From assembly GCA_016871855.1 (NCBI GenBank), contig VHBQ01000009.1, forward strand, positions 1 through 57,502: a stretch of DNA of 57,502 nucleotides, written 5' to 3'. Source of the stretch: Gemmatimonadota bacterium (GTDB lineage Bacteria; Gemmatimonadota; Gemmatimonadetes; Gemmatimonadales; Gemmatimonadaceae). A program made the position numbers and the translations under genes. A model generated the notes under the pieces. The model ran no database searches. It was not told the origin of the DNA and worked only from the letters and a program-made list of their open reading frames with translations. Positions 1 through 57,502 of the stretch are shown piece after piece. The first letter of the stretch is position 1. Each line of letters opens with the position of its first letter.

Positions 1-1011
1 TGCGGCACGTGGAACCGCGGCGGCGCCGTTGCCTGCGTGCGCTGCGGCATCGCCCTCCCCGACGTGCCGTCGCGCCCCGACGCGCCCGACGCGCTGATCA
101 CCGCCCTGCGTCAGGCGACGGGCAACCGTTACCGCGTCCTGCGGCGCATCGGGTCGGGGGGGATGGCCGATGTGTACCTCGTCGAGCAGGAGACGCTGGG
201 GCGGCCGCTGGTGCTCAAGGTGATGCACGCCCACCTCGCGCGCGACCAAGAGATGCGCGAGCGGTTCCGGCGCGAAGCGGAGGCCGCGGCGCGGCTGGTG
301 CATCCGATGATCTGCGTGCCGTTCGATTACGGCGAAGTGGGCGAGATGGTGTACCTCATCATGCCATTCCTCGGCGGCGGCGGGCTGGCTGACGTCCTGC
401 ATGAGCGGCGCACGTTGCCGGCGGCGCGCGTCGCGGAAATCGGCGCGCAGGTGGCCATCGCGCTGGACCACGCGCACCGCCACGGCGTGGTGCACCGCGA
501 TGTGAAGCCCGACAACGTGCTGTTCGACGAGGACGGCAATGCGTACCTCACCGACTTCGGCATCGCCACGGCGCAGTTCCACGCGCGGCTCACGGCGAGC
601 GGGCGCGCGATGGGGACGCCGCACTACATGGCCCCCGAGCAGGCAATGGGGAAGACGCTGGACGGTCGCGCCGATCTCTACGCCGTCGGCGTCATGCTGT
701 ACGAGTGCCTCGTCGGTTTTCCGCCGTTCGACGCCGCCGACGCCTTCGCCGTGGGCTACAAGCAGGTGCATGAGCGTCCCGTCCCGGTGCGCGACGTGGA
801 CTCCGAGGTGCCGGAGGGGCTGGCCGCGATTGTGATGCGCTGTCTGGAGAAGGCGCCCGAGTCGCGCTACCAGCGCGGCACCGAGCTGGCCGCGGCGCTC
901 GAGGAATGGATGCACGAGGCCGGCGCAACGCGCGGCACGGGCGTGCGAAGCCTCACGCCGGCGCCGGGGGCCACGACGCCGCGCTCCGCGCCGACGCCAG
1001 GCGCTCCATGA
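1..1011 (+). CDS. Serine/threonine protein kinase with N-terminal zinc ribbon (5' end missing)
   Basis: The reading frame is open from base 1, so the true start lies upstream. The first visible residues include CGT and, 14 residues later, CVRCG, consistent with the second half of a zinc ribbon. A GTG at 37 is therefore unlikely to be the real start. A complete Hanks-type kinase domain follows: glycine loop GSGGMADVY (about 154-180), catalytic Lys in LVLKVM, HRDVKPDN (about 493-516), DFG, and GTPHYMAPEQ. The tail is short and Pro/Thr-rich with no membrane segment, so the protein looks cytosolic. It would phosphorylate Ser/Thr on partner proteins. It overlaps priA by 4 bases (ATGA). The same zinc-ribbon-plus-kinase design recurs at 14444-16120. 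Confidence 0.92.
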   Translation, partial: CGTWNRGGAVACVRCGIALPDVPSRPDAPDALITALRQATGNRYRVLRRIGSGGMADVYLVEQETLGRPLVLKVMHAHLARDQEMRERFRREAEAAARLVHPMICVPFDYGEVGEMVYLIMPFLGGGGLADVLHERRTLPAARVAEIGAQVAIALDHAHRHGVVHRDVKPDNVLFDEDGNAYLTDFGIATAQFHARLTASGRAMGTPHYMAPEQAMGKTLDGRADLYAVGVMLYECLVGFPPFDAADAFAVGYKQVHERPVPVRDVDSEVPEGLAAIVMRCLEKAPESRYQRGTELAAALEEWMHEAGATRGTGVRSLTPAPGATTPRSAPTPGAP

Positions 1012-3266
1012 CGCCGCGGCTCGTCGACGTCGCCCTCCCCGTACCGCTCTTCCGCGCCTTCACCTACGCTGTTCCCGACACGCTGAGGCACGCCGTCACC
1101 GCGGGCTCTCGCGTCGTGGTGCCGTTTCACAACCGCCAGATGATCGGTGTCGTGCTCGGCGAGAGCGACGGCGCCAACCTCGGCGGCGTGGTGCCCAAGG
1201 CCATCGCCGACGCGCCGGATGAGCAACCCGCTTTCCGCGGCGACCTGCTCGCCGTCGGACGGTGGATGGCCGACTACTACGTGTCGCCCGTCGGGCTTGT
1301 CCTTCGCGCCGCGCTCCCCGCGGCGATGGGGCGGGCGCGGCGTGCCGATCCGGCCGTGCGCACGCAGCGCGTGCTGCGGCTGGCGCAGCCGCTCGACTCG
1401 CTGCTTCAGCGCGACGCGGTCTTCAAGCGGGCACCGCAACAGCGCGCGCTGTTCGAGTTGCTCGAGTCGCTGGGTGGACAGTCTCCAGTGGCCCACTTGG
1501 TGGAGAGGCTCGGTTGCACAGAGGGGGTGGTGCAGGGGCTGGTGAAGCGGGGACTGGCCGTGGTGGCCGCCGAGCCCGTGGACCGCGACCCCTTCCTGGC
1601 GCGCGCGGCACCGCCGCCGGCGGCGGTGACGCCGACCGCCGCGCAGGGCGCGGCGGTCGCGGCGCTGCGCGCCGGCGCGCCCGGCTCCACGTTCCTCCTG
1701 CACGGCATCACCGGGAGCGGGAAGACGCTCGTCTACCTCGAGTTCCTGAAGCACGTGCTGCACGATCGCGGACAGAGCGCTATCGTGCTCGTCCCGGAGA
1801 TCGCCCTCACCCCGCAGACGGTGGACCGCTTCCGCGCCGTCTTCGGCGACCTGGTGGCCGTGCTGCACTCCGGGCTCAGCGACGGCGAGCGCTACGACGC
1901 GTGGCGCGCGCTGCAGCGCGGCGACAAGCGCATCGCCATTGGCGCGCGCTCCGCGGTGTTCGCGCCGGTGGAGCGGCTGGGCGCGATCATCGTCGACGAG
2001 GAGCACGAGGCCACGTACAAGCAGGGGGAGGCGCCGCGCTACCACGCCCGCGAGGTGGCCATCGTTCGCGCGCGCGAGGCGGGGGCCGTGGTGGTGCTGG
2101 GGAGCGCGACGCCGAGCCTGGAGAGTTGGACGAACGCGCAGTCGGGGAAGTACACGCTCTTGTCGCTCCCCGACCGCGTGGGCGGCGGATCGCTCCCCGG
2201 CGTCCGCGTGGTGGACCTGCGCACGGAGACTGGCCCTGGCGCGCCGGTGATGGTGCAGGCGCTGCGGCGCATTCTCAGCGCCCCGCTCGAAACCGCGTTG
2301 CACGACCGGCTCGCGCGCGGCGAGCAGAGCCTCCTGCTCCTCAACCGGCGCGGCTTCGCGAACTTCGTCACCTGTCCGGAAGGGCACGTGGTTGCCTGTC
2401 CCAACTGCGCCATCTCGCTCACCTATCATCGCGCGCCCGAGCGACTGGTCTGTCACTACTGCCAGCACGCGGAGCCGCTCGCCGCGACCTGCGCGGAGTG
2501 CGGGGCCGAGCAGATGCGACAGCGGGGCGTCGGCACGCAGCAAGTGGAGCGGCTGTTGAACGAGCGCTTTCCGTCGGCGCGCGTCGCGCGCATGGACGTG
2601 GACACGACATCGGGGAAGTGGGCGCACGCGGAGATCCTCGATCGCGTGGGGCGCGGCGAGGTGGACATCCTGCTGGGCACGCAGATGATCGCCAAGGGGC
2701 TCGACTTCCCGAATGTCACGCTGGTCGGCGTCATCGACGCGGACGTTGGGATCAACCTCCCCGACTTCCGCGCGAGCGAGCGGACGTTCCAGCTGCTCAG
2801 CCAGGTGGCGGGCCGCGCGGGGCGCGGGCCCAAGGGGGGCGAGGTCCTCATCCAGACGCGCACGCCGGGGCACCACGCGGTGACCTGCGCCGTGGCGCAC
2901 GACTACCTGCGGTTCGTGAGCGAGGAGCTGCCCGCGCGGGCGGACCCGCCGTATCCGCCCGCGCTGCGTTTGGCGAACGTGGTGATCAGCGGGCTCGACG
3001 AACGGGGCGTGGCCGCATGCGCGCAGTCTGCCGCCGACTGGATTGCGATGCGCCTGAACGCGCTGAGCGGCGCGGTCACGCTGATCGGACCCGCGCCGTG
3101 TCCGGTGGAGCGCATCAAGGGGCGCTGGCGCTGGCACCTGGTGCTCAAGGCCACGCGCGCCGCGCCGCTGACGCAGGTGATGCGGGCCTTCCTGACGAAG
3201 TTCGACCTTCCCTCCGCGCACGACCTGCGCGTGACCCTCGACCGCGATCCGGTGGCGCTGCTGTAG
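1008..3266 (+). CDS. priA: Primosomal protein N' (PriA helicase)
   Basis: This is a 3'-5' DNA helicase that restarts stalled replication forks and loads the primosome. It has 752 residues, near the family norm. An N-terminal DNA-binding region precedes Walker A GITGSGKT (about 1708-1731), Walker B DEEH (about 1996-2007), a Cys-rich zinc region at about 2373-2510, and helicase C-terminal motifs such as QVAGRAGRGPKGG. The ATG at 1008 was chosen because it overlaps the kinase stop and leads straight into the conserved N-terminus; longer in-frame starts run back over the kinase. In the zinc region the first Cys pair is altered: Cys456 is followed by His460 rather than a Cys three residues on. The other three CxxC pairs are intact. 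Confidence 0.95.
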   Translation: MTPRLVDVALPVPLFRAFTYAVPDTLRHAVTAGSRVVVPFHNRQMIGVVLGESDGANLGGVVPKAIADAPDEQPAFRGDLLAVGRWMADYYVSPVGLVLRAALPAAMGRARRADPAVRTQRVLRLAQPLDSLLQRDAVFKRAPQQRALFELLESLGGQSPVAHLVERLGCTEGVVQGLVKRGLAVVAAEPVDRDPFLARAAPPPAAVTPTAAQGAAVAALRAGAPGSTFLLHGITGSGKTLVYLEFLKHVLHDRGQSAIVLVPEIALTPQTVDRFRAVFGDLVAVLHSGLSDGERYDAWRALQRGDKRIAIGARSAVFAPVERLGAIIVDEEHEATYKQGEAPRYHAREVAIVRAREAGAVVVLGSATPSLESWTNAQSGKYTLLSLPDRVGGGSLPGVRVVDLRTETGPGAPVMVQALRRILSAPLETALHDRLARGEQSLLLLNRRGFANFVTCPEGHVVACPNCAISLTYHRAPERLVCHYCQHAEPLAATCAECGAEQMRQRGVGTQQVERLLNERFPSARVARMDVDTTSGKWAHAEILDRVGRGEVDILLGTQMIAKGLDFPNVTLVGVIDADVGINLPDFRASERTFQLLSQVAGRAGRGPKGGEVLIQTRTPGHHAVTCAVAHDYLRFVSEELPARADPPYPPALRLANVVISGLDERGVAACAQSAADWIAMRLNALSGAVTLIGPAPCPVERIKGRWRWHLVLKATRAAPLTQVMRAFLTKFDLPSAHDLRVTLDRDPVALL

Positions 3267-3431
3267 TGGCATCGGGGCAGCTCCTGAGGTTCCCAGAGCA
3301 GGGCATGCGTCGTTCGGGTGGAGCCAGGGGGCGCACACGAATAGATTTCACCCGGTGAACCCAATGACCCTCCGGCGCCCGCAGGGCCCATCGCGCGTCC
3401 GCCGTTCCGACCGTCAACTCGAGGCGCGCTG

Positions 3432-3923
3432 ATGGACGACACGCGCGCCCGATTCCTGACGGCCATCGCGGACCGCCTCGGCGCTGACCGCATCGTCGAG
3501 CTGCACCTCTTCAGCCCCATTCGGCAGGGGGTACTGGAGACAGGGGTGGCAGTCGTAGCGACAGAAACGACAGAACCGACAGAACCGACAGAACCGACAG
3601 AACCGACAGAACCGACAGAAACGACAGAAACGACAGAGACGGCAGAAACGACAGAGACGACAGAGACGGCCCAGACGGCGGAAACGACAGAGCGCTTGCG
3701 CCTCACCGTCTTCACCGCACGGTACCGCTTCACACGCAAGGGTCCTGACCGCGGCAAGTGGCTCTTTGAAATCGCCGCCACGGCGGACGCGCCGCTGGCC
3801 ACCGTGGACGCGGTCGCGCGCGGCGTGACGCAGCGGTCGAAGGACCTCACCGAGCGCGAACGACTCACGGGCGATCAGGTGCGCGCCGTGCTCGAGGCAA
3901 CGACGTGGCGGACGCCGACGTAG
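3432..3923 (+). CDS. Hypothetical protein interrupted by a Thr-Glu repeat tract
   Basis: I do not recognise this 163-residue protein. The N-terminal about 42 residues and C-terminal about 75 residues look like one small mixed alpha/beta domain. Between two predicted beta strands lies a long run of Thr-Glu-Pro and Thr-Glu-Thr tripeptides encoded by 9-bp tandem repeats. The insert is acidic and should be disordered. There is no signal peptide or membrane segment. The ATG at 3432 has only a weak upstream purine stretch. The 3' end overlaps the Fur-family gene by 19 bases, suggesting cotranscription. GC content of the repeat is clearly below its surroundings. The flanking codon use resembles neighbouring genes, which supports a real gene. 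Confidence 0.6.
   Translation: MDDTRARFLTAIADRLGADRIVELHLFSPIRQGVLETGVAVVATETTEPTEPTEPTEPTEPTETTETTETAETTETTETAQTAETTERLRLTVFTARYRFTRKGPDRGKWLFEIAATADAPLATVDAVARGVTQRSKDLTERERLTGDQVRAVLEATTWRTPT
3560..3694 (+). repeat. 9-bp in-frame tandem repeat (about 15 units)
   Basis: About fifteen consecutive units fit the pattern GACAGAAMC or GACAGAGAC, with exact copies (GACAGAACC) clustered on the left and diverged copies on the right. The period of 9 keeps the host reading frame, giving Thr-Glu-Pro and Thr-Glu-Thr tripeptides. Copy number could change without a frameshift. Confidence 0.92.
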
Positions 3924-4369
3924 TCGAGCGCTTTGCCGCGTTTCTGCGCGAGCGGCACCTGCCGGTCACGCAGCAACGGCTGGCCGTGGCCGACGTGCTG
4001 CTGCGCGCCGCCGGCCACTTGTCCGCCGACGACGTTGCGGCGCAGCTCGCGGAGCGCGGCGAGCGGGTAGGGCTGGCGACGATCTACCGGACGCTGGACC
4101 TGCTGGTCTCGTGCGGCCTGGCCGAGCAGCGCGACTTCGGCGAGGGATTCAAGCGCTTCGAGGCGTCGCGCGACGTGCCGAACCACTACCACCTGACCTG
4201 CACGATGTGCGGCTCGGTCACGGAATTCTACGACGCCCGCATTGTCGACATCATCCGGCGGGTCGCGGACCATCGCGGCTTCGTGCCGTCGCAACATCGC
4301 TTGCTGGTGCGGGGGACGTGCCGCGCCTGCCGCAAGACGCCCACCGTTCTCGACCGGAGACCGCTGTGA
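3905..4369 (+). CDS. Fur-family transcriptional regulator
   Basis: This 154-residue protein is a metal- or peroxide-responsive DNA-binding repressor of the Fur superfamily. The winged-helix signature LATIYRTLDLLVSCGL is present. After it comes a metal-binding block with HYHLTCTMCGSVTEF, giving a CxxC structural zinc pair, and a second pair (CRAC) near the C-terminus. Which metal or signal it senses cannot be told from sequence; Fur, Zur and PerR share these motifs. The GTG start at 3905 begins just before the conserved helix and overlaps the upstream gene by 19 bases. Its stop overlaps the CcdA-like start by 4 bases, so the two are probably translated together. Confidence 0.9.
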   Translation: MADADVVERFAAFLRERHLPVTQQRLAVADVLLRAAGHLSADDVAAQLAERGERVGLATIYRTLDLLVSCGLAEQRDFGEGFKRFEASRDVPNHYHLTCTMCGSVTEFYDARIVDIIRRVADHRGFVPSQHRLLVRGTCRACRKTPTVLDRRPL

Positions 4370-5094
4370 ACGAACCGGCCACGCTCGGCATCGCCATCGC
4401 GTTCAGCGCGGGGCTGCTCAGCTTCCTCTCCCCCTGCGTCCTGCCGCTGGTGCCGAGCTACGTGACGTTCATCACGGGGCTCAGCCTCGAGGATGTGCAG
4501 CGCTCGCGGCGCATTGCCCTGGTGCACGCGCTGCTCTTCATCCTCGGCTTCACGCTCATCTTCCTGGCGCTTGGCGCCAGCGCCACGGTGCTGGGGCGCG
4601 TGCTGCTGAGCCAGCGGGTCTGGCTTGCGCGCTTCGGCGGCATTCTGGTGATCGTCTTCGGGCTCTACCTGCTTGGCGTGCTCAACCTGGGCCTGCTCGC
4701 GCGCGACACGCGCGTGCACCTGACCAACAAGCCCGTGGGGTATCTTGGCACGGTGCTCGTCGGCATCGCCTTTGGCGCCGGCTGGTCGCCGTGCATCGGC
4801 CCAATCCTCGGCGCCATCCTCACCTACACGGCCAGCGAGGCGGACCTGGGACGCGGCCTCGTGCTGCTCTTCGTGTACTCGATGGGGCTGGCGATTCCGT
4901 TCCTGATGGCCGCCGTCGCCGTGGAGCGATTCCTCGGGTTTTTCCAGCGCATCCGCACGCAGATGGTGTGGATCAACCGGCTGGCCGGGGTGCTGCTCCT
5001 CACCGTCGGCCTGCTGTTGCTGACCGATCAGTTCGCGCGCATCGCGAGCTTCATGCAGCAGTACACGCCGGAGTTCATCCGAAGTCGCATTTAG
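4366..5094 (+). CDS. CcdA-like cytochrome c biogenesis / thiol-reduction membrane protein
   Basis: This 242-residue, six-helix inner-membrane protein belongs to the CcdA/DsbD-beta family, which moves electrons from cytoplasmic thioredoxin to extracytoplasmic thiol partners. The two half-repeats carry the hallmark cysteines in SPCVLPLVPSY (helix 1, about 4432) and AGWSPCIGPILGA (helix 4, about 4780). Hydrophobic segments are spaced as expected for the family. The GTG at 4366 overlaps the Fur-family stop and starts directly with the first helix; the longer reading frame would run through fur. No cytochrome c maturation genes are nearby, so the physiological partner is unknown. Confidence 0.9.
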   Translation: MNEPATLGIAIAFSAGLLSFLSPCVLPLVPSYVTFITGLSLEDVQRSRRIALVHALLFILGFTLIFLALGASATVLGRVLLSQRVWLARFGGILVIVFGLYLLGVLNLGLLARDTRVHLTNKPVGYLGTVLVGIAFGAGWSPCIGPILGAILTYTASEADLGRGLVLLFVYSMGLAIPFLMAAVAVERFLGFFQRIRTQMVWINRLAGVLLLTVGLLLLTDQFARIASFMQQYTPEFIRSRI

Positions 5095-5152
5095 ACCGCT
5101 CGGCACCCGGCCTGCCGGCCGGGGTATGATGACGGCGGCCGCGTGAGCGGTC
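5094..5152. terminator. Inverted repeat downstream of the ccdA-like gene
   Basis: GACCGCTC (5094-5101) and GAGCGGTC (5145-5152) are perfectly complementary and enclose a smaller GC-rich hairpin. No T-run follows, so any terminator function is inferred. A -10-like TATGAT at 5125-5130 lies inside and could drive the next gene. Confidence 0.4.
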
Positions 5153-5240
5153 GCCAAAGGTTGGTGGCCCGATGGGGCGTTCAGCCCAAGAGGCATCGCC
5201 GCAGCATTCGGGCAGGCAACTCAACTAGGTGGAGGAGCAC

Positions 5241-6086
5241 ATGACGAAGCGCATTCGCCTCTGGGGAATCCCGTTGGCGTTGATGGTGGTCGCCAGCGCG
5301 TGCCAGAAGACCGGAGACGCGCCGCCGGAGAGCCGGCAGGTGGAACTCGCGCCGGCCCCGCCGGCCCAGCCGCAACTGGCCGACACGGCGCCCGCCGTTT
5401 CGTCGCCGACCGCGGATCTCAAGGCGGGGGCGGCGCCCGCTCCAGCGAAGGTCGCCGAGGCCAAGGCGCCGCCCAAGCCTGCGCCGCGCACGGCGGCGAC
5501 GCCAGTTGCCGCTTCGCCGGCTCCGGCTCCGGCGCCCGTGCCTGCCGCTCCCACGACCGGAACGATCGGCAGTGGCGCCGCGCTGAGCGTGACGACCGCC
5601 GCCCGCGTCTGCACGAATACTCATCGCGTCGGTGATCGAGTCACCGCTACGCTCTCGAGCGCGGTCACGGGTACCAATAGCGCCGAGATTCCAGCCGGCG
5701 CGATCGTGACCCTGCGCGTTACCGAGTCGGTGCGCGGCGAGAACGGCAAGGAAGGCGTGCGGTTGGCGTTCGAGCCAGTTTCCGTGACGTATGGCGGCGA
5801 GAGCTACGAGATCGCCGGCAGCGTGCGTGTGGCGCACCTCGAGACGGTGCGTTCGCAGACTACTGGCGACCAGGCGAAAAAGGTGGCCGCCGGTGCCGCC
5901 GTGGGGGCGATCGCCGGGCAGTTGCTCGGCAAGAAGACCAAGTCCACCGTGGTCGGCGCGGCCGTAGGCGCCGCGGCCGGCGGCGCGATCGCGGCGGGGA
6001 CCGCCGACTGGAACGGCTGTGTCGCCGAGCGTGGAGCGGTCACCGTTACGCTCGCCGGGCCGGTGGTGGTGAAGCTCGACAAGTAG
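5241..6086 (+). CDS. Glycine-zipper lipoprotein
   Basis: This is a 281-residue envelope lipoprotein. It starts with a signal peptide ending in the lipobox ASAC at about residue 21. A Pro/Ala-rich linker of about 90 residues follows, then a beta-rich domain (about residues 115-205). Near the C-terminus is a glycine zipper with GAAVGAIAGQLLGKK and a second Gly/Ala helix, of the type that packs two helices in a membrane. The ATG at 5241 is preceded by a strong Shine-Dalgarno sequence (GGAGG, 5231-5235); an in-frame GTG at 5229 overlaps that site and is rejected. The precise role is unknown; family members are envelope or stress proteins. Confidence 0.82.
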   Translation: MTKRIRLWGIPLALMVVASACQKTGDAPPESRQVELAPAPPAQPQLADTAPAVSSPTADLKAGAAPAPAKVAEAKAPPKPAPRTAATPVAASPAPAPAPVPAAPTTGTIGSGAALSVTTAARVCTNTHRVGDRVTATLSSAVTGTNSAEIPAGAIVTLRVTESVRGENGKEGVRLAFEPVSVTYGGESYEIAGSVRVAHLETVRSQTTGDQAKKVAAGAAVGAIAGQLLGKKTKSTVVGAAVGAAAGGAIAAGTADWNGCVAERGAVTVTLAGPVVVKLDK

Positions 6087-6102
6087 TTTGAACGACTACG
6101 GC

Positions 6103-6245
6103 CCACCACGAAGTTCGAAGGGCACGAAGGGCCGCGAGGGACTCCTTGGGTAAACGACGGCGCGCCACGCTAGTCCAGCGTGGCGCGCCGTCGTTACCCA
6201 AGGGATATCTTCGTGTCTCTTCGCGCCCTTCATCCTTCGTGGTGG
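6103..6245. repeat. Long inverted repeat between convergent genes
   Basis: An outer 11-bp arm pair (6103-6113 and 6235-6245) encloses an inner near-perfect stem (6145-6171 with 6177-6202, one unpaired base, 5-base loop). Between them, degenerate arms contain repeated CGAAGG/CCTTCG words. It fills almost all of the gap between convergent genes and may act as a bidirectional terminator. Confidence 0.85.
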
Positions 6246-6254
6246 CAGTAACGG

Positions 6255-7997
6255 TTAGTGCCCCACCGCTCCACCCGTGCTGCGTGGTTCACGCACGCCG
6301 ATCCACCCGCCGCTGACGCGCATGATGCCGTTGGCGTTGGCGAGTCCTCCGGTGCGCTGGAGCGCATGCCCCATCGCGCGCAGGGAATCGGCCACCGCCG
6401 CGCTGAACGCCCCGTCCTCGTACCGCAGCGTGTCGGGCAGCGACTGATGGTGCAGGCGCGGCGCGCGCATGGCGTCGGCCAGCGACATTCGGTGCTCGAT
6501 CACGTTGAGGATCACCTGCGTCGTCGTCGTGATGATGCGCGGTCCACCCGCCGCGCCGACCACGAGCAGCACCTTGCCATTGGCGTCGAGCACAATCGTC
6601 GGCGACATCGCGCTCAACATGCGCTTCCCCGGCGCGATGGCGTTCGCCTCGCCCTGCACGAGCCCGAACATGTTCGGCGCCCCCGGCTGCGCCGCGAAGT
6701 CGTCCATCTCGTTGTTCATGAAGAAGCCGGCCTTCGGAATCCAGACGCCGCTGCCGTAGCCGCCGTTCAGCGTCGTCGTCGTCGCCACCACGTTGCCCTT
6801 GCCGTCGGCCACGGAATAGTGCGTCGTGTGTTCGGGCTCCGTGCCCGTCTTGAACGCCGGCGTTGGCGTCGCCCGCGTCCGGCTGATCTCCGCGGCGAGC
6901 GACTGCGCGTAGGTCTTGCTCGTGAGCTGGTCCATCGGGACGCGCACGAACGCGGGATCGCCGAGCTTCTCATTGCGGTCGATGAAGGCGCGGCGGAACG
7001 CCTCGGTGAGGAGGTGCGCGTACCCGGCACTGCCGAAGCGCGGCAGCGGCGCGAACGGCTCGAGGATGTTCATCGTCTCCGTCATCGTGATGCCGCCCGA
7101 CGAGGCCGGCGGCATGGTGAGGAGCGTGTGGCCGCGATACGTGCTGCGAATCGGCGTACGCCACTCCGGCTTGTAGCGCCGGAGATCCTCCAACGTGATG
7201 ATCCCGCCGCCACGCTTCATCTCCGCCACCAGCGCCTCAGCGACTTCGCCCTGATAGAATCCGGCGGGCCCCTTGGCGGCGATGATCTCGAGCGTGCGCG
7301 CGAGCTCGGCCTGCACCAGACGCGATCCCGGCGCGAGCGGCTCGCCGCCCGGGTAGAAGAGGTCGCGTCCGGCGAACTGCGACACCGCGCGATTGCTGCG
7401 CAGCGACCGGAAGAGCGCGCTGTCCACGAGGAACCCGTCGCGCGCGAGCCGGATGGCGGGCGCCATCACTTTCGCGAGCGGCATCGAGCCGTAGCGACCC
7501 AGCGCCTCGGCCATCCCAGCCACCGCGCCCGGAACCCCACTCGCGAGATGTCCGATCACGCTCTTGTTCGTGAGCTTTCCGGTCGCGGGATCGACGTACA
7601 TATCGCGCGTCGCGGCAAGCGGCGCGATCTCGCGGTAGTCGATGGCCGCGTTGCGCCCGTCGGCGAGGTGGATGTTCATGAACCCGCCGCCGCCAACGTT
7701 GCCGGCGAAGGGATACGTCACGGCGAGGGCGAAGCCAGTGGCCACGGCGGCATCCACCGCGTTGCCGCCCTGCTTCAGAATCTCGACCCCCGCCGCGCTG
7801 GCCAGCGCGCTGTTGCTCACCACCATCCCGTGCTGGGCGAACACCGGTTCGGCCGCAACCAGCAAGGCCTCGCCGCCCAGGTACGTGCCGATGTCCACGG
7901 TTTGGCGCGCGCCGCCATGGCGACAGGCGCCGAGCGCTAGCGTGGAGAGGACGAGGAGACGGGCGGCGCGGGCGGAGACGTTGCGAAGGCGGATCAT
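6255..7997 (-). CDS. ggt: Gamma-glutamyltransferase lipoprotein
   Basis: This periplasmic or membrane-anchored enzyme hydrolyses or transfers the gamma-glutamyl group of glutathione and related peptides. It is made as a precursor that cleaves itself before the catalytic Thr. The self-processing motif TTHYSVADG is present, with the nucleophile Thr at about residue 391. The oxyanion loop GAAGGPRI lies further on. The N-terminus has a signal peptide with lipobox LGAC. The ATG at 7997 is preferred over a GTG at 8018 because GGGAG sits seven bases upstream of it. It is divergent from murQ across a 129-base gap and converges on the glycine-zipper gene. At 580 residues it matches the family. Confidence 0.95.
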   Translation of the reverse strand: MIRLRNVSARAARLLVLSTLALGACRHGGARQTVDIGTYLGGEALLVAAEPVFAQHGMVVSNSALASAAGVEILKQGGNAVDAAVATGFALAVTYPFAGNVGGGGFMNIHLADGRNAAIDYREIAPLAATRDMYVDPATGKLTNKSVIGHLASGVPGAVAGMAEALGRYGSMPLAKVMAPAIRLARDGFLVDSALFRSLRSNRAVSQFAGRDLFYPGGEPLAPGSRLVQAELARTLEIIAAKGPAGFYQGEVAEALVAEMKRGGGIITLEDLRRYKPEWRTPIRSTYRGHTLLTMPPASSGGITMTETMNILEPFAPLPRFGSAGYAHLLTEAFRRAFIDRNEKLGDPAFVRVPMDQLTSKTYAQSLAAEISRTRATPTPAFKTGTEPEHTTHYSVADGKGNVVATTTTLNGGYGSGVWIPKAGFFMNNEMDDFAAQPGAPNMFGLVQGEANAIAPGKRMLSAMSPTIVLDANGKVLLVVGAAGGPRIITTTTQVILNVIEHRMSLADAMRAPRLHHQSLPDTLRYEDGAFSAAVADSLRAMGHALQRTGGLANANGIMRVSGGWIGVREPRSTGGAVGH

Positions 7998-8126
7998 TGA
8001 GACTCCCACGTGGCTCACGGTCAGTTCAGGCGGCGGGTGCGCCGGCGAACGGTAGACAGGACACGCACGGCCAGTAACTTAGCACGAAGCCCGTTCGCGG
8101 CCACGTCAGCCCTCGCCATCCCGCCC

Positions 8127-9041
8127 ATGCTCGATCCTCGCATCACCGAACATCGGAACCCGCGCACCGCCGCGATTGATCTGGCGTCGCACGAGGAGAT
8201 CGTCGCGCTCATCAACGCCGAAGACTCGCGAGTCCCGGCGGCCGTCGCCACGCAGTCGGCGCAGATCGCGGAGGCCATGCGCATCGCCGAGGAGACTTTC
8301 CGCGCCGGCGGGCGGCTGTTCTACGTTGGGGCGGGCACCTCTGGCCGTCTTGGGGTGCTTGATGCCTCCGAGTGTCCGCCCACTTTCGGCGTGGACCCGG
8401 AGATGGTGCAGGGGATCATCGCCGGCGGCCTGCCCGCGCTGACTCGCGCGCAGGAAGGGGCGGAAGACCGCCCGCAGGGAGGGCGCGACGATCTGGATCA
8501 AGCGGGAGTGCGCGCGGGTGATTTCGTGATTGGCATCGCGGCCAGCGGCACCACGCCGTATGTGCGCGCGGCGCTGGAGCACGGCCGCCGGATTGGCGCG
8601 CGCACCGCCATCGTCGCCTGCTCGCCGCCTCCGCCGGAGACGCTCGCCGCCGCCGATGTGGCCATCGTCGTCGTCACCGGCCCAGAGGTGGTGACTGGCT
8701 CGACGCGGATGAAGGCGGGGACGGCCACTAAGCTGGTGCTCAACACCATCACCACCGGCGCGATGATCCGCCTCGGCAAGACCTACGGCAACTTGATGGT
8801 GGATCTGCAGTCCACGAACGAGAAGCTCAAGGACCGCAGCGAACGCATTCTCCGGGAGGTCTGCGGCGTCACGCGCGAGGAAGCCCGCGCCCTCCTCGAG
8901 GCGTCGGGAAAGAGCGTGAAGCTCGCCGTCGTGATGCAGAAGCTCGGCGTCGATCGCGACGAGGCGGTTCGCCAGCTCGCCGCGCACGGCGGCGTCATTC
9001 GACGCGTCACCAACGACGAGCCGCCGCCGGTCCGTCCATGA
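8127..9041 (+). CDS. murQ: N-acetylmuramic acid 6-phosphate etherase
   Basis: MurQ cleaves the lactyl ether of MurNAc-6-phosphate to give GlcNAc-6-phosphate and D-lactate, a cytoplasmic step of cell-wall recycling. The 304-residue protein has a SIS sugar-phosphate domain with VGAGTSGRLGVLDASEC, where Glu82 in SEC is the expected catalytic residue, and the second signature GPEVVTGSTRMKAG. The ATG at 8127 matches the usual N-terminus (LDPRITEHRNP); upstream in-frame sequence is the divergent intergenic region. Its stop overlaps the anmK start (ATGA), and nagZ follows, so three consecutive recycling enzymes are encoded together. Confidence 0.96.
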   Translation: MLDPRITEHRNPRTAAIDLASHEEIVALINAEDSRVPAAVATQSAQIAEAMRIAEETFRAGGRLFYVGAGTSGRLGVLDASECPPTFGVDPEMVQGIIAGGLPALTRAQEGAEDRPQGGRDDLDQAGVRAGDFVIGIAASGTTPYVRAALEHGRRIGARTAIVACSPPPPETLAAADVAIVVVTGPEVVTGSTRMKAGTATKLVLNTITTGAMIRLGKTYGNLMVDLQSTNEKLKDRSERILREVCGVTREEARALLEASGKSVKLAVVMQKLGVDRDEAVRQLAAHGGVIRRVTNDEPPPVRP

Positions 9042-10186
9042 GCACCGCTACGCGGCCGCTCGTCCTCGTCGGACTGATGTCGGGGACGTCGCACGACGGC
9101 ATCAGCGCCGCCGTGGTGCGCTTCGTGCCGGGCGCGCGTGACGACCGACCGCTGCCCGAGCTGCTCGCCTTCGTGCAGCAGCCGTACGATGACGCCTTTC
9201 GCGCTCGGTTGCTCAGCGCCATCGCCACGCCGACGCATCCCGGGGACTACACACGCCTCGACTTCGAGCTCGGCGAGCGCCTGGGGGCGGCGGCGGTTGC
9301 CGCGATCGCTGAAAGCGGCGTGCCGCGTGCGGACGTGGACGCCGTTGCATCGCACGGTCACACCGTCTGGCACGACGCGCCGCGCGCCACGTGGCAATTC
9401 GGGCAGCCAGCGGCCATTGCCGAGCGCACGGGGCGCCCAGTCATCGCCGACTTCCGCACGCGCGATGTCGCCGCGGGAGGGCAGGGGGCGCCGCTCGTTC
9501 CCATCGCCGACGCGCTGCTGTTCGCCGGCCCCGACTGGCGCGCGCTGCAGAATATCGGCGGCATCGGTAACGTGACCATTGTCCCGCCGGGAGGCGGCGT
9601 GGAGGGCACGCGGGCATTCGACACGGGGCCCGGCGTGGGCGTCATCGACGCCGTCGTGCGCGTGCTGCGTTCCGACCTGCCGTATGATGTGGACGGCCGG
9701 CTGGCCGCCGCGGGCGACGCGATCGCCGACGTCGTCGACGCGGCGCTGACCCACCCGTATTTCAGCGCGCCGCCGCCCAAGAGCACGGGCCGCGAGCTGT
9801 TCACCCCCGCGTACGTGGCCGACTTCATGGCGCGCTGTCGCGCGGCGCGCGCGGGGTGCCGCGACGAGGATATCGTCGCCACCGCCGTGGAGCTTACCGC
9901 GCGCAGCATCCGGCTCTCGTTCGAGCGGTTCATCCCCGAGCCCGTGGCTGACCTGGTCGTCTCCGGCGGTGGGGCGCGGAATCCGGCGCTGGTGCGGCGT
10001 CTCGAGGCGCTGCTCGCTCCGCGCGCCGTGCGGCAGTTCGACGCGCTCTTCTTCGACGGCGATGCCAAGGAAGCGGTGGCCTTCGCTTTCCTTGGCTGGC
10101 TGCACCTGCGCGGGTTCGCCGGCAATGTGCCCGCGTGCACGGGCGCCCGCGGCCCCCGCGTGCTCGGCACCTACACGCCTGCCTGA
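9038..10186 (+). CDS. anmK: Anhydro-N-acetylmuramic acid kinase
   Basis: AnmK opens the 1,6-anhydro ring of anhydro-MurNAc and phosphorylates it to MurNAc-6-phosphate, the substrate of MurQ encoded just upstream. The 382 residues fit the family. The N-terminal phosphate loop LMSGTSHDGISAAVV carries a His where most members have Leu. Further motifs are NIGGIGNVT, AFDTGPG and the nucleotide-binding SGGGARNP near the C-terminus. It starts with ATG at 9038 overlapping the murQ stop by 4 bases, so translational coupling is likely. NagZ begins 4 bases after its stop. Confidence 0.96.
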   Translation: MSTATRPLVLVGLMSGTSHDGISAAVVRFVPGARDDRPLPELLAFVQQPYDDAFRARLLSAIATPTHPGDYTRLDFELGERLGAAAVAAIAESGVPRADVDAVASHGHTVWHDAPRATWQFGQPAAIAERTGRPVIADFRTRDVAAGGQGAPLVPIADALLFAGPDWRALQNIGGIGNVTIVPPGGGVEGTRAFDTGPGVGVIDAVVRVLRSDLPYDVDGRLAAAGDAIADVVDAALTHPYFSAPPPKSTGRELFTPAYVADFMARCRAARAGCRDEDIVATAVELTARSIRLSFERFIPEPVADLVVSGGGARNPALVRRLEALLAPRAVRQFDALFFDGDAKEAVAFAFLGWLHLRGFAGNVPACTGARGPRVLGTYTPA

Positions 10187-10190
10187 GCCG

Positions 10191-11639
10191 ATGCGGGAGC
10201 TGGGCCAGCACATCATCGCCGCGATCGGCTGGGATCGCGACCTGGCGTGGGCAGGCACGCGCGACGCCATCGACGAGGCGCTCGGCCTCGGCGTGGGCGG
10301 CATCCTCATTCATGGCGGGCCGCGCTTCGAGGTCGCCCAGCTTACTCGGGCGCTCCACGCCCATTCGTCGGTGCCGCTCCTTGTCGCCGCCGACATCGAG
10401 CGCGGCGCGGGGGAACGCTTCCCCGGCGCGGTCAGCCTGCCGCCCGCCGGCGCGCTCGCCGCGCTCGGCGAGGTGGATGCCGTGCGGCGCGCCGCGCGCA
10501 TCGCGGCGCGCGACGCCCGCGAACTGGGCATCAACTGGGCGCTCGGCCCCGTTTGCGATCTTGATCTCGACAACGGAAATCCCATCGTCGGTGCCCGCGG
10601 CTTCGGAGCTGACGCCGCGCGCGTCGCCGAGCTAAGCGCCGAGTGGATTGACGCCTGCCAGGCCGAGAGCGTGCTTGCCTGCGCCAAGCACTTTCCGGGG
10701 CACGGGCGCACGAGCGCCGATTCCCACGTGTCACTGCCGGTGCTCGACGAGAGCCTTACCGAACTGCTCGCCTCCGACCTCGTACCGTTTCAGGCGGCGG
10801 TGGACGGCGGCGTGGCGAGCGTCATGACCGCGCACGTTGCGCTGCCGCGTGTTGACCGCAGCGGCGCGCCCGTGACGCTGTCGGAGCCGGTCATCCGGCT
10901 GCTCCGCGAGGAGCTCGGGTTCGAGGGGCTCGTGGTCAGCGATGCGTTTGAGATGCGCGCCCTCGGCGCGGCGGCGGACGAGGGCGAGATCGCCGTGCGC
11001 GCGCTGGCCGCCGGATGCGATCTCCTGCTGGCGCCCGTCAGTCCGGCGCGCGTTGCGCAAGCCATCACCGACGCGGTGGCCGATGGGCGGCTCGATGGCG
11101 AACGGCTGGCCGCGGCACGCGCGCGCCGCGATTGGTGGGCCACGTGGGCGCGCTGGCTTCCCGACGTGCGCGGCCTGACGCTCGACGAGCGTACGTGGGC
11201 CAAGCAGGTGAGCGACCGCGTCGTGCGCGTGGTGCGCGGCCGCGTGCCCTGGCTGCCGCCGGCGTGCGAGGTCGTGGTCGTGGATGACGATCCGGCGAGC
11301 GCGGCGCCCTCGCGCTGGCCTTTCATCGCGGCGCTCGAAGCGCTCGGCCGCCGGGTCGCTGTCGTGCCGGGGGCGACGGAGCAGGGTGAGGGGGCGTTGG
11401 TGATCGCCGTCTTCGCCGACGTGCTGCCGGGCAAGGGGCACGCGGGGATCACGCCGCAGTCGCGGCTGACGGTGCGCCTCGCGGTGCAGGCGGCGCGCGC
11501 GATGCGCCGTGACACGCTCGTCGTGCTCTTCGGGCACCCGCGCCTTGCCAATGAACTGCCCGACGCGGCGCATCTGCTCTGCGCCTGGGCGGGCGACCGA
11601 GGGATGCAGGAGGCGGCGGCGCGGGCCTTGGTAACTTGA
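10191..11639 (+). CDS. nagZ: GH3 beta-N-acetylhexosaminidase (NagZ-like) with C-terminal domain
   Basis: This enzyme removes GlcNAc from GlcNAc-anhydroMurNAc muropeptides, supplying AnmK and MurQ. The GH3 barrel spans about residues 1-310: KHFPGHG (Lys166-His167), the flexible-loop Asp177/His179 dyad in DSHVSLP, and the nucleophile Asp251 in VVSDAFEM. There is no signal peptide, so it is cytosolic. At 482 residues it is longer than single-domain proteobacterial NagZ (about 340); the extra about 150 residues look like a partial GH3 C-terminal alpha/beta sandwich, as in Gram-positive two-domain enzymes. The ATG at 10191 directly follows the anmK stop. Confidence 0.92.
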   Translation: MRELGQHIIAAIGWDRDLAWAGTRDAIDEALGLGVGGILIHGGPRFEVAQLTRALHAHSSVPLLVAADIERGAGERFPGAVSLPPAGALAALGEVDAVRRAARIAARDARELGINWALGPVCDLDLDNGNPIVGARGFGADAARVAELSAEWIDACQAESVLACAKHFPGHGRTSADSHVSLPVLDESLTELLASDLVPFQAAVDGGVASVMTAHVALPRVDRSGAPVTLSEPVIRLLREELGFEGLVVSDAFEMRALGAAADEGEIAVRALAAGCDLLLAPVSPARVAQAITDAVADGRLDGERLAAARARRDWWATWARWLPDVRGLTLDERTWAKQVSDRVVRVVRGRVPWLPPACEVVVVDDDPASAAPSRWPFIAALEALGRRVAVVPGATEQGEGALVIAVFADVLPGKGHAGITPQSRLTVRLAVQAARAMRRDTLVVLFGHPRLANELPDAAHLLCAWAGDRGMQEAAARALVT

Positions 11640-11649
11640 GCCGCCAGCC

Positions 11650-11840
11650 TCACAGGAGAACACGGAGAACAGCAACGGCTTTACAGGAGAGCACGGAGAA
11701 GGCGGAGAACTGCCACTGCACTAATGCGGGTTAACTACAAATCGCCACGCGGACCTTCGCGTGGCGAGCGCAGTTCCCCCAAGAAGTTGTCGTTGCCTCT
11801 CTCCGTGATCTCCGCGGCCTCCTGTGAAGCCGTTGCCGTC
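11650..11840. repeat. Composite inverted repeat between convergent genes
   Basis: A 17-base arm (11673-11689) pairs with 11819-11835 with one mismatch. Outside and between lie GCACGGAGAA-type and CTCCGTG-type words in opposite orientations. At the centre is a perfect 9-bp hairpin (11743-11751 with 11758-11766). It separates nagZ from the convergent protease gene and could terminate both transcripts. Confidence 0.8.
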
Positions 11841-11860
11841 GGCGGTGAAGGCCGTTGCGG

Positions 11861-13258
11861 TTACGGCTTCACCACCCCACCGGCCTCGCCCGGCAGCTGC
11901 GCGATGAGCCGGTCGCTCGGCACGCTGTAGACGATGCGTCCCGCGGCCTCCGTGGGGCCGCCGTACACGACGCCGACGACGAGCCCGCGCTGGTCAAACA
12001 CCGGACCGCCGCTCGAGCCGTGCGCCACGTAGGCGTCCACCTGCAGGATGTCGGGAACCGACTTGCTCACGATGCCCGCCGTCAGCGTCGCGCGCGCGGT
12101 GACCGTGTCGATGGACCCGCCCATCCCGGCCGTCTCGTTGCCGAGCGGGAACCCGACGATCGCGATGGGCGCGCCGGGGCGCACGCCGCCGCTCGGACTC
12201 ACGCCAACCACGGTGGGGAAGGGGCCAGCGGCTTCGACCCTCAGGAACGCGAGGTCGTCGGTCGCGGACACTTTCACGATTCGCGCGGGGACCCAGCGGC
12301 GCGTGCCGTGGTACTGCACCGCGATGCGCGAGGGCGCGCCGCCGTCCGCCCCCTGCACCACGTGGCGATTGGTCACGATGAGCCCGTCGCGAGTGATGCC
12401 GAACCCGGTGCCGCCCTCGATGCTCTCGCCGCGTTCGACGACGATGAACGCCACCGCGCGCGTGTTCTGGTCGGCGATGCGCTCATAGTCCACCTTGCTC
12501 ACTGCGCCAGCGGCCGTCTGCCGCGCGTTCAGCTCGGCGATGCGCTGAGTCACCGCCTGCTGATCGCCGCCGGCACGCAGGACGGTGAGCAACGAGTCGC
12601 GTTCCTGCCGGATGCGCCCGACCTCGTTGGTCAGGCCATTGGCGCCGGCGCTGCCGCGCAACTGGGCGATGGCCGCGTTCTGGTCCTGCAACTCTCTGAG
12701 CAGCGCCTCGATGGTCGCGCGGTCGGCAGCCGAGTTGCGGCGGCTGAGCCATGCCAGACCAAGGCCGACGACGATGACCGCTGCGCCGAAGATGTAGAGC
12801 ATGCGGCGCAACTTCCCCGTCTGCACTTCCACGGCCTCGGCGATGCGCATCGTGGTGTCACGACGCGGCGGGGCGGGCTTGGACTCTGCAGCGGGTGGCA
12901 CACTCGCCTGCGCGGTGGGCGGCGGCGCGGCCGGTCGCGAGGTATCGGCGACAAAGTGGAATTCGAGCGTCGCTCCCGCGGCGCCGCCGAGCGCAATGAC
13001 ATCACCGTCAAACAACGCCCGTTCGCCGACCAGCGGTTGGCCGTTCACCTTCGTGCCGTTGCTGCTCCCCACGTCGCGCAGGGTGGCCGTGTCGCCGACG
13101 AGGCGGATTTCGGCGTGGCGTCCCGACACGTCGATATCCTTCGCCGCGTCGAGACGCAGGTCGTTCATCGGGTGGCGGCCGATGGCAATGACCGACTTGG
13201 TGAACGTCTCGCGGGCCCCAGCGCGGGCGCCGCTGGTGATGCGGAGCTCGATGGCCAT
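11861..13258 (-). CDS. FHA domain - transmembrane - trypsin-like serine protease
   Basis: This 465-residue protein joins three parts. An FHA phosphothreonine-binding domain lies at about residues 1-100 (GRHP, SGRHAEI, GSSNGTKVNG). One transmembrane helix (about 153-171) is followed by a coiled coil. A chymotrypsin/HtrA-fold protease domain ends the protein, with His299 (TNRHVV), Asp334 or Asp335 (DDLAFL) and Ser416 (GSSGGP), so the catalytic triad is complete. There is no PDZ domain. Topology puts FHA in the cytosol and the protease outside. It is the last gene of the kinase/phosphatase operon, with its ATG 7 bases after the PP2C stop, so its FHA domain probably reads phosphorylation set by the neighbouring kinase. 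Confidence 0.9.
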   Translation of the reverse strand: MAIELRITSGARAGARETFTKSVIAIGRHPMNDLRLDAAKDIDVSGRHAEIRLVGDTATLRDVGSSNGTKVNGQPLVGERALFDGDVIALGGAAGATLEFHFVADTSRPAAPPPTAQASVPPAAESKPAPPRRDTTMRIAEAVEVQTGKLRRMLYIFGAAVIVVGLGLAWLSRRNSAADRATIEALLRELQDQNAAIAQLRGSAGANGLTNEVGRIRQERDSLLTVLRAGGDQQAVTQRIAELNARQTAAGAVSKVDYERIADQNTRAVAFIVVERGESIEGGTGFGITRDGLIVTNRHVVQGADGGAPSRIAVQYHGTRRWVPARIVKVSATDDLAFLRVEAAGPFPTVVGVSPSGGVRPGAPIAIVGFPLGNETAGMGGSIDTVTARATLTAGIVSKSVPDILQVDAYVAHGSSGGPVFDQRGLVVGVVYGGPTEAAGRIVYSVPSDRLIAQLPGEAGGVVKP

Positions 13259-13265
13259 GGCGGCC

Positions 13266-14447
13266 TCAGCCCTTTAAGAGGTAAGCCCAGATGAGCCAGG
13301 CGGTCACGAGAACCGTGACGCCTATGAAGACGACTCGGACCTGTCGCTGCTGTTCCACGGTCAGCCGTGGCGTCGCGGCCGGCGCCGACGGCGGCGGCGC
13401 GATAGGCGTCGTCGACCGCGCGCCGCTGGCGGCCTCGTGATTGGGCGCGACCGGGATTTCCGTCTCCGCCGTGGTGACCAGCGACATCTCGAGCAGGGCG
13501 GCGTCCTGCATCGACTGCTCGATCGTCGCCGCGCTCACCGGCAGCGTCGCGCGCGCCTCAGCGGGCGAGACGTACGGCTGATGTCCAACGAAGTCGCCCT
13601 GAACCGGCGGCTCCAGGCCCTCGCCCTCGAACCTGGCGACGATGACGGTGATGTTGTCCGGGCCGCCGTTCTCGTTGGCGAGGTCGATGAGCGCCTTGCA
13701 CGTCGCCATCAGATCGGGCGCCTGCTCCGTCACGATGCGCGCGATGTCCGCCGAGCGCATCTGCCCCGACATTCCGTCGCTGCACAGCACGAGCACGTCG
13801 CCGCGTCGCACCTGCTGCGTGGTCAAATCCACCTTCACCTGCCCTTCGGGGCCGAGCGCCTGCAGGATGATGTTCCGGCGCTCGCTGGTCTCCGCTTCCT
13901 CGGCGGTCAGCTCACCCGCGTCGATGAGGCGCTGCACCAGGGACTGGTCCTTCGTCACCTGGATGGCCGTGCCGTTGCGCACCAGATACCCGCGGCTGTC
14001 ACCCACCTGGCACAGGTACAGACGATCCGCGAGCACGCCGGCGATGGTCGTGGTGGTCCCCATCCCGCGGTTCTCGGGATGGTCCATCGCGTAGCGGTGA
14101 ATGCGCGTGTTGGCGGCCTCGACCGCCCTGCGCAAGGCGTTGGCGAAGGTGTCGGCGTCGGTGGACGGCACGTTGCGCCACGTCTGGTCCAGCGCGTCAA
14201 GCACGACCTCGGTGGCCATCTGGCTGGCCACTTCCCCAGCGGCGGCGCCGCCCATGCCGTCGGCGACCATGAACAGCGAGCCGCGCTGCCCCGGGCGATG
14301 CTCGCGCACCTCTGGCTGGAGGGTCGCATTCATCGTGGTCAGGTCCGCCACGACGAAACAATCCTCGTTGTGCTCGCGCGTGCGGCCGACGTCCGTGCGC
14401 CCGAAGACGTGGACGACGATGTCGCCGTGGGCCGACGTGTCGGTCAC
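13266..14447 (-). CDS. PP2C-family Ser/Thr protein phosphatase with C-terminal membrane anchor
   Basis: This metal-dependent phosphatase would reverse Ser/Thr phosphorylation by the adjacent kinase. The 393-residue protein has PP2C motifs HNEDC, VADGMGGAAAGE, CSDGMSGQM and GGPDNITVIVARF, which supply the metal-binding aspartates. A linker of about 100 residues leads to a single hydrophobic helix at the extreme C-terminus, making it tail-anchored with the catalytic domain in the cytosol. The GTG at 14447 was chosen because it overlaps the kinase stop (GTGA) and matches the family start; the ATG 28 codons upstream lies inside the kinase gene. Confidence 0.93.
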   Translation of the reverse strand: MTDTSAHGDIVVHVFGRTDVGRTREHNEDCFVVADLTTMNATLQPEVREHRPGQRGSLFMVADGMGGAAAGEVASQMATEVVLDALDQTWRNVPSTDADTFANALRRAVEAANTRIHRYAMDHPENRGMGTTTTIAGVLADRLYLCQVGDSRGYLVRNGTAIQVTKDQSLVQRLIDAGELTAEEAETSERRNIILQALGPEGQVKVDLTTQQVRRGDVLVLCSDGMSGQMRSADIARIVTEQAPDLMATCKALIDLANENGGPDNITVIVARFEGEGLEPPVQGDFVGHQPYVSPAEARATLPVSAATIEQSMQDAALLEMSLVTTAETEIPVAPNHEAASGARSTTPIAPPPSAPAATPRLTVEQQRQVRVVFIGVTVLVTAWLIWAYLLKG

Positions 14448-16120
14448 GGGCAGATGCCTTCGATGGTGAGGTTCACCACGGAGAGCGTGCTGCCGCGGAC
14501 GAGGGGCTTGGCCTTTTCCATCATGCTGCAAGCATCGGGAATGTTGTCGAGTTTGTGATATGCGCGGCCAACCAGGTAGTACGCGTTGCCCTTCGTTTCG
14601 CCCGACAGCGACGGGATCAGGCCCTCGAGCTCGCTGACCAGCTGCTGCGCCGTGCCCTTCGTCAGGTCATCGTGCTGCGGCATCCATTTAGCCACAACGG
14701 CCGCCCCGCCGCCCGCCGGCGCCGAAACGGGAGGCGTCACCGGCGCCGCCCCACCCTGCGTACGACTCCCACCACCGGCCGGATTCACCGGTGTCTTCAT
14801 CTCCTGCACACCGCCCGCGGGCGCCGATGGCGAGGCCGACGGAGCAGCCGACTGCGGCTGACCCGCTGGCTGCTGGACGGCCGTGCTGTCGGCCGCGGGC
14901 GGCGTGTCTTTCGTACCGCCCAACATAACGTAGCTACCCCCGGCGAGGACTGCGACGCCGATCACAGCGGCGGCGATCATCGTCGCATTCGACTTCTTGG
15001 CGGGGACCGAAGCCGACGCGGGCGCCGCAGCGGCTGCTCCCTTGGCGGCGGGCGCGGCCACGGTCTTGCCGCCCTCACTCGGCGTCGCCACCCGCGTCTT
15101 CGGCACGCTCGCCGCCGGCGACGCGCTGAGCACCTGCGTCCCGGCCTCGGCGGCCTGCGACGCCGGCATGCTCTCGCACGCGGCCCACAACTCGCGCCCA
15201 AACTGCGCCGCGCTCTGATAGCGCTCGTTCGCGTCGCGGGAGAGGGCCTTGTCCATCACCGCCTGCACGTCGGCCGGCCAAGCCACGTCCGGCTTCATCT
15301 CGGCGAGCGTCTTGGGCTGCTCGACGAGGCGTGCAATCATCGCCTCCTGCGCCGACTCCGCGGGGAAGGGGAGCTTGCCCGTGAGGCAGTTGAACGCGAC
15401 CAGCGCGAGCGAGTAGATGTCGCTGCGGCCGTCGAGCTTGTCGCCGGCCAGCTGCTCGGGGCTCATGTACTCCGGCGTGCCGACGACGAGTCCGGTCTTG
15501 GTCACCTTCTGCGCGTCGCTGCTGTGCGCCTTGGCGATGCCGAAGTCCACGACCTTCGCGAGGTCCGTGCCGTCACGGTTCTTCGCGATCATGATGTTGT
15601 CGGGCTTCAGGTCGCGGTGCACGATCCCCGCGTCATGCGCCACCTGCAGCGCATCGGCGCTCTGGTGGATGATGCTCGCCGCGCGCGCCGGCGGCAGCGC
15701 GCCGTTCTTCTCGACCAGCGACGTCAGCGAGGTTCCCTCGATGAACTCCATCGCTAGGTAGATCAGCCCGTCGGGCGTTTCGCCAAAGTCGTAGATGGCG
15801 CAGATGTTCGGGTGGTTGAGCCGGCTCGCGTTCGATGCCTCGCGGTTGAAGCGCGCGATGGCGTCGGCGTCCTGGTTCATCCCGGGGTTCATCACCTTCA
15901 GGGCGCTCTTGCGCCCCATCTTCACGTGCTCGGCCAGATACACCTGCCCCATGCCGCCTTCGCCGAGCTTCTTCAGGATGTGGTAGCGATCGGCGACGAC
16001 GCTCCCCATCAGGTCGCTGCCGGCGCTCGCCGAGCGCAACGCCGTGCCGTCGCGCGGGCAGAAGCGTTCGCTGAGCGGGTACTCCGTCCCGCACGTCGGG
16101 CAGATTTTCTGGTCGCTCAC
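14444..16120 (-). CDS. Zinc-ribbon Ser/Thr kinase with transmembrane helix
   Basis: This 558-residue PknB-type kinase begins with a zinc ribbon (Cys7, Cys10, Cys21 and a fourth ligand that is not obvious). The kinase domain (about 46-310) has GEGGMGQVY, Lys75, HRDLKPDN (168-174), DFG (192-194) and GTPEYMSPEQ. An Ala/Pro/Thr-rich juxtamembrane stretch follows, then one transmembrane helix (381-400). The C-terminal about 160 residues outside the membrane contain a Pro/Gly/Thr-rich linker and a short helical domain resembling a TPR pair. The GTG start overlaps the FHA-protein stop by 4 bases. Context with PP2C and two FHA proteins indicates a complete write-erase-read signalling set. Confidence 0.94.
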   Translation of the reverse strand: MSDQKICPTCGTEYPLSERFCPRDGTALRSASAGSDLMGSVVADRYHILKKLGEGGMGQVYLAEHVKMGRKSALKVMNPGMNQDADAIARFNREASNASRLNHPNICAIYDFGETPDGLIYLAMEFIEGTSLTSLVEKNGALPPARAASIIHQSADALQVAHDAGIVHRDLKPDNIMIAKNRDGTDLAKVVDFGIAKAHSSDAQKVTKTGLVVGTPEYMSPEQLAGDKLDGRSDIYSLALVAFNCLTGKLPFPAESAQEAMIARLVEQPKTLAEMKPDVAWPADVQAVMDKALSRDANERYQSAAQFGRELWAACESMPASQAAEAGTQVLSASPAASVPKTRVATPSEGGKTVAAPAAKGAAAAAPASASVPAKKSNATMIAAAVIGVAVLAGGSYVMLGGTKDTPPAADSTAVQQPAGQPQSAAPSASPSAPAGGVQEMKTPVNPAGGGSRTQGGAAPVTPPVSAPAGGGAAVVAKWMPQHDDLTKGTAQQLVSELEGLIPSLSGETKGNAYYLVGRAYHKLDNIPDACSMMEKAKPLVRGSTLSVVNLTIEGICP

Positions 16121-17211
16121 ACGTTCTCCAGTCGCAGGATCTGGTCGCCCATCAGCACGCGCTGACCCACGCGCACCTGTCGTTCGCCCCGCACCGACAC
16201 GGCCACGCCATTGCGGCTCCCCGCATCGAGCAACACGAAGTCCATGTCTTCGTTGCGGATCTCAGCGTGGCTGCCGCTCATCGTCTGGTCGTATGGAAAG
16301 ACCCAGTCGCCCTTCTCGCGGCCGAGGAAGACGGCGCGCCCGGGGCTCAGGTGCAGCGAGTCGCGCACAGAGCCGTCGGCGCGCAGCTGCTGCAGCACCG
16401 CGATGTCGCCGTGGGGGAGCAGCGACCCCAGTCGGCGTGTCGAATCGGCCTCGGGGGGATTGGGCCCCGGATAGCCGAGCCGCTTGAAGCGCAGAATCTG
16501 CGAGCCGACAAGAACGGCGTCGCCGTCGGCGAGCTTCTGCGGCGCGTCGAGGAAGAGCCAGGTGCCGTTGCGCGAGCCGAGGTCTCGTATGAAGACCTGC
16601 CCCTCGCGCACCGCGAACTGCGCGTGCACCGGGCTCATGAAGACGTCATCGGGGAACTTGATCTCGCCGTCCACGCGCCCGACGATCCCTTCGCCGGAGC
16701 CCAGCGTGAAGTGCTGCGCGACGGCACCGTCGTCATCGAGCAGGGCGAGCTTGGGGCCGCTCTGTGTGGCGCGGGCGGAGAACACCTTCGTGCCGCCGGC
16801 CGGCGTGGTTGGCGTTGGGACGTTTCGCTTGGCGCCGCATCGCGGGCAGAACAGGTCACCCGCGCGCACCGGCTTGCCGCACGTGTCGCAGGTCAGCGCC
16901 TTCGCCGGCTCCGGCGGCGGCTCATGGCTCAGGCGGCCACCGCACTGCGGGCAGAATGGCAGGCCCACGTGGACGGAGGCGCCACAGAACGGACAGGCCT
17001 TCTTGTCACCCGGGCCCGGCTTCGCTGCCTCGGAGACGCGGGTGGCCGGGACGCCGCCCCCGCCAGCCGCGGACATCCGCGGCCCCCCCGGACTCATGAT
17101 GGAAGCGACCTCGATCACGCGCGCTCCCGAGGCGACGATCGGCTTCCCGCAGTCAATGCAGAAGCGCGATTCGCCCTCGTTGTCCCGTCCGCAGAAGCCG
17201 CAACGATTCAC
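16117..17211 (-). CDS. Triple zinc-ribbon, double FHA domain protein
   Basis: This 364-residue soluble protein has three four-Cys zinc ribbons (Cys4/7/18/21, Cys73/76/87/90, Cys108/111/122/125). Two FHA domains follow: the first has GR178-179, SPVH 193-196 and GSRNG 212-216; the second has GRE 297-299, SGSH 312-315 and GSRNG 331-335. FHA domains bind phosphothreonine peptides, so it is likely a substrate or adaptor of the kinase encoded next. The GTG at 17211 is supported by GAGGA just upstream and by starting at the first zinc ribbon. A frame extending to 17931 is antisense to the amidase gene and is rejected. It is the first gene of the four-gene operon. Confidence 0.9.
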   Translation of the reverse strand: MNRCGFCGRDNEGESRFCIDCGKPIVASGARVIEVASIMSPGGPRMSAAGGGGVPATRVSEAAKPGPGDKKACPFCGASVHVGLPFCPQCGGRLSHEPPPEPAKALTCDTCGKPVRAGDLFCPRCGAKRNVPTPTTPAGGTKVFSARATQSGPKLALLDDDGAVAQHFTLGSGEGIVGRVDGEIKFPDDVFMSPVHAQFAVREGQVFIRDLGSRNGTWLFLDAPQKLADGDAVLVGSQILRFKRLGYPGPNPPEADSTRRLGSLLPHGDIAVLQQLRADGSVRDSLHLSPGRAVFLGREKGDWVFPYDQTMSGSHAEIRNEDMDFVLLDAGSRNGVAVSVRGERQVRVGQRVLMGDQILRLENV

Positions 17212-17263
17212 GCAGTTCCTCGATGAGGCAGGCGCCCACCACGGTCGCCGATAAATCCCCGCA

Positions 17264-17269
17264 TATAAT
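17264..17269 (+). promoter_or_regulatory. TATAAT -10 element in the divergent intergenic region
   Basis: A perfect TATAAT stands in a short AT-rich stretch between the divergent signalling operon and the amidase gene. No convincing -35 box is seen 17 bases upstream. It would give a leader of about 80 bases for the amidase transcript. A second -10-like TATTAT (17343-17348) ends 8 bases before the amidase ATG. Confidence 0.5.
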
Positions 17270-17356
17270 GGGTTTGCGAGAAGGGTGGCGGCTAGGCGCA
17301 GGAAGGGTCCCCGGATCCAGCCCCCGGCCGAGCGCTTTTGGGTATTATTGCCTGCC

Positions 17357-19036
17357 ATGCGCCCTCGATCGCCAAGCTTGCTCGCCGTTTGGATGGCGGT
17401 GATTGCGACCGCCTGCGGCCGTCCGCCCGCACCTCCGGTGGTGGCGCCGGTCCTCGCGCCGCCACCGGCCGAGAAGCCCGCTGTCACGCCTGCCACGCCT
17501 CGTCGTGGCGTTCTGCCGCCATTCCCACGGGTCACCGGCGCTCTGGCGCTGGACGTCGTCCAGCCGACCGAGGGGCACCTCCTCTCCGTCCGGGACTCGA
17601 CCTTTGTCTTCGGCTCTGTGGGCAACGGTGACGCGATCCTGACCATCAACGGCGCGCCCGTGCGGGTGAATCCCAATGGGTCGTTCATGGCCTTCCTGCC
17701 CGTGCCGTCCGACACGGTGTACACGCTGCGGGCGATGCTGCCCAGCGGTGACACCGCGACGATGATCCGGCGCGTGCGCTTCCCGGAGCGCGGCGCCCCG
17801 GCGCGTCCCGCGCCGACGCTCGAGACGGCCGGGTACCCGCGCGCTGTCTCGCTGGTGAACACCAACGAGTACGCTGCGTCCGACACCGACGAGGTGACCG
17901 TCGCGCGCCCGATGCCCGGCGGGACGTACAAGTACTTCCTCCTGCCTGGTACGCGCGTGCCGGCGACCGGGCGGCTGGGCGGCAGCGTCCGTATTCGACT
18001 TGACAGTCAATTAGAGGCGTGGGTCGATGCCCCCGCGCTCGCGACGGGAGACACGAGCGCCGATCCCGCCGCGCGCGACGCGGCCCTGGAGGGAGCATCC
18101 CGCGTGCGGCGCGTCAGCGCCGCGCGCATCGCCACGGGCGCCGGCTACACCGATGTCGTGCTGACGATGGATGCCCGCGCCCCCATCGCCGTGGATCAGG
18201 TCGGCGACCGGTTGGCACTCACCATCTACAGCGCGCGCGCCAACCTTGACTATGTGCGCTTCGACACGCAGGACCCGTCAGTGCGGCTCGTGCGCTACGA
18301 ACAGGTGGCCAACGACCGCGTGCGCGTGGACGTGGACCTGAGTCATCCGCCGTTTGGCTATCAGGTGCTGTGGCGTTCCGGGGCGCTTGTGCTCCGCGTG
18401 CGGCACCAGCCCACGGTGGACGTTACGGCGCCGCTGCGCGACCGCCTCATCGCGGTGGACGCGGGTCATCCGCCGGGCGGCGCGACGGGTCCTACCCGTC
18501 TGCGTGAAGCCGAGGCGACGTTGGGAATCGCCGAGGAATTGAAGGCGCTGCTCGAGGCGCGCGGCGCCCGCGTGCTGATGCTCCGGGCGACGATGGACGC
18601 GGTCGCGCTCGGCGCTCGCCCCATCCGCGCGCGACAGGAGAACGCGGAGGCGTTCGTGAGCATCCATCTCAACGCGTTCGCCGACGGCGCCAATCCGTTC
18701 GCGGCCGCGCGCGGCTCAGGGACCTTCTTCTTCCATCCGCACAGCGAACCGCTCGCGCGGGCCGTGCAATCGGGGTTGGCGCGTGAGACGGGGCTGCGCG
18801 ACGAGGGGATCTTCCTGTACAACCTCGCCGTCGCGCGCGCGACGTGGTTCCCGAGCGTGCTGTGCGAGGGGGCATGGATCGTCATGCCAGAGCAGGAGGC
18901 CGCCCTGCGCACCGTGGAGTTCCGGCGCGCGTATGCGATGGGGGTGGTGGAGGGGCTGGAGGAGTACTTTGCGAGAATGGCACAGAAGGACACTGAGAGG
19001 CGCGGGGAATCACGGACGCAGCGAGAGGCACCATGA
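17357..19036 (+). CDS. N-acetylmuramoyl-L-alanine amidase lipoprotein (Amidase_3)
   Basis: This zinc amidase cuts the bond between MurNAc and the peptide stem in the periplasm. It has 559 residues. The signal peptide ends in a lipobox (ATAC) at about residue 21. About 340 residues of beta-rich sequence follow, which may include an AMIN-type cell-wall targeting domain at about 250-345. The catalytic domain (about 365-550) has zinc ligands His371 (DAGH), Glu384 or Glu386 (REAE) and His437 (SIHLNA), with catalytic Glu504 (CEGAW). The ATG at 17357 gives the lipoprotein signal; the longer frame does not. The last about 20 codons are charged and repeat-like, and the stop overlaps the next start (ATGA). 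Confidence 0.92.
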   Translation: MRPRSPSLLAVWMAVIATACGRPPAPPVVAPVLAPPPAEKPAVTPATPRRGVLPPFPRVTGALALDVVQPTEGHLLSVRDSTFVFGSVGNGDAILTINGAPVRVNPNGSFMAFLPVPSDTVYTLRAMLPSGDTATMIRRVRFPERGAPARPAPTLETAGYPRAVSLVNTNEYAASDTDEVTVARPMPGGTYKYFLLPGTRVPATGRLGGSVRIRLDSQLEAWVDAPALATGDTSADPAARDAALEGASRVRRVSAARIATGAGYTDVVLTMDARAPIAVDQVGDRLALTIYSARANLDYVRFDTQDPSVRLVRYEQVANDRVRVDVDLSHPPFGYQVLWRSGALVLRVRHQPTVDVTAPLRDRLIAVDAGHPPGGATGPTRLREAEATLGIAEELKALLEARGARVLMLRATMDAVALGARPIRARQENAEAFVSIHLNAFADGANPFAAARGSGTFFFHPHSEPLARAVQSGLARETGLRDEGIFLYNLAVARATWFPSVLCEGAWIVMPEQEAALRTVEFRRAYAMGVVEGLEEYFARMAQKDTERRGESRTQREAP

Positions 19037-22017
19037 CCATGGCGACGCATCGTCTTCACTGGCTTCCCGAGAAGCTCCGTGCCTCCCGATGCCGTTCCGT
19101 GCTCCTCCGTGCATCGCTGTGCTGCTCCGCGGTTCTCTGCGCCACTCTGTCGTTGCAGGCGCAGGCTCCTGACCAGAATTGGCGCACCATCCGCACAGCG
19201 CACTTCGACGTGCACTTCCCGGCTGAGCTCGAAGCCATCGCGCGCCGCGGCGCGGGGAGCGCCGAGCGTGCGTATGCGCGGCTCGCGCCGCGGCTCACCC
19301 CCGCGCGCGGTCGCATCGACCTCGCGATCACCGACCACGCCGACTTCAGCAACGGCTTCGCGTGGGTCTCGCCCACACCGCGCATCGTGGTGTACGCCCG
19401 GCCGCCGGTTGACGAGCGGTCGCTGCGCTTCCGCGACGACTGGCTCGACCTCGTCATCCAGCACGAGCTGGTGCACGTCTTCCACCTCGACCGTTCGCGT
19501 GGCTGGTGGCGGGCGGCGCAGCGCGTGTTCGGTCGCCAGCCGATGCTCTTCCCGAACGCGTGGTCGCCGTCCTGGCTCCTCGAAGGGCTCGCCGTGCACT
19601 ACGAATCGGCCCTCGGCGACGGCGGTCGCATCGAAGGGCGGATGCTCGTTCCAACGATCAACGCCAAGGCGGTGGACGGTCGGATGCCGCGCTTCGGCGC
19701 GTGGCCGACGTCCGTGCTGGAGTTTCCCGGCGGGGCGAGCGCGTACGCGTTTGGGGCGCTGCTCGTGCAGGACATCGGCGATCGCGGCGGTCCGGGGAGC
19801 GTCGAGCGGTTTGTCGAGCGCTCGGCCGGGCGGCTGGCGCCGTGGAGCTTCGAGCGTTCGGCGCGCGCGGCGTTCGGCACGACGTTCGCCGCGCAATATC
19901 GGCGCTTTGCCGACTCGGTCATGCGCGCCGTCGAGGGCCGCGGGATCAGGCTCCGCGCCCTGACCGACGCGTCGTGGGTCACGCGCCATCCGCGCGCGAC
20001 GGCGGACGGTCGAGTCTTGTTCACCGCCTCCAATGGGCGCGACGAAACGGGTCTCTATGAGCTTGCCCCCGCGCCCGGGGCAGTGCCGCGCCGCATCGCG
20101 CGCCGCAACTCGCTCGACGCGAATGTCGCCGCGCCCGACGGGCGCATCGTGTTCGCGCAATCAGAGTGGCGCGATTCGTGGCGCCTGACGTCCGACCTGT
20201 GGGTGCGCGAGGCCGATGGAACTGAACGCGCGATCACGAGGAGCGCGCGCCTGATCGCCCCCGACGTGCGCCGCCGCGACGGCGCCATCGTTGCGGCCCA
20301 GGTGGTGCCAGGCTCCACGCGCCTCGTGCGTGTCAGCGCGGACGGCGGCGTGACCCCGCTCACCGCGGGGAGCCTGGACACGACGTGGAGCTCGCCACGC
20401 TGGTCGCACGACGGCGCGCGCATCGCCGCCACGCGCTGGGTGCGCGGCGGCGTGATGAGCGTGGTGGTGCTCGACACGCTCGGCCGAGTGCTGCAGGTGC
20501 CGGCGAGCGCCCGTGCGGTGGTGGACGAACCGGCGTGGACGTCGGACGATCGTTCATTGCTGTTCGTCGTGAACGTCACGGGGACGGCATCGGTGTGGTC
20601 CGTGGAGCTGGCGAGTGGCGCGCTGCAGGCGGTGGCCGAGGGGGCCACATCGCTGGACTCGCCGACCCCGGTCGCCGAGGGCTTCGTGGTGATCGAGACG
20701 CGCGCGCGCGGTGAGCGTCTGGTGCGCGGCGAGATTCCCGCGCGCGCGACTACCGCGGCCGCGCGCACGGCGCAGACCCTGCCGACGCACCCGGACGAGC
20801 AGCCGCTGCCCCCTGCCGCGCCCGACACCAGCGCGCTGCGCCCGTATCGGCCACTGCGGCAGCTGATGCCGCGCTTCTGGCTTCCCCTGATCGAGACCAC
20901 GGACGAGAACCGCACGCGCTACGGCGCGTGGACCGGCGGCGGCGACATCGCAGGGCGGCACGCCTACGGGGCCACCCTACTGCACGAACCCGACCGCCGG
21001 GAGAACGAGGGCGAGTTCGCGTATCGCTTCCTTGGCTTTGGCGTGCCGCTCGTGGACGTCGCGGTGCGGCAGACGTGGGACCACACGAACCTGTCCGATA
21101 GCACGAATGCGCCGGCCGGTGTGCTCTCGCGCCGTCGCCGTTTTGCGGACGCGGCCGTGACGTTTATCCGTCAGCGCACGCGCACGGTCGCGTTCGTCGG
21201 CGGCGGCGCGGGGCTGGAATGGCGCGACTTCGTCACGGATCCAGCGCCGCTCATCAACCAGCTCGGCAGCCCGCTCTTTCTGCGGACGCTCAAGTACCCG
21301 ACGTTTGTGGCGCAGGCCGGCTTCGCCAATACGCGAACGCCGATTCTCGCGTTCGGTCCGGAGGATGGCGTGGCGCTGTCAGCGAGCGCACGCCTGCGCT
21401 GGCGCACCGATGATCGAGCGGCGACGCGCTCGACGACGTACATCGGGTCGGCCGCGGCTTACAAGTCACTGCCGTTCATCCCGGGCGTCTGGCACCACGT
21501 GCTCGCGGTGCGCGGCGCGATCGGAGTCACCGACGACCGGACGAACACCGAACTCAGGGCCGGCGGCGTGAGCGGCTCGAGCGCGGCGGTGGCGCCCGGG
21601 GTCGTCGTTGGCGACGCGCCGCGCGCGTTCTTCGTGCGCGGGTTTGAACCCGGGGCGCAGATCGGCGCGCGCGCGGCTAGCGCGTCCGTCGAGTGGCGCG
21701 CGCCGCTCGTGATCGCGAACTGGGGGCGCGGCTTCACGCCGTTCTTCGCGCAACGCGCCGCGCTTACCGCCTTCGCCGATGCGGGCGCGGCGTGGTGCCC
21801 ATCCGGCTCGCGCGCGCGCACGATCCCGTGTCCGCGCGGCGAGACGCCTCGACAGTGGATGACGTCGGTGGGTGGCGAACTCACGCTCGACGCGGCCGTG
21901 CTGAACTACGATGCGCCGTATCGGCTTCGCTTCGGATATGCGAAGCCGGTGCGGGGCAGGGTGTACGCAGCCGCTCCCGATGGCGGCGCGTACTTCAGCC
22001 TGGGACTCAGCTTCTAG
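19033..22017 (+). CDS. HExxH metalloprotease-like, beta-propeller, outer-membrane barrel fusion protein
   Basis: This 994-residue exported protein has three parts. After a signal peptide (about 1-45), residues about 50-300 resemble a gluzincin peptidase: HELVH at 144-148 and, 36 residues after the second His, Glu184 in WLLEGLAVHYES, the expected third zinc ligand. Residues about 310-570 are TolB/WD40-like propeller repeats (for example SSPRWSHDG, DEPAWTSDD). After a Pro-rich linker, residues about 620-994 alternate like a membrane beta barrel and end in a C-terminal Phe (SLGLSF), typical of BamA substrates. It is translationally coupled to the amidase, which suggests a role in cell-wall or envelope maintenance. 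Substrate unknown. Confidence 0.78.
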   Translation: MTMATHRLHWLPEKLRASRCRSVLLRASLCCSAVLCATLSLQAQAPDQNWRTIRTAHFDVHFPAELEAIARRGAGSAERAYARLAPRLTPARGRIDLAITDHADFSNGFAWVSPTPRIVVYARPPVDERSLRFRDDWLDLVIQHELVHVFHLDRSRGWWRAAQRVFGRQPMLFPNAWSPSWLLEGLAVHYESALGDGGRIEGRMLVPTINAKAVDGRMPRFGAWPTSVLEFPGGASAYAFGALLVQDIGDRGGPGSVERFVERSAGRLAPWSFERSARAAFGTTFAAQYRRFADSVMRAVEGRGIRLRALTDASWVTRHPRATADGRVLFTASNGRDETGLYELAPAPGAVPRRIARRNSLDANVAAPDGRIVFAQSEWRDSWRLTSDLWVREADGTERAITRSARLIAPDVRRRDGAIVAAQVVPGSTRLVRVSADGGVTPLTAGSLDTTWSSPRWSHDGARIAATRWVRGGVMSVVVLDTLGRVLQVPASARAVVDEPAWTSDDRSLLFVVNVTGTASVWSVELASGALQAVAEGATSLDSPTPVAEGFVVIETRARGERLVRGEIPARATTAAARTAQTLPTHPDEQPLPPAAPDTSALRPYRPLRQLMPRFWLPLIETTDENRTRYGAWTGGGDIAGRHAYGATLLHEPDRRENEGEFAYRFLGFGVPLVDVAVRQTWDHTNLSDSTNAPAGVLSRRRRFADAAVTFIRQRTRTVAFVGGGAGLEWRDFVTDPAPLINQLGSPLFLRTLKYPTFVAQAGFANTRTPILAFGPEDGVALSASARLRWRTDDRAATRSTTYIGSAAAYKSLPFIPGVWHHVLAVRGAIGVTDDRTNTELRAGGVSGSSAAVAPGVVVGDAPRAFFVRGFEPGAQIGARAASASVEWRAPLVIANWGRGFTPFFAQRAALTAFADAGAAWCPSGSRARTIPCPRGETPRQWMTSVGGELTLDAAVLNYDAPYRLRFGYAKPVRGRVYAAAPDGGAYFSLGLSF

Positions 22018-22029
22018 GGCCTAAGTCCA

Positions 22030-22200
22030 CCACGAATGTCGAAGGACGCGAAGTTGCGCGAAGAACGGCAACTGCCTGGACGCGGATTGCGCGGATGGAC
22101 GCGGATCGATCTTGGGGATCCCCCCAGGCTCCATCCGCGTCCATCCGCGCCATCCGCGAAATCCGCGTCAAGGCCGTTGCGGTGGTCGGACCATGGATGT
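22030..22200. repeat. Intergenic inverted repeat with GCGGAT words
   Basis: Between two co-directional genes, 22082-22106 pairs with 22133-22157 with one mismatch (25 bp, 26-base loop). The arms consist of repeated GCGGAT/ATCCGC words, and further weaker copies flank them. The left edge starts with CCACCACGAA, the same word as the outer arm of the repeat at 6103. Confidence 0.85.
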
Positions 22201-22240
22201 CAGGGCCGTTGTCGCCCTTCGCCTCGCGCCAATGCCGCGG

Positions 22241-22246
22241 TAGAAT
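22241..22246 (+). promoter_or_regulatory. TAGAAT -10 element just before the ATG (likely leaderless)
   Basis: TAGAAT ends 6 bases before the ATG at 22253, so transcription would begin at or near the start codon. TTCGCC lies 17 bases upstream (22218-22223) as a weak -35 candidate. There is no Shine-Dalgarno sequence. The same arrangement precedes the GH2 gene at 45383. Confidence 0.5.
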
Positions 22247-22252
22247 CCAACC

Positions 22253-22717
22253 ATGCCGTTTGTCCACCCCTCCGCCGTCATCATCGGCAACGTCACGCTC
22301 GGCCGCGACGCCTCGGTCTGGCCGACGGCGGTGCTGCGTGGCGACAGCGACGCGATCGTGATTGGCGACGAAACCAACGTGCAGGACGGGACGATCGTGC
22401 ACGTGGACCCCGGGGCGCCGGTACGCGTGGGTTCACGGGTGACGATCGGGCACCGGGCGGTGATCCACGGCTGCACCATCGAGGACGACTGCCTGATCGG
22501 CATCGGGGCGATCATCCTGAACCGGGCGGTGATCGGCGCTGGCTCGATGGTTGGCGCCGGCGCGGTGGTCACCGAGGGAATGGTGGTGCCGCCTGGGTCC
22601 TTGGTGTTGGGCGTGCCCGCAAAGGTCGTTCGGGCCGTGGACGACGAGCTGCGTCAACGCATCGCGCGCGGCGCGGCCGCCTACCTCGAGCGACTCGACG
22701 CGCTCGGCGTGCGCTAA
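22253..22717 (+). CDS. Gamma-carbonic-anhydrase-like hexapeptide protein
   Basis: The 154 residues fold as a left-handed beta helix of isoleucine-patch hexapeptide repeats, as in the YrdA/PaaY branch of gamma-carbonic anhydrases. Candidate zinc-binding histidines sit in DGTIVHVD and in GHRAVIHGC, matching the three-His pattern of the family. A C-terminal helix (about 125-154) would pack along the trimer. It may hydrate CO2, but many relatives show no activity when tested, so the reaction is uncertain. It has no signal peptide and stands as a single transcription unit with its own -10 element. Confidence 0.88.
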   Translation: MPFVHPSAVIIGNVTLGRDASVWPTAVLRGDSDAIVIGDETNVQDGTIVHVDPGAPVRVGSRVTIGHRAVIHGCTIEDDCLIGIGAIILNRAVIGAGSMVGAGAVVTEGMVVPPGSLVLGVPAKVVRAVDDELRQRIARGAAAYLERLDALGVR

Positions 22718-22747
22718 CACGCGCCGGGTGGTGTCGTCAGACTGTTT

Positions 22748-23674
22748 ATGAACCGAACTTCAGCCACAATGCTCGCTGTGCTGGCCGCGGCGTGCGGCGG
22801 CTCGGGCGGCGGTGGGCCGGCGGCGCCGGCGTCGATCCAGCGTGAGCGGCTCGACGTGCGCTACGCAAACACCTCCAACGCGCAGCGCCTCGATCTGTAT
22901 CTCCCCGCCACCGGCGACGGGCCCTTTCCGCTGATCGTCTGGATCCATGGCGGCGCGTTTTCCGGTGGAACGAAGGCGCTCGCGGCCAACTCGTCGGCTC
23001 GCCAGATGGTGACACGCGGCTTCGCGGTGGCGTCGCTCGAGTATCGGCTGAGTGGCGAGGCGCTCTTCCCGGCCGGTGTGCTCGACCTCAAGGCCGCCAT
23101 TCGACACCTGCGAGCCAACGCGGCGGTTTATCGCATCGCGCCGGAGCGCATCGGCGCGTGGGGGAGCTCCGCGGGCGGGCACCTCGCCGCCTTCCTTGGG
23201 GTCACCGGCGGCGTCGCCGAGTTCGACGACGCCACGTTGGGCAACGCAGGGCAGTCGTCGCGCGTGCAGGCGGTGGTGGACTGGTACGGTCCAGCGGATA
23301 TGCTGCAGATGGAGCCCGATGCCGTGGCGCAGGGGTGCCCCAAGTACGGCGGCCTCGGCCACGACGACGCACGCTCGCCCGAAGGGCTGTGGCTCGGCGG
23401 CAAGCCGTCGAGCATCCCGGCGGTGGCGATGAAGGCCAGCCCCGTGACTTGGGTGAGCGCCGACGATCCGCCGTTCATCATTCAGCACGGCGGACAGGAC
23501 TGCACGGTGCCGACCAATCAGGGGCGCCGCATGCGCGACGCGCTCCTCCCCGTGCTCGGCGCGTCGCGCGTCAGTTGGAGCGAGTTCCCCACGGACGGAC
23601 ACGGCGGCCCGTCATTCAGCGCGGCGGCGAACCTGAACGCGATTGCCGCGTTCTTCGACAAGTGGCTGCGGTAG
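22748..23674 (+). CDS. Alpha/beta hydrolase lipoprotein (BD-FAE/esterase type)
   Basis: This 308-residue exported esterase of the alpha/beta hydrolase fold begins with a short signal peptide and lipobox (LAAAC at about residue 16). The oxyanion motif HGGAFSGG and nucleophile elbow GSSAGG place it near feruloyl-esterase/HSL-type enzymes. The acid is expected in the HGGQDCTVP segment and the catalytic His in the DGHGG segment near the C-terminus. The substrate is unknown; relatives remove acyl groups from polysaccharides or small esters. The ATG at 22748 lacks a clear Shine-Dalgarno sequence. It converges on the GNAT gene with a 41-base gap that holds only a small 5-bp hairpin. Confidence 0.87.
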   Translation: MNRTSATMLAVLAAACGGSGGGGPAAPASIQRERLDVRYANTSNAQRLDLYLPATGDGPFPLIVWIHGGAFSGGTKALAANSSARQMVTRGFAVASLEYRLSGEALFPAGVLDLKAAIRHLRANAAVYRIAPERIGAWGSSAGGHLAAFLGVTGGVAEFDDATLGNAGQSSRVQAVVDWYGPADMLQMEPDAVAQGCPKYGGLGHDDARSPEGLWLGGKPSSIPAVAMKASPVTWVSADDPPFIIQHGGQDCTVPTNQGRRMRDALLPVLGASRVSWSEFPTDGHGGPSFSAAANLNAIAAFFDKWLR

Positions 23675-23715
23675 GGCGCTCCAGCGCGACAGGTAGATCC
23701 GTCTTCCGTCCACCG

Positions 23716-24249
23716 TCACTCGCCCTTGGCGAGTACTCGCTCATACACCGCGAACCACCACCCCGAGTGGAACCGCCGCCCACGCGCCACAAAGCCCGCG
23801 CGTTCATAGAAACGGCGTAGTGGAATGTTGGCCTCGAGCACGTCACAACGCACGGCGGTGGCGCCGTCGGCCAGGCACGTGTCGGCGATGGTCGCGAGGC
23901 ACCAGCGCCCAACGCCGCGTCCCTGGTGCGCCGGAGCGACGGCGAGGCGGTTGAGATAGCGCGCGATCGCGAGCGCGTCGTGCCACTCCACACCCTCGTA
24001 CGGATGTGTGGGAATTGGGCGCAGCGTGTACACGGCGAGCAGCCCCTCCGCACTCCGCATTTCGCCGTCCTCGCCGCTCACGACCCAGACCAATCGGTCC
24101 TCGATATTCTCGGCCACACGCTCCCGCGGGTACGCCGGCAGCCAGTTGGGGAAGCCGCGCTCCGCCAACCGCACGCCCGCGGCAGCGAGCAGGGCGAATA
24201 CCGCGTCGGTGTCATCGGCGGTTGCCAGTCGAGCGGTTGGTGTGATCAC
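23716..24249 (-). CDS. GNAT-family N-acetyltransferase
   Basis: This 177-residue cytosolic enzyme would transfer an acetyl group from acetyl-CoA to an amine. The acetyl-CoA binding motif appears as LAVAPAHQGRGVGRW in the second half, followed by the conserved ending NIPLRRFYERAGFVARG. The acceptor is unknown. It lies on the minus strand, divergent from the ribonucleotide reductase across a 510-base gap. The start codon at 24249 begins directly at the first conserved strand. Confidence 0.9.
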   Translation of the reverse strand: MITPTARLATADDTDAVFALLAAAGVRLAERGFPNWLPAYPRERVAENIEDRLVWVVSGEDGEMRSAEGLLAVYTLRPIPTHPYEGVEWHDALAIARYLNRLAVAPAHQGRGVGRWCLATIADTCLADGATAVRCDVLEANIPLRRFYERAGFVARGRRFHSGWWFAVYERVLAKGE

Positions 24250-24402
24250 GAGCCTGAGGATGAGAAAGAACGCGATGTCACAGCGCCGAGAATTCTACCG
24301 CTGACACACCCGGCTGTAACCTCCGCAAGGGCTGGTCGTCGGTAATACGGCCCGTGCTTGCAGGCAAGATCTGGCGGGACTCGCAAGGACGCGGTACTAT
24401 GA

Positions 24403-24429
24403 GCGCCCGCATCTCGGGCGCTTCGTTTT
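24403..24429 (+). terminator. Rho-independent-type terminator with no known gene upstream
   Basis: GCGCCCG (24403-24409) pairs perfectly with CGGGCGC (24415-24421) around a 5-base loop and is followed by TTCGTTTT. It reads on the plus strand, although the nearest upstream gene is on the minus strand. It may end a small RNA or act as an attenuator in a long leader. Confidence 0.6.
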
Positions 24430-24452
24430 CGGTTCTGGACGCAGGGAATAGA

Positions 24453-24578
24453 GCTGTCAGTATCCAGTGTTGCTGTAAGAAGTTACGACAGCGGTTACAT
24501 ATGCGGTTTTCGGTGTCTTTCAGCTGTCGTTTCAATTCCGTGGTGCTGTCGCTGTGGGAAAGACCGCTTATCCACAGC
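24453..24578. promoter_or_regulatory. GCTGT-word cluster and DnaA box upstream of nrdJ
   Basis: Within about 105 bases GCTGT or its complement occurs at 24453, 24472, 24488, 24523, 24545 and 24551. TTATCCACA (24568-24576) matches the DnaA box exactly. A second, inverted box with two mismatches lies at 24553-24561, and GCTGTGG/CCACAGC (24551-24557 and 24572-24578) forms a perfect inverted repeat around both. DnaA control of nrd genes is known in other bacteria; here it is inferred. Confidence 0.5.
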
Positions 24579-24759
24579 ACGCTTCAAGGAAAGTGACTCT
24601 GGCTCGCAAAGTTGCTATTTCATAAGGGGTTACAGAGTTCTTGCGCGGACTCACGAACCGCGTAGCTTGACGCCCCTGCGCTTTTTCGGTTCGATCGCCC
24701 AAGTGGCGCCATTCCGAGAAAGTCACTCAGGACTGATTTCATACTGCGGAGAAGTACCG

Positions 24760-27258
24760 ATGCCACTGCCTGTCAACCCTCCGAGCTCCCCGGACACGCT
24801 CTCGGCCAACGCGCGCACCGTGCTCGAGAAGCGGTACCTCGTGAAGGACAAGTCAGGGAAGCCGGTGGAGACACCGGAAGACATGTTCTGGCGCGTGGCG
24901 ACGGTTGTGGCCGATGCCGACCGGCGCTATGGCGCGTCGGACCAGGCGGTCTACACCACCGCGGTGGCCTTCTATGAATTGATGACCCAGCGGCGGTTCG
25001 AGCCCAACTCGCCGACGCTGATGAACGCCGGCCGCCCGCTCGGCCAGCTGTCGGCCTGTTTCGTGCTGCCCGTGGCTGACGCGCTGAGCAATGGGCGCGA
25101 CGGCATCTACGACACGCTGACCTCGATGGCGCTCATCCATCAGAGCGGCGGCGGCACGGGGTTCAGCTTCTCGCGCCTGCGCCCGAGCGGCTCGATGGTG
25201 CGCAGCACGACGGGCGTGGCCAGCGGCCCGGTCTCGTTCATGAAGCTGTACGACTCGTCCACCGAGGCGGTGAAGCAGGGCGGCACGCGCCGCGGCGCCA
25301 ATATGGGCATCCTGCGCGTGGACCACCCGGACATTCTCGAGTTCATCGCCTGCAAGGAAGACCTCACCCAGGTCGTGAACTTCAACATCTCCGTGGGCGT
25401 GACGCGCAAGTTCATGGAAGCGCTCAAGGATGACACGGAGTACGAGCTGGTGCATCCGTCGAGCGGTCAGGTGACGGGCACGCTCGCGGCGCGCGAAGTG
25501 TGGGACAAGATGATCCTGGGGGCGTGGCGCACCGGCGAACCGGGGGTCTTCTTCATTGATGAGGCCAACCGCTACAACCCGGTGCCCCATCTCGGCGCGT
25601 ACGAGGCCACCAATCCGTGCGGCGAGCAGCCCCTGCTTCCCTACGACGTGTGCAACCTCGGTTCGGTGAACGTGGGGCACTACGCGCAGCACGGGTCCAT
25701 GAACTGGGACGCGTTCCGCGCCGACATCCGGCTGGCGACGCACTTCCTCGACAACATCATTGACGTCAACAAGTACCCGCTGCCGGCCATTGACGCGCTG
25801 AGCAAGCGGATCCGCCGCATCGGCTTGGGCGTGATGGGCTTCGCTGACGCGCTCATCAAGCTTGGCATCCGCTACGACTCGCCCGAGGGCGTGGAGTTCG
25901 GCCGCCGGGTCATGGAATTCCTCGACGTCGAGGGGAAGGCGCAGAGCGAAGAGATGGCCCGCCAGCGCGGCGCGTTCCCGGAGTGGGCGCAGAGCATCTG
26001 GGGGCCGGACGATACGTGCGCGCGCGACGAGACCGGCCAGCGCATCCGCCCGATGCAGCTGCTCCGCAATTGCAACGTGACGACGGTGGCGCCGACGGGG
26101 ACGATCTCGATCATCGCCGGCTGCTCCTCGGGGCTCGAGCCGCTCTTCGCCGTGGCGTTCATGCGCAATCAGGCCGGCGTGATGATGCCGGACGTCAACG
26201 AGGACTTCGTCGCCATCGCCCGGCAGGGCGGGTGGTACAGCGACGAGCTGATGGAGCGCATCGCCCGGACCGGGACGATCAACCATCCCGAAGTGCCGGT
26301 GAAGGTGCGAGAGGTGTTCCGCACGGCCAACGAGATCCCGGCCGAGTGGCACATCCGGATGCAGGCGGCGTTCCAGGAGCACTGCGACTCGGCCATCTCC
26401 AAGACGACGAACTTCGCGCACACCGCCACCGTGGACGATGTGCGCACGATCTACGAGCTGGCCTACGAGCTCAACTGCAAGGGCGTGACGGTGTACCGCG
26501 ATGGGTCCCGTGACGGCCAGGTGCTTTCTACCGGCGCGACGGCTGATGCGGCGGCGAAGCGGAAGGGCGAGAACGGCGCCGAGACGGGCGAACTGCTCGA
26601 GCTCAAGGAGCATCTCTCCGAGGTCGAGACGGAGAACGAGCGGCTCAAGAAGATGCTGTTCGACGCCGAGGCCGAGAACCTCAACCGGCGGATGAAGCGT
26701 GGCCGTCCGGGCAAGCTGCGCGGGACGACGATCCGCAAGGAGACGCCGCTCGGCGTGATGTTCGTGAACATCACCGAGGACGACAAGGGACAGCCGTTCG
26801 AGGTCTTCCTGAACCTGGGCAAGGCCGGCGGGAGCGCGATGGCCGATGCCGAGGCGCTCGGGCGCATGCTGTCGCTCGCGCTGCGCTCCGGCATCCCGCT
26901 GATGGAGATCCACAAGCAGCTGCGCGGCATCTCCAGCGATCGCGTGGTCGGGCTCGGCCCGAACAAGGTGATGTCGATGCCCGACGCGGTGGGCCAGGCG
27001 CTCTACGAGTGGTGGAAGGACAAGGAAGGCGTGCAGCAGGATCTGCTGACTACGCACGTGGCGCCTCAGGCCGCCGCGCCTGCGCCGATGGTCGCGGTTC
27101 CCGTGCTGGTCTCGCGTGGCGACACGCAGGAGCAGCTTGAGCGTACGGCGCGCGACACGGGCGAGTTCATCGGCTCGTGCCCGGACTGCGGGTCACAGCT
27201 CGAGTTCGCCGAGGGGTGTGTGAAGTGCCACACGTGCGGGTTTAGCGAGTGCGGGTGA
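24760..27258 (+). CDS. nrdJ: Adenosylcobalamin-dependent (class II) ribonucleotide reductase
   Basis: This enzyme reduces ribonucleotides to deoxyribonucleotides using a B12 radical, in the cytosol and independent of oxygen. The 832 residues include SPTLMNAGRPLGQLSACF, the active-site segment NPCGEQ (Cys287) followed by NLGSVNV, and APTGTISIIAGCSSG. Residues about 612-645 form a charged heptad coiled coil. A TSCPD-type domain follows (about 650-755). A C-terminal Cys-rich tail with CPDCG and CHTCG ends in the redox-active pair. The ATG at 24760 has GGAGAAG upstream; an in-frame TTG at 24667 is unlikely. It makes the cell's DNA synthesis B12-dependent unless another class exists elsewhere. Confidence 0.96.
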   Translation: MPLPVNPPSSPDTLSANARTVLEKRYLVKDKSGKPVETPEDMFWRVATVVADADRRYGASDQAVYTTAVAFYELMTQRRFEPNSPTLMNAGRPLGQLSACFVLPVADALSNGRDGIYDTLTSMALIHQSGGGTGFSFSRLRPSGSMVRSTTGVASGPVSFMKLYDSSTEAVKQGGTRRGANMGILRVDHPDILEFIACKEDLTQVVNFNISVGVTRKFMEALKDDTEYELVHPSSGQVTGTLAAREVWDKMILGAWRTGEPGVFFIDEANRYNPVPHLGAYEATNPCGEQPLLPYDVCNLGSVNVGHYAQHGSMNWDAFRADIRLATHFLDNIIDVNKYPLPAIDALSKRIRRIGLGVMGFADALIKLGIRYDSPEGVEFGRRVMEFLDVEGKAQSEEMARQRGAFPEWAQSIWGPDDTCARDETGQRIRPMQLLRNCNVTTVAPTGTISIIAGCSSGLEPLFAVAFMRNQAGVMMPDVNEDFVAIARQGGWYSDELMERIARTGTINHPEVPVKVREVFRTANEIPAEWHIRMQAAFQEHCDSAISKTTNFAHTATVDDVRTIYELAYELNCKGVTVYRDGSRDGQVLSTGATADAAAKRKGENGAETGELLELKEHLSEVETENERLKKMLFDAEAENLNRRMKRGRPGKLRGTTIRKETPLGVMFVNITEDDKGQPFEVFLNLGKAGGSAMADAEALGRMLSLALRSGIPLMEIHKQLRGISSDRVVGLGPNKVMSMPDAVGQALYEWWKDKEGVQQDLLTTHVAPQAAAPAPMVAVPVLVSRGDTQEQLERTARDTGEFIGSCPDCGSQLEFAEGCVKCHTCGFSECG

Positions 27259-27287
27259 GCGCGACGTAGCGCGCGCCGCGAAAGACC

Positions 27288-27320
27288 GCGCCCCTCCCGG
27301 CCAACGGCCGGGAGGGGCGC
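27288..27320. terminator. Strong bidirectional hairpin terminator
   Basis: A perfect 15-bp GC-rich stem (27288-27302 with 27306-27320) closes a 3-base loop. It lies between nrdJ and the convergent hydrolase gene. A weak T-rich stretch follows on the plus strand and an A/G-rich one precedes it. Confidence 0.8.
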
Positions 27321-27332
27321 TCGATTTGCGGC

Positions 27333-28259
27333 CTAGAAGAACGCGTTGCGTTCCGCGACCTCGCGCTCGCCGATCTCCCGCGACTCGATGCCTGTCGCGT
27401 CAGGCAGATCATGCTCCTCGATTGCGTTCGTCGCCAGCTCCATCGCCACCGGCAAACCCAGGAACGCCGCGGTCGCGGCCGCCGACTCGGAGCCGGGCCA
27501 GTAATCGCTGTGGCCGTACTTCTTGGGGCGGCCCCCCGAGCGGTTGGCCATCGCCGCTGACTGCTGCCACGCGCGCGCGGGCTGTCCGTACCGCCCGACC
27601 GCCGTGGGGAAGAAGCCGTCGCCTCCCACCGTCTGCCCGGGAGGGAAGGCGAGTTGCAGCACCTTGTCGCCGGTGGAATGCAGCACGCAGACGCCGCGCA
27701 CGAACTGCACCGCCGGGCGCAACGAACCGCGATCCTCCACGCGAAACTCGGGCGTGGCCGCCGCCATCAGCACGAGCCGTTCAAGTATGATCTGCGCACT
27801 CGATGCCGCCGCCGCCGCGCGGAACTGCTCCGCGAGTTCCAGCGTCAGGCGCGTGCCGAGGGAGTGGGCGACGATGCTGATGGACATCGGCGCGCCCTCC
27901 GGGCCGTGCCGCTGCCGGAGATAGTTGAACAGGCTCGCCGCCGAATGACGCGAGACCGCGATCTTGTTGCCGTACGCGAGCGTGCCGAGGACCTTGTTGG
28001 GCAGGTCGCCCGGCCAGTGCACGCCGTACACGGCCCACGGAAGCGACGGACGCCCCGCGAGTCGCTGCAGCGACTGCACAAACGTCGTGAACGAGCGCTC
28101 GGCGACATCCACGGAGTTGTTGTACCCGTGCACGAGCAGCAGGACGCGCCCGCGGCCGTCTATCGTATCGTGGCCGGAGACGTCGTAGGCGGGGACCACA
28201 CTCCCGCCCTTTCGCACCCCGTGCTCGCGAACGCTGAGTTCGTCGAAGGGAAGCGCCAC
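27333..28259 (-). CDS. DUF900-type alpha/beta hydrolase
   Basis: The 308-residue protein has the alpha/beta hydrolase pattern of the DUF900 group: HGYNNS near residue 44, nucleophile elbow AHSLG at about 135, an acid in LHSTGDKV and a candidate catalytic His in KYGHSDYW. It lacks a signal peptide. The GTG start lies 2 bases after the stop of the membrane-protein gene upstream, so the two form a translationally linked pair. The reaction and substrate are unknown; relatives act as lipases or esterases. It ends at the shared terminator with nrdJ. Confidence 0.82.
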   Translation of the reverse strand: MALPFDELSVREHGVRKGGSVVPAYDVSGHDTIDGRGRVLLLVHGYNNSVDVAERSFTTFVQSLQRLAGRPSLPWAVYGVHWPGDLPNKVLGTLAYGNKIAVSRHSAASLFNYLRQRHGPEGAPMSISIVAHSLGTRLTLELAEQFRAAAAASSAQIILERLVLMAAATPEFRVEDRGSLRPAVQFVRGVCVLHSTGDKVLQLAFPPGQTVGGDGFFPTAVGRYGQPARAWQQSAAMANRSGGRPKKYGHSDYWPGSESAAATAAFLGLPVAMELATNAIEEHDLPDATGIESREIGEREVAERNAFF

Positions 28260-28261
28260 GC

Positions 28262-29026
28262 TCAGCCCCGCATCTTCTGCAGCGCCGCCGTGAGGTCACG
28301 CGCGACGGGGGCGAGAAAGCCGGCGGCGGCGGCGGTCAGAAGGACGGCCACGATCTTGGTGAAGCCTTCGGCACCCTGCCACGGGAGGAGCGCGATCCAC
28401 GACAGCACGACGCTCAGCGCGAACGAGGCGAACTGCAGCCACCACTTCCAACGGAACGACGTCTTGATCTGGAAGCCGTCAATGGCGCGCTGGAGTTGAT
28501 GCACCACGCGGTTGCGCGCGTCGGCAAGGGCGATGCGCGAGGCATCGTCCATCGACGAGGCGCCAGTCACCGCGGTGTCGGCGAGCGCCTTGGCGTCCTC
28601 TGCGTCGGCACCGGACGCGGCCACGAACAGCAGGTGTGCGTACTTGGTCGGATAGTCGAGCGCCACCTGCACGGCGCTGTTCATCTGCCCGCACATCTGC
28701 TCGACGGAGAGGCTGAACAGCGCCTTCTCCTCGCCGTCCACGCTGAGGCGCACGAGCTGCTCGCGCGCCGTCGCGGGATTCACCTGCGAGAGGCCCAACC
28801 GCCGCAGCGCGTCGCCGAACGCGGCATTCGCTTCGTCCGCCCCCTCGCGGAGCCATGCGTCGAGCGCGGCCGCCTGGAACTTGCGCCGGAACGGCGTCGT
28901 GTCCTTGATGGTCTGGATGATGGCCATCGTGGCCACGCCGATCACAGTGAGCGCCGCGAGAAACGGCGTGAGCGCGCTGTCGGCGCCGGCGAAGAACTTC
29001 TGGATGGCGTCGGCGATGGAGTTCAT
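28262..29026 (-). CDS. Unknown membrane protein paired with the DUF900-like hydrolase
   Basis: I do not recognise this 254-residue protein. A transmembrane helix lies at about residues 20-42, then about 130 residues of soluble helical sequence. Two further hydrophobic helices (about 195-215 and 222-240) sit near the C-terminus. The central part would lie on one face of the membrane. A strong Shine-Dalgarno sequence (GGGAGG) precedes the ATG at 29026. Because it overlaps functionally with the next gene in a two-gene unit, it may anchor or control the hydrolase. That role is inferred from position only. Confidence 0.72.
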   Translation of the reverse strand: MNSIADAIQKFFAGADSALTPFLAALTVIGVATMAIIQTIKDTTPFRRKFQAAALDAWLREGADEANAAFGDALRRLGLSQVNPATAREQLVRLSVDGEEKALFSLSVEQMCGQMNSAVQVALDYPTKYAHLLFVAASGADAEDAKALADTAVTGASSMDDASRIALADARNRVVHQLQRAIDGFQIKTSFRWKWWLQFASFALSVVLSWIALLPWQGAEGFTKIVAVLLTAAAAGFLAPVARDLTAALQKMRG

Positions 29027-29254
29027 AGGGCCTCCCGGGGGGATGGGGCGCGAAAAATGTCACGCCACGTTACGCGGAAAACGCGTGATGCGTAAGTCCT
29101 GCGCGTGCGGGCGGCGGCGGAATCCGGGGTCATCGATTCGTAATGCAGCCGCAAGACACTCCTCACTGGATGCGTGCGGCCCGCTTCATCTTCGCGTCCT
29201 ACCGTGGATCCAGAAGCCTGGTGGCGAGGTCAACCCACTTCCAGCGGAGGATCC

Positions 29255-29953
29255 ATGTTCAACACGCTGCTCGAATCGAAAGCGCCGCGTCCGAGCGTGA
29301 TTGGCGGCGGTTCGCTGAGCGGAGCCGTGCACGTGCTGCTGATCTGGGGAGCGGTCGTGGCGACCGCCAACGCGGGTCAGCGGCTGCAAGACGAGCCGCA
29401 ACAGAGCACCCGCTGGATCGACGTGGTGAAGCCGAGGGTGCCCGAGCCGCCGAAGCCGCAGCCCACGGCGCCGGGCGTGCCGGCGCTGGCCCGAGGATTT
29501 CGCCTGCTCATCGCGCCGCTGGATGTGCCGGACGCTCTGCCAGCCATCGATCTCACTCGGGCGGTGACGCGGCCTGAGGACTACACCGGCACTGGCGTGC
29601 CCGGAGGCGTCGGGGGAGGGATCGTCGGGATCACGCCGGTCGATCCCACGCAGACGTACTTCGACTTCGACGTGGAGAAGCCGGTGGTGCTGGCGCCCGG
29701 ATCGGCGGCGCCGCGTTATCCGGAACTGCTCAAGGCTGCCGGCGTCGAGGGCGATGCGCTCGCCGAGTTCGTGGTGGACACCGCTGGGCGCGCTGAGCTG
29801 GCGACCTTCAAGGTGCTTCAGAGCTCGCACGAGCTCTTCACGCTCGCGGTGAGGAACGCGCTGGGCGGGATGCGCTTCCTGCCTGCCGAGGTGGGCGGGC
29901 GGAAGGTGAAGCAGTTGGTGCGCCAGACGTTTGTCTTCGCGATTCAGCGATAG
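29255..29953 (+). CDS. TonB-domain protein
   Basis: This 232-residue periplasmic protein is anchored by an N-terminal helix (about 20-40). A Pro-rich stretch (KPRVPEPPKPQP) follows, then a C-terminal TonB-type domain (about 150-232) with YPELLKAAGVEGDALAEF. TonB proteins pass energy from inner-membrane ExbBD to outer-membrane receptors. No exbBD or receptor gene is adjacent, so it may be a TonB paralogue used for other purposes. The ATG at 29255 has GCGGAGG upstream. It precedes the protease gene in the same direction by about 120 bases. Confidence 0.87.
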   Translation: MFNTLLESKAPRPSVIGGGSLSGAVHVLLIWGAVVATANAGQRLQDEPQQSTRWIDVVKPRVPEPPKPQPTAPGVPALARGFRLLIAPLDVPDALPAIDLTRAVTRPEDYTGTGVPGGVGGGIVGITPVDPTQTYFDFDVEKPVVLAPGSAAPRYPELLKAAGVEGDALAEFVVDTAGRAELATFKVLQSSHELFTLAVRNALGGMRFLPAEVGGRKVKQLVRQTFVFAIQR

Positions 29954-30073
29954 GCCGACGCTTGGCGGTGGCGGTCGCGGCGCAGTGGGGGTTACGTTCT
30001 TGCTGTTCGAGGCGCCCCGCCGCGGCCCCCATCGCCCTCCATGCCCGCGGCCGTCCTGTTCTGAACCACTCGC

Positions 30074-33000
30074 ATGGAGTCCCACGTGCATTCGTTCCGC
30101 GCTTTCGCTCGCGCCGCCCTCGGCGTTTCGCTGCTGTGCGTCTCTGCCACGGCCGGCGCCCAATCCAAGCTCCTTCGCTTCCCGGCCATCCACGGCGACC
30201 GCGTGGCGTTTACCTACGCGGGCGACATCTGGACCGCGCCCGCCACGGGCGGCACCGCCACGCGCATCACGGCGCACCCGGGGATCGAGGTCTTCGCCCA
30301 CTTCTCGCCCGACGGCAAGTGGCTGGCCTTCACGGGGCAATACGACGGCGATGAACAGGTGTACGTGGTGCCCTCCACGGGCGGCGTGCCGAAGCAGCTG
30401 ACCTTCTACCCGGCGCGCGGACCGCTCACTCCGCGCTGGGGATGGGACCACCAGGTCTACGGCTGGACGCCCGATGGCAAGAAGGTGGTCTTTCGCTCCG
30501 TGCGCGAATCGTGGACGACGAGCATCACGCGCCTGTTCACAGTGCCGATGAACGGCGGACCGTCCGAGCCGCTGCCGATGCCCGAGGCGGGGGCTGGCGA
30601 CTTCAACGCCGACGGATCGCAGGTGGTCTACTCGCCCATCTTCCGCGACTTCCGCCCCGAGAAGCGCTACGGCGGCGGGATGGCCAATGACCTGTTCATC
30701 TTCAACACGAAGACGAACGACGCCAAGCGCATCATTGACGACGCGCGCTCGGACCGCGACCCGGTGTGGATCGGCAATACGATCTACTTCAACTCGGACC
30801 GCAGCGGCACCTTCAACCTCTACGCCTACGACGTCGCCTCGGCGAAGACGACGTCAGTGACGAAAAGCACGGTGTGGGATGTCCGCTGGCCGACCAGCGA
30901 CCGCGCCGGACGCATCGTCTATGAGATGAATGGCGAGCTGCACGTGCTCGATACGCGGAGCGGGCGCAGCACAGCGCTGAGTATCACCGTGCCGGACGAC
31001 GGACTGTGGAAGCGGCCGTCGCGCGTTTCGGCGGCCAACAACATCGAGGGATTCGCGCTGTCGCCCAAGGGCGAGCGGGTGCTCCTCACCGCGCGCGGCG
31101 ACATCTTCACGATGCCCATCGAGCGGGGCCCGACGCGCAATCTGACGCGCTCGAGCGGCGCGCACGATCGCGAGGCGGAGTGGTCGCCTGACGGCTCGCG
31201 CATCGCGTTCATCTCGGACAAGACGGGAGAGGAAGAGCTCTACGTCGTGGACCCGATGGGCGAGAAGGCGCCGGAACAGTTGACCACCGGCGGCTCCGCA
31301 CAGCGCTTCGGCCTGCAGTGGTCGCCCGATGGCAAGCGGATCGCCTTCCGCGACAAGGACGGCAAGCTCTACCTCTACTCGTTCGAAGACAGGAAGGTCA
31401 CGACCGTCGCGTCCACCGTGCGCGGGCAGATTGGCGACTACGACTGGTCGCCCAACGGTGGGTTCCTGGCGTTCAGCCTCCGCGGCGAGAACGGCAACGG
31501 CCGCGTCCACATCTGGAGCCCGAAGGACAACCAGCTGTATCCGGTCACCGACGGCGTGTTCAACGCCTACAACCCCGCGTGGGACCCGGACGGCAACTAT
31601 CTGTACTTCCTGAGCGACCGCGACTTCGCGCCGCAGATCGCGCGCTTCGAATACAACTACGCGGCCAACCGGACGACGGGGATCTTCGCGGCGGCGCTGC
31701 GCAAGAACGTGAAGCATCCGTTCCCGCCGCAGAGTGATGAAGCCGTCGTGGCGGACGGGGGCACGGGAACGGGCACGGGGGGGAAGGCAGCGCCGGCCGA
31801 GTTCACCGTGGACTTCGACGGACTCTCGGCGCGCATCACGCGCGTGCCGGTGGAGTCGGACAACATCGGCGGGCTCGGCGCCATCAAGGGGACGCTGGTG
31901 TATGCGGTGGGCGGGGCGGGATTCAACGGCCGCGCGCCGGACCGTCAGCGCCAGCTCAAGCTGTTCACCTTCAAGGACCGCCGGGCCAGCACGCTCGTGG
32001 AGAACGTAGGCGGGTGGGCCATCTCGGCAGACGGCTCCAAGATCGTCGCCAGCTCAGCGGGCCAGTATGCGCTGTATGATGCCACGCCGGCCGGGGCCAA
32101 CTCACGCAAGGCGGTCAGCACAGCGGGGTTGATGGTGGATCGCGTGCCGACCGAAGAGTGGAACCAGATCTTCCACGAAGTGTGGCGGCGCTACCGCGAC
32201 TACTTCTACGTCGGCAACATGCACGGCTTCGACTGGGCGGCGATCGGCAAGCGCTACGAAGGATGGCTGCCGTACGTGGCGCATCGCAGCGACCTGAACT
32301 ACGTGATCCAGGAGATGATCTCGGAGCTCACGGTACAGCACACCTACATCGAGGGCGGCGACTTCGAGATGCCGACGCGCATGGCGGTGGCGTTGCCCGG
32401 CGCGCGGTTCGCGTTCGACGCGGCCAGCGGCAAGTACCGCATCAGCAGGATTCTCACCGGGCAGAACGAGGAGACCATCTACCGGTCGCCGCTCACCGAA
32501 GTGGGCGTGAACGTGAGCGAGGGCGAGTATGTGCTGGCGGTGGACGGCATGCCGCTGAGCGCGGACCAGGATCCGTATGCGCTGCTCCGCGGCAAGGCCG
32601 ACCGGCCGGTGACGCTCACTGTGAACGCTAAGCCCACGACGGACGGCGCGCGCAGCGTGACGTACACGCCGGTGACGAGCGAAAGCGATCTCAACTATCT
32701 CGACTGGACGCAGCGGAACCGCGAGATGGTGACGAAGCTCTCTGGCGGCCGGCTGGGCTACATGCATATCCCCGACATGGGGGCGCCGGGGATCCGCGAG
32801 TTCATCAAGTGGTTCTATCCCCAGCTCGATAAGGAAGGGCTCGTCGTTGACGTGCGCGCCAATGGCGGCGGCAACGTGTCGCGGATGCTGATCGAACGGC
32901 TGCGTCGCAAGGTGCTGGGGGTGAACTACGGGCGGGTGGGGAACTCGCTTGGCAACACGTACCCCGATGCCGTCTTCCGCGGCCCGATGGCGACGATTCT

Positions 33001-33358
33001 CGACGAACGCTCGTCGAGCGATGGCGACATTTTCCCCTACATGTTCAAGCAGGCCGGGCTGGGCCTGCTGATCGGCCGCCGCTCGTGGGGCGGCGTGGTG
33101 GGGATTGGCGGCGGCGTGCCCCTCATTGACGGGGGCTCGATCAGCGTGCCGGGGAGCGGGCTGGCCAGCCCCGACGGACAGTGGGTGATCGAGGGGTACG
33201 GCGTGGATCCGGACATCAATGTCGAGAACGACCCGAAGTCACTCATCGCTGGGCGCGACCCGCAGCTTGAGCGGGCCGTGTCGGAACTCATGAAGCAGCT
33301 GGAGGGGAAGAAGGTGAAGCTTCCGCCGATGCCGGCGGGGCCGGTGAAGCGGCCGTGA
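30074..33358 (+). CDS. Tricorn-like S41 protease with WD40 propellers
   Basis: This 1094-residue exported protease resembles tricorn. A signal peptide (about 1-28, ending AGAQ) leads into two beta-propeller blocks with repeated SPDGKWLAF-type blades (about 30-600). A core domain follows with QHTYIEGGD, which carries the tricorn-type His, then a PDZ-like domain (about 790-870). The S41 serine domain ends the protein with DERSSSDGD, whose Ser is the nucleophile. The family trims peptides processively; here it would act in the periplasm. The stop overlaps the next start, so the barrel gene after it is likely cotranslated. Confidence 0.93.
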   Translation: MESHVHSFRAFARAALGVSLLCVSATAGAQSKLLRFPAIHGDRVAFTYAGDIWTAPATGGTATRITAHPGIEVFAHFSPDGKWLAFTGQYDGDEQVYVVPSTGGVPKQLTFYPARGPLTPRWGWDHQVYGWTPDGKKVVFRSVRESWTTSITRLFTVPMNGGPSEPLPMPEAGAGDFNADGSQVVYSPIFRDFRPEKRYGGGMANDLFIFNTKTNDAKRIIDDARSDRDPVWIGNTIYFNSDRSGTFNLYAYDVASAKTTSVTKSTVWDVRWPTSDRAGRIVYEMNGELHVLDTRSGRSTALSITVPDDGLWKRPSRVSAANNIEGFALSPKGERVLLTARGDIFTMPIERGPTRNLTRSSGAHDREAEWSPDGSRIAFISDKTGEEELYVVDPMGEKAPEQLTTGGSAQRFGLQWSPDGKRIAFRDKDGKLYLYSFEDRKVTTVASTVRGQIGDYDWSPNGGFLAFSLRGENGNGRVHIWSPKDNQLYPVTDGVFNAYNPAWDPDGNYLYFLSDRDFAPQIARFEYNYAANRTTGIFAAALRKNVKHPFPPQSDEAVVADGGTGTGTGGKAAPAEFTVDFDGLSARITRVPVESDNIGGLGAIKGTLVYAVGGAGFNGRAPDRQRQLKLFTFKDRRASTLVENVGGWAISADGSKIVASSAGQYALYDATPAGANSRKAVSTAGLMVDRVPTEEWNQIFHEVWRRYRDYFYVGNMHGFDWAAIGKRYEGWLPYVAHRSDLNYVIQEMISELTVQHTYIEGGDFEMPTRMAVALPGARFAFDAASGKYRISRILTGQNEETIYRSPLTEVGVNVSEGEYVLAVDGMPLSADQDPYALLRGKADRPVTLTVNAKPTTDGARSVTYTPVTSESDLNYLDWTQRNREMVTKLSGGRLGYMHIPDMGAPGIREFIKWFYPQLDKEGLVVDVRANGGGNVSRMLIERLRRKVLGVNYGRVGNSLGNTYPDAVFRGPMATILDERSSSDGDIFPYMFKQAGLGLLIGRRSWGGVVGIGGGVPLIDGGSISVPGSGLASPDGQWVIEGYGVDPDINVENDPKSLIAGRDPQLERAVSELMKQLEGKKVKLPPMPAGPVKRP

Positions 33359-34107
33359 TGCGGACGGTGCGATTGCCGTTTGCGGCCGTGGTCTGCGCGC
33401 TGGTGGCCACCAGCGCGACCGCGGCGCAGGACCCACCGCCCAAGCCAGCCGCTCCCATCTGGAGCGGCTCGCTGGGTGCGGGGCTTGCCTCGACCACCGG
33501 CAACACCGACACGCAGCACTGGAACGTCTCGTTCAAGGCGAACCGGAAGCCGACGACGGGGCTGGCGTTTGCCGCCGAGGGGCTGATGATCCGCGGCAGC
33601 AAGGACGGCAAGCTGAGCGCCGACAACAGCCTGCTGCGCTCGCGCCTCGACCTGAAGTACGCCGACAAGGCGTACGTCTTCGCCCAGGCGCAGTACCTGC
33701 GCAACCCGTTCAAGTCGATCGACTATTTCTGGGCGAACACGGCGGGGATGGGTTACCGCTTCTTCGACTCCTCGGCGGGGACGTTCTCCGTGGACCTCAG
33801 CGGCGGCGCGTCGTGGGAGAAGAACGTCGGGAAGCCCGTGCGCACCCACAGCGCGATTGCCTTCGGCGAGAAGTACGCGAAGGCGCTCTCCAAGACGGCG
33901 ACCTTCACGCATGCGTTTTCGGGCAACGTCGTGGCCGATGACGTCGGCAACGGACTGTACACCACGAGCGTCGGCGTGGCCGCCGCGGTCACCAACCGCA
34001 CGCAGGTGAAGGTGGAGGCGCTCGACACGTATCGCACCACGCCGCCGAGCGCGGCAATCAACAAGCGGGACCTCTCGACGGTGGTGTCGTTCGTCTACAA
34101 GTTCTGA
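33358..34107 (+). CDS. DUF481 outer-membrane barrel protein
   Basis: This is a 249-residue exported protein. The signal peptide ends at about residue 23 (TAAQ). The rest has amphipathic strands with aromatic girdles (for example GMGYRFFD, VSFVYKF) and a C-terminal Phe, typical of outer-membrane beta barrels; the pattern matches the DUF481/YdiY family. Function is unknown, though relatives respond to salt or acid. The ATG at 33358 overlaps the protease stop (TGATG); a GTG one codon earlier is also possible. The SLC13 gene starts 5 bases after its stop. Confidence 0.85.
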   Translation: MRTVRLPFAAVVCALVATSATAAQDPPPKPAAPIWSGSLGAGLASTTGNTDTQHWNVSFKANRKPTTGLAFAAEGLMIRGSKDGKLSADNSLLRSRLDLKYADKAYVFAQAQYLRNPFKSIDYFWANTAGMGYRFFDSSAGTFSVDLSGGASWEKNVGKPVRTHSAIAFGEKYAKALSKTATFTHAFSGNVVADDVGNGLYTTSVGVAAAVTNRTQVKVEALDTYRTTPPSAAINKRDLSTVVSFVYKF

Positions 34108-34112
34108 GCGCC

Positions 34113-35594
34113 ATGACCGAGACCGGAGATCCCTCAGGTCACTCTCACGCCCGCGCATACGCCGGGCTCGCCCTCGGCGTGCTGGCGTGCGCCGCGATGC
34201 TCCTCTCCGCACCGCCCGAGGGCATGTCGCTCCCGGCGTGGCGCACGGCGGCCGTCGCCGCGCTGATGGCGACCTGGTGGGTCACCGAGGCCATCCCGAT
34301 CGCGGCCACCGCGCTCGTGCCGATTGTGCTGTTCCCCCTGCTCGATGTCGCAACGGTCGAGGCGACCACGGCGCCGTACGGGAACCCGGTGATCTACCTC
34401 TTCCTCGGCGGCTTCCTCATTGCGATGGCCCTCGAGGGGTGCGGACTGCACCGCCGGTTGGCGCTCGCCATCTTGGAGGTAGTCGGCACCAAGCCCGCCA
34501 GTCTTGTCTTCGGGTTCATGACGGCGACCGCGCTGATCAGCATGTGGGTGAGCAACGCGGCAACCGTCGTCATGATGCTACCGATGGCCACGTCGGTCAT
34601 CGCGCTCGCCCGCGCCAACGTCGGGTCGAATGACCCGGTGGTGCAGAAGCGCCAACGCTCCTTCGAGGTGGCGTTGCTGCTCGGCGTCGCCTACGCGGCG
34701 AGCATCGGCGGGCTCGGGACGCTCATCGGGACACCGCCGAATGCGCTGTTTGCCGGCTTCATGTCGTCCACCTACGGCGTGCGGATCGGATTCGCCGAGT
34801 GGATGCTGCTCGGCGTGCCGATCGTAGTCATCGGCTTGCCGTTCACCTGGCTGCTGCTGGTGCGCTGGCTGTATCCCGTCGGCAAGGAGCCCATCGCCGG
34901 CGGCGCGGCGATGCTGCACGCGGAACGCACGGCGCTGGGACGCATGTCGTCCGCTGAGCGGCTCGTTGCGGCCATCACGGCGCTCACGGTCGTGGCGTGG
35001 GTCACGCGTCCGCTTATCGAACGCTGGATTCCGGCGATCTCGGATACCGGCATCGCGATGACCGGCGGCCTTCTCCTGTTCGTGCTCCCCTCATCGTGGA
35101 AGCCACGGCGTGTGGCGCTGTCGTGGAAGCAAGCCGAGCGCCTGCCGTGGTCGGTGCTCGTCCTGTTCGGCGGCGGGCTCTCGCTTGCCGCGGCGATCCA
35201 GAGGTCCGGACTCGCCGATTGGATCGGCAGCTCGCTTAGCGGACTCGCCGGGTGGCCGATCATGATTGTGATCTTCTCGATCACGACGGTGATCGTCTTC
35301 CTCACGGAGCTAACGAGCAACACGGCGACGGCCGCGGCCTTTCTCCCCGTGGTGGGCTCCCTGGCGACGGGGATCGGCGCCGACCCGATGCTGCTCGCCC
35401 TGCCGACGACGCTGGGGGCGAGCTGCGCCTTCATGCTTCCCGTCGGGACGCCGCCGAACGCGCTGGTCTATGGCACTGGCGCGCTGACGATCCCGCAGAT
35501 GGCCAAGGCGGGGTGGTGGCTGAACGTCTTCTTCATCGTGGTGATCTCGCTGGCCTGCTACTTCTTTGGTGGAATGGTGGTCGGCGCGCGATGA
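34113..35594 (+). CDS. SLC13/DASS-family sodium:dicarboxylate symporter
   Basis: The 493-residue inner-membrane protein has about 11-12 hydrophobic helices and both conserved DASS substrate motifs: SNAATVV (about 34555) and SNTATAAAF with PVGTPPNAL in the second half. Members import C4-dicarboxylates, citrate or sulfate together with sodium. It follows the DUF481 gene by 5 bases and overlaps the following lipoprotein gene by 4 bases, which suggests a single mRNA. Substrate cannot be assigned from sequence. Confidence 0.93.
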   Translation: MTETGDPSGHSHARAYAGLALGVLACAAMLLSAPPEGMSLPAWRTAAVAALMATWWVTEAIPIAATALVPIVLFPLLDVATVEATTAPYGNPVIYLFLGGFLIAMALEGCGLHRRLALAILEVVGTKPASLVFGFMTATALISMWVSNAATVVMMLPMATSVIALARANVGSNDPVVQKRQRSFEVALLLGVAYAASIGGLGTLIGTPPNALFAGFMSSTYGVRIGFAEWMLLGVPIVVIGLPFTWLLLVRWLYPVGKEPIAGGAAMLHAERTALGRMSSAERLVAAITALTVVAWVTRPLIERWIPAISDTGIAMTGGLLLFVLPSSWKPRRVALSWKQAERLPWSVLVLFGGGLSLAAAIQRSGLADWIGSSLSGLAGWPIMIVIFSITTVIVFLTELTSNTATAAAFLPVVGSLATGIGADPMLLALPTTLGASCAFMLPVGTPPNALVYGTGALTIPQMAKAGWWLNVFFIVVISLACYFFGGMVVGAR

Positions 35595-36220
35595 CGACCG
35601 CGGCGACGCCTCTTCTTCTCAGCGCTCAGCGGCGTGCCAGGGCGGTGCAGGCGGCTGGCGTGTGGTGCCTTGTCCTGAGCACCGCCGCCTGCGGCGCCGC
35701 GCGGACGCCAGCCCAGGGACCGACGGCGCCTCACGCGGCGCGCGCCGTGAACACGCTGCGGAAACTGCCTTCGGTGTCGGCCCTCCATTGGGTGAAGCCG
35801 AGCGTCCTCATTACCGACGCCACCAGCGAAGACGATGAGAGCGCGACACTCGGCGCTGCCCGCTCGATGCGGCTCGACGTGGAGGCCGTGCTGAAAGGGG
35901 CGCGTTGGGCGGTCATCGACGCGGACACGGCGCCGTTCAAGGCTACGATTGCGATTGCTCAGCGCGTAAGAACTGAGGAGGAGCGACGGGTGATTCCCGG
36001 CACCGAGGCGGTGCGGCAGAGCTGCACCGGCCGTAGCTGCCCGCCGCCGCCGCCGCCGCGCTACCAGACGGTAAGCGTGCAGCGCCAAGTCGCTCGAGCC
36101 GTGTTCGTCCTGCGGCACCGCGACGGAGCACGCTTCGAGTACGCGCTGGACCACATTGATCCCAAGACCTCTGGCGGCGCCTTCGCTAAGCAGGTTATCA
36201 CCCTGCTGAAGGCGCGCTGA
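35591..36220 (+). CDS. Hypothetical lipoprotein
   Basis: I do not recognise this 209-residue protein. The N-terminus has a signal peptide with a lipobox (STAAC at about residue 34), so it is probably anchored in the envelope. The mature part mixes strands and helices, and a short CxxxxCPPPPPP proline stretch lies at about residue 145. The ATG at 35591 overlaps the symporter stop (ATGA). No catalytic motif is visible. It may be an accessory factor, but this is based only on gene order. Confidence 0.7.
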   Translation: MTTAATPLLLSAQRRARAVQAAGVWCLVLSTAACGAARTPAQGPTAPHAARAVNTLRKLPSVSALHWVKPSVLITDATSEDDESATLGAARSMRLDVEAVLKGARWAVIDADTAPFKATIAIAQRVRTEEERRVIPGTEAVRQSCTGRSCPPPPPPRYQTVSVQRQVARAVFVLRHRDGARFEYALDHIDPKTSGGAFAKQVITLLKAR

Positions 36221-36248
36221 GCCCCTCAACCCCCCATCAGGAGCCTCC

Positions 36249-36611
36249 ATGACCAAGAGCGCTCGATCCGTCCTCGTCTTCGGCTGGTATCTCGTCGGAC
36301 TCGGCGTCATGCTGGTCGCCCTCCCGAACGTGATCCTCGGGATGTTCTTCCTGCCGCTGACGAACGAGGTGTGGCTGCGCGTGGTCGGCATGCTGGTGCT
36401 CTGCCTGGCGTACTACTACATCAACGCCGCGCGCGCGGGCTTGCGGCCGATGCTGGAGTGGACGGTCCACGTACGCGCGACGGTCATCGTCTGGTTTGCG
36501 GCGTTTGTCGTGCTCGGATTCGCCGAGTGGCCGCTGATTCTCTTTGGGGTGGTGGATGTGGCCGGGGCGCTTTGGACGCGCGCCGCGCTGCGCGCGGAGG
36601 CGCGCGGTTGA
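36249..36611 (+). CDS. Small four-helix membrane protein
   Basis: The 120-residue protein is almost entirely four hydrophobic helices (about 8-30, 40-60, 75-92 and 95-112) with short loops. It has no recognised motif. GGAG stands 7 bases before the ATG. The next gene starts two bases after its stop. Its function is unknown. Confidence 0.75.
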   Translation: MTKSARSVLVFGWYLVGLGVMLVALPNVILGMFFLPLTNEVWLRVVGMLVLCLAYYYINAARAGLRPMLEWTVHVRATVIVWFAAFVVLGFAEWPLILFGVVDVAGALWTRAALRAEARG

Positions 36612-36613
36612 CC

Positions 36614-37765
36614 ATGCCCGGCATCCGCTCCCGGCTCCCCGATACCGGCACCACCATCTTCACGGTGATGTCGCAGCTTGCGGCGGAGACGGGCGCAGTG
36701 AACCTGGGGCAGGGGTTCCCGGACTTCGACATTCCCGATGCGCTGGCGGAACTGCTCGCGCGCGCCGTGCGCGACGGGAAGAACCAGTACGCGCCAATGT
36801 CCGGGCTGCCCGTCTTGCGCGAGGCCATCGCCGCGAAGACGGAAGTGCTGTATGGGCGCCGAGTAGATCCAGCGGCTGAGATCACGGTCACCAGCGGCGC
36901 CACCGAGGCGATCTTCAACGCCATCCTGGCCGCGGTGCAGCCCGGCGATGAAGCCATCGTCCTCGATCCGAGCTACGACAGCTACGAGCCCGGCATCGTG
37001 ATGGCCGGCGGGCGCTGTGTGCACGTCGCCCTCCGCGACGCCGACTTCTCGGTGGACTGGGAGGCGGTGCGGGCGGCGGTGACGCCACGCACGCGGCTCA
37101 TCATCGTGAACTCGCCGCACAACCCGTCGGGCGCCGTCTGGTCTGCCGATGACGTCGCGCAACTCGCAGAGCTGGCCGAGGCGCACGATCTGCTGGTCAT
37201 CTCGGACGAGGTGTACGAGCACATCGTCTTCGACGGCCGGCGCCACGAGAGCGCGCTCTGCCACGAGGCGCTGGCGGCGCGGACGTTTGTGGTCTCGTCG
37301 TTCGGCAAGACGTACCACTGCACGGGATGGAAGGTGGGCTACTGCATCGCGCCGGCGCCGCTCACCGCGGAGTTCCGGAAGGTGCACCAGTACAACACCT
37401 TTGCCACCAACACGCCGGCGCAGTGGGCCTTTGCGGGGATGCTGCGCGACCATCCGGCTCATCACGCACAGCTTGGCGCCTTCTACGAGTCCAAGCGCGA
37501 CCGATTCCGCGCGCAGCTCGAGCAGACGCGCCTGCGCCCGTACGCGGTGGGCGGGAGCTATTTTCAGCTCGTGGACTACTCGGCCATCTCCGACCTGTCC
37601 GATCGCGAGTTCGCCAACTGGCTGTGCATGACGCACGGCGTGGCGTCGATCCCGCTTTCGCCCTTCTACGCCTCGCCGCCCGAGGGGCAGCGCATCGTGC
37701 GCCTGTGCTTCGCAAAGCACGAGGCAACGCTCGACGCGGCGATCGCGCGGCTGGAAAAGGTATGA
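36614..37765 (+). CDS. Class I/II PLP aminotransferase (YbdL/glutamine transaminase type)
   Basis: This 383-residue cytosolic enzyme uses pyridoxal phosphate. The start GQGFPDFDIP and cofactor segment SSFGKTYHCTGWKVGY, with PLP-binding Lys232, match the methionine/glutamine transaminase K subgroup. The motif NSPHNPSGA is intact. It likely aminates 2-oxo-4-methylthiobutyrate, the last step of methionine salvage, using glutamine or aromatic amino acids. The omega-amidase gene 37 bases downstream supports glutamine as donor. The ATG at 36614 gives the conserved N-terminus; a TTG two codons earlier is possible. Confidence 0.9.
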   Translation: MPGIRSRLPDTGTTIFTVMSQLAAETGAVNLGQGFPDFDIPDALAELLARAVRDGKNQYAPMSGLPVLREAIAAKTEVLYGRRVDPAAEITVTSGATEAIFNAILAAVQPGDEAIVLDPSYDSYEPGIVMAGGRCVHVALRDADFSVDWEAVRAAVTPRTRLIIVNSPHNPSGAVWSADDVAQLAELAEAHDLLVISDEVYEHIVFDGRRHESALCHEALAARTFVVSSFGKTYHCTGWKVGYCIAPAPLTAEFRKVHQYNTFATNTPAQWAFAGMLRDHPAHHAQLGAFYESKRDRFRAQLEQTRLRPYAVGGSYFQLVDYSAISDLSDREFANWLCMTHGVASIPLSPFYASPPEGQRIVRLCFAKHEATLDAAIARLEKV

Positions 37766-37802
37766 CGACGCGCGAACGCGGTCGGACGGCTGGGGGCGGC
37801 CC

Positions 37803-38606
37803 GTGAGCGCGCCCGACCTGCGGGTACTGCTCGTGCAGGCCGACACAGTCTGGCACGATCCGGCCGCCAACCGCGCCCGCCTTGGCGCGTGGGTGCGCGA
37901 CGCGGAGTCGGCTGACTTGATCGTCCTGCCTGAGACGTTCACCACCGGCTTCTCGAACGAGGCCGTCGCCACGGCCGAGACGATGGACGGCGAGACGGCG
38001 GCATGGATGCGCGCACTCGCCGCCGAGCGGAACGCGGCGGTCACGGGGAGCATCCAGTGCCGTGACGACGGGCGTGTCTACAATCGCTTGCTCTTCGCGA
38101 CGCCCGACGGCACGGTGCGGCGCTACGACAAGCGGCATCTCTTCCGGATGGCGCGCGAGCAGGAGTGGTATGCGCCCGGGCGCGAACGGCTCGTCGTCGA
38201 GTGGCGCGGCTGGCAGATCTGTCCGCTGGTCTGCTACGACCTGCGCTTTCCCGTCTTCTCGCGCAACCGGATGGATGGCGCGCGTCAGGCGCCGGAGTTC
38301 GACCTGCTGCTCTACGTCGCCAACTGGCCGGCGCCGCGGCACGAGGCGTGGCGCACGCTGCTGCGCGCCCGCGCGATGGAGAACTCGTGCTACGTCGTCG
38401 GCGTCAACAGAACCGGCACGGACGGCAATGGCCATCCGTACCTCGGCGGCTCAATCGCCACCGATCCGCTGGGCAAGGCGCTGGCCGAATGCGATGCGGC
38501 AGCGCAGGCGGCGCTGGCGACGCTGTCGCTCGAGCGGCTGCACGAGCATCGACGGAAGTTCCCGGCACATCTCGACGCCGATGCCTTTGCGATCCTCGAC
38601 CCGTGA
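37803..38606 (+). CDS. Omega-amidase (nitrilase superfamily)
   Basis: This 267-residue cytosolic hydrolase carries the nitrilase triad Glu44 (LPETF), Lys110 (YDKRHLF) and Cys144 (CYDLRFPVF). The CYDLRFP signature places it in the YafV/Nit2 omega-amidase branch. It deamidates 2-oxoglutaramate, the by-product of glutamine transaminases, and so drives transamination by the neighbouring aminotransferase. The GTG at 37803 gives the conserved start (LRVLLVQADTVWHD). Confidence 0.92.
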   Translation: MSAPDLRVLLVQADTVWHDPAANRARLGAWVRDAESADLIVLPETFTTGFSNEAVATAETMDGETAAWMRALAAERNAAVTGSIQCRDDGRVYNRLLFATPDGTVRRYDKRHLFRMAREQEWYAPGRERLVVEWRGWQICPLVCYDLRFPVFSRNRMDGARQAPEFDLLLYVANWPAPRHEAWRTLLRARAMENSCYVVGVNRTGTDGNGHPYLGGSIATDPLGKALAECDAAAQAALATLSLERLHEHRRKFPAHLDADAFAILDP

Positions 38607-38646
38607 CGCGTCGCATCGAGCAACCACTCGCTGGCACGGCGGCCGA

Positions 38647-39093
38647 ATGATCACTGTCAGACCGATTGGCGTGGTCCGGAGTCCGTACTCCGACACCACT
38701 CAGGTGCCGAAAGGGACGGGCGCGAAGCACGAAGCCGAGGGGGTGCTGGAGCTGCTGCCCGAGTTCGAACCCGCGCTGACCGACATCGAGGGGTTCTCGC
38801 ATCTCTTCGTCATCTGGGTCTTCGATCGGTCCGACGGTTTCGACCTGATGGCGCAGCCCCCCAACGCTAACCGGCCGCACGGCCTCTTTGCGACGCGGTC
38901 GCCGCGGCGTCCCAATCCCCTTGGCCTCACGGTGGTCGAACTGCTCGGCCGCGATGGCCCGCGCCTGCACGTGCGCGGCGTGGATATGCTCGACGGAACG
39001 CCGATCGTGGATCTCAAGCCCTACTTGTCGAGCGTGCCGGCCGAGCGGCTTCGCCGGGGGTGGATGACGGAGGCGGAGCGGCCGCGGCCCTAG
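38647..39093 (+). CDS. trmO: tRNA (N6-threonylcarbamoyladenosine37) methyltransferase TrmO
   Basis: The 148-residue protein is a TrmO/TsaA-family enzyme that uses SAM to methylate t6A37 of tRNA-Thr. Its signatures are IGVVRSPY at the start, RPNPLGLTVVEL in the middle and DGTPIVDLKPY near the C-terminus. It is shorter than enterobacterial TrmO (about 235 residues) and resembles the compact archaeal-type form with only the core beta barrel. The ATG at 38647 is the first in the frame that gives the conserved N-terminus. Confidence 0.93.
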   Translation: MITVRPIGVVRSPYSDTTQVPKGTGAKHEAEGVLELLPEFEPALTDIEGFSHLFVIWVFDRSDGFDLMAQPPNANRPHGLFATRSPRRPNPLGLTVVELLGRDGPRLHVRGVDMLDGTPIVDLKPYLSSVPAERLRRGWMTEAERPRP

Positions 39094-39201
39094 GAATGCC
39101 GCCATCACATTGCGGTGAAGCGCGCGGCATCCGAAGATTCAGGCAGGGAACAACGCGTGGCAGGTCTTCTGCTTCCCCAAACAGGACCCGGAGGATCCCT
39201 C

Positions 39202-39372
39202 ATGGCGAAAAAGCACAACACCAAGGTTCCGGACTTCAGCTCACACAAGGCGCAGCAGCGCCTGCCGAAGGGCGCCAAGGATCAGGCGCCGCCGCCGCTC
39301 GCCGCGCACCCCGCGCCGCCGGTGGTTCCCAAGGCGCACGCTCCGAAGACGTCGGGCCACCGCGGGGCATAG
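39202..39372 (+). CDS. Small basic Pro/Ala-rich protein
   Basis: This 56-residue protein starts MAKKHNTK and is rich in Lys, His, Pro and Ala. It has no hydrophobic segment and should be disordered. A clear Shine-Dalgarno sequence (GGAGG, 39189-39193) precedes the ATG, which is the main reason to believe it. The frame extends back to 39115 but without a ribosome-binding site. Its function is unknown; a nucleic-acid-binding role is possible from its charge alone. Confidence 0.55.
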   Translation: MAKKHNTKVPDFSSHKAQQRLPKGAKDQAPPPLAAHPAPPVVPKAHAPKTSGHRGA

Positions 39373-39461
39373 GCGAGCGCCCGCTGGCACCGCGCGCGCA
39401 TGCAGGGGAGCCGCGGTGCCTCCGTGGGCGGTGGTGAGCCGAACCCGCGTACGCCGTCCGC

Positions 39462-39779
39462 ATGAGAGACACGAACGCCTCGATGACCGATTCGGCCACC
39501 CGCCGTGCGTGGTGGCCCGACCTTTACACCGTCTGCGTGGAGCTGCGCGCCATCGGGCGCCACGACATTGCCGACGAGCTTGACCGCTCGGTCGCCGGAA
39601 GCGCCACATCGGGGGAACTGCTGGGGAACATCGGGCTCGTGCTGCGCACGCAGGACGTGCAGCGGTCGCGCCTGACGCAGGACGGTCGCCGGGCGTGGGA
39701 CGCGATCATGCACGACGTCAACCAGGATGCGCCATTGCGGCGCGCCGCGTACCGCTGGCGCCGGCTGTTCTGGCCATGA
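39462..39779 (+). CDS. Hypothetical cytosolic protein
   Basis: The 105-residue helical protein has no recognised domain, signal peptide or membrane segment. It contains a Trp-rich start (ARRAWWPD-like region near residue 16) and an Arg-rich C-terminus (RRAAYRWRRLFWP). An alternative ATG at 39483 would shorten it by seven residues. It overlaps the CDF-like start by 4 bases (ATGA), which supports real translation. Confidence 0.62.
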   Translation: MRDTNASMTDSATRRAWWPDLYTVCVELRAIGRHDIADELDRSVAGSATSGELLGNIGLVLRTQDVQRSRLTQDGRRAWDAIMHDVNQDAPLRRAAYRWRRLFWP

Positions 39780-40420
39780 ACGAGTCGCGCGCCGCCCTCG
39801 TCACCCGCAGCCGTCGGCTGAACCTCGCGACCCTCGCGTACAACGCGCTCGAAGGGGTCGTTGCGATTAGCTCGGGCCTCGTCGCCGGCTCGGTGGCGCT
39901 GATCGGATTCGGCATCGACAGCGGCATCGAGCTGTCCGCGTCGTTCGTGGCGCTGTGGCGGCTTCGCCACGATGCCGACCCGTCGCGGCGTGAACGGGTC
40001 GAGCGCCTCGCGCATCGCCTCATCGGCGCGCTGTTTCTCGCTCTCGCGCTCTACGTGACGGTGGAGGCCACGCGGGCGCTCTGGAACCGCGAGGCGCCCG
40101 ACGCGAGTCCGATCGGCATCGCGCTCGCCGCCGCCTCAGTGCTCGTGATGCCGTGGCTCGCCCGGGCGAAGCGGCGCGTCGGCCAGGCGCTGGGCAGCCG
40201 CGCGCTCACGGCGGAGGCTACGCAGACCTCGCTCTGCATGTGGCTCTCGGCGATCCTGCTGGCGGGGCTGCTGCTCAACGCGATGCTGGGCTGGTGGTGG
40301 GCCGATCCAGTGGCGGCCCTCGCCATGGTGCCCATCATCGCGAAGGAGGGCGTTGAGGGGATCCGTGGCGCGCCGTCGTGCGGCGACGACTGCCACTGCG
40401 CGCCGGTGGTAGTCGAGTAG
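39776..40420 (+). CDS. Cation-diffusion-facilitator-like membrane protein without cytosolic domain
   Basis: The 214-residue protein has six predicted helices with CDF-type transmembrane motifs. One is GFGIDSGIELSAS, where Asp and Glu sit at the usual metal-binding spacing; another is WWADPVAAL in the last helices. CDF proteins export zinc, iron or manganese in exchange for protons. The usual about 80-residue cytosolic domain is missing; instead a short tail, CGDDCHCAP, carries three Cys and one His that could bind metal. The ATG at 39776 overlaps the upstream stop. Confidence 0.85.
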   Translation: MNESRAALVTRSRRLNLATLAYNALEGVVAISSGLVAGSVALIGFGIDSGIELSASFVALWRLRHDADPSRRERVERLAHRLIGALFLALALYVTVEATRALWNREAPDASPIGIALAAASVLVMPWLARAKRRVGQALGSRALTAEATQTSLCMWLSAILLAGLLLNAMLGWWWADPVAALAMVPIIAKEGVEGIRGAPSCGDDCHCAPVVVE

Positions 40421-40448
40421 GACGCGCGGCGGGCTCGCGCAAACGTCA

Positions 40449-40484
40449 AACGCCGGGCGGGCGCTTCTGCGCCAGCCCGGCGTT
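40449..40484. terminator. Hairpin terminator between convergent genes
   Basis: A perfect 10-bp outer stem (40449-40458 with 40475-40484) encloses an inner 5-bp stem and a TTCT loop. It lies between the convergent CDF-like gene and the secreted-protein gene and ends in TT followed by CCTGTCTT, so it may terminate both. Confidence 0.75.
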
Positions 40485-40523
40485 CCTGTCTTCCCACTCT
40501 CTCGCGGCGAACGCCGCGCGCCC

Positions 40524-41120
40524 TTACGGCGCTGGCGTGGCGACCACCACCAGCTTCTCGAGGCTCGCAACGACGGCTCCGGCCGTTCCGGGGATCGCGG
40601 CGGACTTCTCGATCTCCGTCCCGAGCTTGCGCGCTTCCGCAATGGCAGCCGCCTGTTCGGTGCTGGGCTTCGCGCCGCCGTACATCAACGCACGCTCGTA
40701 GTGGAAGGCCAGCCGATCAAGATCGTTCGCGGCGGTGGGGATGTTGTCGGGACGCGGCCGCTGCAGCACCGCCTTCACCAGCAACAGGTGGTGATGCGCC
40801 AGCGCGAGATCGATCTTCTGGAACTCGGAATCGAGCGACTTCACGTCCTTGACGGTGCCAGCCCGCAGGGCGGCCGCCAGTTTCTCCAGATTGCTCTCGG
40901 CGTTGAGCAGATTGGTGCCGACGGTTTCGTCGCGGCAGCGCCCCACCTGCGTGCGGACGCCCAAGCTCGCCATCAGCACAGAATTGGCGGCGTTGCGCGG
41001 CTGCCCGGCGACGAACTCCTTGCGCGCTCTCGTGAAATCGATTTCCTCAGCTTGCGCGCGCAGGGCGGCGGGAGTCGCCACGAGGGCGGCGGCGAGCAGG
41101 AACACGGAACGAATCGACAT
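40524..41120 (-). CDS. Hypothetical secreted helical protein
   Basis: I do not recognise this 198-residue protein. A signal peptide (about 1-25, ending LRAQA) is followed by predominantly helical sequence. There are no enzyme motifs. The ATG at 41120 is supported by GGAGGA a few bases upstream; the frame continues to 41288 but runs back towards the repeat. It is expected to be periplasmic. The direction is the same as the TRAP operon, separated by a large inverted repeat. Confidence 0.7.
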   Translation of the reverse strand: MSIRSVFLLAAALVATPAALRAQAEEIDFTRARKEFVAGQPRNAANSVLMASLGVRTQVGRCRDETVGTNLLNAESNLEKLAAALRAGTVKDVKSLDSEFQKIDLALAHHHLLLVKAVLQRPRPDNIPTAANDLDRLAFHYERALMYGGAKPSTEQAAAIAEARKLGTEIEKSAAIPGTAGAVVASLEKLVVVATPAP

Positions 41121-41276
41121 AGCATCCTCCGCAGACGGGCACCGCAACGCCTCCCGCTCGGACGCACCCGTGCGCGCCGACACGGCAGAAAACGCAGGTC
41201 CCGTAGTGAAATTCTGTGACACGCCGAAGGGGGGCGCAGTCGGGAAACGCCTTAGATACAGTACTTGAGAGAGACT

Positions 41277-41402
41277 ACAGAGAAACAACAGAGAGACAAC
41301 AGTTAAGACGGCGAGGGGCGCGACCCACTGTCGCCCCAGCGGTACTGTTGTCTCTCTGTTGTTTCTCTGTTGTTTCTCTGTTGTTTCTCTGTTGTTTCTC
41401 TG
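41277..41402. repeat. 27-bp perfect inverted repeat with an 11-bp tandem array
   Basis: Positions 41277-41303 are the exact reverse complement of 41344-41370. The right arm runs on into a tandem array of an 11-bp unit: four exact TTGTTTCTCTG copies (41359-41402) preceded by one variant. The array touches the stop codon of the TRAP permease gene. It separates that gene from the next gene on the same strand. Confidence 0.92.
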
Positions 41403-41406
41403 TTGC

Positions 41407-43230
41407 TTATCTCTTCCCGAGTAGCTCCAGCACTCCCAAGCTCATGATGGGCAAGTACGTGATCAGCAGCACCCCGATGCCCGTGATGACGAGGAAGGGC
41501 ACGATGTGCCGATAGAGGCTTGTCAGCGGCTGGCCGAACCGGGACGAACTGAGGAAGAGGTTCAGGCCGACGGGCGGCAGCAGGAAGCCCATCTCGAGGT
41601 TCGCGAGGAAGATCACGCCCAGGTGCACGGGGTCGATGCCGAAGGCCACGCCCATCGGCGCAATGAGCGGCGCGAGGATGATGATCGCCGAGTAGATCTC
41701 CAGCACGCTGCCCAGGATGAGCAGCAGCACGTTGAGCGCGAGCAGGAAGACCATCGGCGACGAGATGTGCTGCTGGACCCACGCGAGGATGGCGTCGGGG
41801 ATCATCGCGTCCACGAGGTAGTTCGTCAGCCCCATCGCCACGCTCAGCAGGATCAGCACCGCCCCCATCAGCGCCGCCGACTTGAGCAGGACCTCGGGCA
41901 GCTCGGTGAAGATCTTGATGTCGCGCGTGACGAAGCACTCGACGATGATCGTGTACGTCAGCGCCGCCGCCGCGGTCTCGAGCATCGTGGCCGTGCCGGT
42001 GACGAACAGCCCGATGATCAGCACGGGGAGCAGCAGTTCCCACTTGGCTGCCCACGCGGAGGCCGCCACCTCGCGCCAGGCGAAGGCCTGGCGCGCCTGC
42101 GTTGCCTTGCGTCCGACCACGATGCCGTAGCCGGCGGTGAGGACGACGAGGAGCAGGCCGGGAATCAGGCCGGCGAGGAAGAGCTGGTCGGCAGGCACCG
42201 AGGCTTCGCGCGAGCTGGCCACCACGCTGTACAGAATGACCGGGAGGCTGGGCGGGAAGAGCAGCCCCAGCGAGCCCGACGCGGTCACGAGGCCGAGCGA
42301 GAATCCCTCGGAGTACCCATCCTTGCGGAGGATGGGATACACCAGCCCGCCCAGCGCGATGATCGTCACGCCAGAGCCGCCGGTGAAGGTCGTGAAGACG
42401 GCGCAGACTGCCGCGACCATCACGGCAATGCCACCGGGCATCCAGCCGAACACCGCGCGGAAGAAGCGCACGAGCCGTTCCGCCGCCGCGCTTTCCGCCA
42501 GCACATATCCCGCGGCCGTGAGCAAGGGAATGGCCGGGAGCGTGGGCGACGCGACCAGCCGGTACACTTCGGCGGACACCGCGGCCACCGGCACGCCTTC
42601 GGCGAAGAAGAGCACCAGCGCGACGCCGCCCATCGCCACGAAGACCGGCGCGCCGAGCAGCGCCGCCGCCAGCACGAGCAGCGTCAGCGGCCAGAGATAG
42701 TGCGCGTATTCCAGCGGCACGAGGCCGAGCGCGAACGCGCCGCCCACGCAGGCGAGCGCGATCGCGCGCCCCCACCACTTGTCGGACGCGAGCCAAACGA
42801 ACTGCAGGGCCATCACGCCCATCGCGACCGGCATGATCAGCTCGCTCACCCACTGCGGGATGCCGATCGAGAGCATCTTGGGCTCGATCCGGTTCGCCGC
42901 CACCACCTTCGCGCTCGCGTAGGCGAGGATGCCGACGATGGCCGCCGCCACCGCGTAGGACAGGAGGCGCGTCGCCTGGCGCCAGACGCCGTCGCCGAAG
43001 AACTCAGCGGTGGAGAGCGTCAGGTGCTTGGCCTGACTGGTCGCGGCCATGCCCCCGACGAAGGCGAGCCACAGCGTCAGCTGCGTCACGTACTCGGCGG
43101 TTCCCACGAGGTGGAAGCCGCCGAGCGGACGGCCGATCATGTCAATGAGCGGCAGCGTCGTTGCCAGCAGCAGGGCGATGACGAGGGCGCCCTGTTCGGT
43201 GCGCCGAAGGGCGGTGACGACGCGACTCAC
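41407..43230 (-). CDS. TRAP transporter fused small-large permease (DctQ-DctM type)
   Basis: The 607-residue inner-membrane protein fuses a four-helix DctQ-like part (about 1-170) to a twelve-helix DctM-like part. The large part has hallmarks such as FTGGSGVTIIALGG, SLGLLFPPSLPVI and LGLLLPPVGLNLFL-type segments near the end. It moves a solute, captured by the periplasmic binding protein, using a sodium or proton gradient. The GTG at 43230 overlaps the binding-protein stop (GTGA). Gene order T, P, QM with overlaps indicates one operon. Confidence 0.93.
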   Translation of the reverse strand: MSRVVTALRRTEQGALVIALLLATTLPLIDMIGRPLGGFHLVGTAEYVTQLTLWLAFVGGMAATSQAKHLTLSTAEFFGDGVWRQATRLLSYAVAAAIVGILAYASAKVVAANRIEPKMLSIGIPQWVSELIMPVAMGVMALQFVWLASDKWWGRAIALACVGGAFALGLVPLEYAHYLWPLTLLVLAAALLGAPVFVAMGGVALVLFFAEGVPVAAVSAEVYRLVASPTLPAIPLLTAAGYVLAESAAAERLVRFFRAVFGWMPGGIAVMVAAVCAVFTTFTGGSGVTIIALGGLVYPILRKDGYSEGFSLGLVTASGSLGLLFPPSLPVILYSVVASSREASVPADQLFLAGLIPGLLLVVLTAGYGIVVGRKATQARQAFAWREVAASAWAAKWELLLPVLIIGLFVTGTATMLETAAAALTYTIIVECFVTRDIKIFTELPEVLLKSAALMGAVLILLSVAMGLTNYLVDAMIPDAILAWVQQHISSPMVFLLALNVLLLILGSVLEIYSAIIILAPLIAPMGVAFGIDPVHLGVIFLANLEMGFLLPPVGLNLFLSSSRFGQPLTSLYRHIVPFLVITGIGVLLITYLPIMSLGVLELLGKR

Positions 43231-44252
43231 TTCTTCGCGGCGCCCGGACGGCGGCGGTACTCGTCGCGGAAGCGCAGGGCGTCGTCGAATGCGTCCGCCG
43301 GCACCACGCCGCCGCGAATGATCGGCATGCCCGCCTCGACGGACCTCCGCCACAGGTCGCGGGTGCGCGCATCGACGGGCACCACGGTGAGACCGGCCTT
43401 CTTCATCGCCGCCACGTCACGGTCGTAGCCGTCGCGGATCGCCTTCTGCAGCTTGGCACCCGCGTCCCGCGCGATCTTCAGCAGCTGCGGCCGCAGCTCG
43501 GCGGGAATGCGCTCCCACGTCTCCTTGCGAATCACCGTGGCTCCCATCAGGATCTGCACCGGCAGGTCGGTCATGAACCGCGTCTGCTCGTAGTAGCGGG
43601 TGATGAGCGCCACCTGCGGCGGGGCGAGGAACGCCTCGAACAGGCCGGTCTGCAGCCCGGTCACCAGCTCCGTGGACGGTGCCGGCCGCGGGTCGTACCC
43701 CATGCGCTTGTACGCCTCGGTCGTCTTCACGTCGCCGGCCCAGCTGAAGAGCTTGAGCTTCTTCATCTGGTCAGGCGTCGCCGCGGGCGACTTGGTGAAG
43801 AAGTGGTTCCAGCCGCCGTCCGCCCAGTTGAGCACGACGAAGCCCTTGGCCTCAAAGCTCGCCTCCAGCTTCGGGCGCATCCGTTCGAGCACGGCGTACA
43901 CTTCCTCGTAATCGTCGAAGGCCAGCGGAATGCTCAGGGCGTAGATGCCCCGCTCGATCTCGCCAAGCCCCGCGGAGGTGAGCACGCCGGCATTGAGCGT
44001 GCCCAGGTTCATCTTCCGCACGACATCGGGGTCATCCCCCTGCCGGCCGCCGGGATACAGCAGTACGCGCACCTTGCCGCCCGACGCCTTGTTCCACTGG
44101 TCGGCGACTTCCTTGAGGACGAGGAACCACGACGAGTTCTCGGGGACGAGCGTGGCCATCTTGACCGTCACCGGCGCCTGCGCGCGCAGTGGCTGCGCGA
44201 GGGCGACGATGAGGGTGAGCAGCAGGGCGAGGGGCGCGTATTTGCGAAGCAT
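43227..44252 (-). CDS. TRAP transporter solute-binding protein (DctP/TatP type)
   Basis: The 341-residue periplasmic protein begins with a signal peptide ending LRAQA (about residue 25). The start of the mature part, KMATLVPENSSWF, and the segment GTLNAGVLTSAGLG fit the DctP family, and an Arg in the central region is likely the carboxylate-binding residue. The neighbouring TPR lipoprotein shows it belongs to the TPR-associated TRAP type. Substrate unknown; such systems are thought to take hydrophobic or carboxylated ligands. Confidence 0.92.
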   Translation of the reverse strand: MLRKYAPLALLLTLIVALAQPLRAQAPVTVKMATLVPENSSWFLVLKEVADQWNKASGGKVRVLLYPGGRQGDDPDVVRKMNLGTLNAGVLTSAGLGEIERGIYALSIPLAFDDYEEVYAVLERMRPKLEASFEAKGFVVLNWADGGWNHFFTKSPAATPDQMKKLKLFSWAGDVKTTEAYKRMGYDPRPAPSTELVTGLQTGLFEAFLAPPQVALITRYYEQTRFMTDLPVQILMGATVIRKETWERIPAELRPQLLKIARDAGAKLQKAIRDGYDRDVAAMKKAGLTVVPVDARTRDLWRRSVEAGMPIIRGGVVPADAFDDALRFRDEYRRRPGAAKK

Positions 44253-44266
44253 GTGGTGTTCAGTGG

Positions 44267-45190
44267 TTAGTCGACAAACAGGTCGTCAATGCGGCTCAGC
44301 AGCCAGCGGGCCCGCCGCTGGTTGATGACATTGGCCAGCCGCTGGGCCGGGTCCTTGCTGATGTCCACCGCGAGCGCCTGGTTCAGGAGCGTCTCGAACT
44401 CCTTCCGATTGTTCTCGTTGATGGACACCATTTCGGCCATGCTCACGAACGGCGCCGCGCGCCGCCCGTCGGCCAGCTGCGTGGCGCGCGCGAAATGCTC
44501 GCGCGCCTTGGCCATCGAGCCGCCGGCGGCCGCGTGGCCCGCCTCCCAGGCCAGCAGGAAGTCGTGCACAGCGCCGAGTTCGTACACCTCATCGAGCGCG
44601 AGCACGCGGCGCATCATCTTCTCCATCGCCGTCTGCCGGATGGCCAGCTCGGCGTCGTTGACGTCGATGGCCAGCGCGGCCGCCCACGACGCCGCGGTCC
44701 AGTAGAGCAGCGGGACGTGCTTCCGCTGCGTGCGGGACAAGGCCGCGTCCGCGTCGGTCAGCAGGCGATCGCGGAAGCCGGGCACGTCCACCTCAATGCC
44801 GCGCAGGCCGTATTCCGCCGCGCGCAGATACAGCCGCTTGGCCCGCTGGCGCAGCTGGGTCGCCTTGTCGAGGTCCTGCGCCTCGGTGAAGTCGGCTTCC
44901 TGCTGAATGAACGCGTAGCCGTACTGCGTGAAGCCGGAGACGGCGGCGGTCAGAAGCCCTTGATGGCGCGGCGCCTCGTCAATCAGCCCCTCGATGGTCT
45001 TGAGCGCGAAGGGGATCGCGTCGCGCACCAGCTCGGGATCGTCGTCCCGGGCGAACGTGGACGAGCTCCCCGAGGCGAGGGCATCCCCCAGCGAGTTGAT
45101 CGCCATCCGCTTGATCGAGCAGCCCGAGAGGGTGAGGGCCAGCCCGGCGAGCGCCACGGAGCGAAGGTGGGATGAGTGCAGCAGGGGCAT
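44267..45190 (-). CDS. TRAP-associated TPR lipoprotein (TatT type)
   Basis: The 307-residue lipoprotein has a signal peptide with lipobox LSGC (about residue 24). An all-helical body of TPR-like hairpins follows (LYLRAAEYGLRGIE, AKAREHFARATQLADG). It matches the T subunit of TPR-protein-associated TRAP (TPAT) systems, where a trimer of T docks on the binding protein and may hand over ligand. The ATG at 45190 has GGAGA upstream. It is the first gene of the operon; a TATTAA -10-like site (45237-45232, minus strand) lies about 42 bases upstream. Confidence 0.9.
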   Translation of the reverse strand: MPLLHSSHLRSVALAGLALTLSGCSIKRMAINSLGDALASGSSSTFARDDDPELVRDAIPFALKTIEGLIDEAPRHQGLLTAAVSGFTQYGYAFIQQEADFTEAQDLDKATQLRQRAKRLYLRAAEYGLRGIEVDVPGFRDRLLTDADAALSRTQRKHVPLLYWTAASWAAALAIDVNDAELAIRQTAMEKMMRRVLALDEVYELGAVHDFLLAWEAGHAAAGGSMAKAREHFARATQLADGRRAAPFVSMAEMVSINENNRKEFETLLNQALAVDISKDPAQRLANVINQRRARWLLSRIDDLFVD

Positions 45191-45371
45191 GAATCTCCGG
45201 CCGGATGGACGGTTGAGACTGTTAATAATGCGCGCGCACCCGGAGCAAGGCGACCCTTGCGTTGGCGGTGCGAGCCTCTTCCGGCCCCCGGTCAAAGGTG
45301 CCAGTCCATGACAAACTACGCTGATATACCCCGCGCGGATTCGGCCGTTCGCCGCAGATGAGCCGCCTTCG

Positions 45372-45377
45372 TAGAAT
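45372..45377 (+). promoter_or_regulatory. TAGAAT -10 element 5 bases before the GH2 ATG
   Basis: TAGAAT ends 5 bases before the ATG at 45383, so the transcript would be leaderless or nearly so. TTCGCC lies 18 bases upstream (45348-45353), as in the promoter at 22241. There is no Shine-Dalgarno sequence. Confidence 0.5.
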
Positions 45378-45382
45378 ACGGG

Positions 45383-47929
45383 ATGACGCTCTCTCGTTCC
45401 CTCCTGACCGCCGGCCTGGGCGTCTTGCTCTGGCCCGCCGGCGCCGCGACGACGGTGGACGCGCGCTCCGCGGCGGATGTCCCGCACTCGAACGCCGCGA
45501 CGGCAGAAGCCGCTCCCCGCCAACGCACCCTCTTCGACTTCGACTGGCGCTTCCACGCCGGCGAGGCGTTGGGGGCTCAGGCAAGCGCGTTCGACGACGC
45601 GCGCTGGGAGCGGGTCGACTTGCCCCACGACTTCATGGTCGAAGGCAAGGGCGACCGCGTCGCCGCCGCAGACGGTCGTGAACCCGATGAACGCGGCGCG
45701 CATCTCGCCATGGCACCTGACGGGCCCTTCGATCCGAGAAGCCCCGGCGGCGCCGCCAGCGGCTATCTCAACGGTGGGATCGGCTGGTATCGGAAGACCT
45801 TCACGCTTCCGGACGGCGCCGCAGCGCGGCGTGTCTTCCTGGAGTTCGAAGGGGCGTACATGAACTCCGAGGTCTGGCTCAACGGCGTCTCGCTCGGCGT
45901 GCGTCCGTACGGCTACTCGAGCTTCACGTACGATCTCACGCCGCACCTCAAGGCGCCGGGAGCGCCGAACGTCGTCGCGGTGCGCGTGCAGGTGAAGCAG
46001 CCGTCGTCCCGATGGTACTCAGGCGCGGGGATCTACCGGCACGTCTGGCTCACCGTCACCGAGCCGGTGCGGCTCGAGCAGTGGGGCGTTGTCGTGCGCA
46101 ACGCGCGAGTGACCGACGCGCGTGCCGACCTCGCGGTGCGCGTCGAAGCGCGCAACCACACGGCCGCCGCGGTGAATGCGCGCGCCGAGGTCAGCGTGCG
46201 CGACGCGGCCGGCCGCGTGGTCGCGACGGCGAGCGCGCCGGTCGCCCTCCCCGCCGACGGGCGCGGTCGCGCGGAGGTCAGTGTGGTCATCCCGACGCCG
46301 CGGCGCTGGTCAGTAGCGGACCCGTATCTGTACGACGTGCAGGCCACGCTGCGGGTGACGGGGCGCGCCGTGGACGCCGAGCGCGTCGCGTATGGCATTC
46401 GCACCATCGGCTTCTCGGCGGACAGCGGCTTTCTGCTGAACGAGCGCCGCCTCCCGCTCAAGGGCGTCTGCCTGCACCACGACCTCGGCCCGCTGGGCGC
46501 GGCCGCGTTCGATCGCGGCATCGAGCGGCAGTTGGAGATCATGAAGGCGATGGGCGTCAACGCCATCCGCACGAGCCACAATCCGCCCGCCCCCGCGCTC
46601 CTCGATCTCGCCGACCGCATGGGCTTCGTGGTGATGGACGAGGTCTTCGACGAGTGGAAGGTGAACAAGACGCGGTTCGGCTACGGCCACTATTTCGACG
46701 AGTGGAGCGAACGCGACACGCGCGACATGGTGCGTCGCGACCGCAACCACGCGAGCGTCGTGATGTGGAGCATCGGCAACGAGATCCCGGAGCAGGGGGA
46801 CACGGCGCGCGCCGAGGCGATGGCCACGCGACTGGCGACGTTCGTGCGCGAGGAGGATCCCACCCGTCTCGTCACGGCCGGGATGGACAACCCCAACGGC
46901 GCGCTGCGCACCGGCTTCGCCAAGCCGCTCGACCTGTTCGGCATCAACTACCACTTGGGCGTCTACCCCACCGTGCGCGGGTTGAAGGCATTCAGTTCCG
47001 AGTCGTCCTCGGACTACAGCTCGCGCGACCAGTACAACCTCGTGTTGAACCTGCGCACGCCGCAGGTGATCAACCGGCTGAACGGCCACGTGTCGTCGTA
47101 CGATCCGGAAGGGCCGCCGTGGGGGAACAGCGCCGAGGCGCAGTTCAAGGCGATGCGCGACAACCCGCACATCGCCGGCGAGTTCGTCTGGACCGGCATC
47201 GACTACATCGGCGAGCCGACGCCGTTCGCGTGGCCCAATCGCAGCTCGTCGTTCGGCATCGTGGACATCGCCGGCTTCCCGAAGGACCGCTTCTACCTGT
47301 ATCAGAGTCAGTGGCGGACGGAGCCAATGGTGCACGTCCTGCCGCACTGGAACTGGCCGCCGGAGTACGAGGGAAAGCCGATCCCGGTGCGGGCGTACAC
47401 GAACGCCGAGTCGGTCGAGCTCTTCCTCAACGATCGGTCGCTGGGCGTGCGCACGTGGACCGGCGTGCAGGATTTCCACCTCGCGTGGGAGGTGCCGTAC
47501 GCACCGGGGGCCCTGCGCGCGGTGGCGAAGCGCGGCGGCGCCGTGGTGGCGGAGCACCGGGTGGAGACGCACGGCGCGCCCGCGCGTCTTGAGCTGCGTG
47601 TGGACCGGCCGACGATCCGGGCCGACGGGCAGGATCTCGCCTTCGTGACGGTTCGCGTGCTGGACGCCCAAGGTCGCCTCGTGCGCGCCGGGGGAAACGT
47701 GGCGGTGCAGTTCGCGTTGTCGGGCGGCGGCAAGATCGCCGGCGTGGACAATGGCGACCCGACCAACCACGAGCCGTTCGTCGGTCCGACGCCGTCGAGC
47801 GCGCGGCACCAGACGTTCAACGGGCTGGCGCTGGTGGTGATTCGCGCGCCGCGGGCGGCCGCTCTGCTCACTCTCGACGCCAAGGCCGACGGCCTCGCCG
47901 CCGCGAGCGCGGCGGTGCGCGCGCGCTGA
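45383..47929 (+). CDS. GH2 beta-galactosidase-like glycosidase, secreted
   Basis: The 848-residue exported enzyme starts with a signal peptide (about 1-27). The GH2 sugar-binding jelly roll covers about 55-225 and the immunoglobulin-like domain about 230-340. The catalytic barrel spans about 340-600, with acid/base Glu467 in SIGNEIPE and a candidate nucleophile Glu540 in AFSSESSSD. C-terminal Ig-like/DUF4982 and invasin-like domains follow. It would remove terminal sugars from plant or microbial polysaccharides in the periplasm. It converges with a GH35 gene on a shared terminator. Confidence 0.9.
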   Translation: MTLSRSLLTAGLGVLLWPAGAATTVDARSAADVPHSNAATAEAAPRQRTLFDFDWRFHAGEALGAQASAFDDARWERVDLPHDFMVEGKGDRVAAADGREPDERGAHLAMAPDGPFDPRSPGGAASGYLNGGIGWYRKTFTLPDGAAARRVFLEFEGAYMNSEVWLNGVSLGVRPYGYSSFTYDLTPHLKAPGAPNVVAVRVQVKQPSSRWYSGAGIYRHVWLTVTEPVRLEQWGVVVRNARVTDARADLAVRVEARNHTAAAVNARAEVSVRDAAGRVVATASAPVALPADGRGRAEVSVVIPTPRRWSVADPYLYDVQATLRVTGRAVDAERVAYGIRTIGFSADSGFLLNERRLPLKGVCLHHDLGPLGAAAFDRGIERQLEIMKAMGVNAIRTSHNPPAPALLDLADRMGFVVMDEVFDEWKVNKTRFGYGHYFDEWSERDTRDMVRRDRNHASVVMWSIGNEIPEQGDTARAEAMATRLATFVREEDPTRLVTAGMDNPNGALRTGFAKPLDLFGINYHLGVYPTVRGLKAFSSESSSDYSSRDQYNLVLNLRTPQVINRLNGHVSSYDPEGPPWGNSAEAQFKAMRDNPHIAGEFVWTGIDYIGEPTPFAWPNRSSSFGIVDIAGFPKDRFYLYQSQWRTEPMVHVLPHWNWPPEYEGKPIPVRAYTNAESVELFLNDRSLGVRTWTGVQDFHLAWEVPYAPGALRAVAKRGGAVVAEHRVETHGAPARLELRVDRPTIRADGQDLAFVTVRVLDAQGRLVRAGGNVAVQFALSGGGKIAGVDNGDPTNHEPFVGPTPSSARHQTFNGLALVVIRAPRAAALLTLDAKADGLAAASAAVRAR

Positions 47930-47947
47930 GCGTTCGCCCAAGCGAGA

Positions 47948-47984
47948 CGCGGGGGCGCCAGCGATCTGCGTTGGCGCCCCCGCG
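47948..47984. terminator. Hairpin terminator shared by GH2 and GH35 genes
   Basis: A perfect 13-bp stem (47948-47960 with 47972-47984) with a short loop lies between the two convergent glycosidase genes. There is no strong T-run on either side. Confidence 0.8.
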
Positions 47985-47998
47985 GCGATTGTGTATCG

Positions 47999-49864
47999 CT
48001 ACTTCAGCGTGGGCTCACCCTTGAGCGGGGCGGGCTCGGTCTTCAGCAGGTCGAGCACGATCACCTCGTTGCGTCCCGCCTTCAGGAATGGCGCCGGGGC
48101 ATAGAGCCGGAACTGCGGCCCGATCTCCCAGAACCGGCCGAGGTTGTGCCCGTTCACCCAGACCACGCCCTTGCGGTAGCCGGTAAGGTCGAGGAACGTG
48201 TCGGCCGGCTTATCGAGCGTGAACTCGCCGCGGAAGAACTGGCCGGGACGCGGCGCGGCGTCCGGCGGGGCGGAGGCTGGCGTGTCGGCGCGCAGCCCCG
48301 TCACCCACGCCGACGTGAGCGGCAGGAGAAACACGTCCCAGTTGAACAACGTCATCCCCGACAGCGCGACGCGATCGGTGATCCCTTTTCGGTCGATCAT
48401 CGCCTGCGCGAAGTTGATGTGCCCCATCCCCTCGACGAGGATGTCGAGCACCGGATTGGCCGAGGTCGCCTTGGGCAGTTCGATGCTGTTCTCGCCGAGC
48501 CGCCGGTCGATGGTGCCGACGAAGACGCCGTCCACGAAGACCGTCGCGTAGTCGTGCAGTTCGGTGATGACGAGCCGGCCGCTCTTCCGGCCGACGAGCG
48601 TGGTGCGGTACAGCACGAGCCCCTGGTTCTGGCCGTAGTGCTCGAAGGGCCTTGGATGCACGGCCGTGATCGGCGTTGGCAGGTTGGCCCAGAGCGACGT
48701 GTGGCGCCGCATCTCGAAGGCGGGGATGGGCACGGCCGGAATCGGCGCGGGCACGGGCGGCACGCTCGTCCCCGCGGGCAGGGCCGCCAGGATCTGCGCG
48801 CGCAGCATCTCGTACTTGGGCGTCGCGCGCCCCTGCTCGTCAATGGGCGCGTCGTAGTCGTAGCTCGTGACGTCGGGCTCGTATCCCTTGCCGCCCGAGT
48901 TGGCTCCCGCGGTGAAGCCGAAGTTCGTGCCGCCGTGGAGCACGTAGAAGTTGAAGGACTTCCCGTTCTTCAGCAGGAATTCGACTTCCCTGCGCAGGTC
49001 GTCCACCGACGGCGCCGCCCACTTCTCGCCCCAGTGCGTGAGCCAGCCGGGATACGTCTCAGACGAGAAGACAGGCACGCCGGGGACGATCGAGCGCGCG
49101 AGCTCCCAGTGCTTCTCGTCGGAGCCGCTGTCGAGGCCAACGGCCGCCCCTGGCAGATGCCCCGCCTCGAGCATGTGCGCCGTCGGGCCGTCGGCCGTGA
49201 AGAACGGCACGTCCACGCCGTGGCGGAGCCAGAGCTCCTTGAGCCGCGCCATGTAGGCGCGGTCGTTGCCGTAGCTCCCGTACTCGTTCTCGATCTGCAC
49301 CATCAGGATGGGGCCGCCGCGCGTGACGAGGAGGGGACGCACTTCCTGCGCGAGCCGCACGATGTAGCGCTCGGCGGCCGCCATGTATGGTGGATACATC
49401 GACCGGATGCGCAGCTCCGGGTCGCGCAGCAGGTACGGCGGGAGTCCGCCGAAGTCCCACTCGGCGCAGACGTACGGTCCCGGGCGCAGGAGCACCCACA
49501 TCCCTTCTTCCTGCGCGATGCGAATGAAGCGCGCGATGTCGCGGTTCCCGTCGCGGAAGTCGAAGCGCCCTTCGGTTTCCTCGTGGTAGTTCCAGAAGAT
49601 GTACGCGGCGATGGTGTTGAGCCCCATCGCCTTCGCCATCTGGATGCGGTGGCGCCAGTACTCCGCGGGAATGCGTGCCGGGTGCATCTCGCCGGCGCGG
49701 ATCTGGAACGGCTTGCCGTCGAGGAGGAAGTCCGTGGCGGAGAGCGCGAAGGTGTGGCGCGGCGATGCGGCCGGGCGGCCGCCGGCGGCACTCGGCGCGG
49801 ACTGGGCGTGCAGGGCCGGCGCTGCGGCGAGCGCGGCGAGAAGAAGGAGCAGGCGTGGCGTCAT
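47999..49864 (-). CDS. GH35 beta-galactosidase, secreted
   Basis: The 621-residue exported enzyme has a signal peptide (about 1-21). A GH35 barrel follows with the family signature GGPILMVQIENEYG, holding the acid/base Glu, and the nucleophile Glu in VFSSETYPGW. C-terminal beta-sandwich domains follow (about 400-610), as in bacterial exo-beta-galactosidases. It releases terminal beta-linked galactose. With the convergent GH2 gene it forms a small galactoside-degrading locus next to a TRAP uptake system. Confidence 0.94.
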   Translation of the reverse strand: MTPRLLLLLAALAAAPALHAQSAPSAAGGRPAASPRHTFALSATDFLLDGKPFQIRAGEMHPARIPAEYWRHRIQMAKAMGLNTIAAYIFWNYHEETEGRFDFRDGNRDIARFIRIAQEEGMWVLLRPGPYVCAEWDFGGLPPYLLRDPELRIRSMYPPYMAAAERYIVRLAQEVRPLLVTRGGPILMVQIENEYGSYGNDRAYMARLKELWLRHGVDVPFFTADGPTAHMLEAGHLPGAAVGLDSGSDEKHWELARSIVPGVPVFSSETYPGWLTHWGEKWAAPSVDDLRREVEFLLKNGKSFNFYVLHGGTNFGFTAGANSGGKGYEPDVTSYDYDAPIDEQGRATPKYEMLRAQILAALPAGTSVPPVPAPIPAVPIPAFEMRRHTSLWANLPTPITAVHPRPFEHYGQNQGLVLYRTTLVGRKSGRLVITELHDYATVFVDGVFVGTIDRRLGENSIELPKATSANPVLDILVEGMGHINFAQAMIDRKGITDRVALSGMTLFNWDVFLLPLTSAWVTGLRADTPASAPPDAAPRPGQFFRGEFTLDKPADTFLDLTGYRKGVVWVNGHNLGRFWEIGPQFRLYAPAPFLKAGRNEVIVLDLLKTEPAPLKGEPTLK

Positions 49865-49985
49865 CCCACGAATGTGCGGCGGCGCTCACGGCGCCGCGAG
49901 AGCCGCCGGGTCCGGGACGGCGGCAGCGCAATCGTGGCTATCCGAGGTCGCGTCCACGCCCCGGCCCGCCTAGTTTTCCCGGTCT

Positions 49986-50477
49986 ATGAACATCCGCATC
50001 CTCGTGACCGGCGGCACGTTCGACAAGGAATACAACGAGCTGAACGGGACGCTCTTCTTCAAGCACACCTATGTGGAGCATATGCTCCAACGCGGGCGCT
50101 GCGCCCTCGATGTCACCGTCGAGGTGCTGATGATGAAGGACTCGCTGGAGATGAGCGACGCCGACCGCGCGCACATCGTGCACGCCTGCCGCGACTGCGA
50201 CGAGTCGCGCGTGGTGATCACCCACGGGACCGACACGATGGTGGAGACGGCGAAGGCTCTCGCCGCCGGCGTCCCCGGCAAGACGGTGGTGCTGACCGGC
50301 GCGATGGTGCCGTTTGCGTTCGGCAGCTCGGACGGGCTCTTCAACCTCGGCAGCGCGCTCTCCTTCGCGCAGACGCTCCCGCCGGGCGTGTACGTCGCGA
50401 TGAACGGTCGCTACTTCCCGTGGGATCGCGTGCGGAAGAATCGCGCGCTGGGCGTCTTCGAGCCGCTGGATGCCTAG
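49986..50477 (+). CDS. Single-domain asparaginase-like protein
   Basis: The 163 residues correspond to the N-terminal domain of type I/II L-asparaginases. TGGTFDKEYNE carries the first catalytic Thr region and THGTDTMVETA the second, with Asp next to Thr. The C-terminal domain of full-length enzymes (about 330 residues) is absent, and no remnant follows. A full asparaginase active site is built from two domains and two subunits, so activity is uncertain. A compact one-domain family is known, and the ORF has no sign of decay. TAGTTT (49971-49976) could be its -10 element. Confidence 0.82.
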   Translation: MNIRILVTGGTFDKEYNELNGTLFFKHTYVEHMLQRGRCALDVTVEVLMMKDSLEMSDADRAHIVHACRDCDESRVVITHGTDTMVETAKALAAGVPGKTVVLTGAMVPFAFGSSDGLFNLGSALSFAQTLPPGVYVAMNGRYFPWDRVRKNRALGVFEPLDA

Positions 50478-50523
50478 CGGGCCGCGCGCCATCTTCCCCG
50501 ACTCACGTATCTCCCACTCCGCT

Positions 50524-52068
50524 ATGCGCCGCCTGCTAACCGCCGCTTTCTTTGCGCCCGCGCTGACGCTGGCACAGACGCCGGCCGCCATCGACAGCAT
50601 CGTCACCCACGCTCTGCGAACGTTCGGCAACCAGGGGGTGGCCGTCGCCGTCGTGAAAGACGGCCAAGTGATTGTCGCCCGGGGATACGGCATCAAGAAG
50701 CTGGGGACGACGGATCCCGTGGGGCCGGACACCCGCTTCGGCATCGCGTCGAACAGCAAGGCGTTCACGGCCACGGCCATCGGGATCCTCGTCGAGGAGG
50801 GGAAGCTCGCCTGGGACGCGCCGGTGATTCGCTACCTCCCCGAGTTCGCGATGTACGATCCGTTCGTCACGCGCGAGCTCACCATCCGCGACCTGCTGGT
50901 GCACCGCTCTGGCCTTGGCCTGGGAGCCGGCGACCTGCTCTGGTGGCCAGCGTCGACGTACGACCGCAAGGAGATCGTGCGCCGCCTCCGGTTCATCAAG
51001 CCGGCGACGTCGTTCCGCTCAGCCTACGCGTACGACAACGTGCTGTACCTGGTCGCCGGCGAGGTCATCGAGCGGGTGAGCGGGCGCACGTGGGAGCAGT
51101 TCGTGAAGGAGCGAATCCTCGACCGTGTGGGGATGACGCGCAGCACGGTGCGCCACAGCGACGCGGCAGGCCCCGACGACGTGGCGACCACGCACGCAGA
51201 GATCGAGGGGTCGGTGCGCGTCATCGCGCCGCTGACCAGCGACAACACCAATCCTGCCGGCGGCATCAATGCTGGCGCCCGCGACATCGCCAAGTGGCTG
51301 CTGGTCCAGCTCGACAGCGGCAAGCTGGCCGATGGCGCGCGTCTGGTGAGCGCGCGCACGGCGCGCGAGATCTGGACCGGGGTCACGCCGATGGCCGCGT
51401 TCCCCTCCGCGCCGGAACTCGCGCCGCTGACGAAGCAGTTCAATCTCTACGCGCTCGGTTTCCAGACTAACGACTTCCGCGGCCGCAAGATGCTGTGGCA
51501 CACCGGCGGACTGCCCGGCTACCTGTCGTGGCTGGGGTTCATCCCGGACGCCCGCGTGGGCGTGGCGGTGCTCACCAACACTGAGACGCCGATGTACGCG
51601 GCGCTGGGGTGGTCGCTGCTGGACTACGCGTTGGGCACCAAGCCGCCGTGGGACTTCGTTGGGGGCTACGCCGCGGTGAACAAGCGCCAGCGTGACGCGC
51701 TGGCGCGGCAACGTACGACGACCGCGGCGGCGCGGGATTCGCTGAGCAAGCCCTCCTTGCCGCTCGCGAAGTACACGGGCACCTACGAAGACGCTTGGTA
51801 CGGCGACGTGAGCGTGTCGCTCGCGAACGGTAAGCTGCGCCTCTCGCTCAGTCACACGCCGCAGCTGCAGGGCGACCTCGTGCACTGGCAGCACGACACG
51901 TTCATCGCGCGGTGGGACGATCGCGAGATGCGCGCCGATGCCTATGTCACGTTCCAGCTCAGTCCCGATGGGAGCATCGACCAGGTGAAGCTCCGCGCCT
52001 TCGATCCAGACACGGACTTCTCCTTCGACTTCCACGACCTGCTGCTCCGGCCGCGGCGCCCGCGGTGA
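50524..52068 (+). CDS. Serine hydrolase of the class C beta-lactamase fold
   Basis: The 514-residue exported protein has a signal peptide ending LAQT (about residue 19). The beta-lactamase/DD-peptidase fold follows, with SNSK (Ser76, Lys79), a YxN motif in YAYDN, and HTGG in place of KTG. The C-terminal about 110 residues are a lipocalin-like DUF3471 domain. Members are esterases, D-aminopeptidases or peptidoglycan enzymes rather than true beta-lactamases. The ATG at 50524 gives the signal peptide. Its stop overlaps the next start (GTGA). Confidence 0.92.
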   Translation: MRRLLTAAFFAPALTLAQTPAAIDSIVTHALRTFGNQGVAVAVVKDGQVIVARGYGIKKLGTTDPVGPDTRFGIASNSKAFTATAIGILVEEGKLAWDAPVIRYLPEFAMYDPFVTRELTIRDLLVHRSGLGLGAGDLLWWPASTYDRKEIVRRLRFIKPATSFRSAYAYDNVLYLVAGEVIERVSGRTWEQFVKERILDRVGMTRSTVRHSDAAGPDDVATTHAEIEGSVRVIAPLTSDNTNPAGGINAGARDIAKWLLVQLDSGKLADGARLVSARTAREIWTGVTPMAAFPSAPELAPLTKQFNLYALGFQTNDFRGRKMLWHTGGLPGYLSWLGFIPDARVGVAVLTNTETPMYAALGWSLLDYALGTKPPWDFVGGYAAVNKRQRDALARQRTTTAAARDSLSKPSLPLAKYTGTYEDAWYGDVSVSLANGKLRLSLSHTPQLQGDLVHWQHDTFIARWDDREMRADAYVTFQLSPDGSIDQVKLRAFDPDTDFSFDFHDLLLRPRRPR

Positions 52069-53015
52069 GGCGCGTCCAGGCCAGTCTTGCCGTGCTGCTG
52101 CTGTGCGCTTCCGCGGCGCCGGCGCGCGCCCAGCAGGCGATCACCGCGCGCGCCGACAACGACGCGTTCAACTTCTGGCAGCTGCCGTGGGTGCGCCCGG
52201 ACGAGGAGTACACGAGCGGTGTTCGCCTGACGGTGACACTCGACGGCGCGCCCCGCTGGGCGCGCCCGTTCCGGTGGGCACTCGGCGCGTGCGCGCAGGA
52301 CGCCGCGCGCTGTGCGTCGCGCGAGTACGCGGTGGGGCAGGACATCTACACGGCTGTGCGCCGGAGGGGTTCGGCGAATGCGGTGCCCGGCGGACGGCCC
52401 GACGCGGCCGTGCTCTGGGTCAGCGCGCGCAGTCGAGTCGCGCGCGGCCGCTCCGTGCGGGAGCTGTCGTGGACGGTGGGCGTGACGGGCAAGCCCAGTC
52501 TCGCCGAGGCGATGCAGCAGGTGTTTCATGACCTTGCCCCTCGCATGAACCGCCCGATCACGTGGGGACCGGAGCTTCCCGCCGAGCTGGTGATTGGCGT
52601 TGCCCATGACCGCTCGCGCGCCGTCGACGTCGGCGCGCTGGAGGTGCGACCGCACGTCGGCGTGTCGCTCGGCACCCTGTTGACTGAAGCGCGGGCGGGC
52701 GTCGCGATGAGCCGCCAGCTTGTGATTCCCATGGGCGCGATCGGCCGGCGATTCGGCGCCGTGACGGCGGAGGTCGTGGCCGATGCGCAGGGGCGAGCCG
52801 TCGCTCGTAACGTCGTGCTGAGCGGCACCTACTTCCGTGACAGCCCGCGCGTGGCCCTGCGCCCCTTGGTGGGCCAGTATACGGCGGGCCTGCGCCTCGG
52901 ATGGCGGATGCTCGAGGCGTCGTGGCTGGCCAACCAGACCGGGGCCGAGCATCGTGGGCGAACGCGCGCGCACCGATGGTCCACGCTCGAACTGCGCTGG
53001 CGACCAGCGCGTTAA
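52065..53015 (+). CDS. LpxR-like lipid A deacylase (DUF2219)
   Basis: The 316-residue exported barrel starts with a signal peptide (about 1-24, ending RAQQ). The family's catalytic Asn-Asp appears in ADNDAF, followed by EEYTSGVRL. The segment QQVFHDL holds the expected catalytic His. LpxR removes the 3'-O-linked acyl chains of lipid A in the outer membrane. The GTG at 52065 overlaps the serine hydrolase stop; the longer frame runs back over that gene. Its presence implies lipid-A-type lipopolysaccharide in this organism, though the assignment is by family resemblance. Confidence 0.82.
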
Positions 53016-53031
53016 TCCGACGGAGCCCCCC

Positions 53032-53472
53032 ATGGCACACGACAACGACAAAACCGATGACCTGCGGTCCCGGCTGACTCCACTGCAGTATGAAGTCACG
53101 CAGTGCAGCGCCACGGAACCGCCCTTTCGCAACGCGTTCTGGAATCACCACGAGCCCGGCCTCTACGTGGACGTGGTCTCCGGCGAGCCGCTCTTCGCCT
53201 CCACCGACAAGTTCGACTCAGGAACGGGCTGGCCGTCGTTCACGCGCCCCGTGTCGCCCGCGTCGGTGCGCGAGCACGAGGATCGCAGCCACGGCATGCG
53301 CCGCGTCGAGGTGCGCTCCGAGCGGGGCGATTCGCATCTCGGGCACGTCTTCCCGGACGGCCCCGGTCCCACCGGCATGCGATACTGCATCAACTCCGCC
53401 TCGTTGCGCTTCATTCCGGTGGAGCGGCTTGAGGCGGAGGGCTACGGAGAGTACCGAACGCTGTTTCCGTAG
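53032..53472 (+). CDS. msrB: Peptide-methionine (R)-S-oxide reductase
   Basis: MsrB reduces methionine-R-sulfoxide in proteins. The 146-residue protein has GTGWPSF and the catalytic Cys119 in [11 protein letters not shown]. The two CxxC pairs that bind structural zinc in many MsrB are absent (the first is replaced by SGEP), so this is the zinc-free type. Cys24 in the N-terminal part could be the resolving Cys, but that is a guess. There is no signal peptide. The ATG at 53032 follows a weak GGAG sequence. Confidence 0.94.
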
Positions 53473-53627
53473 CGGAACGCGGAGGGGGTAGGGGCGAGGC
53501 GAGGGGGTTGGAGGGAGGGAACGGGGGATGCGGCCCGACATCACGCGCATCACCGATAGGGGACGCCCGCTGGTGCACCGACCAGCGGCACCGGGGTAAT
53601 TTCCTGACGACCTCCACCGCGAACCCG

Positions 53628-54836
53628 ATGCGCCCGCTGTCCATCCTCCTGCTCGTCCTCGCCGTTCCGCTGGCCGCCCAGCAGCCGGCGGCCGCTCCCT
53701 CGGCGTCCGTTCCCGACTCGACCGTTGCGGATACGGTCGCGCCCGGGATCGTGCACACGTATCTGGTGCGCGGCGCGGGGCCGTGGCGCGCGCACGTGGT
53801 GCGCGTCGCGCTGCGCGACGGGCGTTACGCGGTGCGCAGTGTGCGCGCACTCGATTCGCTGCGCGGACGCGAGACCGTGTCGGCAATCGTGGCGCGCGCG
53901 CAGCGCGAGGGGCGCGACGTGCGCGTGGCGATCAACGCCGACTTCTTCGACGTGCGCACCGGCGAGAGCGTGAACAACCAGGTGAGCGACGGCCGCGTCT
54001 GGCGCGCGCTGCCGTGGAGCGGCCGGCCGCGCGCCCCGATGCGCAGCGCGCGCGGGCAGTTCGGCGTGACGCGCGATGGGCGCCCCGTGATCGATCGCTT
54101 CGTTTTCGCCGGCACGGTGCACGCCCTGCGCGCGCAGTGGGCGCTCGACGGGGTGAACGTCGTTCCTGCGAACGGCCAAGGCCTCGTTCTCTGGCTGCCG
54201 GAAGGGAATGGCCGTTCGCGCGCCGACTCGTCCGGCACGGCGCGCGAACTGCGCGTGCGCGTGATGCGCGGCAGTTGGCGCGACTCGTTGCTGCTGCGTA
54301 GCGCGGGGCAGCCGGCCGCCGCCGATTCCGCGCCGCTTGCCGCGGGGGAAGCGGCGCTCGTCGCGTATGGATCGGCGATTTCGCGGCTGGACTCGATCGC
54401 CGCGTTGCGTGGCGTCTTTGACATCCACGCGTCGTGGATTCCGTCGGTGGGCGCCATCGAGCAGCTCATCGGCGGATGGCCGGTGATCCTGCGCGACGGC
54501 GTGCCGATGGTGGAGGACGCCGCCACGCGCGAGTTCACGGCCAGCGGCAACGCGAACGTTCGCCATCCCCGCAGCCTGGTCGGCTTCGACGCCGACACGA
54601 GCCATCTCTTCCTGATCGCCATCGATGGACGCAGTTCCGCCAGCGTGGGGATGACGCTGGCCGAGGCCGCCGACTTCTTGCGCACGCTGGGGGTGTCGCA
54701 CGCGCTCAACCTGGACGGCGGCGGTTCGACGGCCCTCCTCGTCAATGGCCGCGTGGTCAACCGGCCGAGCGATCCGCAGGGAGAGCGCAGCGTAGCGAAC
54801 GCGCTGCTGATCGAGACGCGGCCGGTCCGTCCGTAA
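53628..54836 (+). CDS. Phosphodiester glycosidase-like (NAGPA/DUF2233) exported protein
   Basis: The 402-residue protein has a signal peptide (about 1-19, ending LAAQ). A NAGPA-type domain fills the rest, with NADFFDVRTGE in the first part and the signature LNLDGGGSTAL near the end. Relatives cleave GlcNAc-1-phosphodiesters, including sugar-phosphate links in envelope polymers. Catalytic residues are not firmly known, so this is a family-level call. The ATG at 53628 gives the signal peptide; the frame extends to 53508 without one. Confidence 0.85.
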   Translation: MRPLSILLLVLAVPLAAQQPAAAPSASVPDSTVADTVAPGIVHTYLVRGAGPWRAHVVRVALRDGRYAVRSVRALDSLRGRETVSAIVARAQREGRDVRVAINADFFDVRTGESVNNQVSDGRVWRALPWSGRPRAPMRSARGQFGVTRDGRPVIDRFVFAGTVHALRAQWALDGVNVVPANGQGLVLWLPEGNGRSRADSSGTARELRVRVMRGSWRDSLLLRSAGQPAAADSAPLAAGEAALVAYGSAISRLDSIAALRGVFDIHASWIPSVGAIEQLIGGWPVILRDGVPMVEDAATREFTASGNANVRHPRSLVGFDADTSHLFLIAIDGRSSASVGMTLAEAADFLRTLGVSHALNLDGGGSTALLVNGRVVNRPSDPQGERSVANALLIETRPVRP

Positions 54837-54947
54837 TTGCCAGCGCCCACTCGCGGCGCACCCGCGTCGCAGTGTCGGCGCAGCGACTTTGTGCGGCGAT
54901 TCCCGGTGCGACGTCGGTCAAAGGTGCACGAAACTTCAGGGGTTCGC

Positions 54948-54967
54948 TTGACCCGATAATTGGTCAA
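54948..54967. promoter_or_regulatory. TTGACC-N8-GGTCAA palindrome upstream of the redox operon
   Basis: TTGACC (54948-54953) and GGTCAA (54962-54967) form a perfect inverted repeat. A third copy of GGTCAAAG lies at 54916-54923 and a TTGAC at 54989-54993. The left arm also resembles a -35 box. This looks like an operator or promoter of the following operon; the regulator is unknown. Confidence 0.45.
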
Positions 54968-54997
54968 AGCAGTTAATGGTAAACTCGGTTGACGATG

Positions 54998-55025
54998 GCG
55001 CCCCCGCACGATATCGTGGGGGCGC
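54998..55025 (+). promoter_or_regulatory. Leader hairpin before the redox operon
   Basis: A near-perfect stem (left arm GCGCCCCC plus GCACGAT, right arm ATCGTG plus GGGGCGC, with one or two bulged bases) ends 18 bases before the ATG at 55044. It could terminate or attenuate transcription, or serve as a leader structure; no T-run follows. Confidence 0.5.
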
Positions 55026-55043
55026 TGCTTGCCCGGAGATACT

Positions 55044-56330
55044 ATGCAATTGGCTTCCTCCACCCCGTCGCCGGGGTCGGTTGCTGGTGAGCCTGCGCAC
55101 TCCGCCACACACGCGCGACTCGAGTCGGAGTGGTTGGACCCGACCTTGCTTGCCGACGTACGTCGGCACGGCCGCTTCGATGCCCACTGCCTGAACTGCG
55201 GCGGCTGCTCGGTCGCCTGCGAGTTGAGCGACGAGAGCCTCACGCTGCCCCGGCGTCCGCTGCGCGGCGTGCTGCTTGGCCTGAAGGCGACCACGCGCGC
55301 GTCGCTTGAGCCGTGGGTCTGCCACGACTGCGGCGATTGCGCCATCGCCTGCCCGCAGAAGGCCAATCCCGCGGAATCCATGCGCACGCTGCGCCGCTAC
55401 CTCACCGGACAATACGACTTCACTGGCTTGTCCCGGCGCATCCTGCGGTCCAAGGCCTGGCACCTCGGTGCGCTCGGCGTCGTCTTCGCCATCGTGCTCG
55501 CTCTGCTCGTTGTGTACCACCTGTACTGGGCTGAGCTGACGATGACTGACTTCGTCGGCACCGCGCTGCCGATGGAGCACATGTTTCCGAAGATCAAGTA
55601 CTTCACCTGGATCGTCTACGGCATCCCGCTGGTCTTCCTCACGCTCCACGCCTGGCGCATGCAGCGCCTGACGATGGGGCGCCTGGGCGTGCCGCTTCGG
55701 CACTACTTCATGGAAGCGTGGATGATCTTCGTGCAGGTCGTCACGCAGAAGCGCATGCGGCAGTGCCCGGCGGAGCAGCGCCGGCAGCGCGCGCTCGAGC
55801 TGTTCAAGAGTGAGGGCAAGGAAGCCGGCGTGCACCTGGTGCCGCGGCGCTGGATCAAGCACTGGCTGATGGCCGCCGGGACGATGGCGATGCTGGTGAT
55901 CACCGGGCTCTTCCTCGCCTGGTTCCAGACCGACGCCGTGCACGCGTGGTATCACCCGCAGCGTCTCCTTGGCTACGTGGCCACCGCGTGCATCCTGTGG
56001 GCGACGACGGACATCCTCGTGCGCCGCGCGCGCACGCCGCGCGCCGAGCGCCGGCCGAACGCGCTGGCCATGCCGCTCCTGCTCTGGCTGACCGCCGTCA
56101 GCGGCATCGTCGTCCACGTGGTGCGCGTCCTCGGGCTCGAGCTGACCACGCACTACGCCTACGCCGCGCACCTGCTCATCACCGTGCCGATGGTCGTCGT
56201 CGAACTGCCGTTTGGCGAATGGGCGCACATGATTGACCGCCCGCTCGCCCTGTACTTCCACGCCGTGCGCCTGCGCGCCGCCGCGGAACAACCCAGCGAG
56301 GCGGGCCTCGTGCCCGTGCACACCTCATGA
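55044..56330 (+). CDS. HdrC-HdrE-like iron-sulfur/cytochrome b membrane protein (QmoC type)
   Basis: The 428-residue protein fuses a cytosolic dicluster ferredoxin (Cys49/52/55/59 and Cys93/96/99/103, with CLNCGGCSVAC and CHDCGDCAIACP) to six membrane helices (about 145-390). The helices hold several histidines that could bind heme b. This matches QmoC and HdrC-HdrE fusions, which pass electrons between a soluble flavoprotein and the quinone pool. The ATG at 55044 has GGAGA upstream; a GTG-like longer start at 55029 would not. The stop overlaps the HdrA-like gene by 4 bases, so the two subunits are made together. Confidence 0.82.
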   Translation: MQLASSTPSPGSVAGEPAHSATHARLESEWLDPTLLADVRRHGRFDAHCLNCGGCSVACELSDESLTLPRRPLRGVLLGLKATTRASLEPWVCHDCGDCAIACPQKANPAESMRTLRRYLTGQYDFTGLSRRILRSKAWHLGALGVVFAIVLALLVVYHLYWAELTMTDFVGTALPMEHMFPKIKYFTWIVYGIPLVFLTLHAWRMQRLTMGRLGVPLRHYFMEAWMIFVQVVTQKRMRQCPAEQRRQRALELFKSEGKEAGVHLVPRRWIKHWLMAAGTMAMLVITGLFLAWFQTDAVHAWYHPQRLLGYVATACILWATTDILVRRARTPRAERRPNALAMPLLLWLTAVSGIVVHVVRVLGLELTTHYAYAAHLLITVPMVVVELPFGEWAHMIDRPLALYFHAVRLRAAAEQPSEAGLVPVHTS

Positions 56331-57502
56331 TTGCACCGCGCACCCCGCCGGTCGGCGCCGCCCTCGTGGTTGGCGGCGGCGTCGGAGGCATCCAGGCGGC
56401 GCTTGACCTCGCCAGCGCCGGCATCAAGGTCTACCTCGCGGAACAGAAGTCGGGCGTCGGCGGCGTGATGGCCGAACTCGACAAGACGTTCCCCACCAAC
56501 GACTGCGCGATGTGCACGATGGCGCCGCGCCTCGCCGAACTGGCTCGGCACAAGGACATCGAAATCATCACGCTGGCCGACATCGAGCAGGTGGAGGGAA
56601 GCGCCGGCGACTTCGACGTGACGCTGCGCAAGCGCGCCCGGTTCGTGGATGAATCCAAGTGCACGGGCTGCGCGGCCTGCGCCGAGGTGTGCCCGGTGGA
56701 GCTGCCGTCGGCGTTTGACCACGGGCTCAGCACGCGGCGGGCGATCTACCGCCCGTATCCGCAGGTGGTGCCCAACGTCTTCGCCATCTCCCGGCTGGGC
56801 GTGTCGCCGTGCCAGGGCGCGTGCCCGATCCACCAGAGCGCGCAGGGCTATGTGACGCTCATCGCGCAAGGTCGCTTCGAGGAGGCGCTGCAAGTCATCC
56901 TGCGCGACAACCCGCTCCCTTCCATCTGCGGCCGTGTGTGCACGCATCCGTGCACGGCGGCGTGCACCCGCTGCTCGATTGACGATGCGGTGAACATGCC
57001 GGCGCTCAAGCGGTTCGTGACGGACCAGTTCCCGGGCTACGAGCTGCCGAAGGTGACGGTCGCCGACCGCCCGGAAACGGTCGGCATCGTCGGGGCGGGA
57101 CCGGCCGGACTGATGTGCGCGTGGCAGCTGCGGCAGCAGGGCTATCGTCCGGTCATCTATGAATCGCTGCCCGTTGCGGGGGGAATGCTGGCTGCGGGGA
57201 TTCCGGAGTTTCGCCTGCCGCGCGAGGTGCTCACCGCCGAGATCTCGCGCTTCACCAACGCGGGGATTGACATCCAGCTGAACACGCGGCTGGGCCGCGA
57301 CGTAACGCTGGACGAGCTGCGCGAGCGGCACGCGGCGGTCTTCCTGGCCATTGGCGCGCACGTGGAACGCGCGCTCGGCGTGCCCGGCGAGCATCACGCG
57401 GGCGTGCTGGGCGGCGTGGAGTTCCTGCGCCGCGTCAACCTCGAAGGTCCCTTTGCGCTGGGCAAGCGCGTGCTAGTCATCGGCGGCGGCAACTCGGCGC
57501 TC
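56327..57502 (+). CDS. HdrA-GltD-like iron-sulfur flavoprotein fusion (3' end missing)
   Basis: The frame is open to the window end, giving 392 residues so far. It starts with a HdrA-type FAD fold (VVGGGVGGIQAAL) and the HdrA motif FPTNDCAMCTMAPRL (Cys60/63). A [4Fe-4S] motif CTGCAACAEVCP follows (Cys112/115/118/122). From Cys162 it changes to the N-terminal Fe-S domain of glutamate synthase small subunit (CQGACPIHQ; CGRVC at 201-205). A second FAD fold (VGIVGAGPAGL, 252-262) and the start of an NAD(P) fold (VLVIGGGNSAL) follow. It probably exchanges electrons between NAD(P)H, its flavins and the HdrC-HdrE subunit. Confidence 0.85.
   Translation, partial: MIAPRTPPVGAALVVGGGVGGIQAALDLASAGIKVYLAEQKSGVGGVMAELDKTFPTNDCAMCTMAPRLAELARHKDIEIITLADIEQVEGSAGDFDVTLRKRARFVDESKCTGCAACAEVCPVELPSAFDHGLSTRRAIYRPYPQVVPNVFAISRLGVSPCQGACPIHQSAQGYVTLIAQGRFEEALQVILRDNPLPSICGRVCTHPCTAACTRCSIDDAVNMPALKRFVTDQFPGYELPKVTVADRPETVGIVGAGPAGLMCAWQLRQQGYRPVIYESLPVAGGMLAAGIPEFRLPREVLTAEISRFTNAGIDIQLNTRLGRDVTLDELRERHAAVFLAIGAHVERALGVPGEHHAGVLGGVEFLRRVNLEGPFALGKRVLVIGGGNSAL

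Follow-up and report, generated by a model that had tools for sequence, protein, structure and literature searches.

A QmoC-like subunit and an HdrA-GltD fusion at a contig end of a Gemmatimonadota bacterium: likely the first genes of a membrane-attached Mvh-type hydrogenase-HdrA complex

Introduction

Hydrogenases of the Mvh type are usually counted with the disulfide-reducing complex MvhADG-HdrABC, which is taken as the minimum set (PMC6085437). Their MvhA chain (group 3c) is marked by an L1 motif, ICGxCxxxH, and an L2 motif, AYDPCxxCATH (PMC6085437). The inserted ferredoxin arm of HdrA is its low-potential arm (PMC6019823; available text of PMC9012536). Fusions of HdrA with a GltD-type module are already in print, namely HdrL of Desulfobacterium autotrophicum in 2009 and the ANME-1 proteins in 2022 (available text of PMC2702500 and PMC9012536). 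The available text of PMC4053972 describes in 'Ca. Symbiobacter mobilis' a group 3c Mvh hydrogenase with an HdrA that has an NADH-binding domain, without HdrB or HdrC, and proposes coupling to NADH. Among GltD-like modules, the position of K170 in StnC is held by Glu in the bifurcating NfnB (PMC10482914).

Here, two genes at the end of a contig of a Gemmatimonadota bacterium are described. Judged from their sequences and those of relatives, they likely begin the operon of a membrane-attached Mvh-type [NiFe] hydrogenase-HdrA complex with the bifurcating mechanism set out below.

Genome region and gene frames

The window is the whole of one contig (57,502 nucleotides) of a genome that is 85.6% complete in 159 contigs, and the contig end interrupts the HdrA-GltD gene. 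The features of the gene pair are listed in Table 1. Gene 1 reads from an ATG at 55044 to a TGA ending at 56330, and its frame is also open from a TTG at 55029. Gene 2 starts at the ATG at 56327, in an ATGA overlap with gene 1, and has no stop up to the last base, 57502. The proposal of the first-pass annotation that the operon continues past the window is supported. The contig stops at the NAD(P) Rossmann motif, before the RR site that would show a preference for NAD or NADP, so that the GltD module is represented by its first part alone. The full layout of the fusion would be that of its relatives.

Another genome of this genus, G002, carries the pair as well, with 87% identity in the fusion (to aa 368) and 86% in the QmoC-like protein. 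Of 395 genomes sampled from the phylum, three had the system, and in one of these it is distant and partial.

Table 1. Features of the gene pair at the right end of the window.
Feature	Position	Strand	Evidence or remark
QmoC-like membrane subunit (gene 1): HdrC-type 2 x [4Fe-4S] domain, then cytochrome-b/HdrE-type membrane domain	55044..56330	+	NCBIfam qmoC, Cys/His, hydrophobic stretches
QmoC-like first CxxCxxCxxxC cluster motif	55188..55220	+	C46, C49, C52, C56 (numbered from 55053), 32/32 rows
QmoC-like second CxxCxxCxxxC cluster motif	55320..55352	+	C90, C93, C96, C100 (numbered from 55053), 32/32 rows
HdrA1(front)-GltD fusion gene (gene 2), 3' end cut by contig end	56327..57502	+	complete relatives: ~1,490 aa
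HdrA1 front half: FAD Rossmann half and first half of inserted ferredoxin domain	56327..56794	+	HdrA2 model 141-302
NDCxxC motif	56504..56515	+	second Cys aa 63 ~ Cys197 of methanogen HdrA (offset 134, alignment to 5odc_A)
HdrA inserted ferredoxin domain, first CxxCxxCxxxC motif	56660..56692	+	aa 112-122, four Cys invariant in alignment A3
Inserted GltD/StnC-type NAD(P)H module, first part (Fer4_20 cluster region, FAD Rossmann fold)	56795..57502	+	ends at GGGNSAL
Lys codon (aa 228), place of StnC K170	57008..57010	+	alignments; 21/21 rows Lys

Features of the two proteins

Residues 52-410 of the gene 1 product match the NCBIfam model qmoC at 103.9 bits. This is far below the model cut-off of 300, and gene 1 is therefore named QmoC-like and not QmoC; the corresponding protein of genome G010 (132.4 bits) also falls short of this equivalog cut-off. 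The first-pass annotation had a QmoC-like HdrC-HdrE chain as the partner, and this is supported. All eight cluster cysteines are kept in the 32 rows of the subfamily, a count that leaves out L102 and four true Qmo rows. Three histidines, at 270, 373 and 392 when counted from 55053, are shared by the same 32 rows and the four true QmoC rows, and are candidate heme ligands. From the distant similarity to QmoC, the chain would be expected to bind heme and to reduce quinone. On the QmoC tree the true Qmo rows form a separate, fully supported group.

Residues 11-168 of gene 2 match positions 141-302 of the HdrA2 model (212.8 bits), and this front half of HdrA1 is without the N-terminal HdrA domain. 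The corresponding part of homologue L101 is residues 145-290 of the solved HdrA 5odc_A, to which L101 aligns in two collinear stretches around the insert, covering an HdrA core with the FAD domain and the inserted ferredoxin domain. The FAD region and the ferredoxin arm of HdrA1 align closely with bifurcating HdrA. The NDCxxC motif is present in all 20 rows that have letters at that place. HdrA1 and HdrA2 complement each other in Cys197 and the N-terminal domain, as is described for tandem and fused HdrA in the available text of PMC9012536.

The GltD module sits between the two cluster motifs of the HdrA ferredoxin arm, with the insertion at HdrA 291-292. Residues 159-392 of gene 2 match the GltD-like family PRK12771 in two stretches at 285.1 bits, against a cut-off of 516 that applies to the whole protein. 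Fer4_20 is matched at 69.6 bits, Pyr_redox_2 over positions 3-155 of 291, and the PDB matches are 9bov, 9n5u and 8oh5. The fusion first proposed thus stands, with one chain matching HdrA2 and then PRK12771, and with the solved HdrA and the NfnB, StnC and NfnABC chains in agreement; the presence of at least two flavin sites together with NAD(P) is likewise supported. A plain GltD or a break of the frame between the modules was rejected, given a single open frame that holds both halves and is 87% identical in G002.

The Glu beside the FAD-proximal [4Fe-4S] cluster, a mark of the NfnB type, is absent; all 21 rows, the window included, have Lys at this place as StnC does. A second bifurcation site at the GltD flavin is therefore unlikely, and the module looks like the non-bifurcating type of StnC. 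The RR pair of the NAD(P) site is missing in L085 and L097, and one cluster Cys is lost in L092; the module may therefore function differently from locus to locus.

An AlphaFold model of L101 (912 aa; mean pLDDT 68.5, pTM 0.52) is weak at the junction, with pLDDT below 50 at residues 104-172. Of the structure check first suggested, the GltD fold came out as expected; the model does not reproduce the whole HdrA arrangement (5odc_A at an rmsd of 34.5), leaving the packing of the HdrA halves unsupported.

The operon in relatives

Thirty-one loci, distributed over several bacterial phyla, were recovered with the QmoC-like family, and the same domain order, which the first reading had suggested looking for, does occur in other genomes. 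L101, at 9962-19151 of contig JASHNU010000050.1, is an example of a complete operon with the GltD-type insert, and L098 is a relative of the Nuo type. Where the DNA suffices, the gene order is QmoC-like, a chain of ~1,490 aa with the order HdrA1(front)-GltD-HdrA1(back)-HdrA2, MvhD, MvhG and MvhA. The frames of the QmoC-like subunit and HdrA1 overlap or almost touch in 28 of 29 loci. MvhG and/or MvhA are in view at 22 of the 31 loci, and MvhD is in view at 22, at one of these cut; at L097, MvhD was not seen in the 1.5 kb after the giant chain. The remaining nine loci belong to eight genomes. Seven of these encode an MvhA (70-100% identity), which carries an internal stop in one and is partial in another; a search of the genome of L077 found none. 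The unseen partner had been expected to be a dehydrogenase or a sulfur enzyme; in relatives it is an Mvh-type [NiFe] hydrogenase (MvhA, MvhG, MvhD) and no sulfur enzyme.

Of 26 MvhA sequences or fragments, 23 have L1 and 21 have L2 in its exact form; in this set G010 is counted twice and L085 is a fragment of another hydrogenase. In L096 and L102 a TGA stands at the first Cys of L2, and L100 has CGTH in place of CATH. The giant HdrA chain is split over two frames in L079 and L091, and its 5' part is broken off in L096.

HdrB was not found in these operons; L091 alone of the 31 loci has an HdrB-like gene, about 7.6 kb upstream. None of 18 genomes has an HdrB over the TIGR03288 cut-off, the best score in the genome of the window being 24.9 bits. 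Five of the 18 encode HdrB-like proteins elsewhere (137-270 bits). An HdrB hidden elsewhere was rejected for the genome of the window, G002 and G010, which hold mere scraps; the five with HdrB-like hits are among the other 15.

In many relatives the hydrogenase lies on one contig with the operon; in the genome of the window and in G002 it lies on contig fragments. A contig of G002 (C74) starts inside HdrA2 and continues with MvhD (FlpD, 186.7 bits), MvhG (Oxidored_q6, 106.9 bits), MvhA and a protease. In the genome of the window, contig C97 carries the C-terminus of MvhA, then a protease, a HypB/CobW-type gene and HypF. This MvhA fragment keeps the L2 motif and is 90% identical to G002 and 80% to G010. 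By analogy with the relatives, the two genes of the window and this MvhA would form one operon. The continuation of the fusion, that is the back half of HdrA1 and HdrA2, was not found in the 159 contigs. A weak match of 39.6 bits in the same genome, lying where contig C75 ends, was discarded as this continuation, as its frame ends in a ferredoxin domain. The gene after that frame looks, by eye, like a 2-oxoacid oxidoreductase.

Exchange of the inserted module

At five of the 31 loci, NuoE (with NuoF and NuoG where in view) replaces GltD at the same HdrA arm; one of them, L084, was scored as Nuo with a contig that ends just past NuoE, so that a GltD may follow further on. One locus has both GltD and Nuo, and one has neither. 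On the QmoC tree at least four changes of the insert label are forced, and the swap thus recurs; L077 and L102, whose contigs end before the insert type, were excluded from this count, and L104-L109 were held apart as true Qmo, with L107 and L109 outside the tree. As these are loci of metagenome-assembled genomes, single swaps may stem from mis-assembly or mixed bins.

Proposed complex and alternatives

The content of the operon, the insertion point, the lack of HdrB, the module swap and the conserved motifs together favour a hydrogenase-HdrA complex that delivers to quinone. From these we infer the formation of a complex, its reaction with quinone, bifurcation and the direction of electron flow. 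Bifurcation would probably take place at the FAD of HdrA1. In the high-potential branch, electrons would pass from the HdrA1 flavin to the quinone pool by way of heme b and the HdrC-like clusters that precede it in the QmoC-like chain. The low-potential branch would lead into or out of the NAD(P)H module built into the ferredoxin domain of HdrA, which is GltD here and NuoEFG in other species. Free ferredoxin could also serve as low-potential partner. Most likely H2 would be split, and one electron pair would reduce menaquinone and so pay for the other pair to reduce NAD(P)+ (or ferredoxin); NAD(P)H could thus be formed even where H2 is scarce. The reverse, from quinol and NAD(P)H to H2, would be possible as well. 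Bifurcation would depend on suitable flavin potentials. A wider and tentative claim is that the loci represent a family of quinone-driven bifurcating hydrogenases without HdrB, in which the QmoC-like chain leads the high-potential electron to quinone and the low-potential arm of HdrA is a socket that has repeatedly taken up GltD, NuoEFG or both.

The alternative that survives best, though itself unlikely, is a branched oxidoreductase that links H2, NAD(P)H and quinone (e.g. H2/NAD(P)H:menaquinone) without thermodynamic coupling of its branches. It would suit the StnC-type Lys at the GltD flavin and the Qmo-type loci L104-L109, which have two HdrA-like chains and the same chain types with no MvhA or MvhG in the fetched flanks. 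Against it stand the close alignment of HdrA1 with bifurcating HdrA and the place of the NAD(P)H module, which is on the low-potential arm and not elsewhere; a simple path leading from H2 straight to quinone would presumably need no insert.

Less probable is a complex working backwards, in which electrons from quinol and NAD(P)H (or ferredoxin) are confurcated to H2 as electron disposal in fermentation or syntrophy. The hosts do include a member of the Syntrophaceae (L096) and a deltaproteobacterial metagenome-assembled genome (L091), and group 3 hydrogenases were up in anoxic microcosms of Acidobacteria, for which the available text of PMC6018796 suggests energy-generating H2 oxidation and/or fermentative H2 production. 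The hydrogenases of that study may be other ones than those described here, and H2 disposal is not forced on the genome of the window, which looks able to respire. It has three COX1-family hits over the cut-off, a family that includes relatives of oxidases, and the first-pass remark on an aerobic heterotroph fits.

It is improbable that this species has no working complex and that the window holds either a common fusion of the HdrL type or a remnant in decay. The contigs do lack HdrA2 and the remainder of the fusion, and the system is rare in the phylum, but the genome is incomplete and the contig simply ends; the cluster cysteines, Lys 228 and the FAD motifs are intact, as is the MvhA terminus on C97 with its L2 motif. 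Scarcely credible is an Hdr complex acting on thiol/disulfide or sulfur compounds, with the QmoC-like chain as true QmoC for APS reductase in sulfate reduction: the chain types are those of QmoABC and the QmoC model matches, but the score lies below the cut-off, the true Qmo rows form their own clade, no HdrB passes its cut-off and hydrogenase genes are the recurrent neighbours.

If the favoured reading, a bifurcating hydrogenase-HdrA complex that reduces quinone, is true, respiring bacteria could make NAD(P)H from scarce H2, and bacteria of soil, peat and sediment would have a route for coupling low H2 to NAD(P)H via the quinone pool. In reverse, fermenters and syntrophs could dispose of electrons from quinol in the form of H2. 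That GltD has been exchanged for NuoEFG repeatedly, and at one place in HdrA, would offer a natural experiment in the assembly of electron-bifurcating machines.

Comparison with known systems

With QmoABC of sulfate reducers the locus shares two HdrA-like units, an MvhD domain and an HdrC-HdrE-type membrane chain. True Qmo loci differ in the separate QmoC branch. The flanks fetched for L104-L109 show no MvhA or MvhG and no NAD(P)H module in fused form; in L106 a GltD-like gene lies nearby as a gene of its own. The GltD module resembles that of StnABC/NfnABC, with Lys at the K170 position, and the alternative NuoE/F/G module resembles parts of HydABC; the modules of those complexes join NuoG/HydA-type chains, whereas here they join HdrA.

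HdrL shares the fusion of HdrA with glutamate synthase and an adjacent MvhD. The fusion is likewise in the window, and MvhD follows it in complete relatives, but HdrL1 stands with dsr genes, and the available text of PMC2702500 describes no QmoC-like subunit with MvhA and MvhG for HdrL. HdrA9-11 of ANME-1 share an NfnB-like insert of ~500 aa in the HdrA ferredoxin domain; they are archaeal, and the available text of PMC9012536 reports no QmoC-like subunit or Mvh hydrogenase with them. For 'Ca. Symbiobacter mobilis', compared by description, the available text of PMC4053972 mentions no membrane or quinone subunit. The combination of a QmoC-like subunit with the hydrogenase was not found in the literature searched.

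The methanogen MvhADG-HdrABC (group 3c) shares MvhA, MvhG and MvhD, the HdrA core with inserted ferredoxin domain, and the L1 and L2 motifs. Here the operon has no HdrB, HdrC shares one chain with a cytochrome-b membrane domain, and HdrA consists of HdrA1 and HdrA2 joined together, with GltD or NuoEFG inserted. In methanogens, the high-potential branch leads from the flavin through HdrC and HdrB to the heterodisulfide, and the low-potential branch exits through the HdrA ferredoxin domain to ferredoxin; here they would lead to quinone and to the NAD(P)H module, respectively. As this family has no HdrB in its operons and ends in a membrane subunit of the quinone type, bacterial group 3c hydrogenases may often have been assigned the wrong partner.

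Gene pair and contig end

The gene pair at the right end of the window (table) comprises only the first two genes of an operon. The locus family to which it belongs is a real, conserved variant of the Mvh-Hdr hydrogenases for which no description was found; judged by its parts, the variant would be membrane-anchored, with exchangeable NAD(P)H modules.

Coordinates of the gene pair in the window
Gene	Start	End	Strand	Features
Gene 1, QmoC-like	55044 (ATG)	56330	+	two CxxCxxCxxxC motifs and membrane domain
Gene 2, HdrA-GltD fusion	56327 (ATG)	57502 (last base)	+	3' end cut at contig end

The genes overlap by ATGA. The first-pass annotation had described an HdrA-GltD fusion beside a QmoC-like gene, and this was borne out: gene 1 matches the QmoC model at 103.9 bits (cut-off 300), and in gene 2 residues 11-168 are HdrA, aligned to positions 141-302 of the HdrA2 model, and residues 159-392 form a GltD-like NAD(P)H:FAD module. 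Gene 2 is truncated because the window is a complete contig. An AlphaFold prediction of a homologue, L101 (912 aa), returned NfnABC, StnABC and NfnB as top folds and HdrA only at rank 48; the pLDDT was 68.5 and the junction was weak. In two assemblies of the genus a contig ends inside the fusion gene, at points no more than about 25 residues apart (window at 57502; L034:9360, the end of contig C37 of the sister genome G002), which may reflect strain variation in the module, a repeat or chance. A methionine sulfoxide reductase B gene (SelR) lies near the operon (53017-53469); in G010, a third genome of the genus, a gene likely of SelR type by its look (L033:19350-19790) is located near the operon on the other side.

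Operon layout in the genus

The back half of HdrA1 (the HdrA parted by the insert) and HdrA2 (the second HdrA unit of complete loci) were not found in the window's draft genome (2.99 Mb, 159 contigs, 85.6% complete). The truncated gene at the start of contig C97 of this genome encodes 163 aa of a [NiFe] hydrogenase large subunit (identity 90% to MvhA of G002 and 80% to MvhA of G010). The genes for its maturation protease, for a HypB/CobW-type protein and for HypF come next. The pair in G002 likewise stops at a contig end (C37), and on another contig (C74) an incomplete HdrA2 gene at the contig start precedes MvhD, MvhG, MvhA and the protease. G010 holds the whole locus on one contig, with divergent MvhAG genes first and then QmoC-like, HdrA1(front)-NuoE, NuoF-GltD, NuoG(N)-HdrA1(back)-HdrA2 and MvhD. 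The window's genome also encodes a further [NiFe] hydrogenase, which has a NuoE-NuoF-type chain (L069, C52:6000-16000). Its large subunit is 41-44% identical to MvhA of G002 and G010, and several genomes of the genus have comparable genes.

Distribution and probable hydrogenase partner

A QmoC-like match at E<=1e-20 was obtained in 4 of 288 genomes of the order, one of the four being partial and distant. Among 395 genomes sampled evenly across the phylum, with few candidates scored per genome, at least 3 gave a match at E<=1e-30, including the same distant one. The scan of a species-level genome collection, for which three aligned QmoC-like proteins and two short peptide patterns served as the query, yielded at least 37 loci: 31 of the QmoC-like subfamily (L073-L103) and six beside QmoA/QmoB-type genes (L104-L109), with neither MvhA nor MvhG seen in the fetched DNA of the six. 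By record titles, the 31 loci belong to Acidobacteriota, Gemmatimonadetes, Ignavibacteria/Bacteroidetes, Aminicenantes, deltaproteobacteria including Syntrophaceae, and Hydrothermus. In L032 (genome G037, contig C113), a 980 aa HdrA-GltD gene shares its strand with a nearby, very divergent QmoC-like gene, and a distant MvhD-like stretch lies next to the HdrA-GltD gene. Frames that resemble multiheme cytochromes by eye adjoin the operon in L097:6620-8101 (Aminicenantes) and L100:474-8249 (Hydrothermus).

Domain maps of the 31 loci place GltD in fusion with HdrA1 in 22, one of them the G002 contig, and NuoE in five; NuoF follows in four and NuoG in three within contig reach, and no GltD was found in the fetched DNA of these five. 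One locus has both modules (G010), one is insert-free (Hydrothermus L100) and two are unassignable. MvhG and/or MvhA were seen in 22 of the 31 loci, as was MvhD. The nine loci without visible hydrogenase genes represent eight genomes by accession, seven of which hold an MvhA that is 70-100% identical; in one of the seven it has an internal stop, and in another only part of it is present, at a contig edge. A search for MvhA in the genome of L077 found none. The distance from the QmoC-like stop to the candidate HdrA1 start is -32 to +5 nt in 28 of 29 loci, L096 being the exception. Giant proteins (>1,400 aa) measure 1,481-1,493 aa, counted from trimmed starts, in 15 loci; L079 and L091 have the giant split over two frames. 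MvhA of two deltaproteobacterial loci (L096:16501-17940, L102:1769-3208) carries an in-frame TGA at the first L2 nickel-ligand Cys (DP-stop-LSC) and reads past it to a TAA at codon 481; the TGA is probably selenocysteine, i.e., a candidate [NiFeSe] version.

Insertion point and module exchange

Residues 11-156 and 630-897 of L101 align with 145-290 and 293-565 of the solved HdrA 5odc_A, and the GltD module (160-561) lies between these stretches. The insertion point is within HdrA's inserted ferredoxin domain, between its two cluster motifs. HdrA1 of Nuo-type loci breaks off behind the first cluster motif of this domain (front half, from L074 and L076) and resumes on the NuoG-fused chain (from L074, L076, L080 and L087). 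In the available parts of two studies, HA3, HA5 and HA6 form the low-potential route to ferredoxin (PMC6019823), and MvhAG feeds the C-terminal ferredoxin domain, with HdrBC and the inserted ferredoxin domain as exits (PMC9012536); the two combined can be read as identifying HA5/HA6 with the inserted domain's clusters.

On a tree of 37 QmoC proteins, which carries a long-branch warning for L100, L108 and G037, the Nuo label needs five changes, at least four of which well supported branches make unavoidable. The mean for shuffled labels is 4.8, and the label is therefore scattered and unclustered. The sister loci L098 (Nuo) and L101 (GltD) are 91.5% identical in QmoC and 90.6% in the HdrA1 front, and the module that follows differs; for a second pair, L087 (Nuo) and L088 (GltD), the values are 80.7% and 76.9%. 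Between NuoF and NuoG, L076:14718-17128 and L080:14664-17074 contain CBS/HATPase, PHP-domain and HATPase genes (Pfam on L080 only), which we take to resemble genes of [FeFe] HydABC clusters; by this likeness, it is as if an entire HydABC-type cluster had been borrowed.

Cofactor sites

The eight cluster Cys of the QmoC-like protein are kept in 32 of 32 alignment rows, as are His 270, 373 and 392, which also occur in 4 of 4 rows of true QmoC. His 156, 176 and 355 are found in 31 of 32 rows and are absent from true QmoC. Cys63 of HdrA1 corresponds to methanogen HdrA Cys197 (offset from the 5odc_A alignment) and is kept in all 20 rows with letters there. In HdrA2 the N-terminal domain is present; a DCxxC motif was not found there in any of 15 full proteins.

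An RR pair at the NAD(P) site of GltD, presumably a mark of NADPH preference, occurs in 17 of the 19 rows that extend to the site. In the other two, L085 and L097, it is replaced by LE, hinting at use of NADH instead. In the GltD of L092:5205-7949 (Acidobacteriaceae), one cluster Cys is missing (Ala at 162) and GGGNS reads GGGAT, which is suggestive of decay of the NAD(P)H module within an otherwise intact HdrA. At the position of K170 in the GltD-type flavoprotein StnC, all 21 rows, the window's among them, have Lys, and the NfnB chains 5jca_L and 4ylf_B have Glu. The StnC flavin at this site is non-bifurcating in the available part of PMC10482914, and by analogy the Lys would indicate a non-bifurcating flavin in the GltD module.

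HdrB and proposed electron transfer

None of 18 genomes tested has HdrB above the model cut-off. The best scores in the window's genome (24.9 bits), G002 (32.4) and G010 (22.7) are scraps; five others of the 18 have HdrB-like proteins at 137-270 bits somewhere in the genome. Within the 31 loci, an HdrB-like gene occurs only in L091, where it lies some 7.6 kb upstream, next to other Hdr genes. Three loci of another family of the order (L029-L031) are HdrC-HdrB-HdrA/GltD operons with Mvh genes and have no QmoC-like protein of the L073-L103 subfamily. The HdrA-GltD fusion thus also occurs with HdrB, HdrC and Mvh, and therefore disulfide-type and quinone-type versions both exist.

Gene content, order, insertion point, swaps and conserved ligand candidates were observed directly. 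In the route that we infer, H2 would be donor or product at MvhA, and electrons would pass from MvhD via the C-terminal clusters of HdrA2 to the HdrA flavin. A high-potential branch would lead through the QmoC-like clusters and heme b to quinone, and a low-potential branch to NAD(P)+ or ferredoxin. H2 pressure affects the energetics of H2 oxidation. Since menaquinone lies at -74 mV and NADH at -320 mV (available part of PMC10734219), such coupling would be useful at scarce H2.

Comparison with known systems

The combination of QmoC-like protein, HdrA/GltD and MvhADG was not met in the openly licensed literature, among the matches listed and in the portions of text available. In those portions, HdrL of Desulfobacterium autotrophicum (PMC2702500) is called a 'heterodisulfide reductase/glutamate synthase fusion' and occurs with MvhD, and Desulfurivibrio has an HdrL-like protein (PMC12142623). 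Also described are Mvh with an NADH-binding HdrA and without HdrB/C in 'Ca. Symbiobacter mobilis' (PMC4053972), a group 3c hydrogenase with hdr genes, function unassigned, in Caldithrix (PMC5317091), and group 3 hydrogenases in 7 of 7 peat Acidobacteria SbA1-7 (PMC6018796). One of the 31 loci, L103, is from SbA4 by its record title. ANME-1 HdrA has an NfnB-like insert, and complementarity of Cys197 and the N-terminal domain is explained by internal heterodimers, in the available part of PMC9012536; the present loci have the same HdrA1/HdrA2 complementarity, but with the halves in reversed order.
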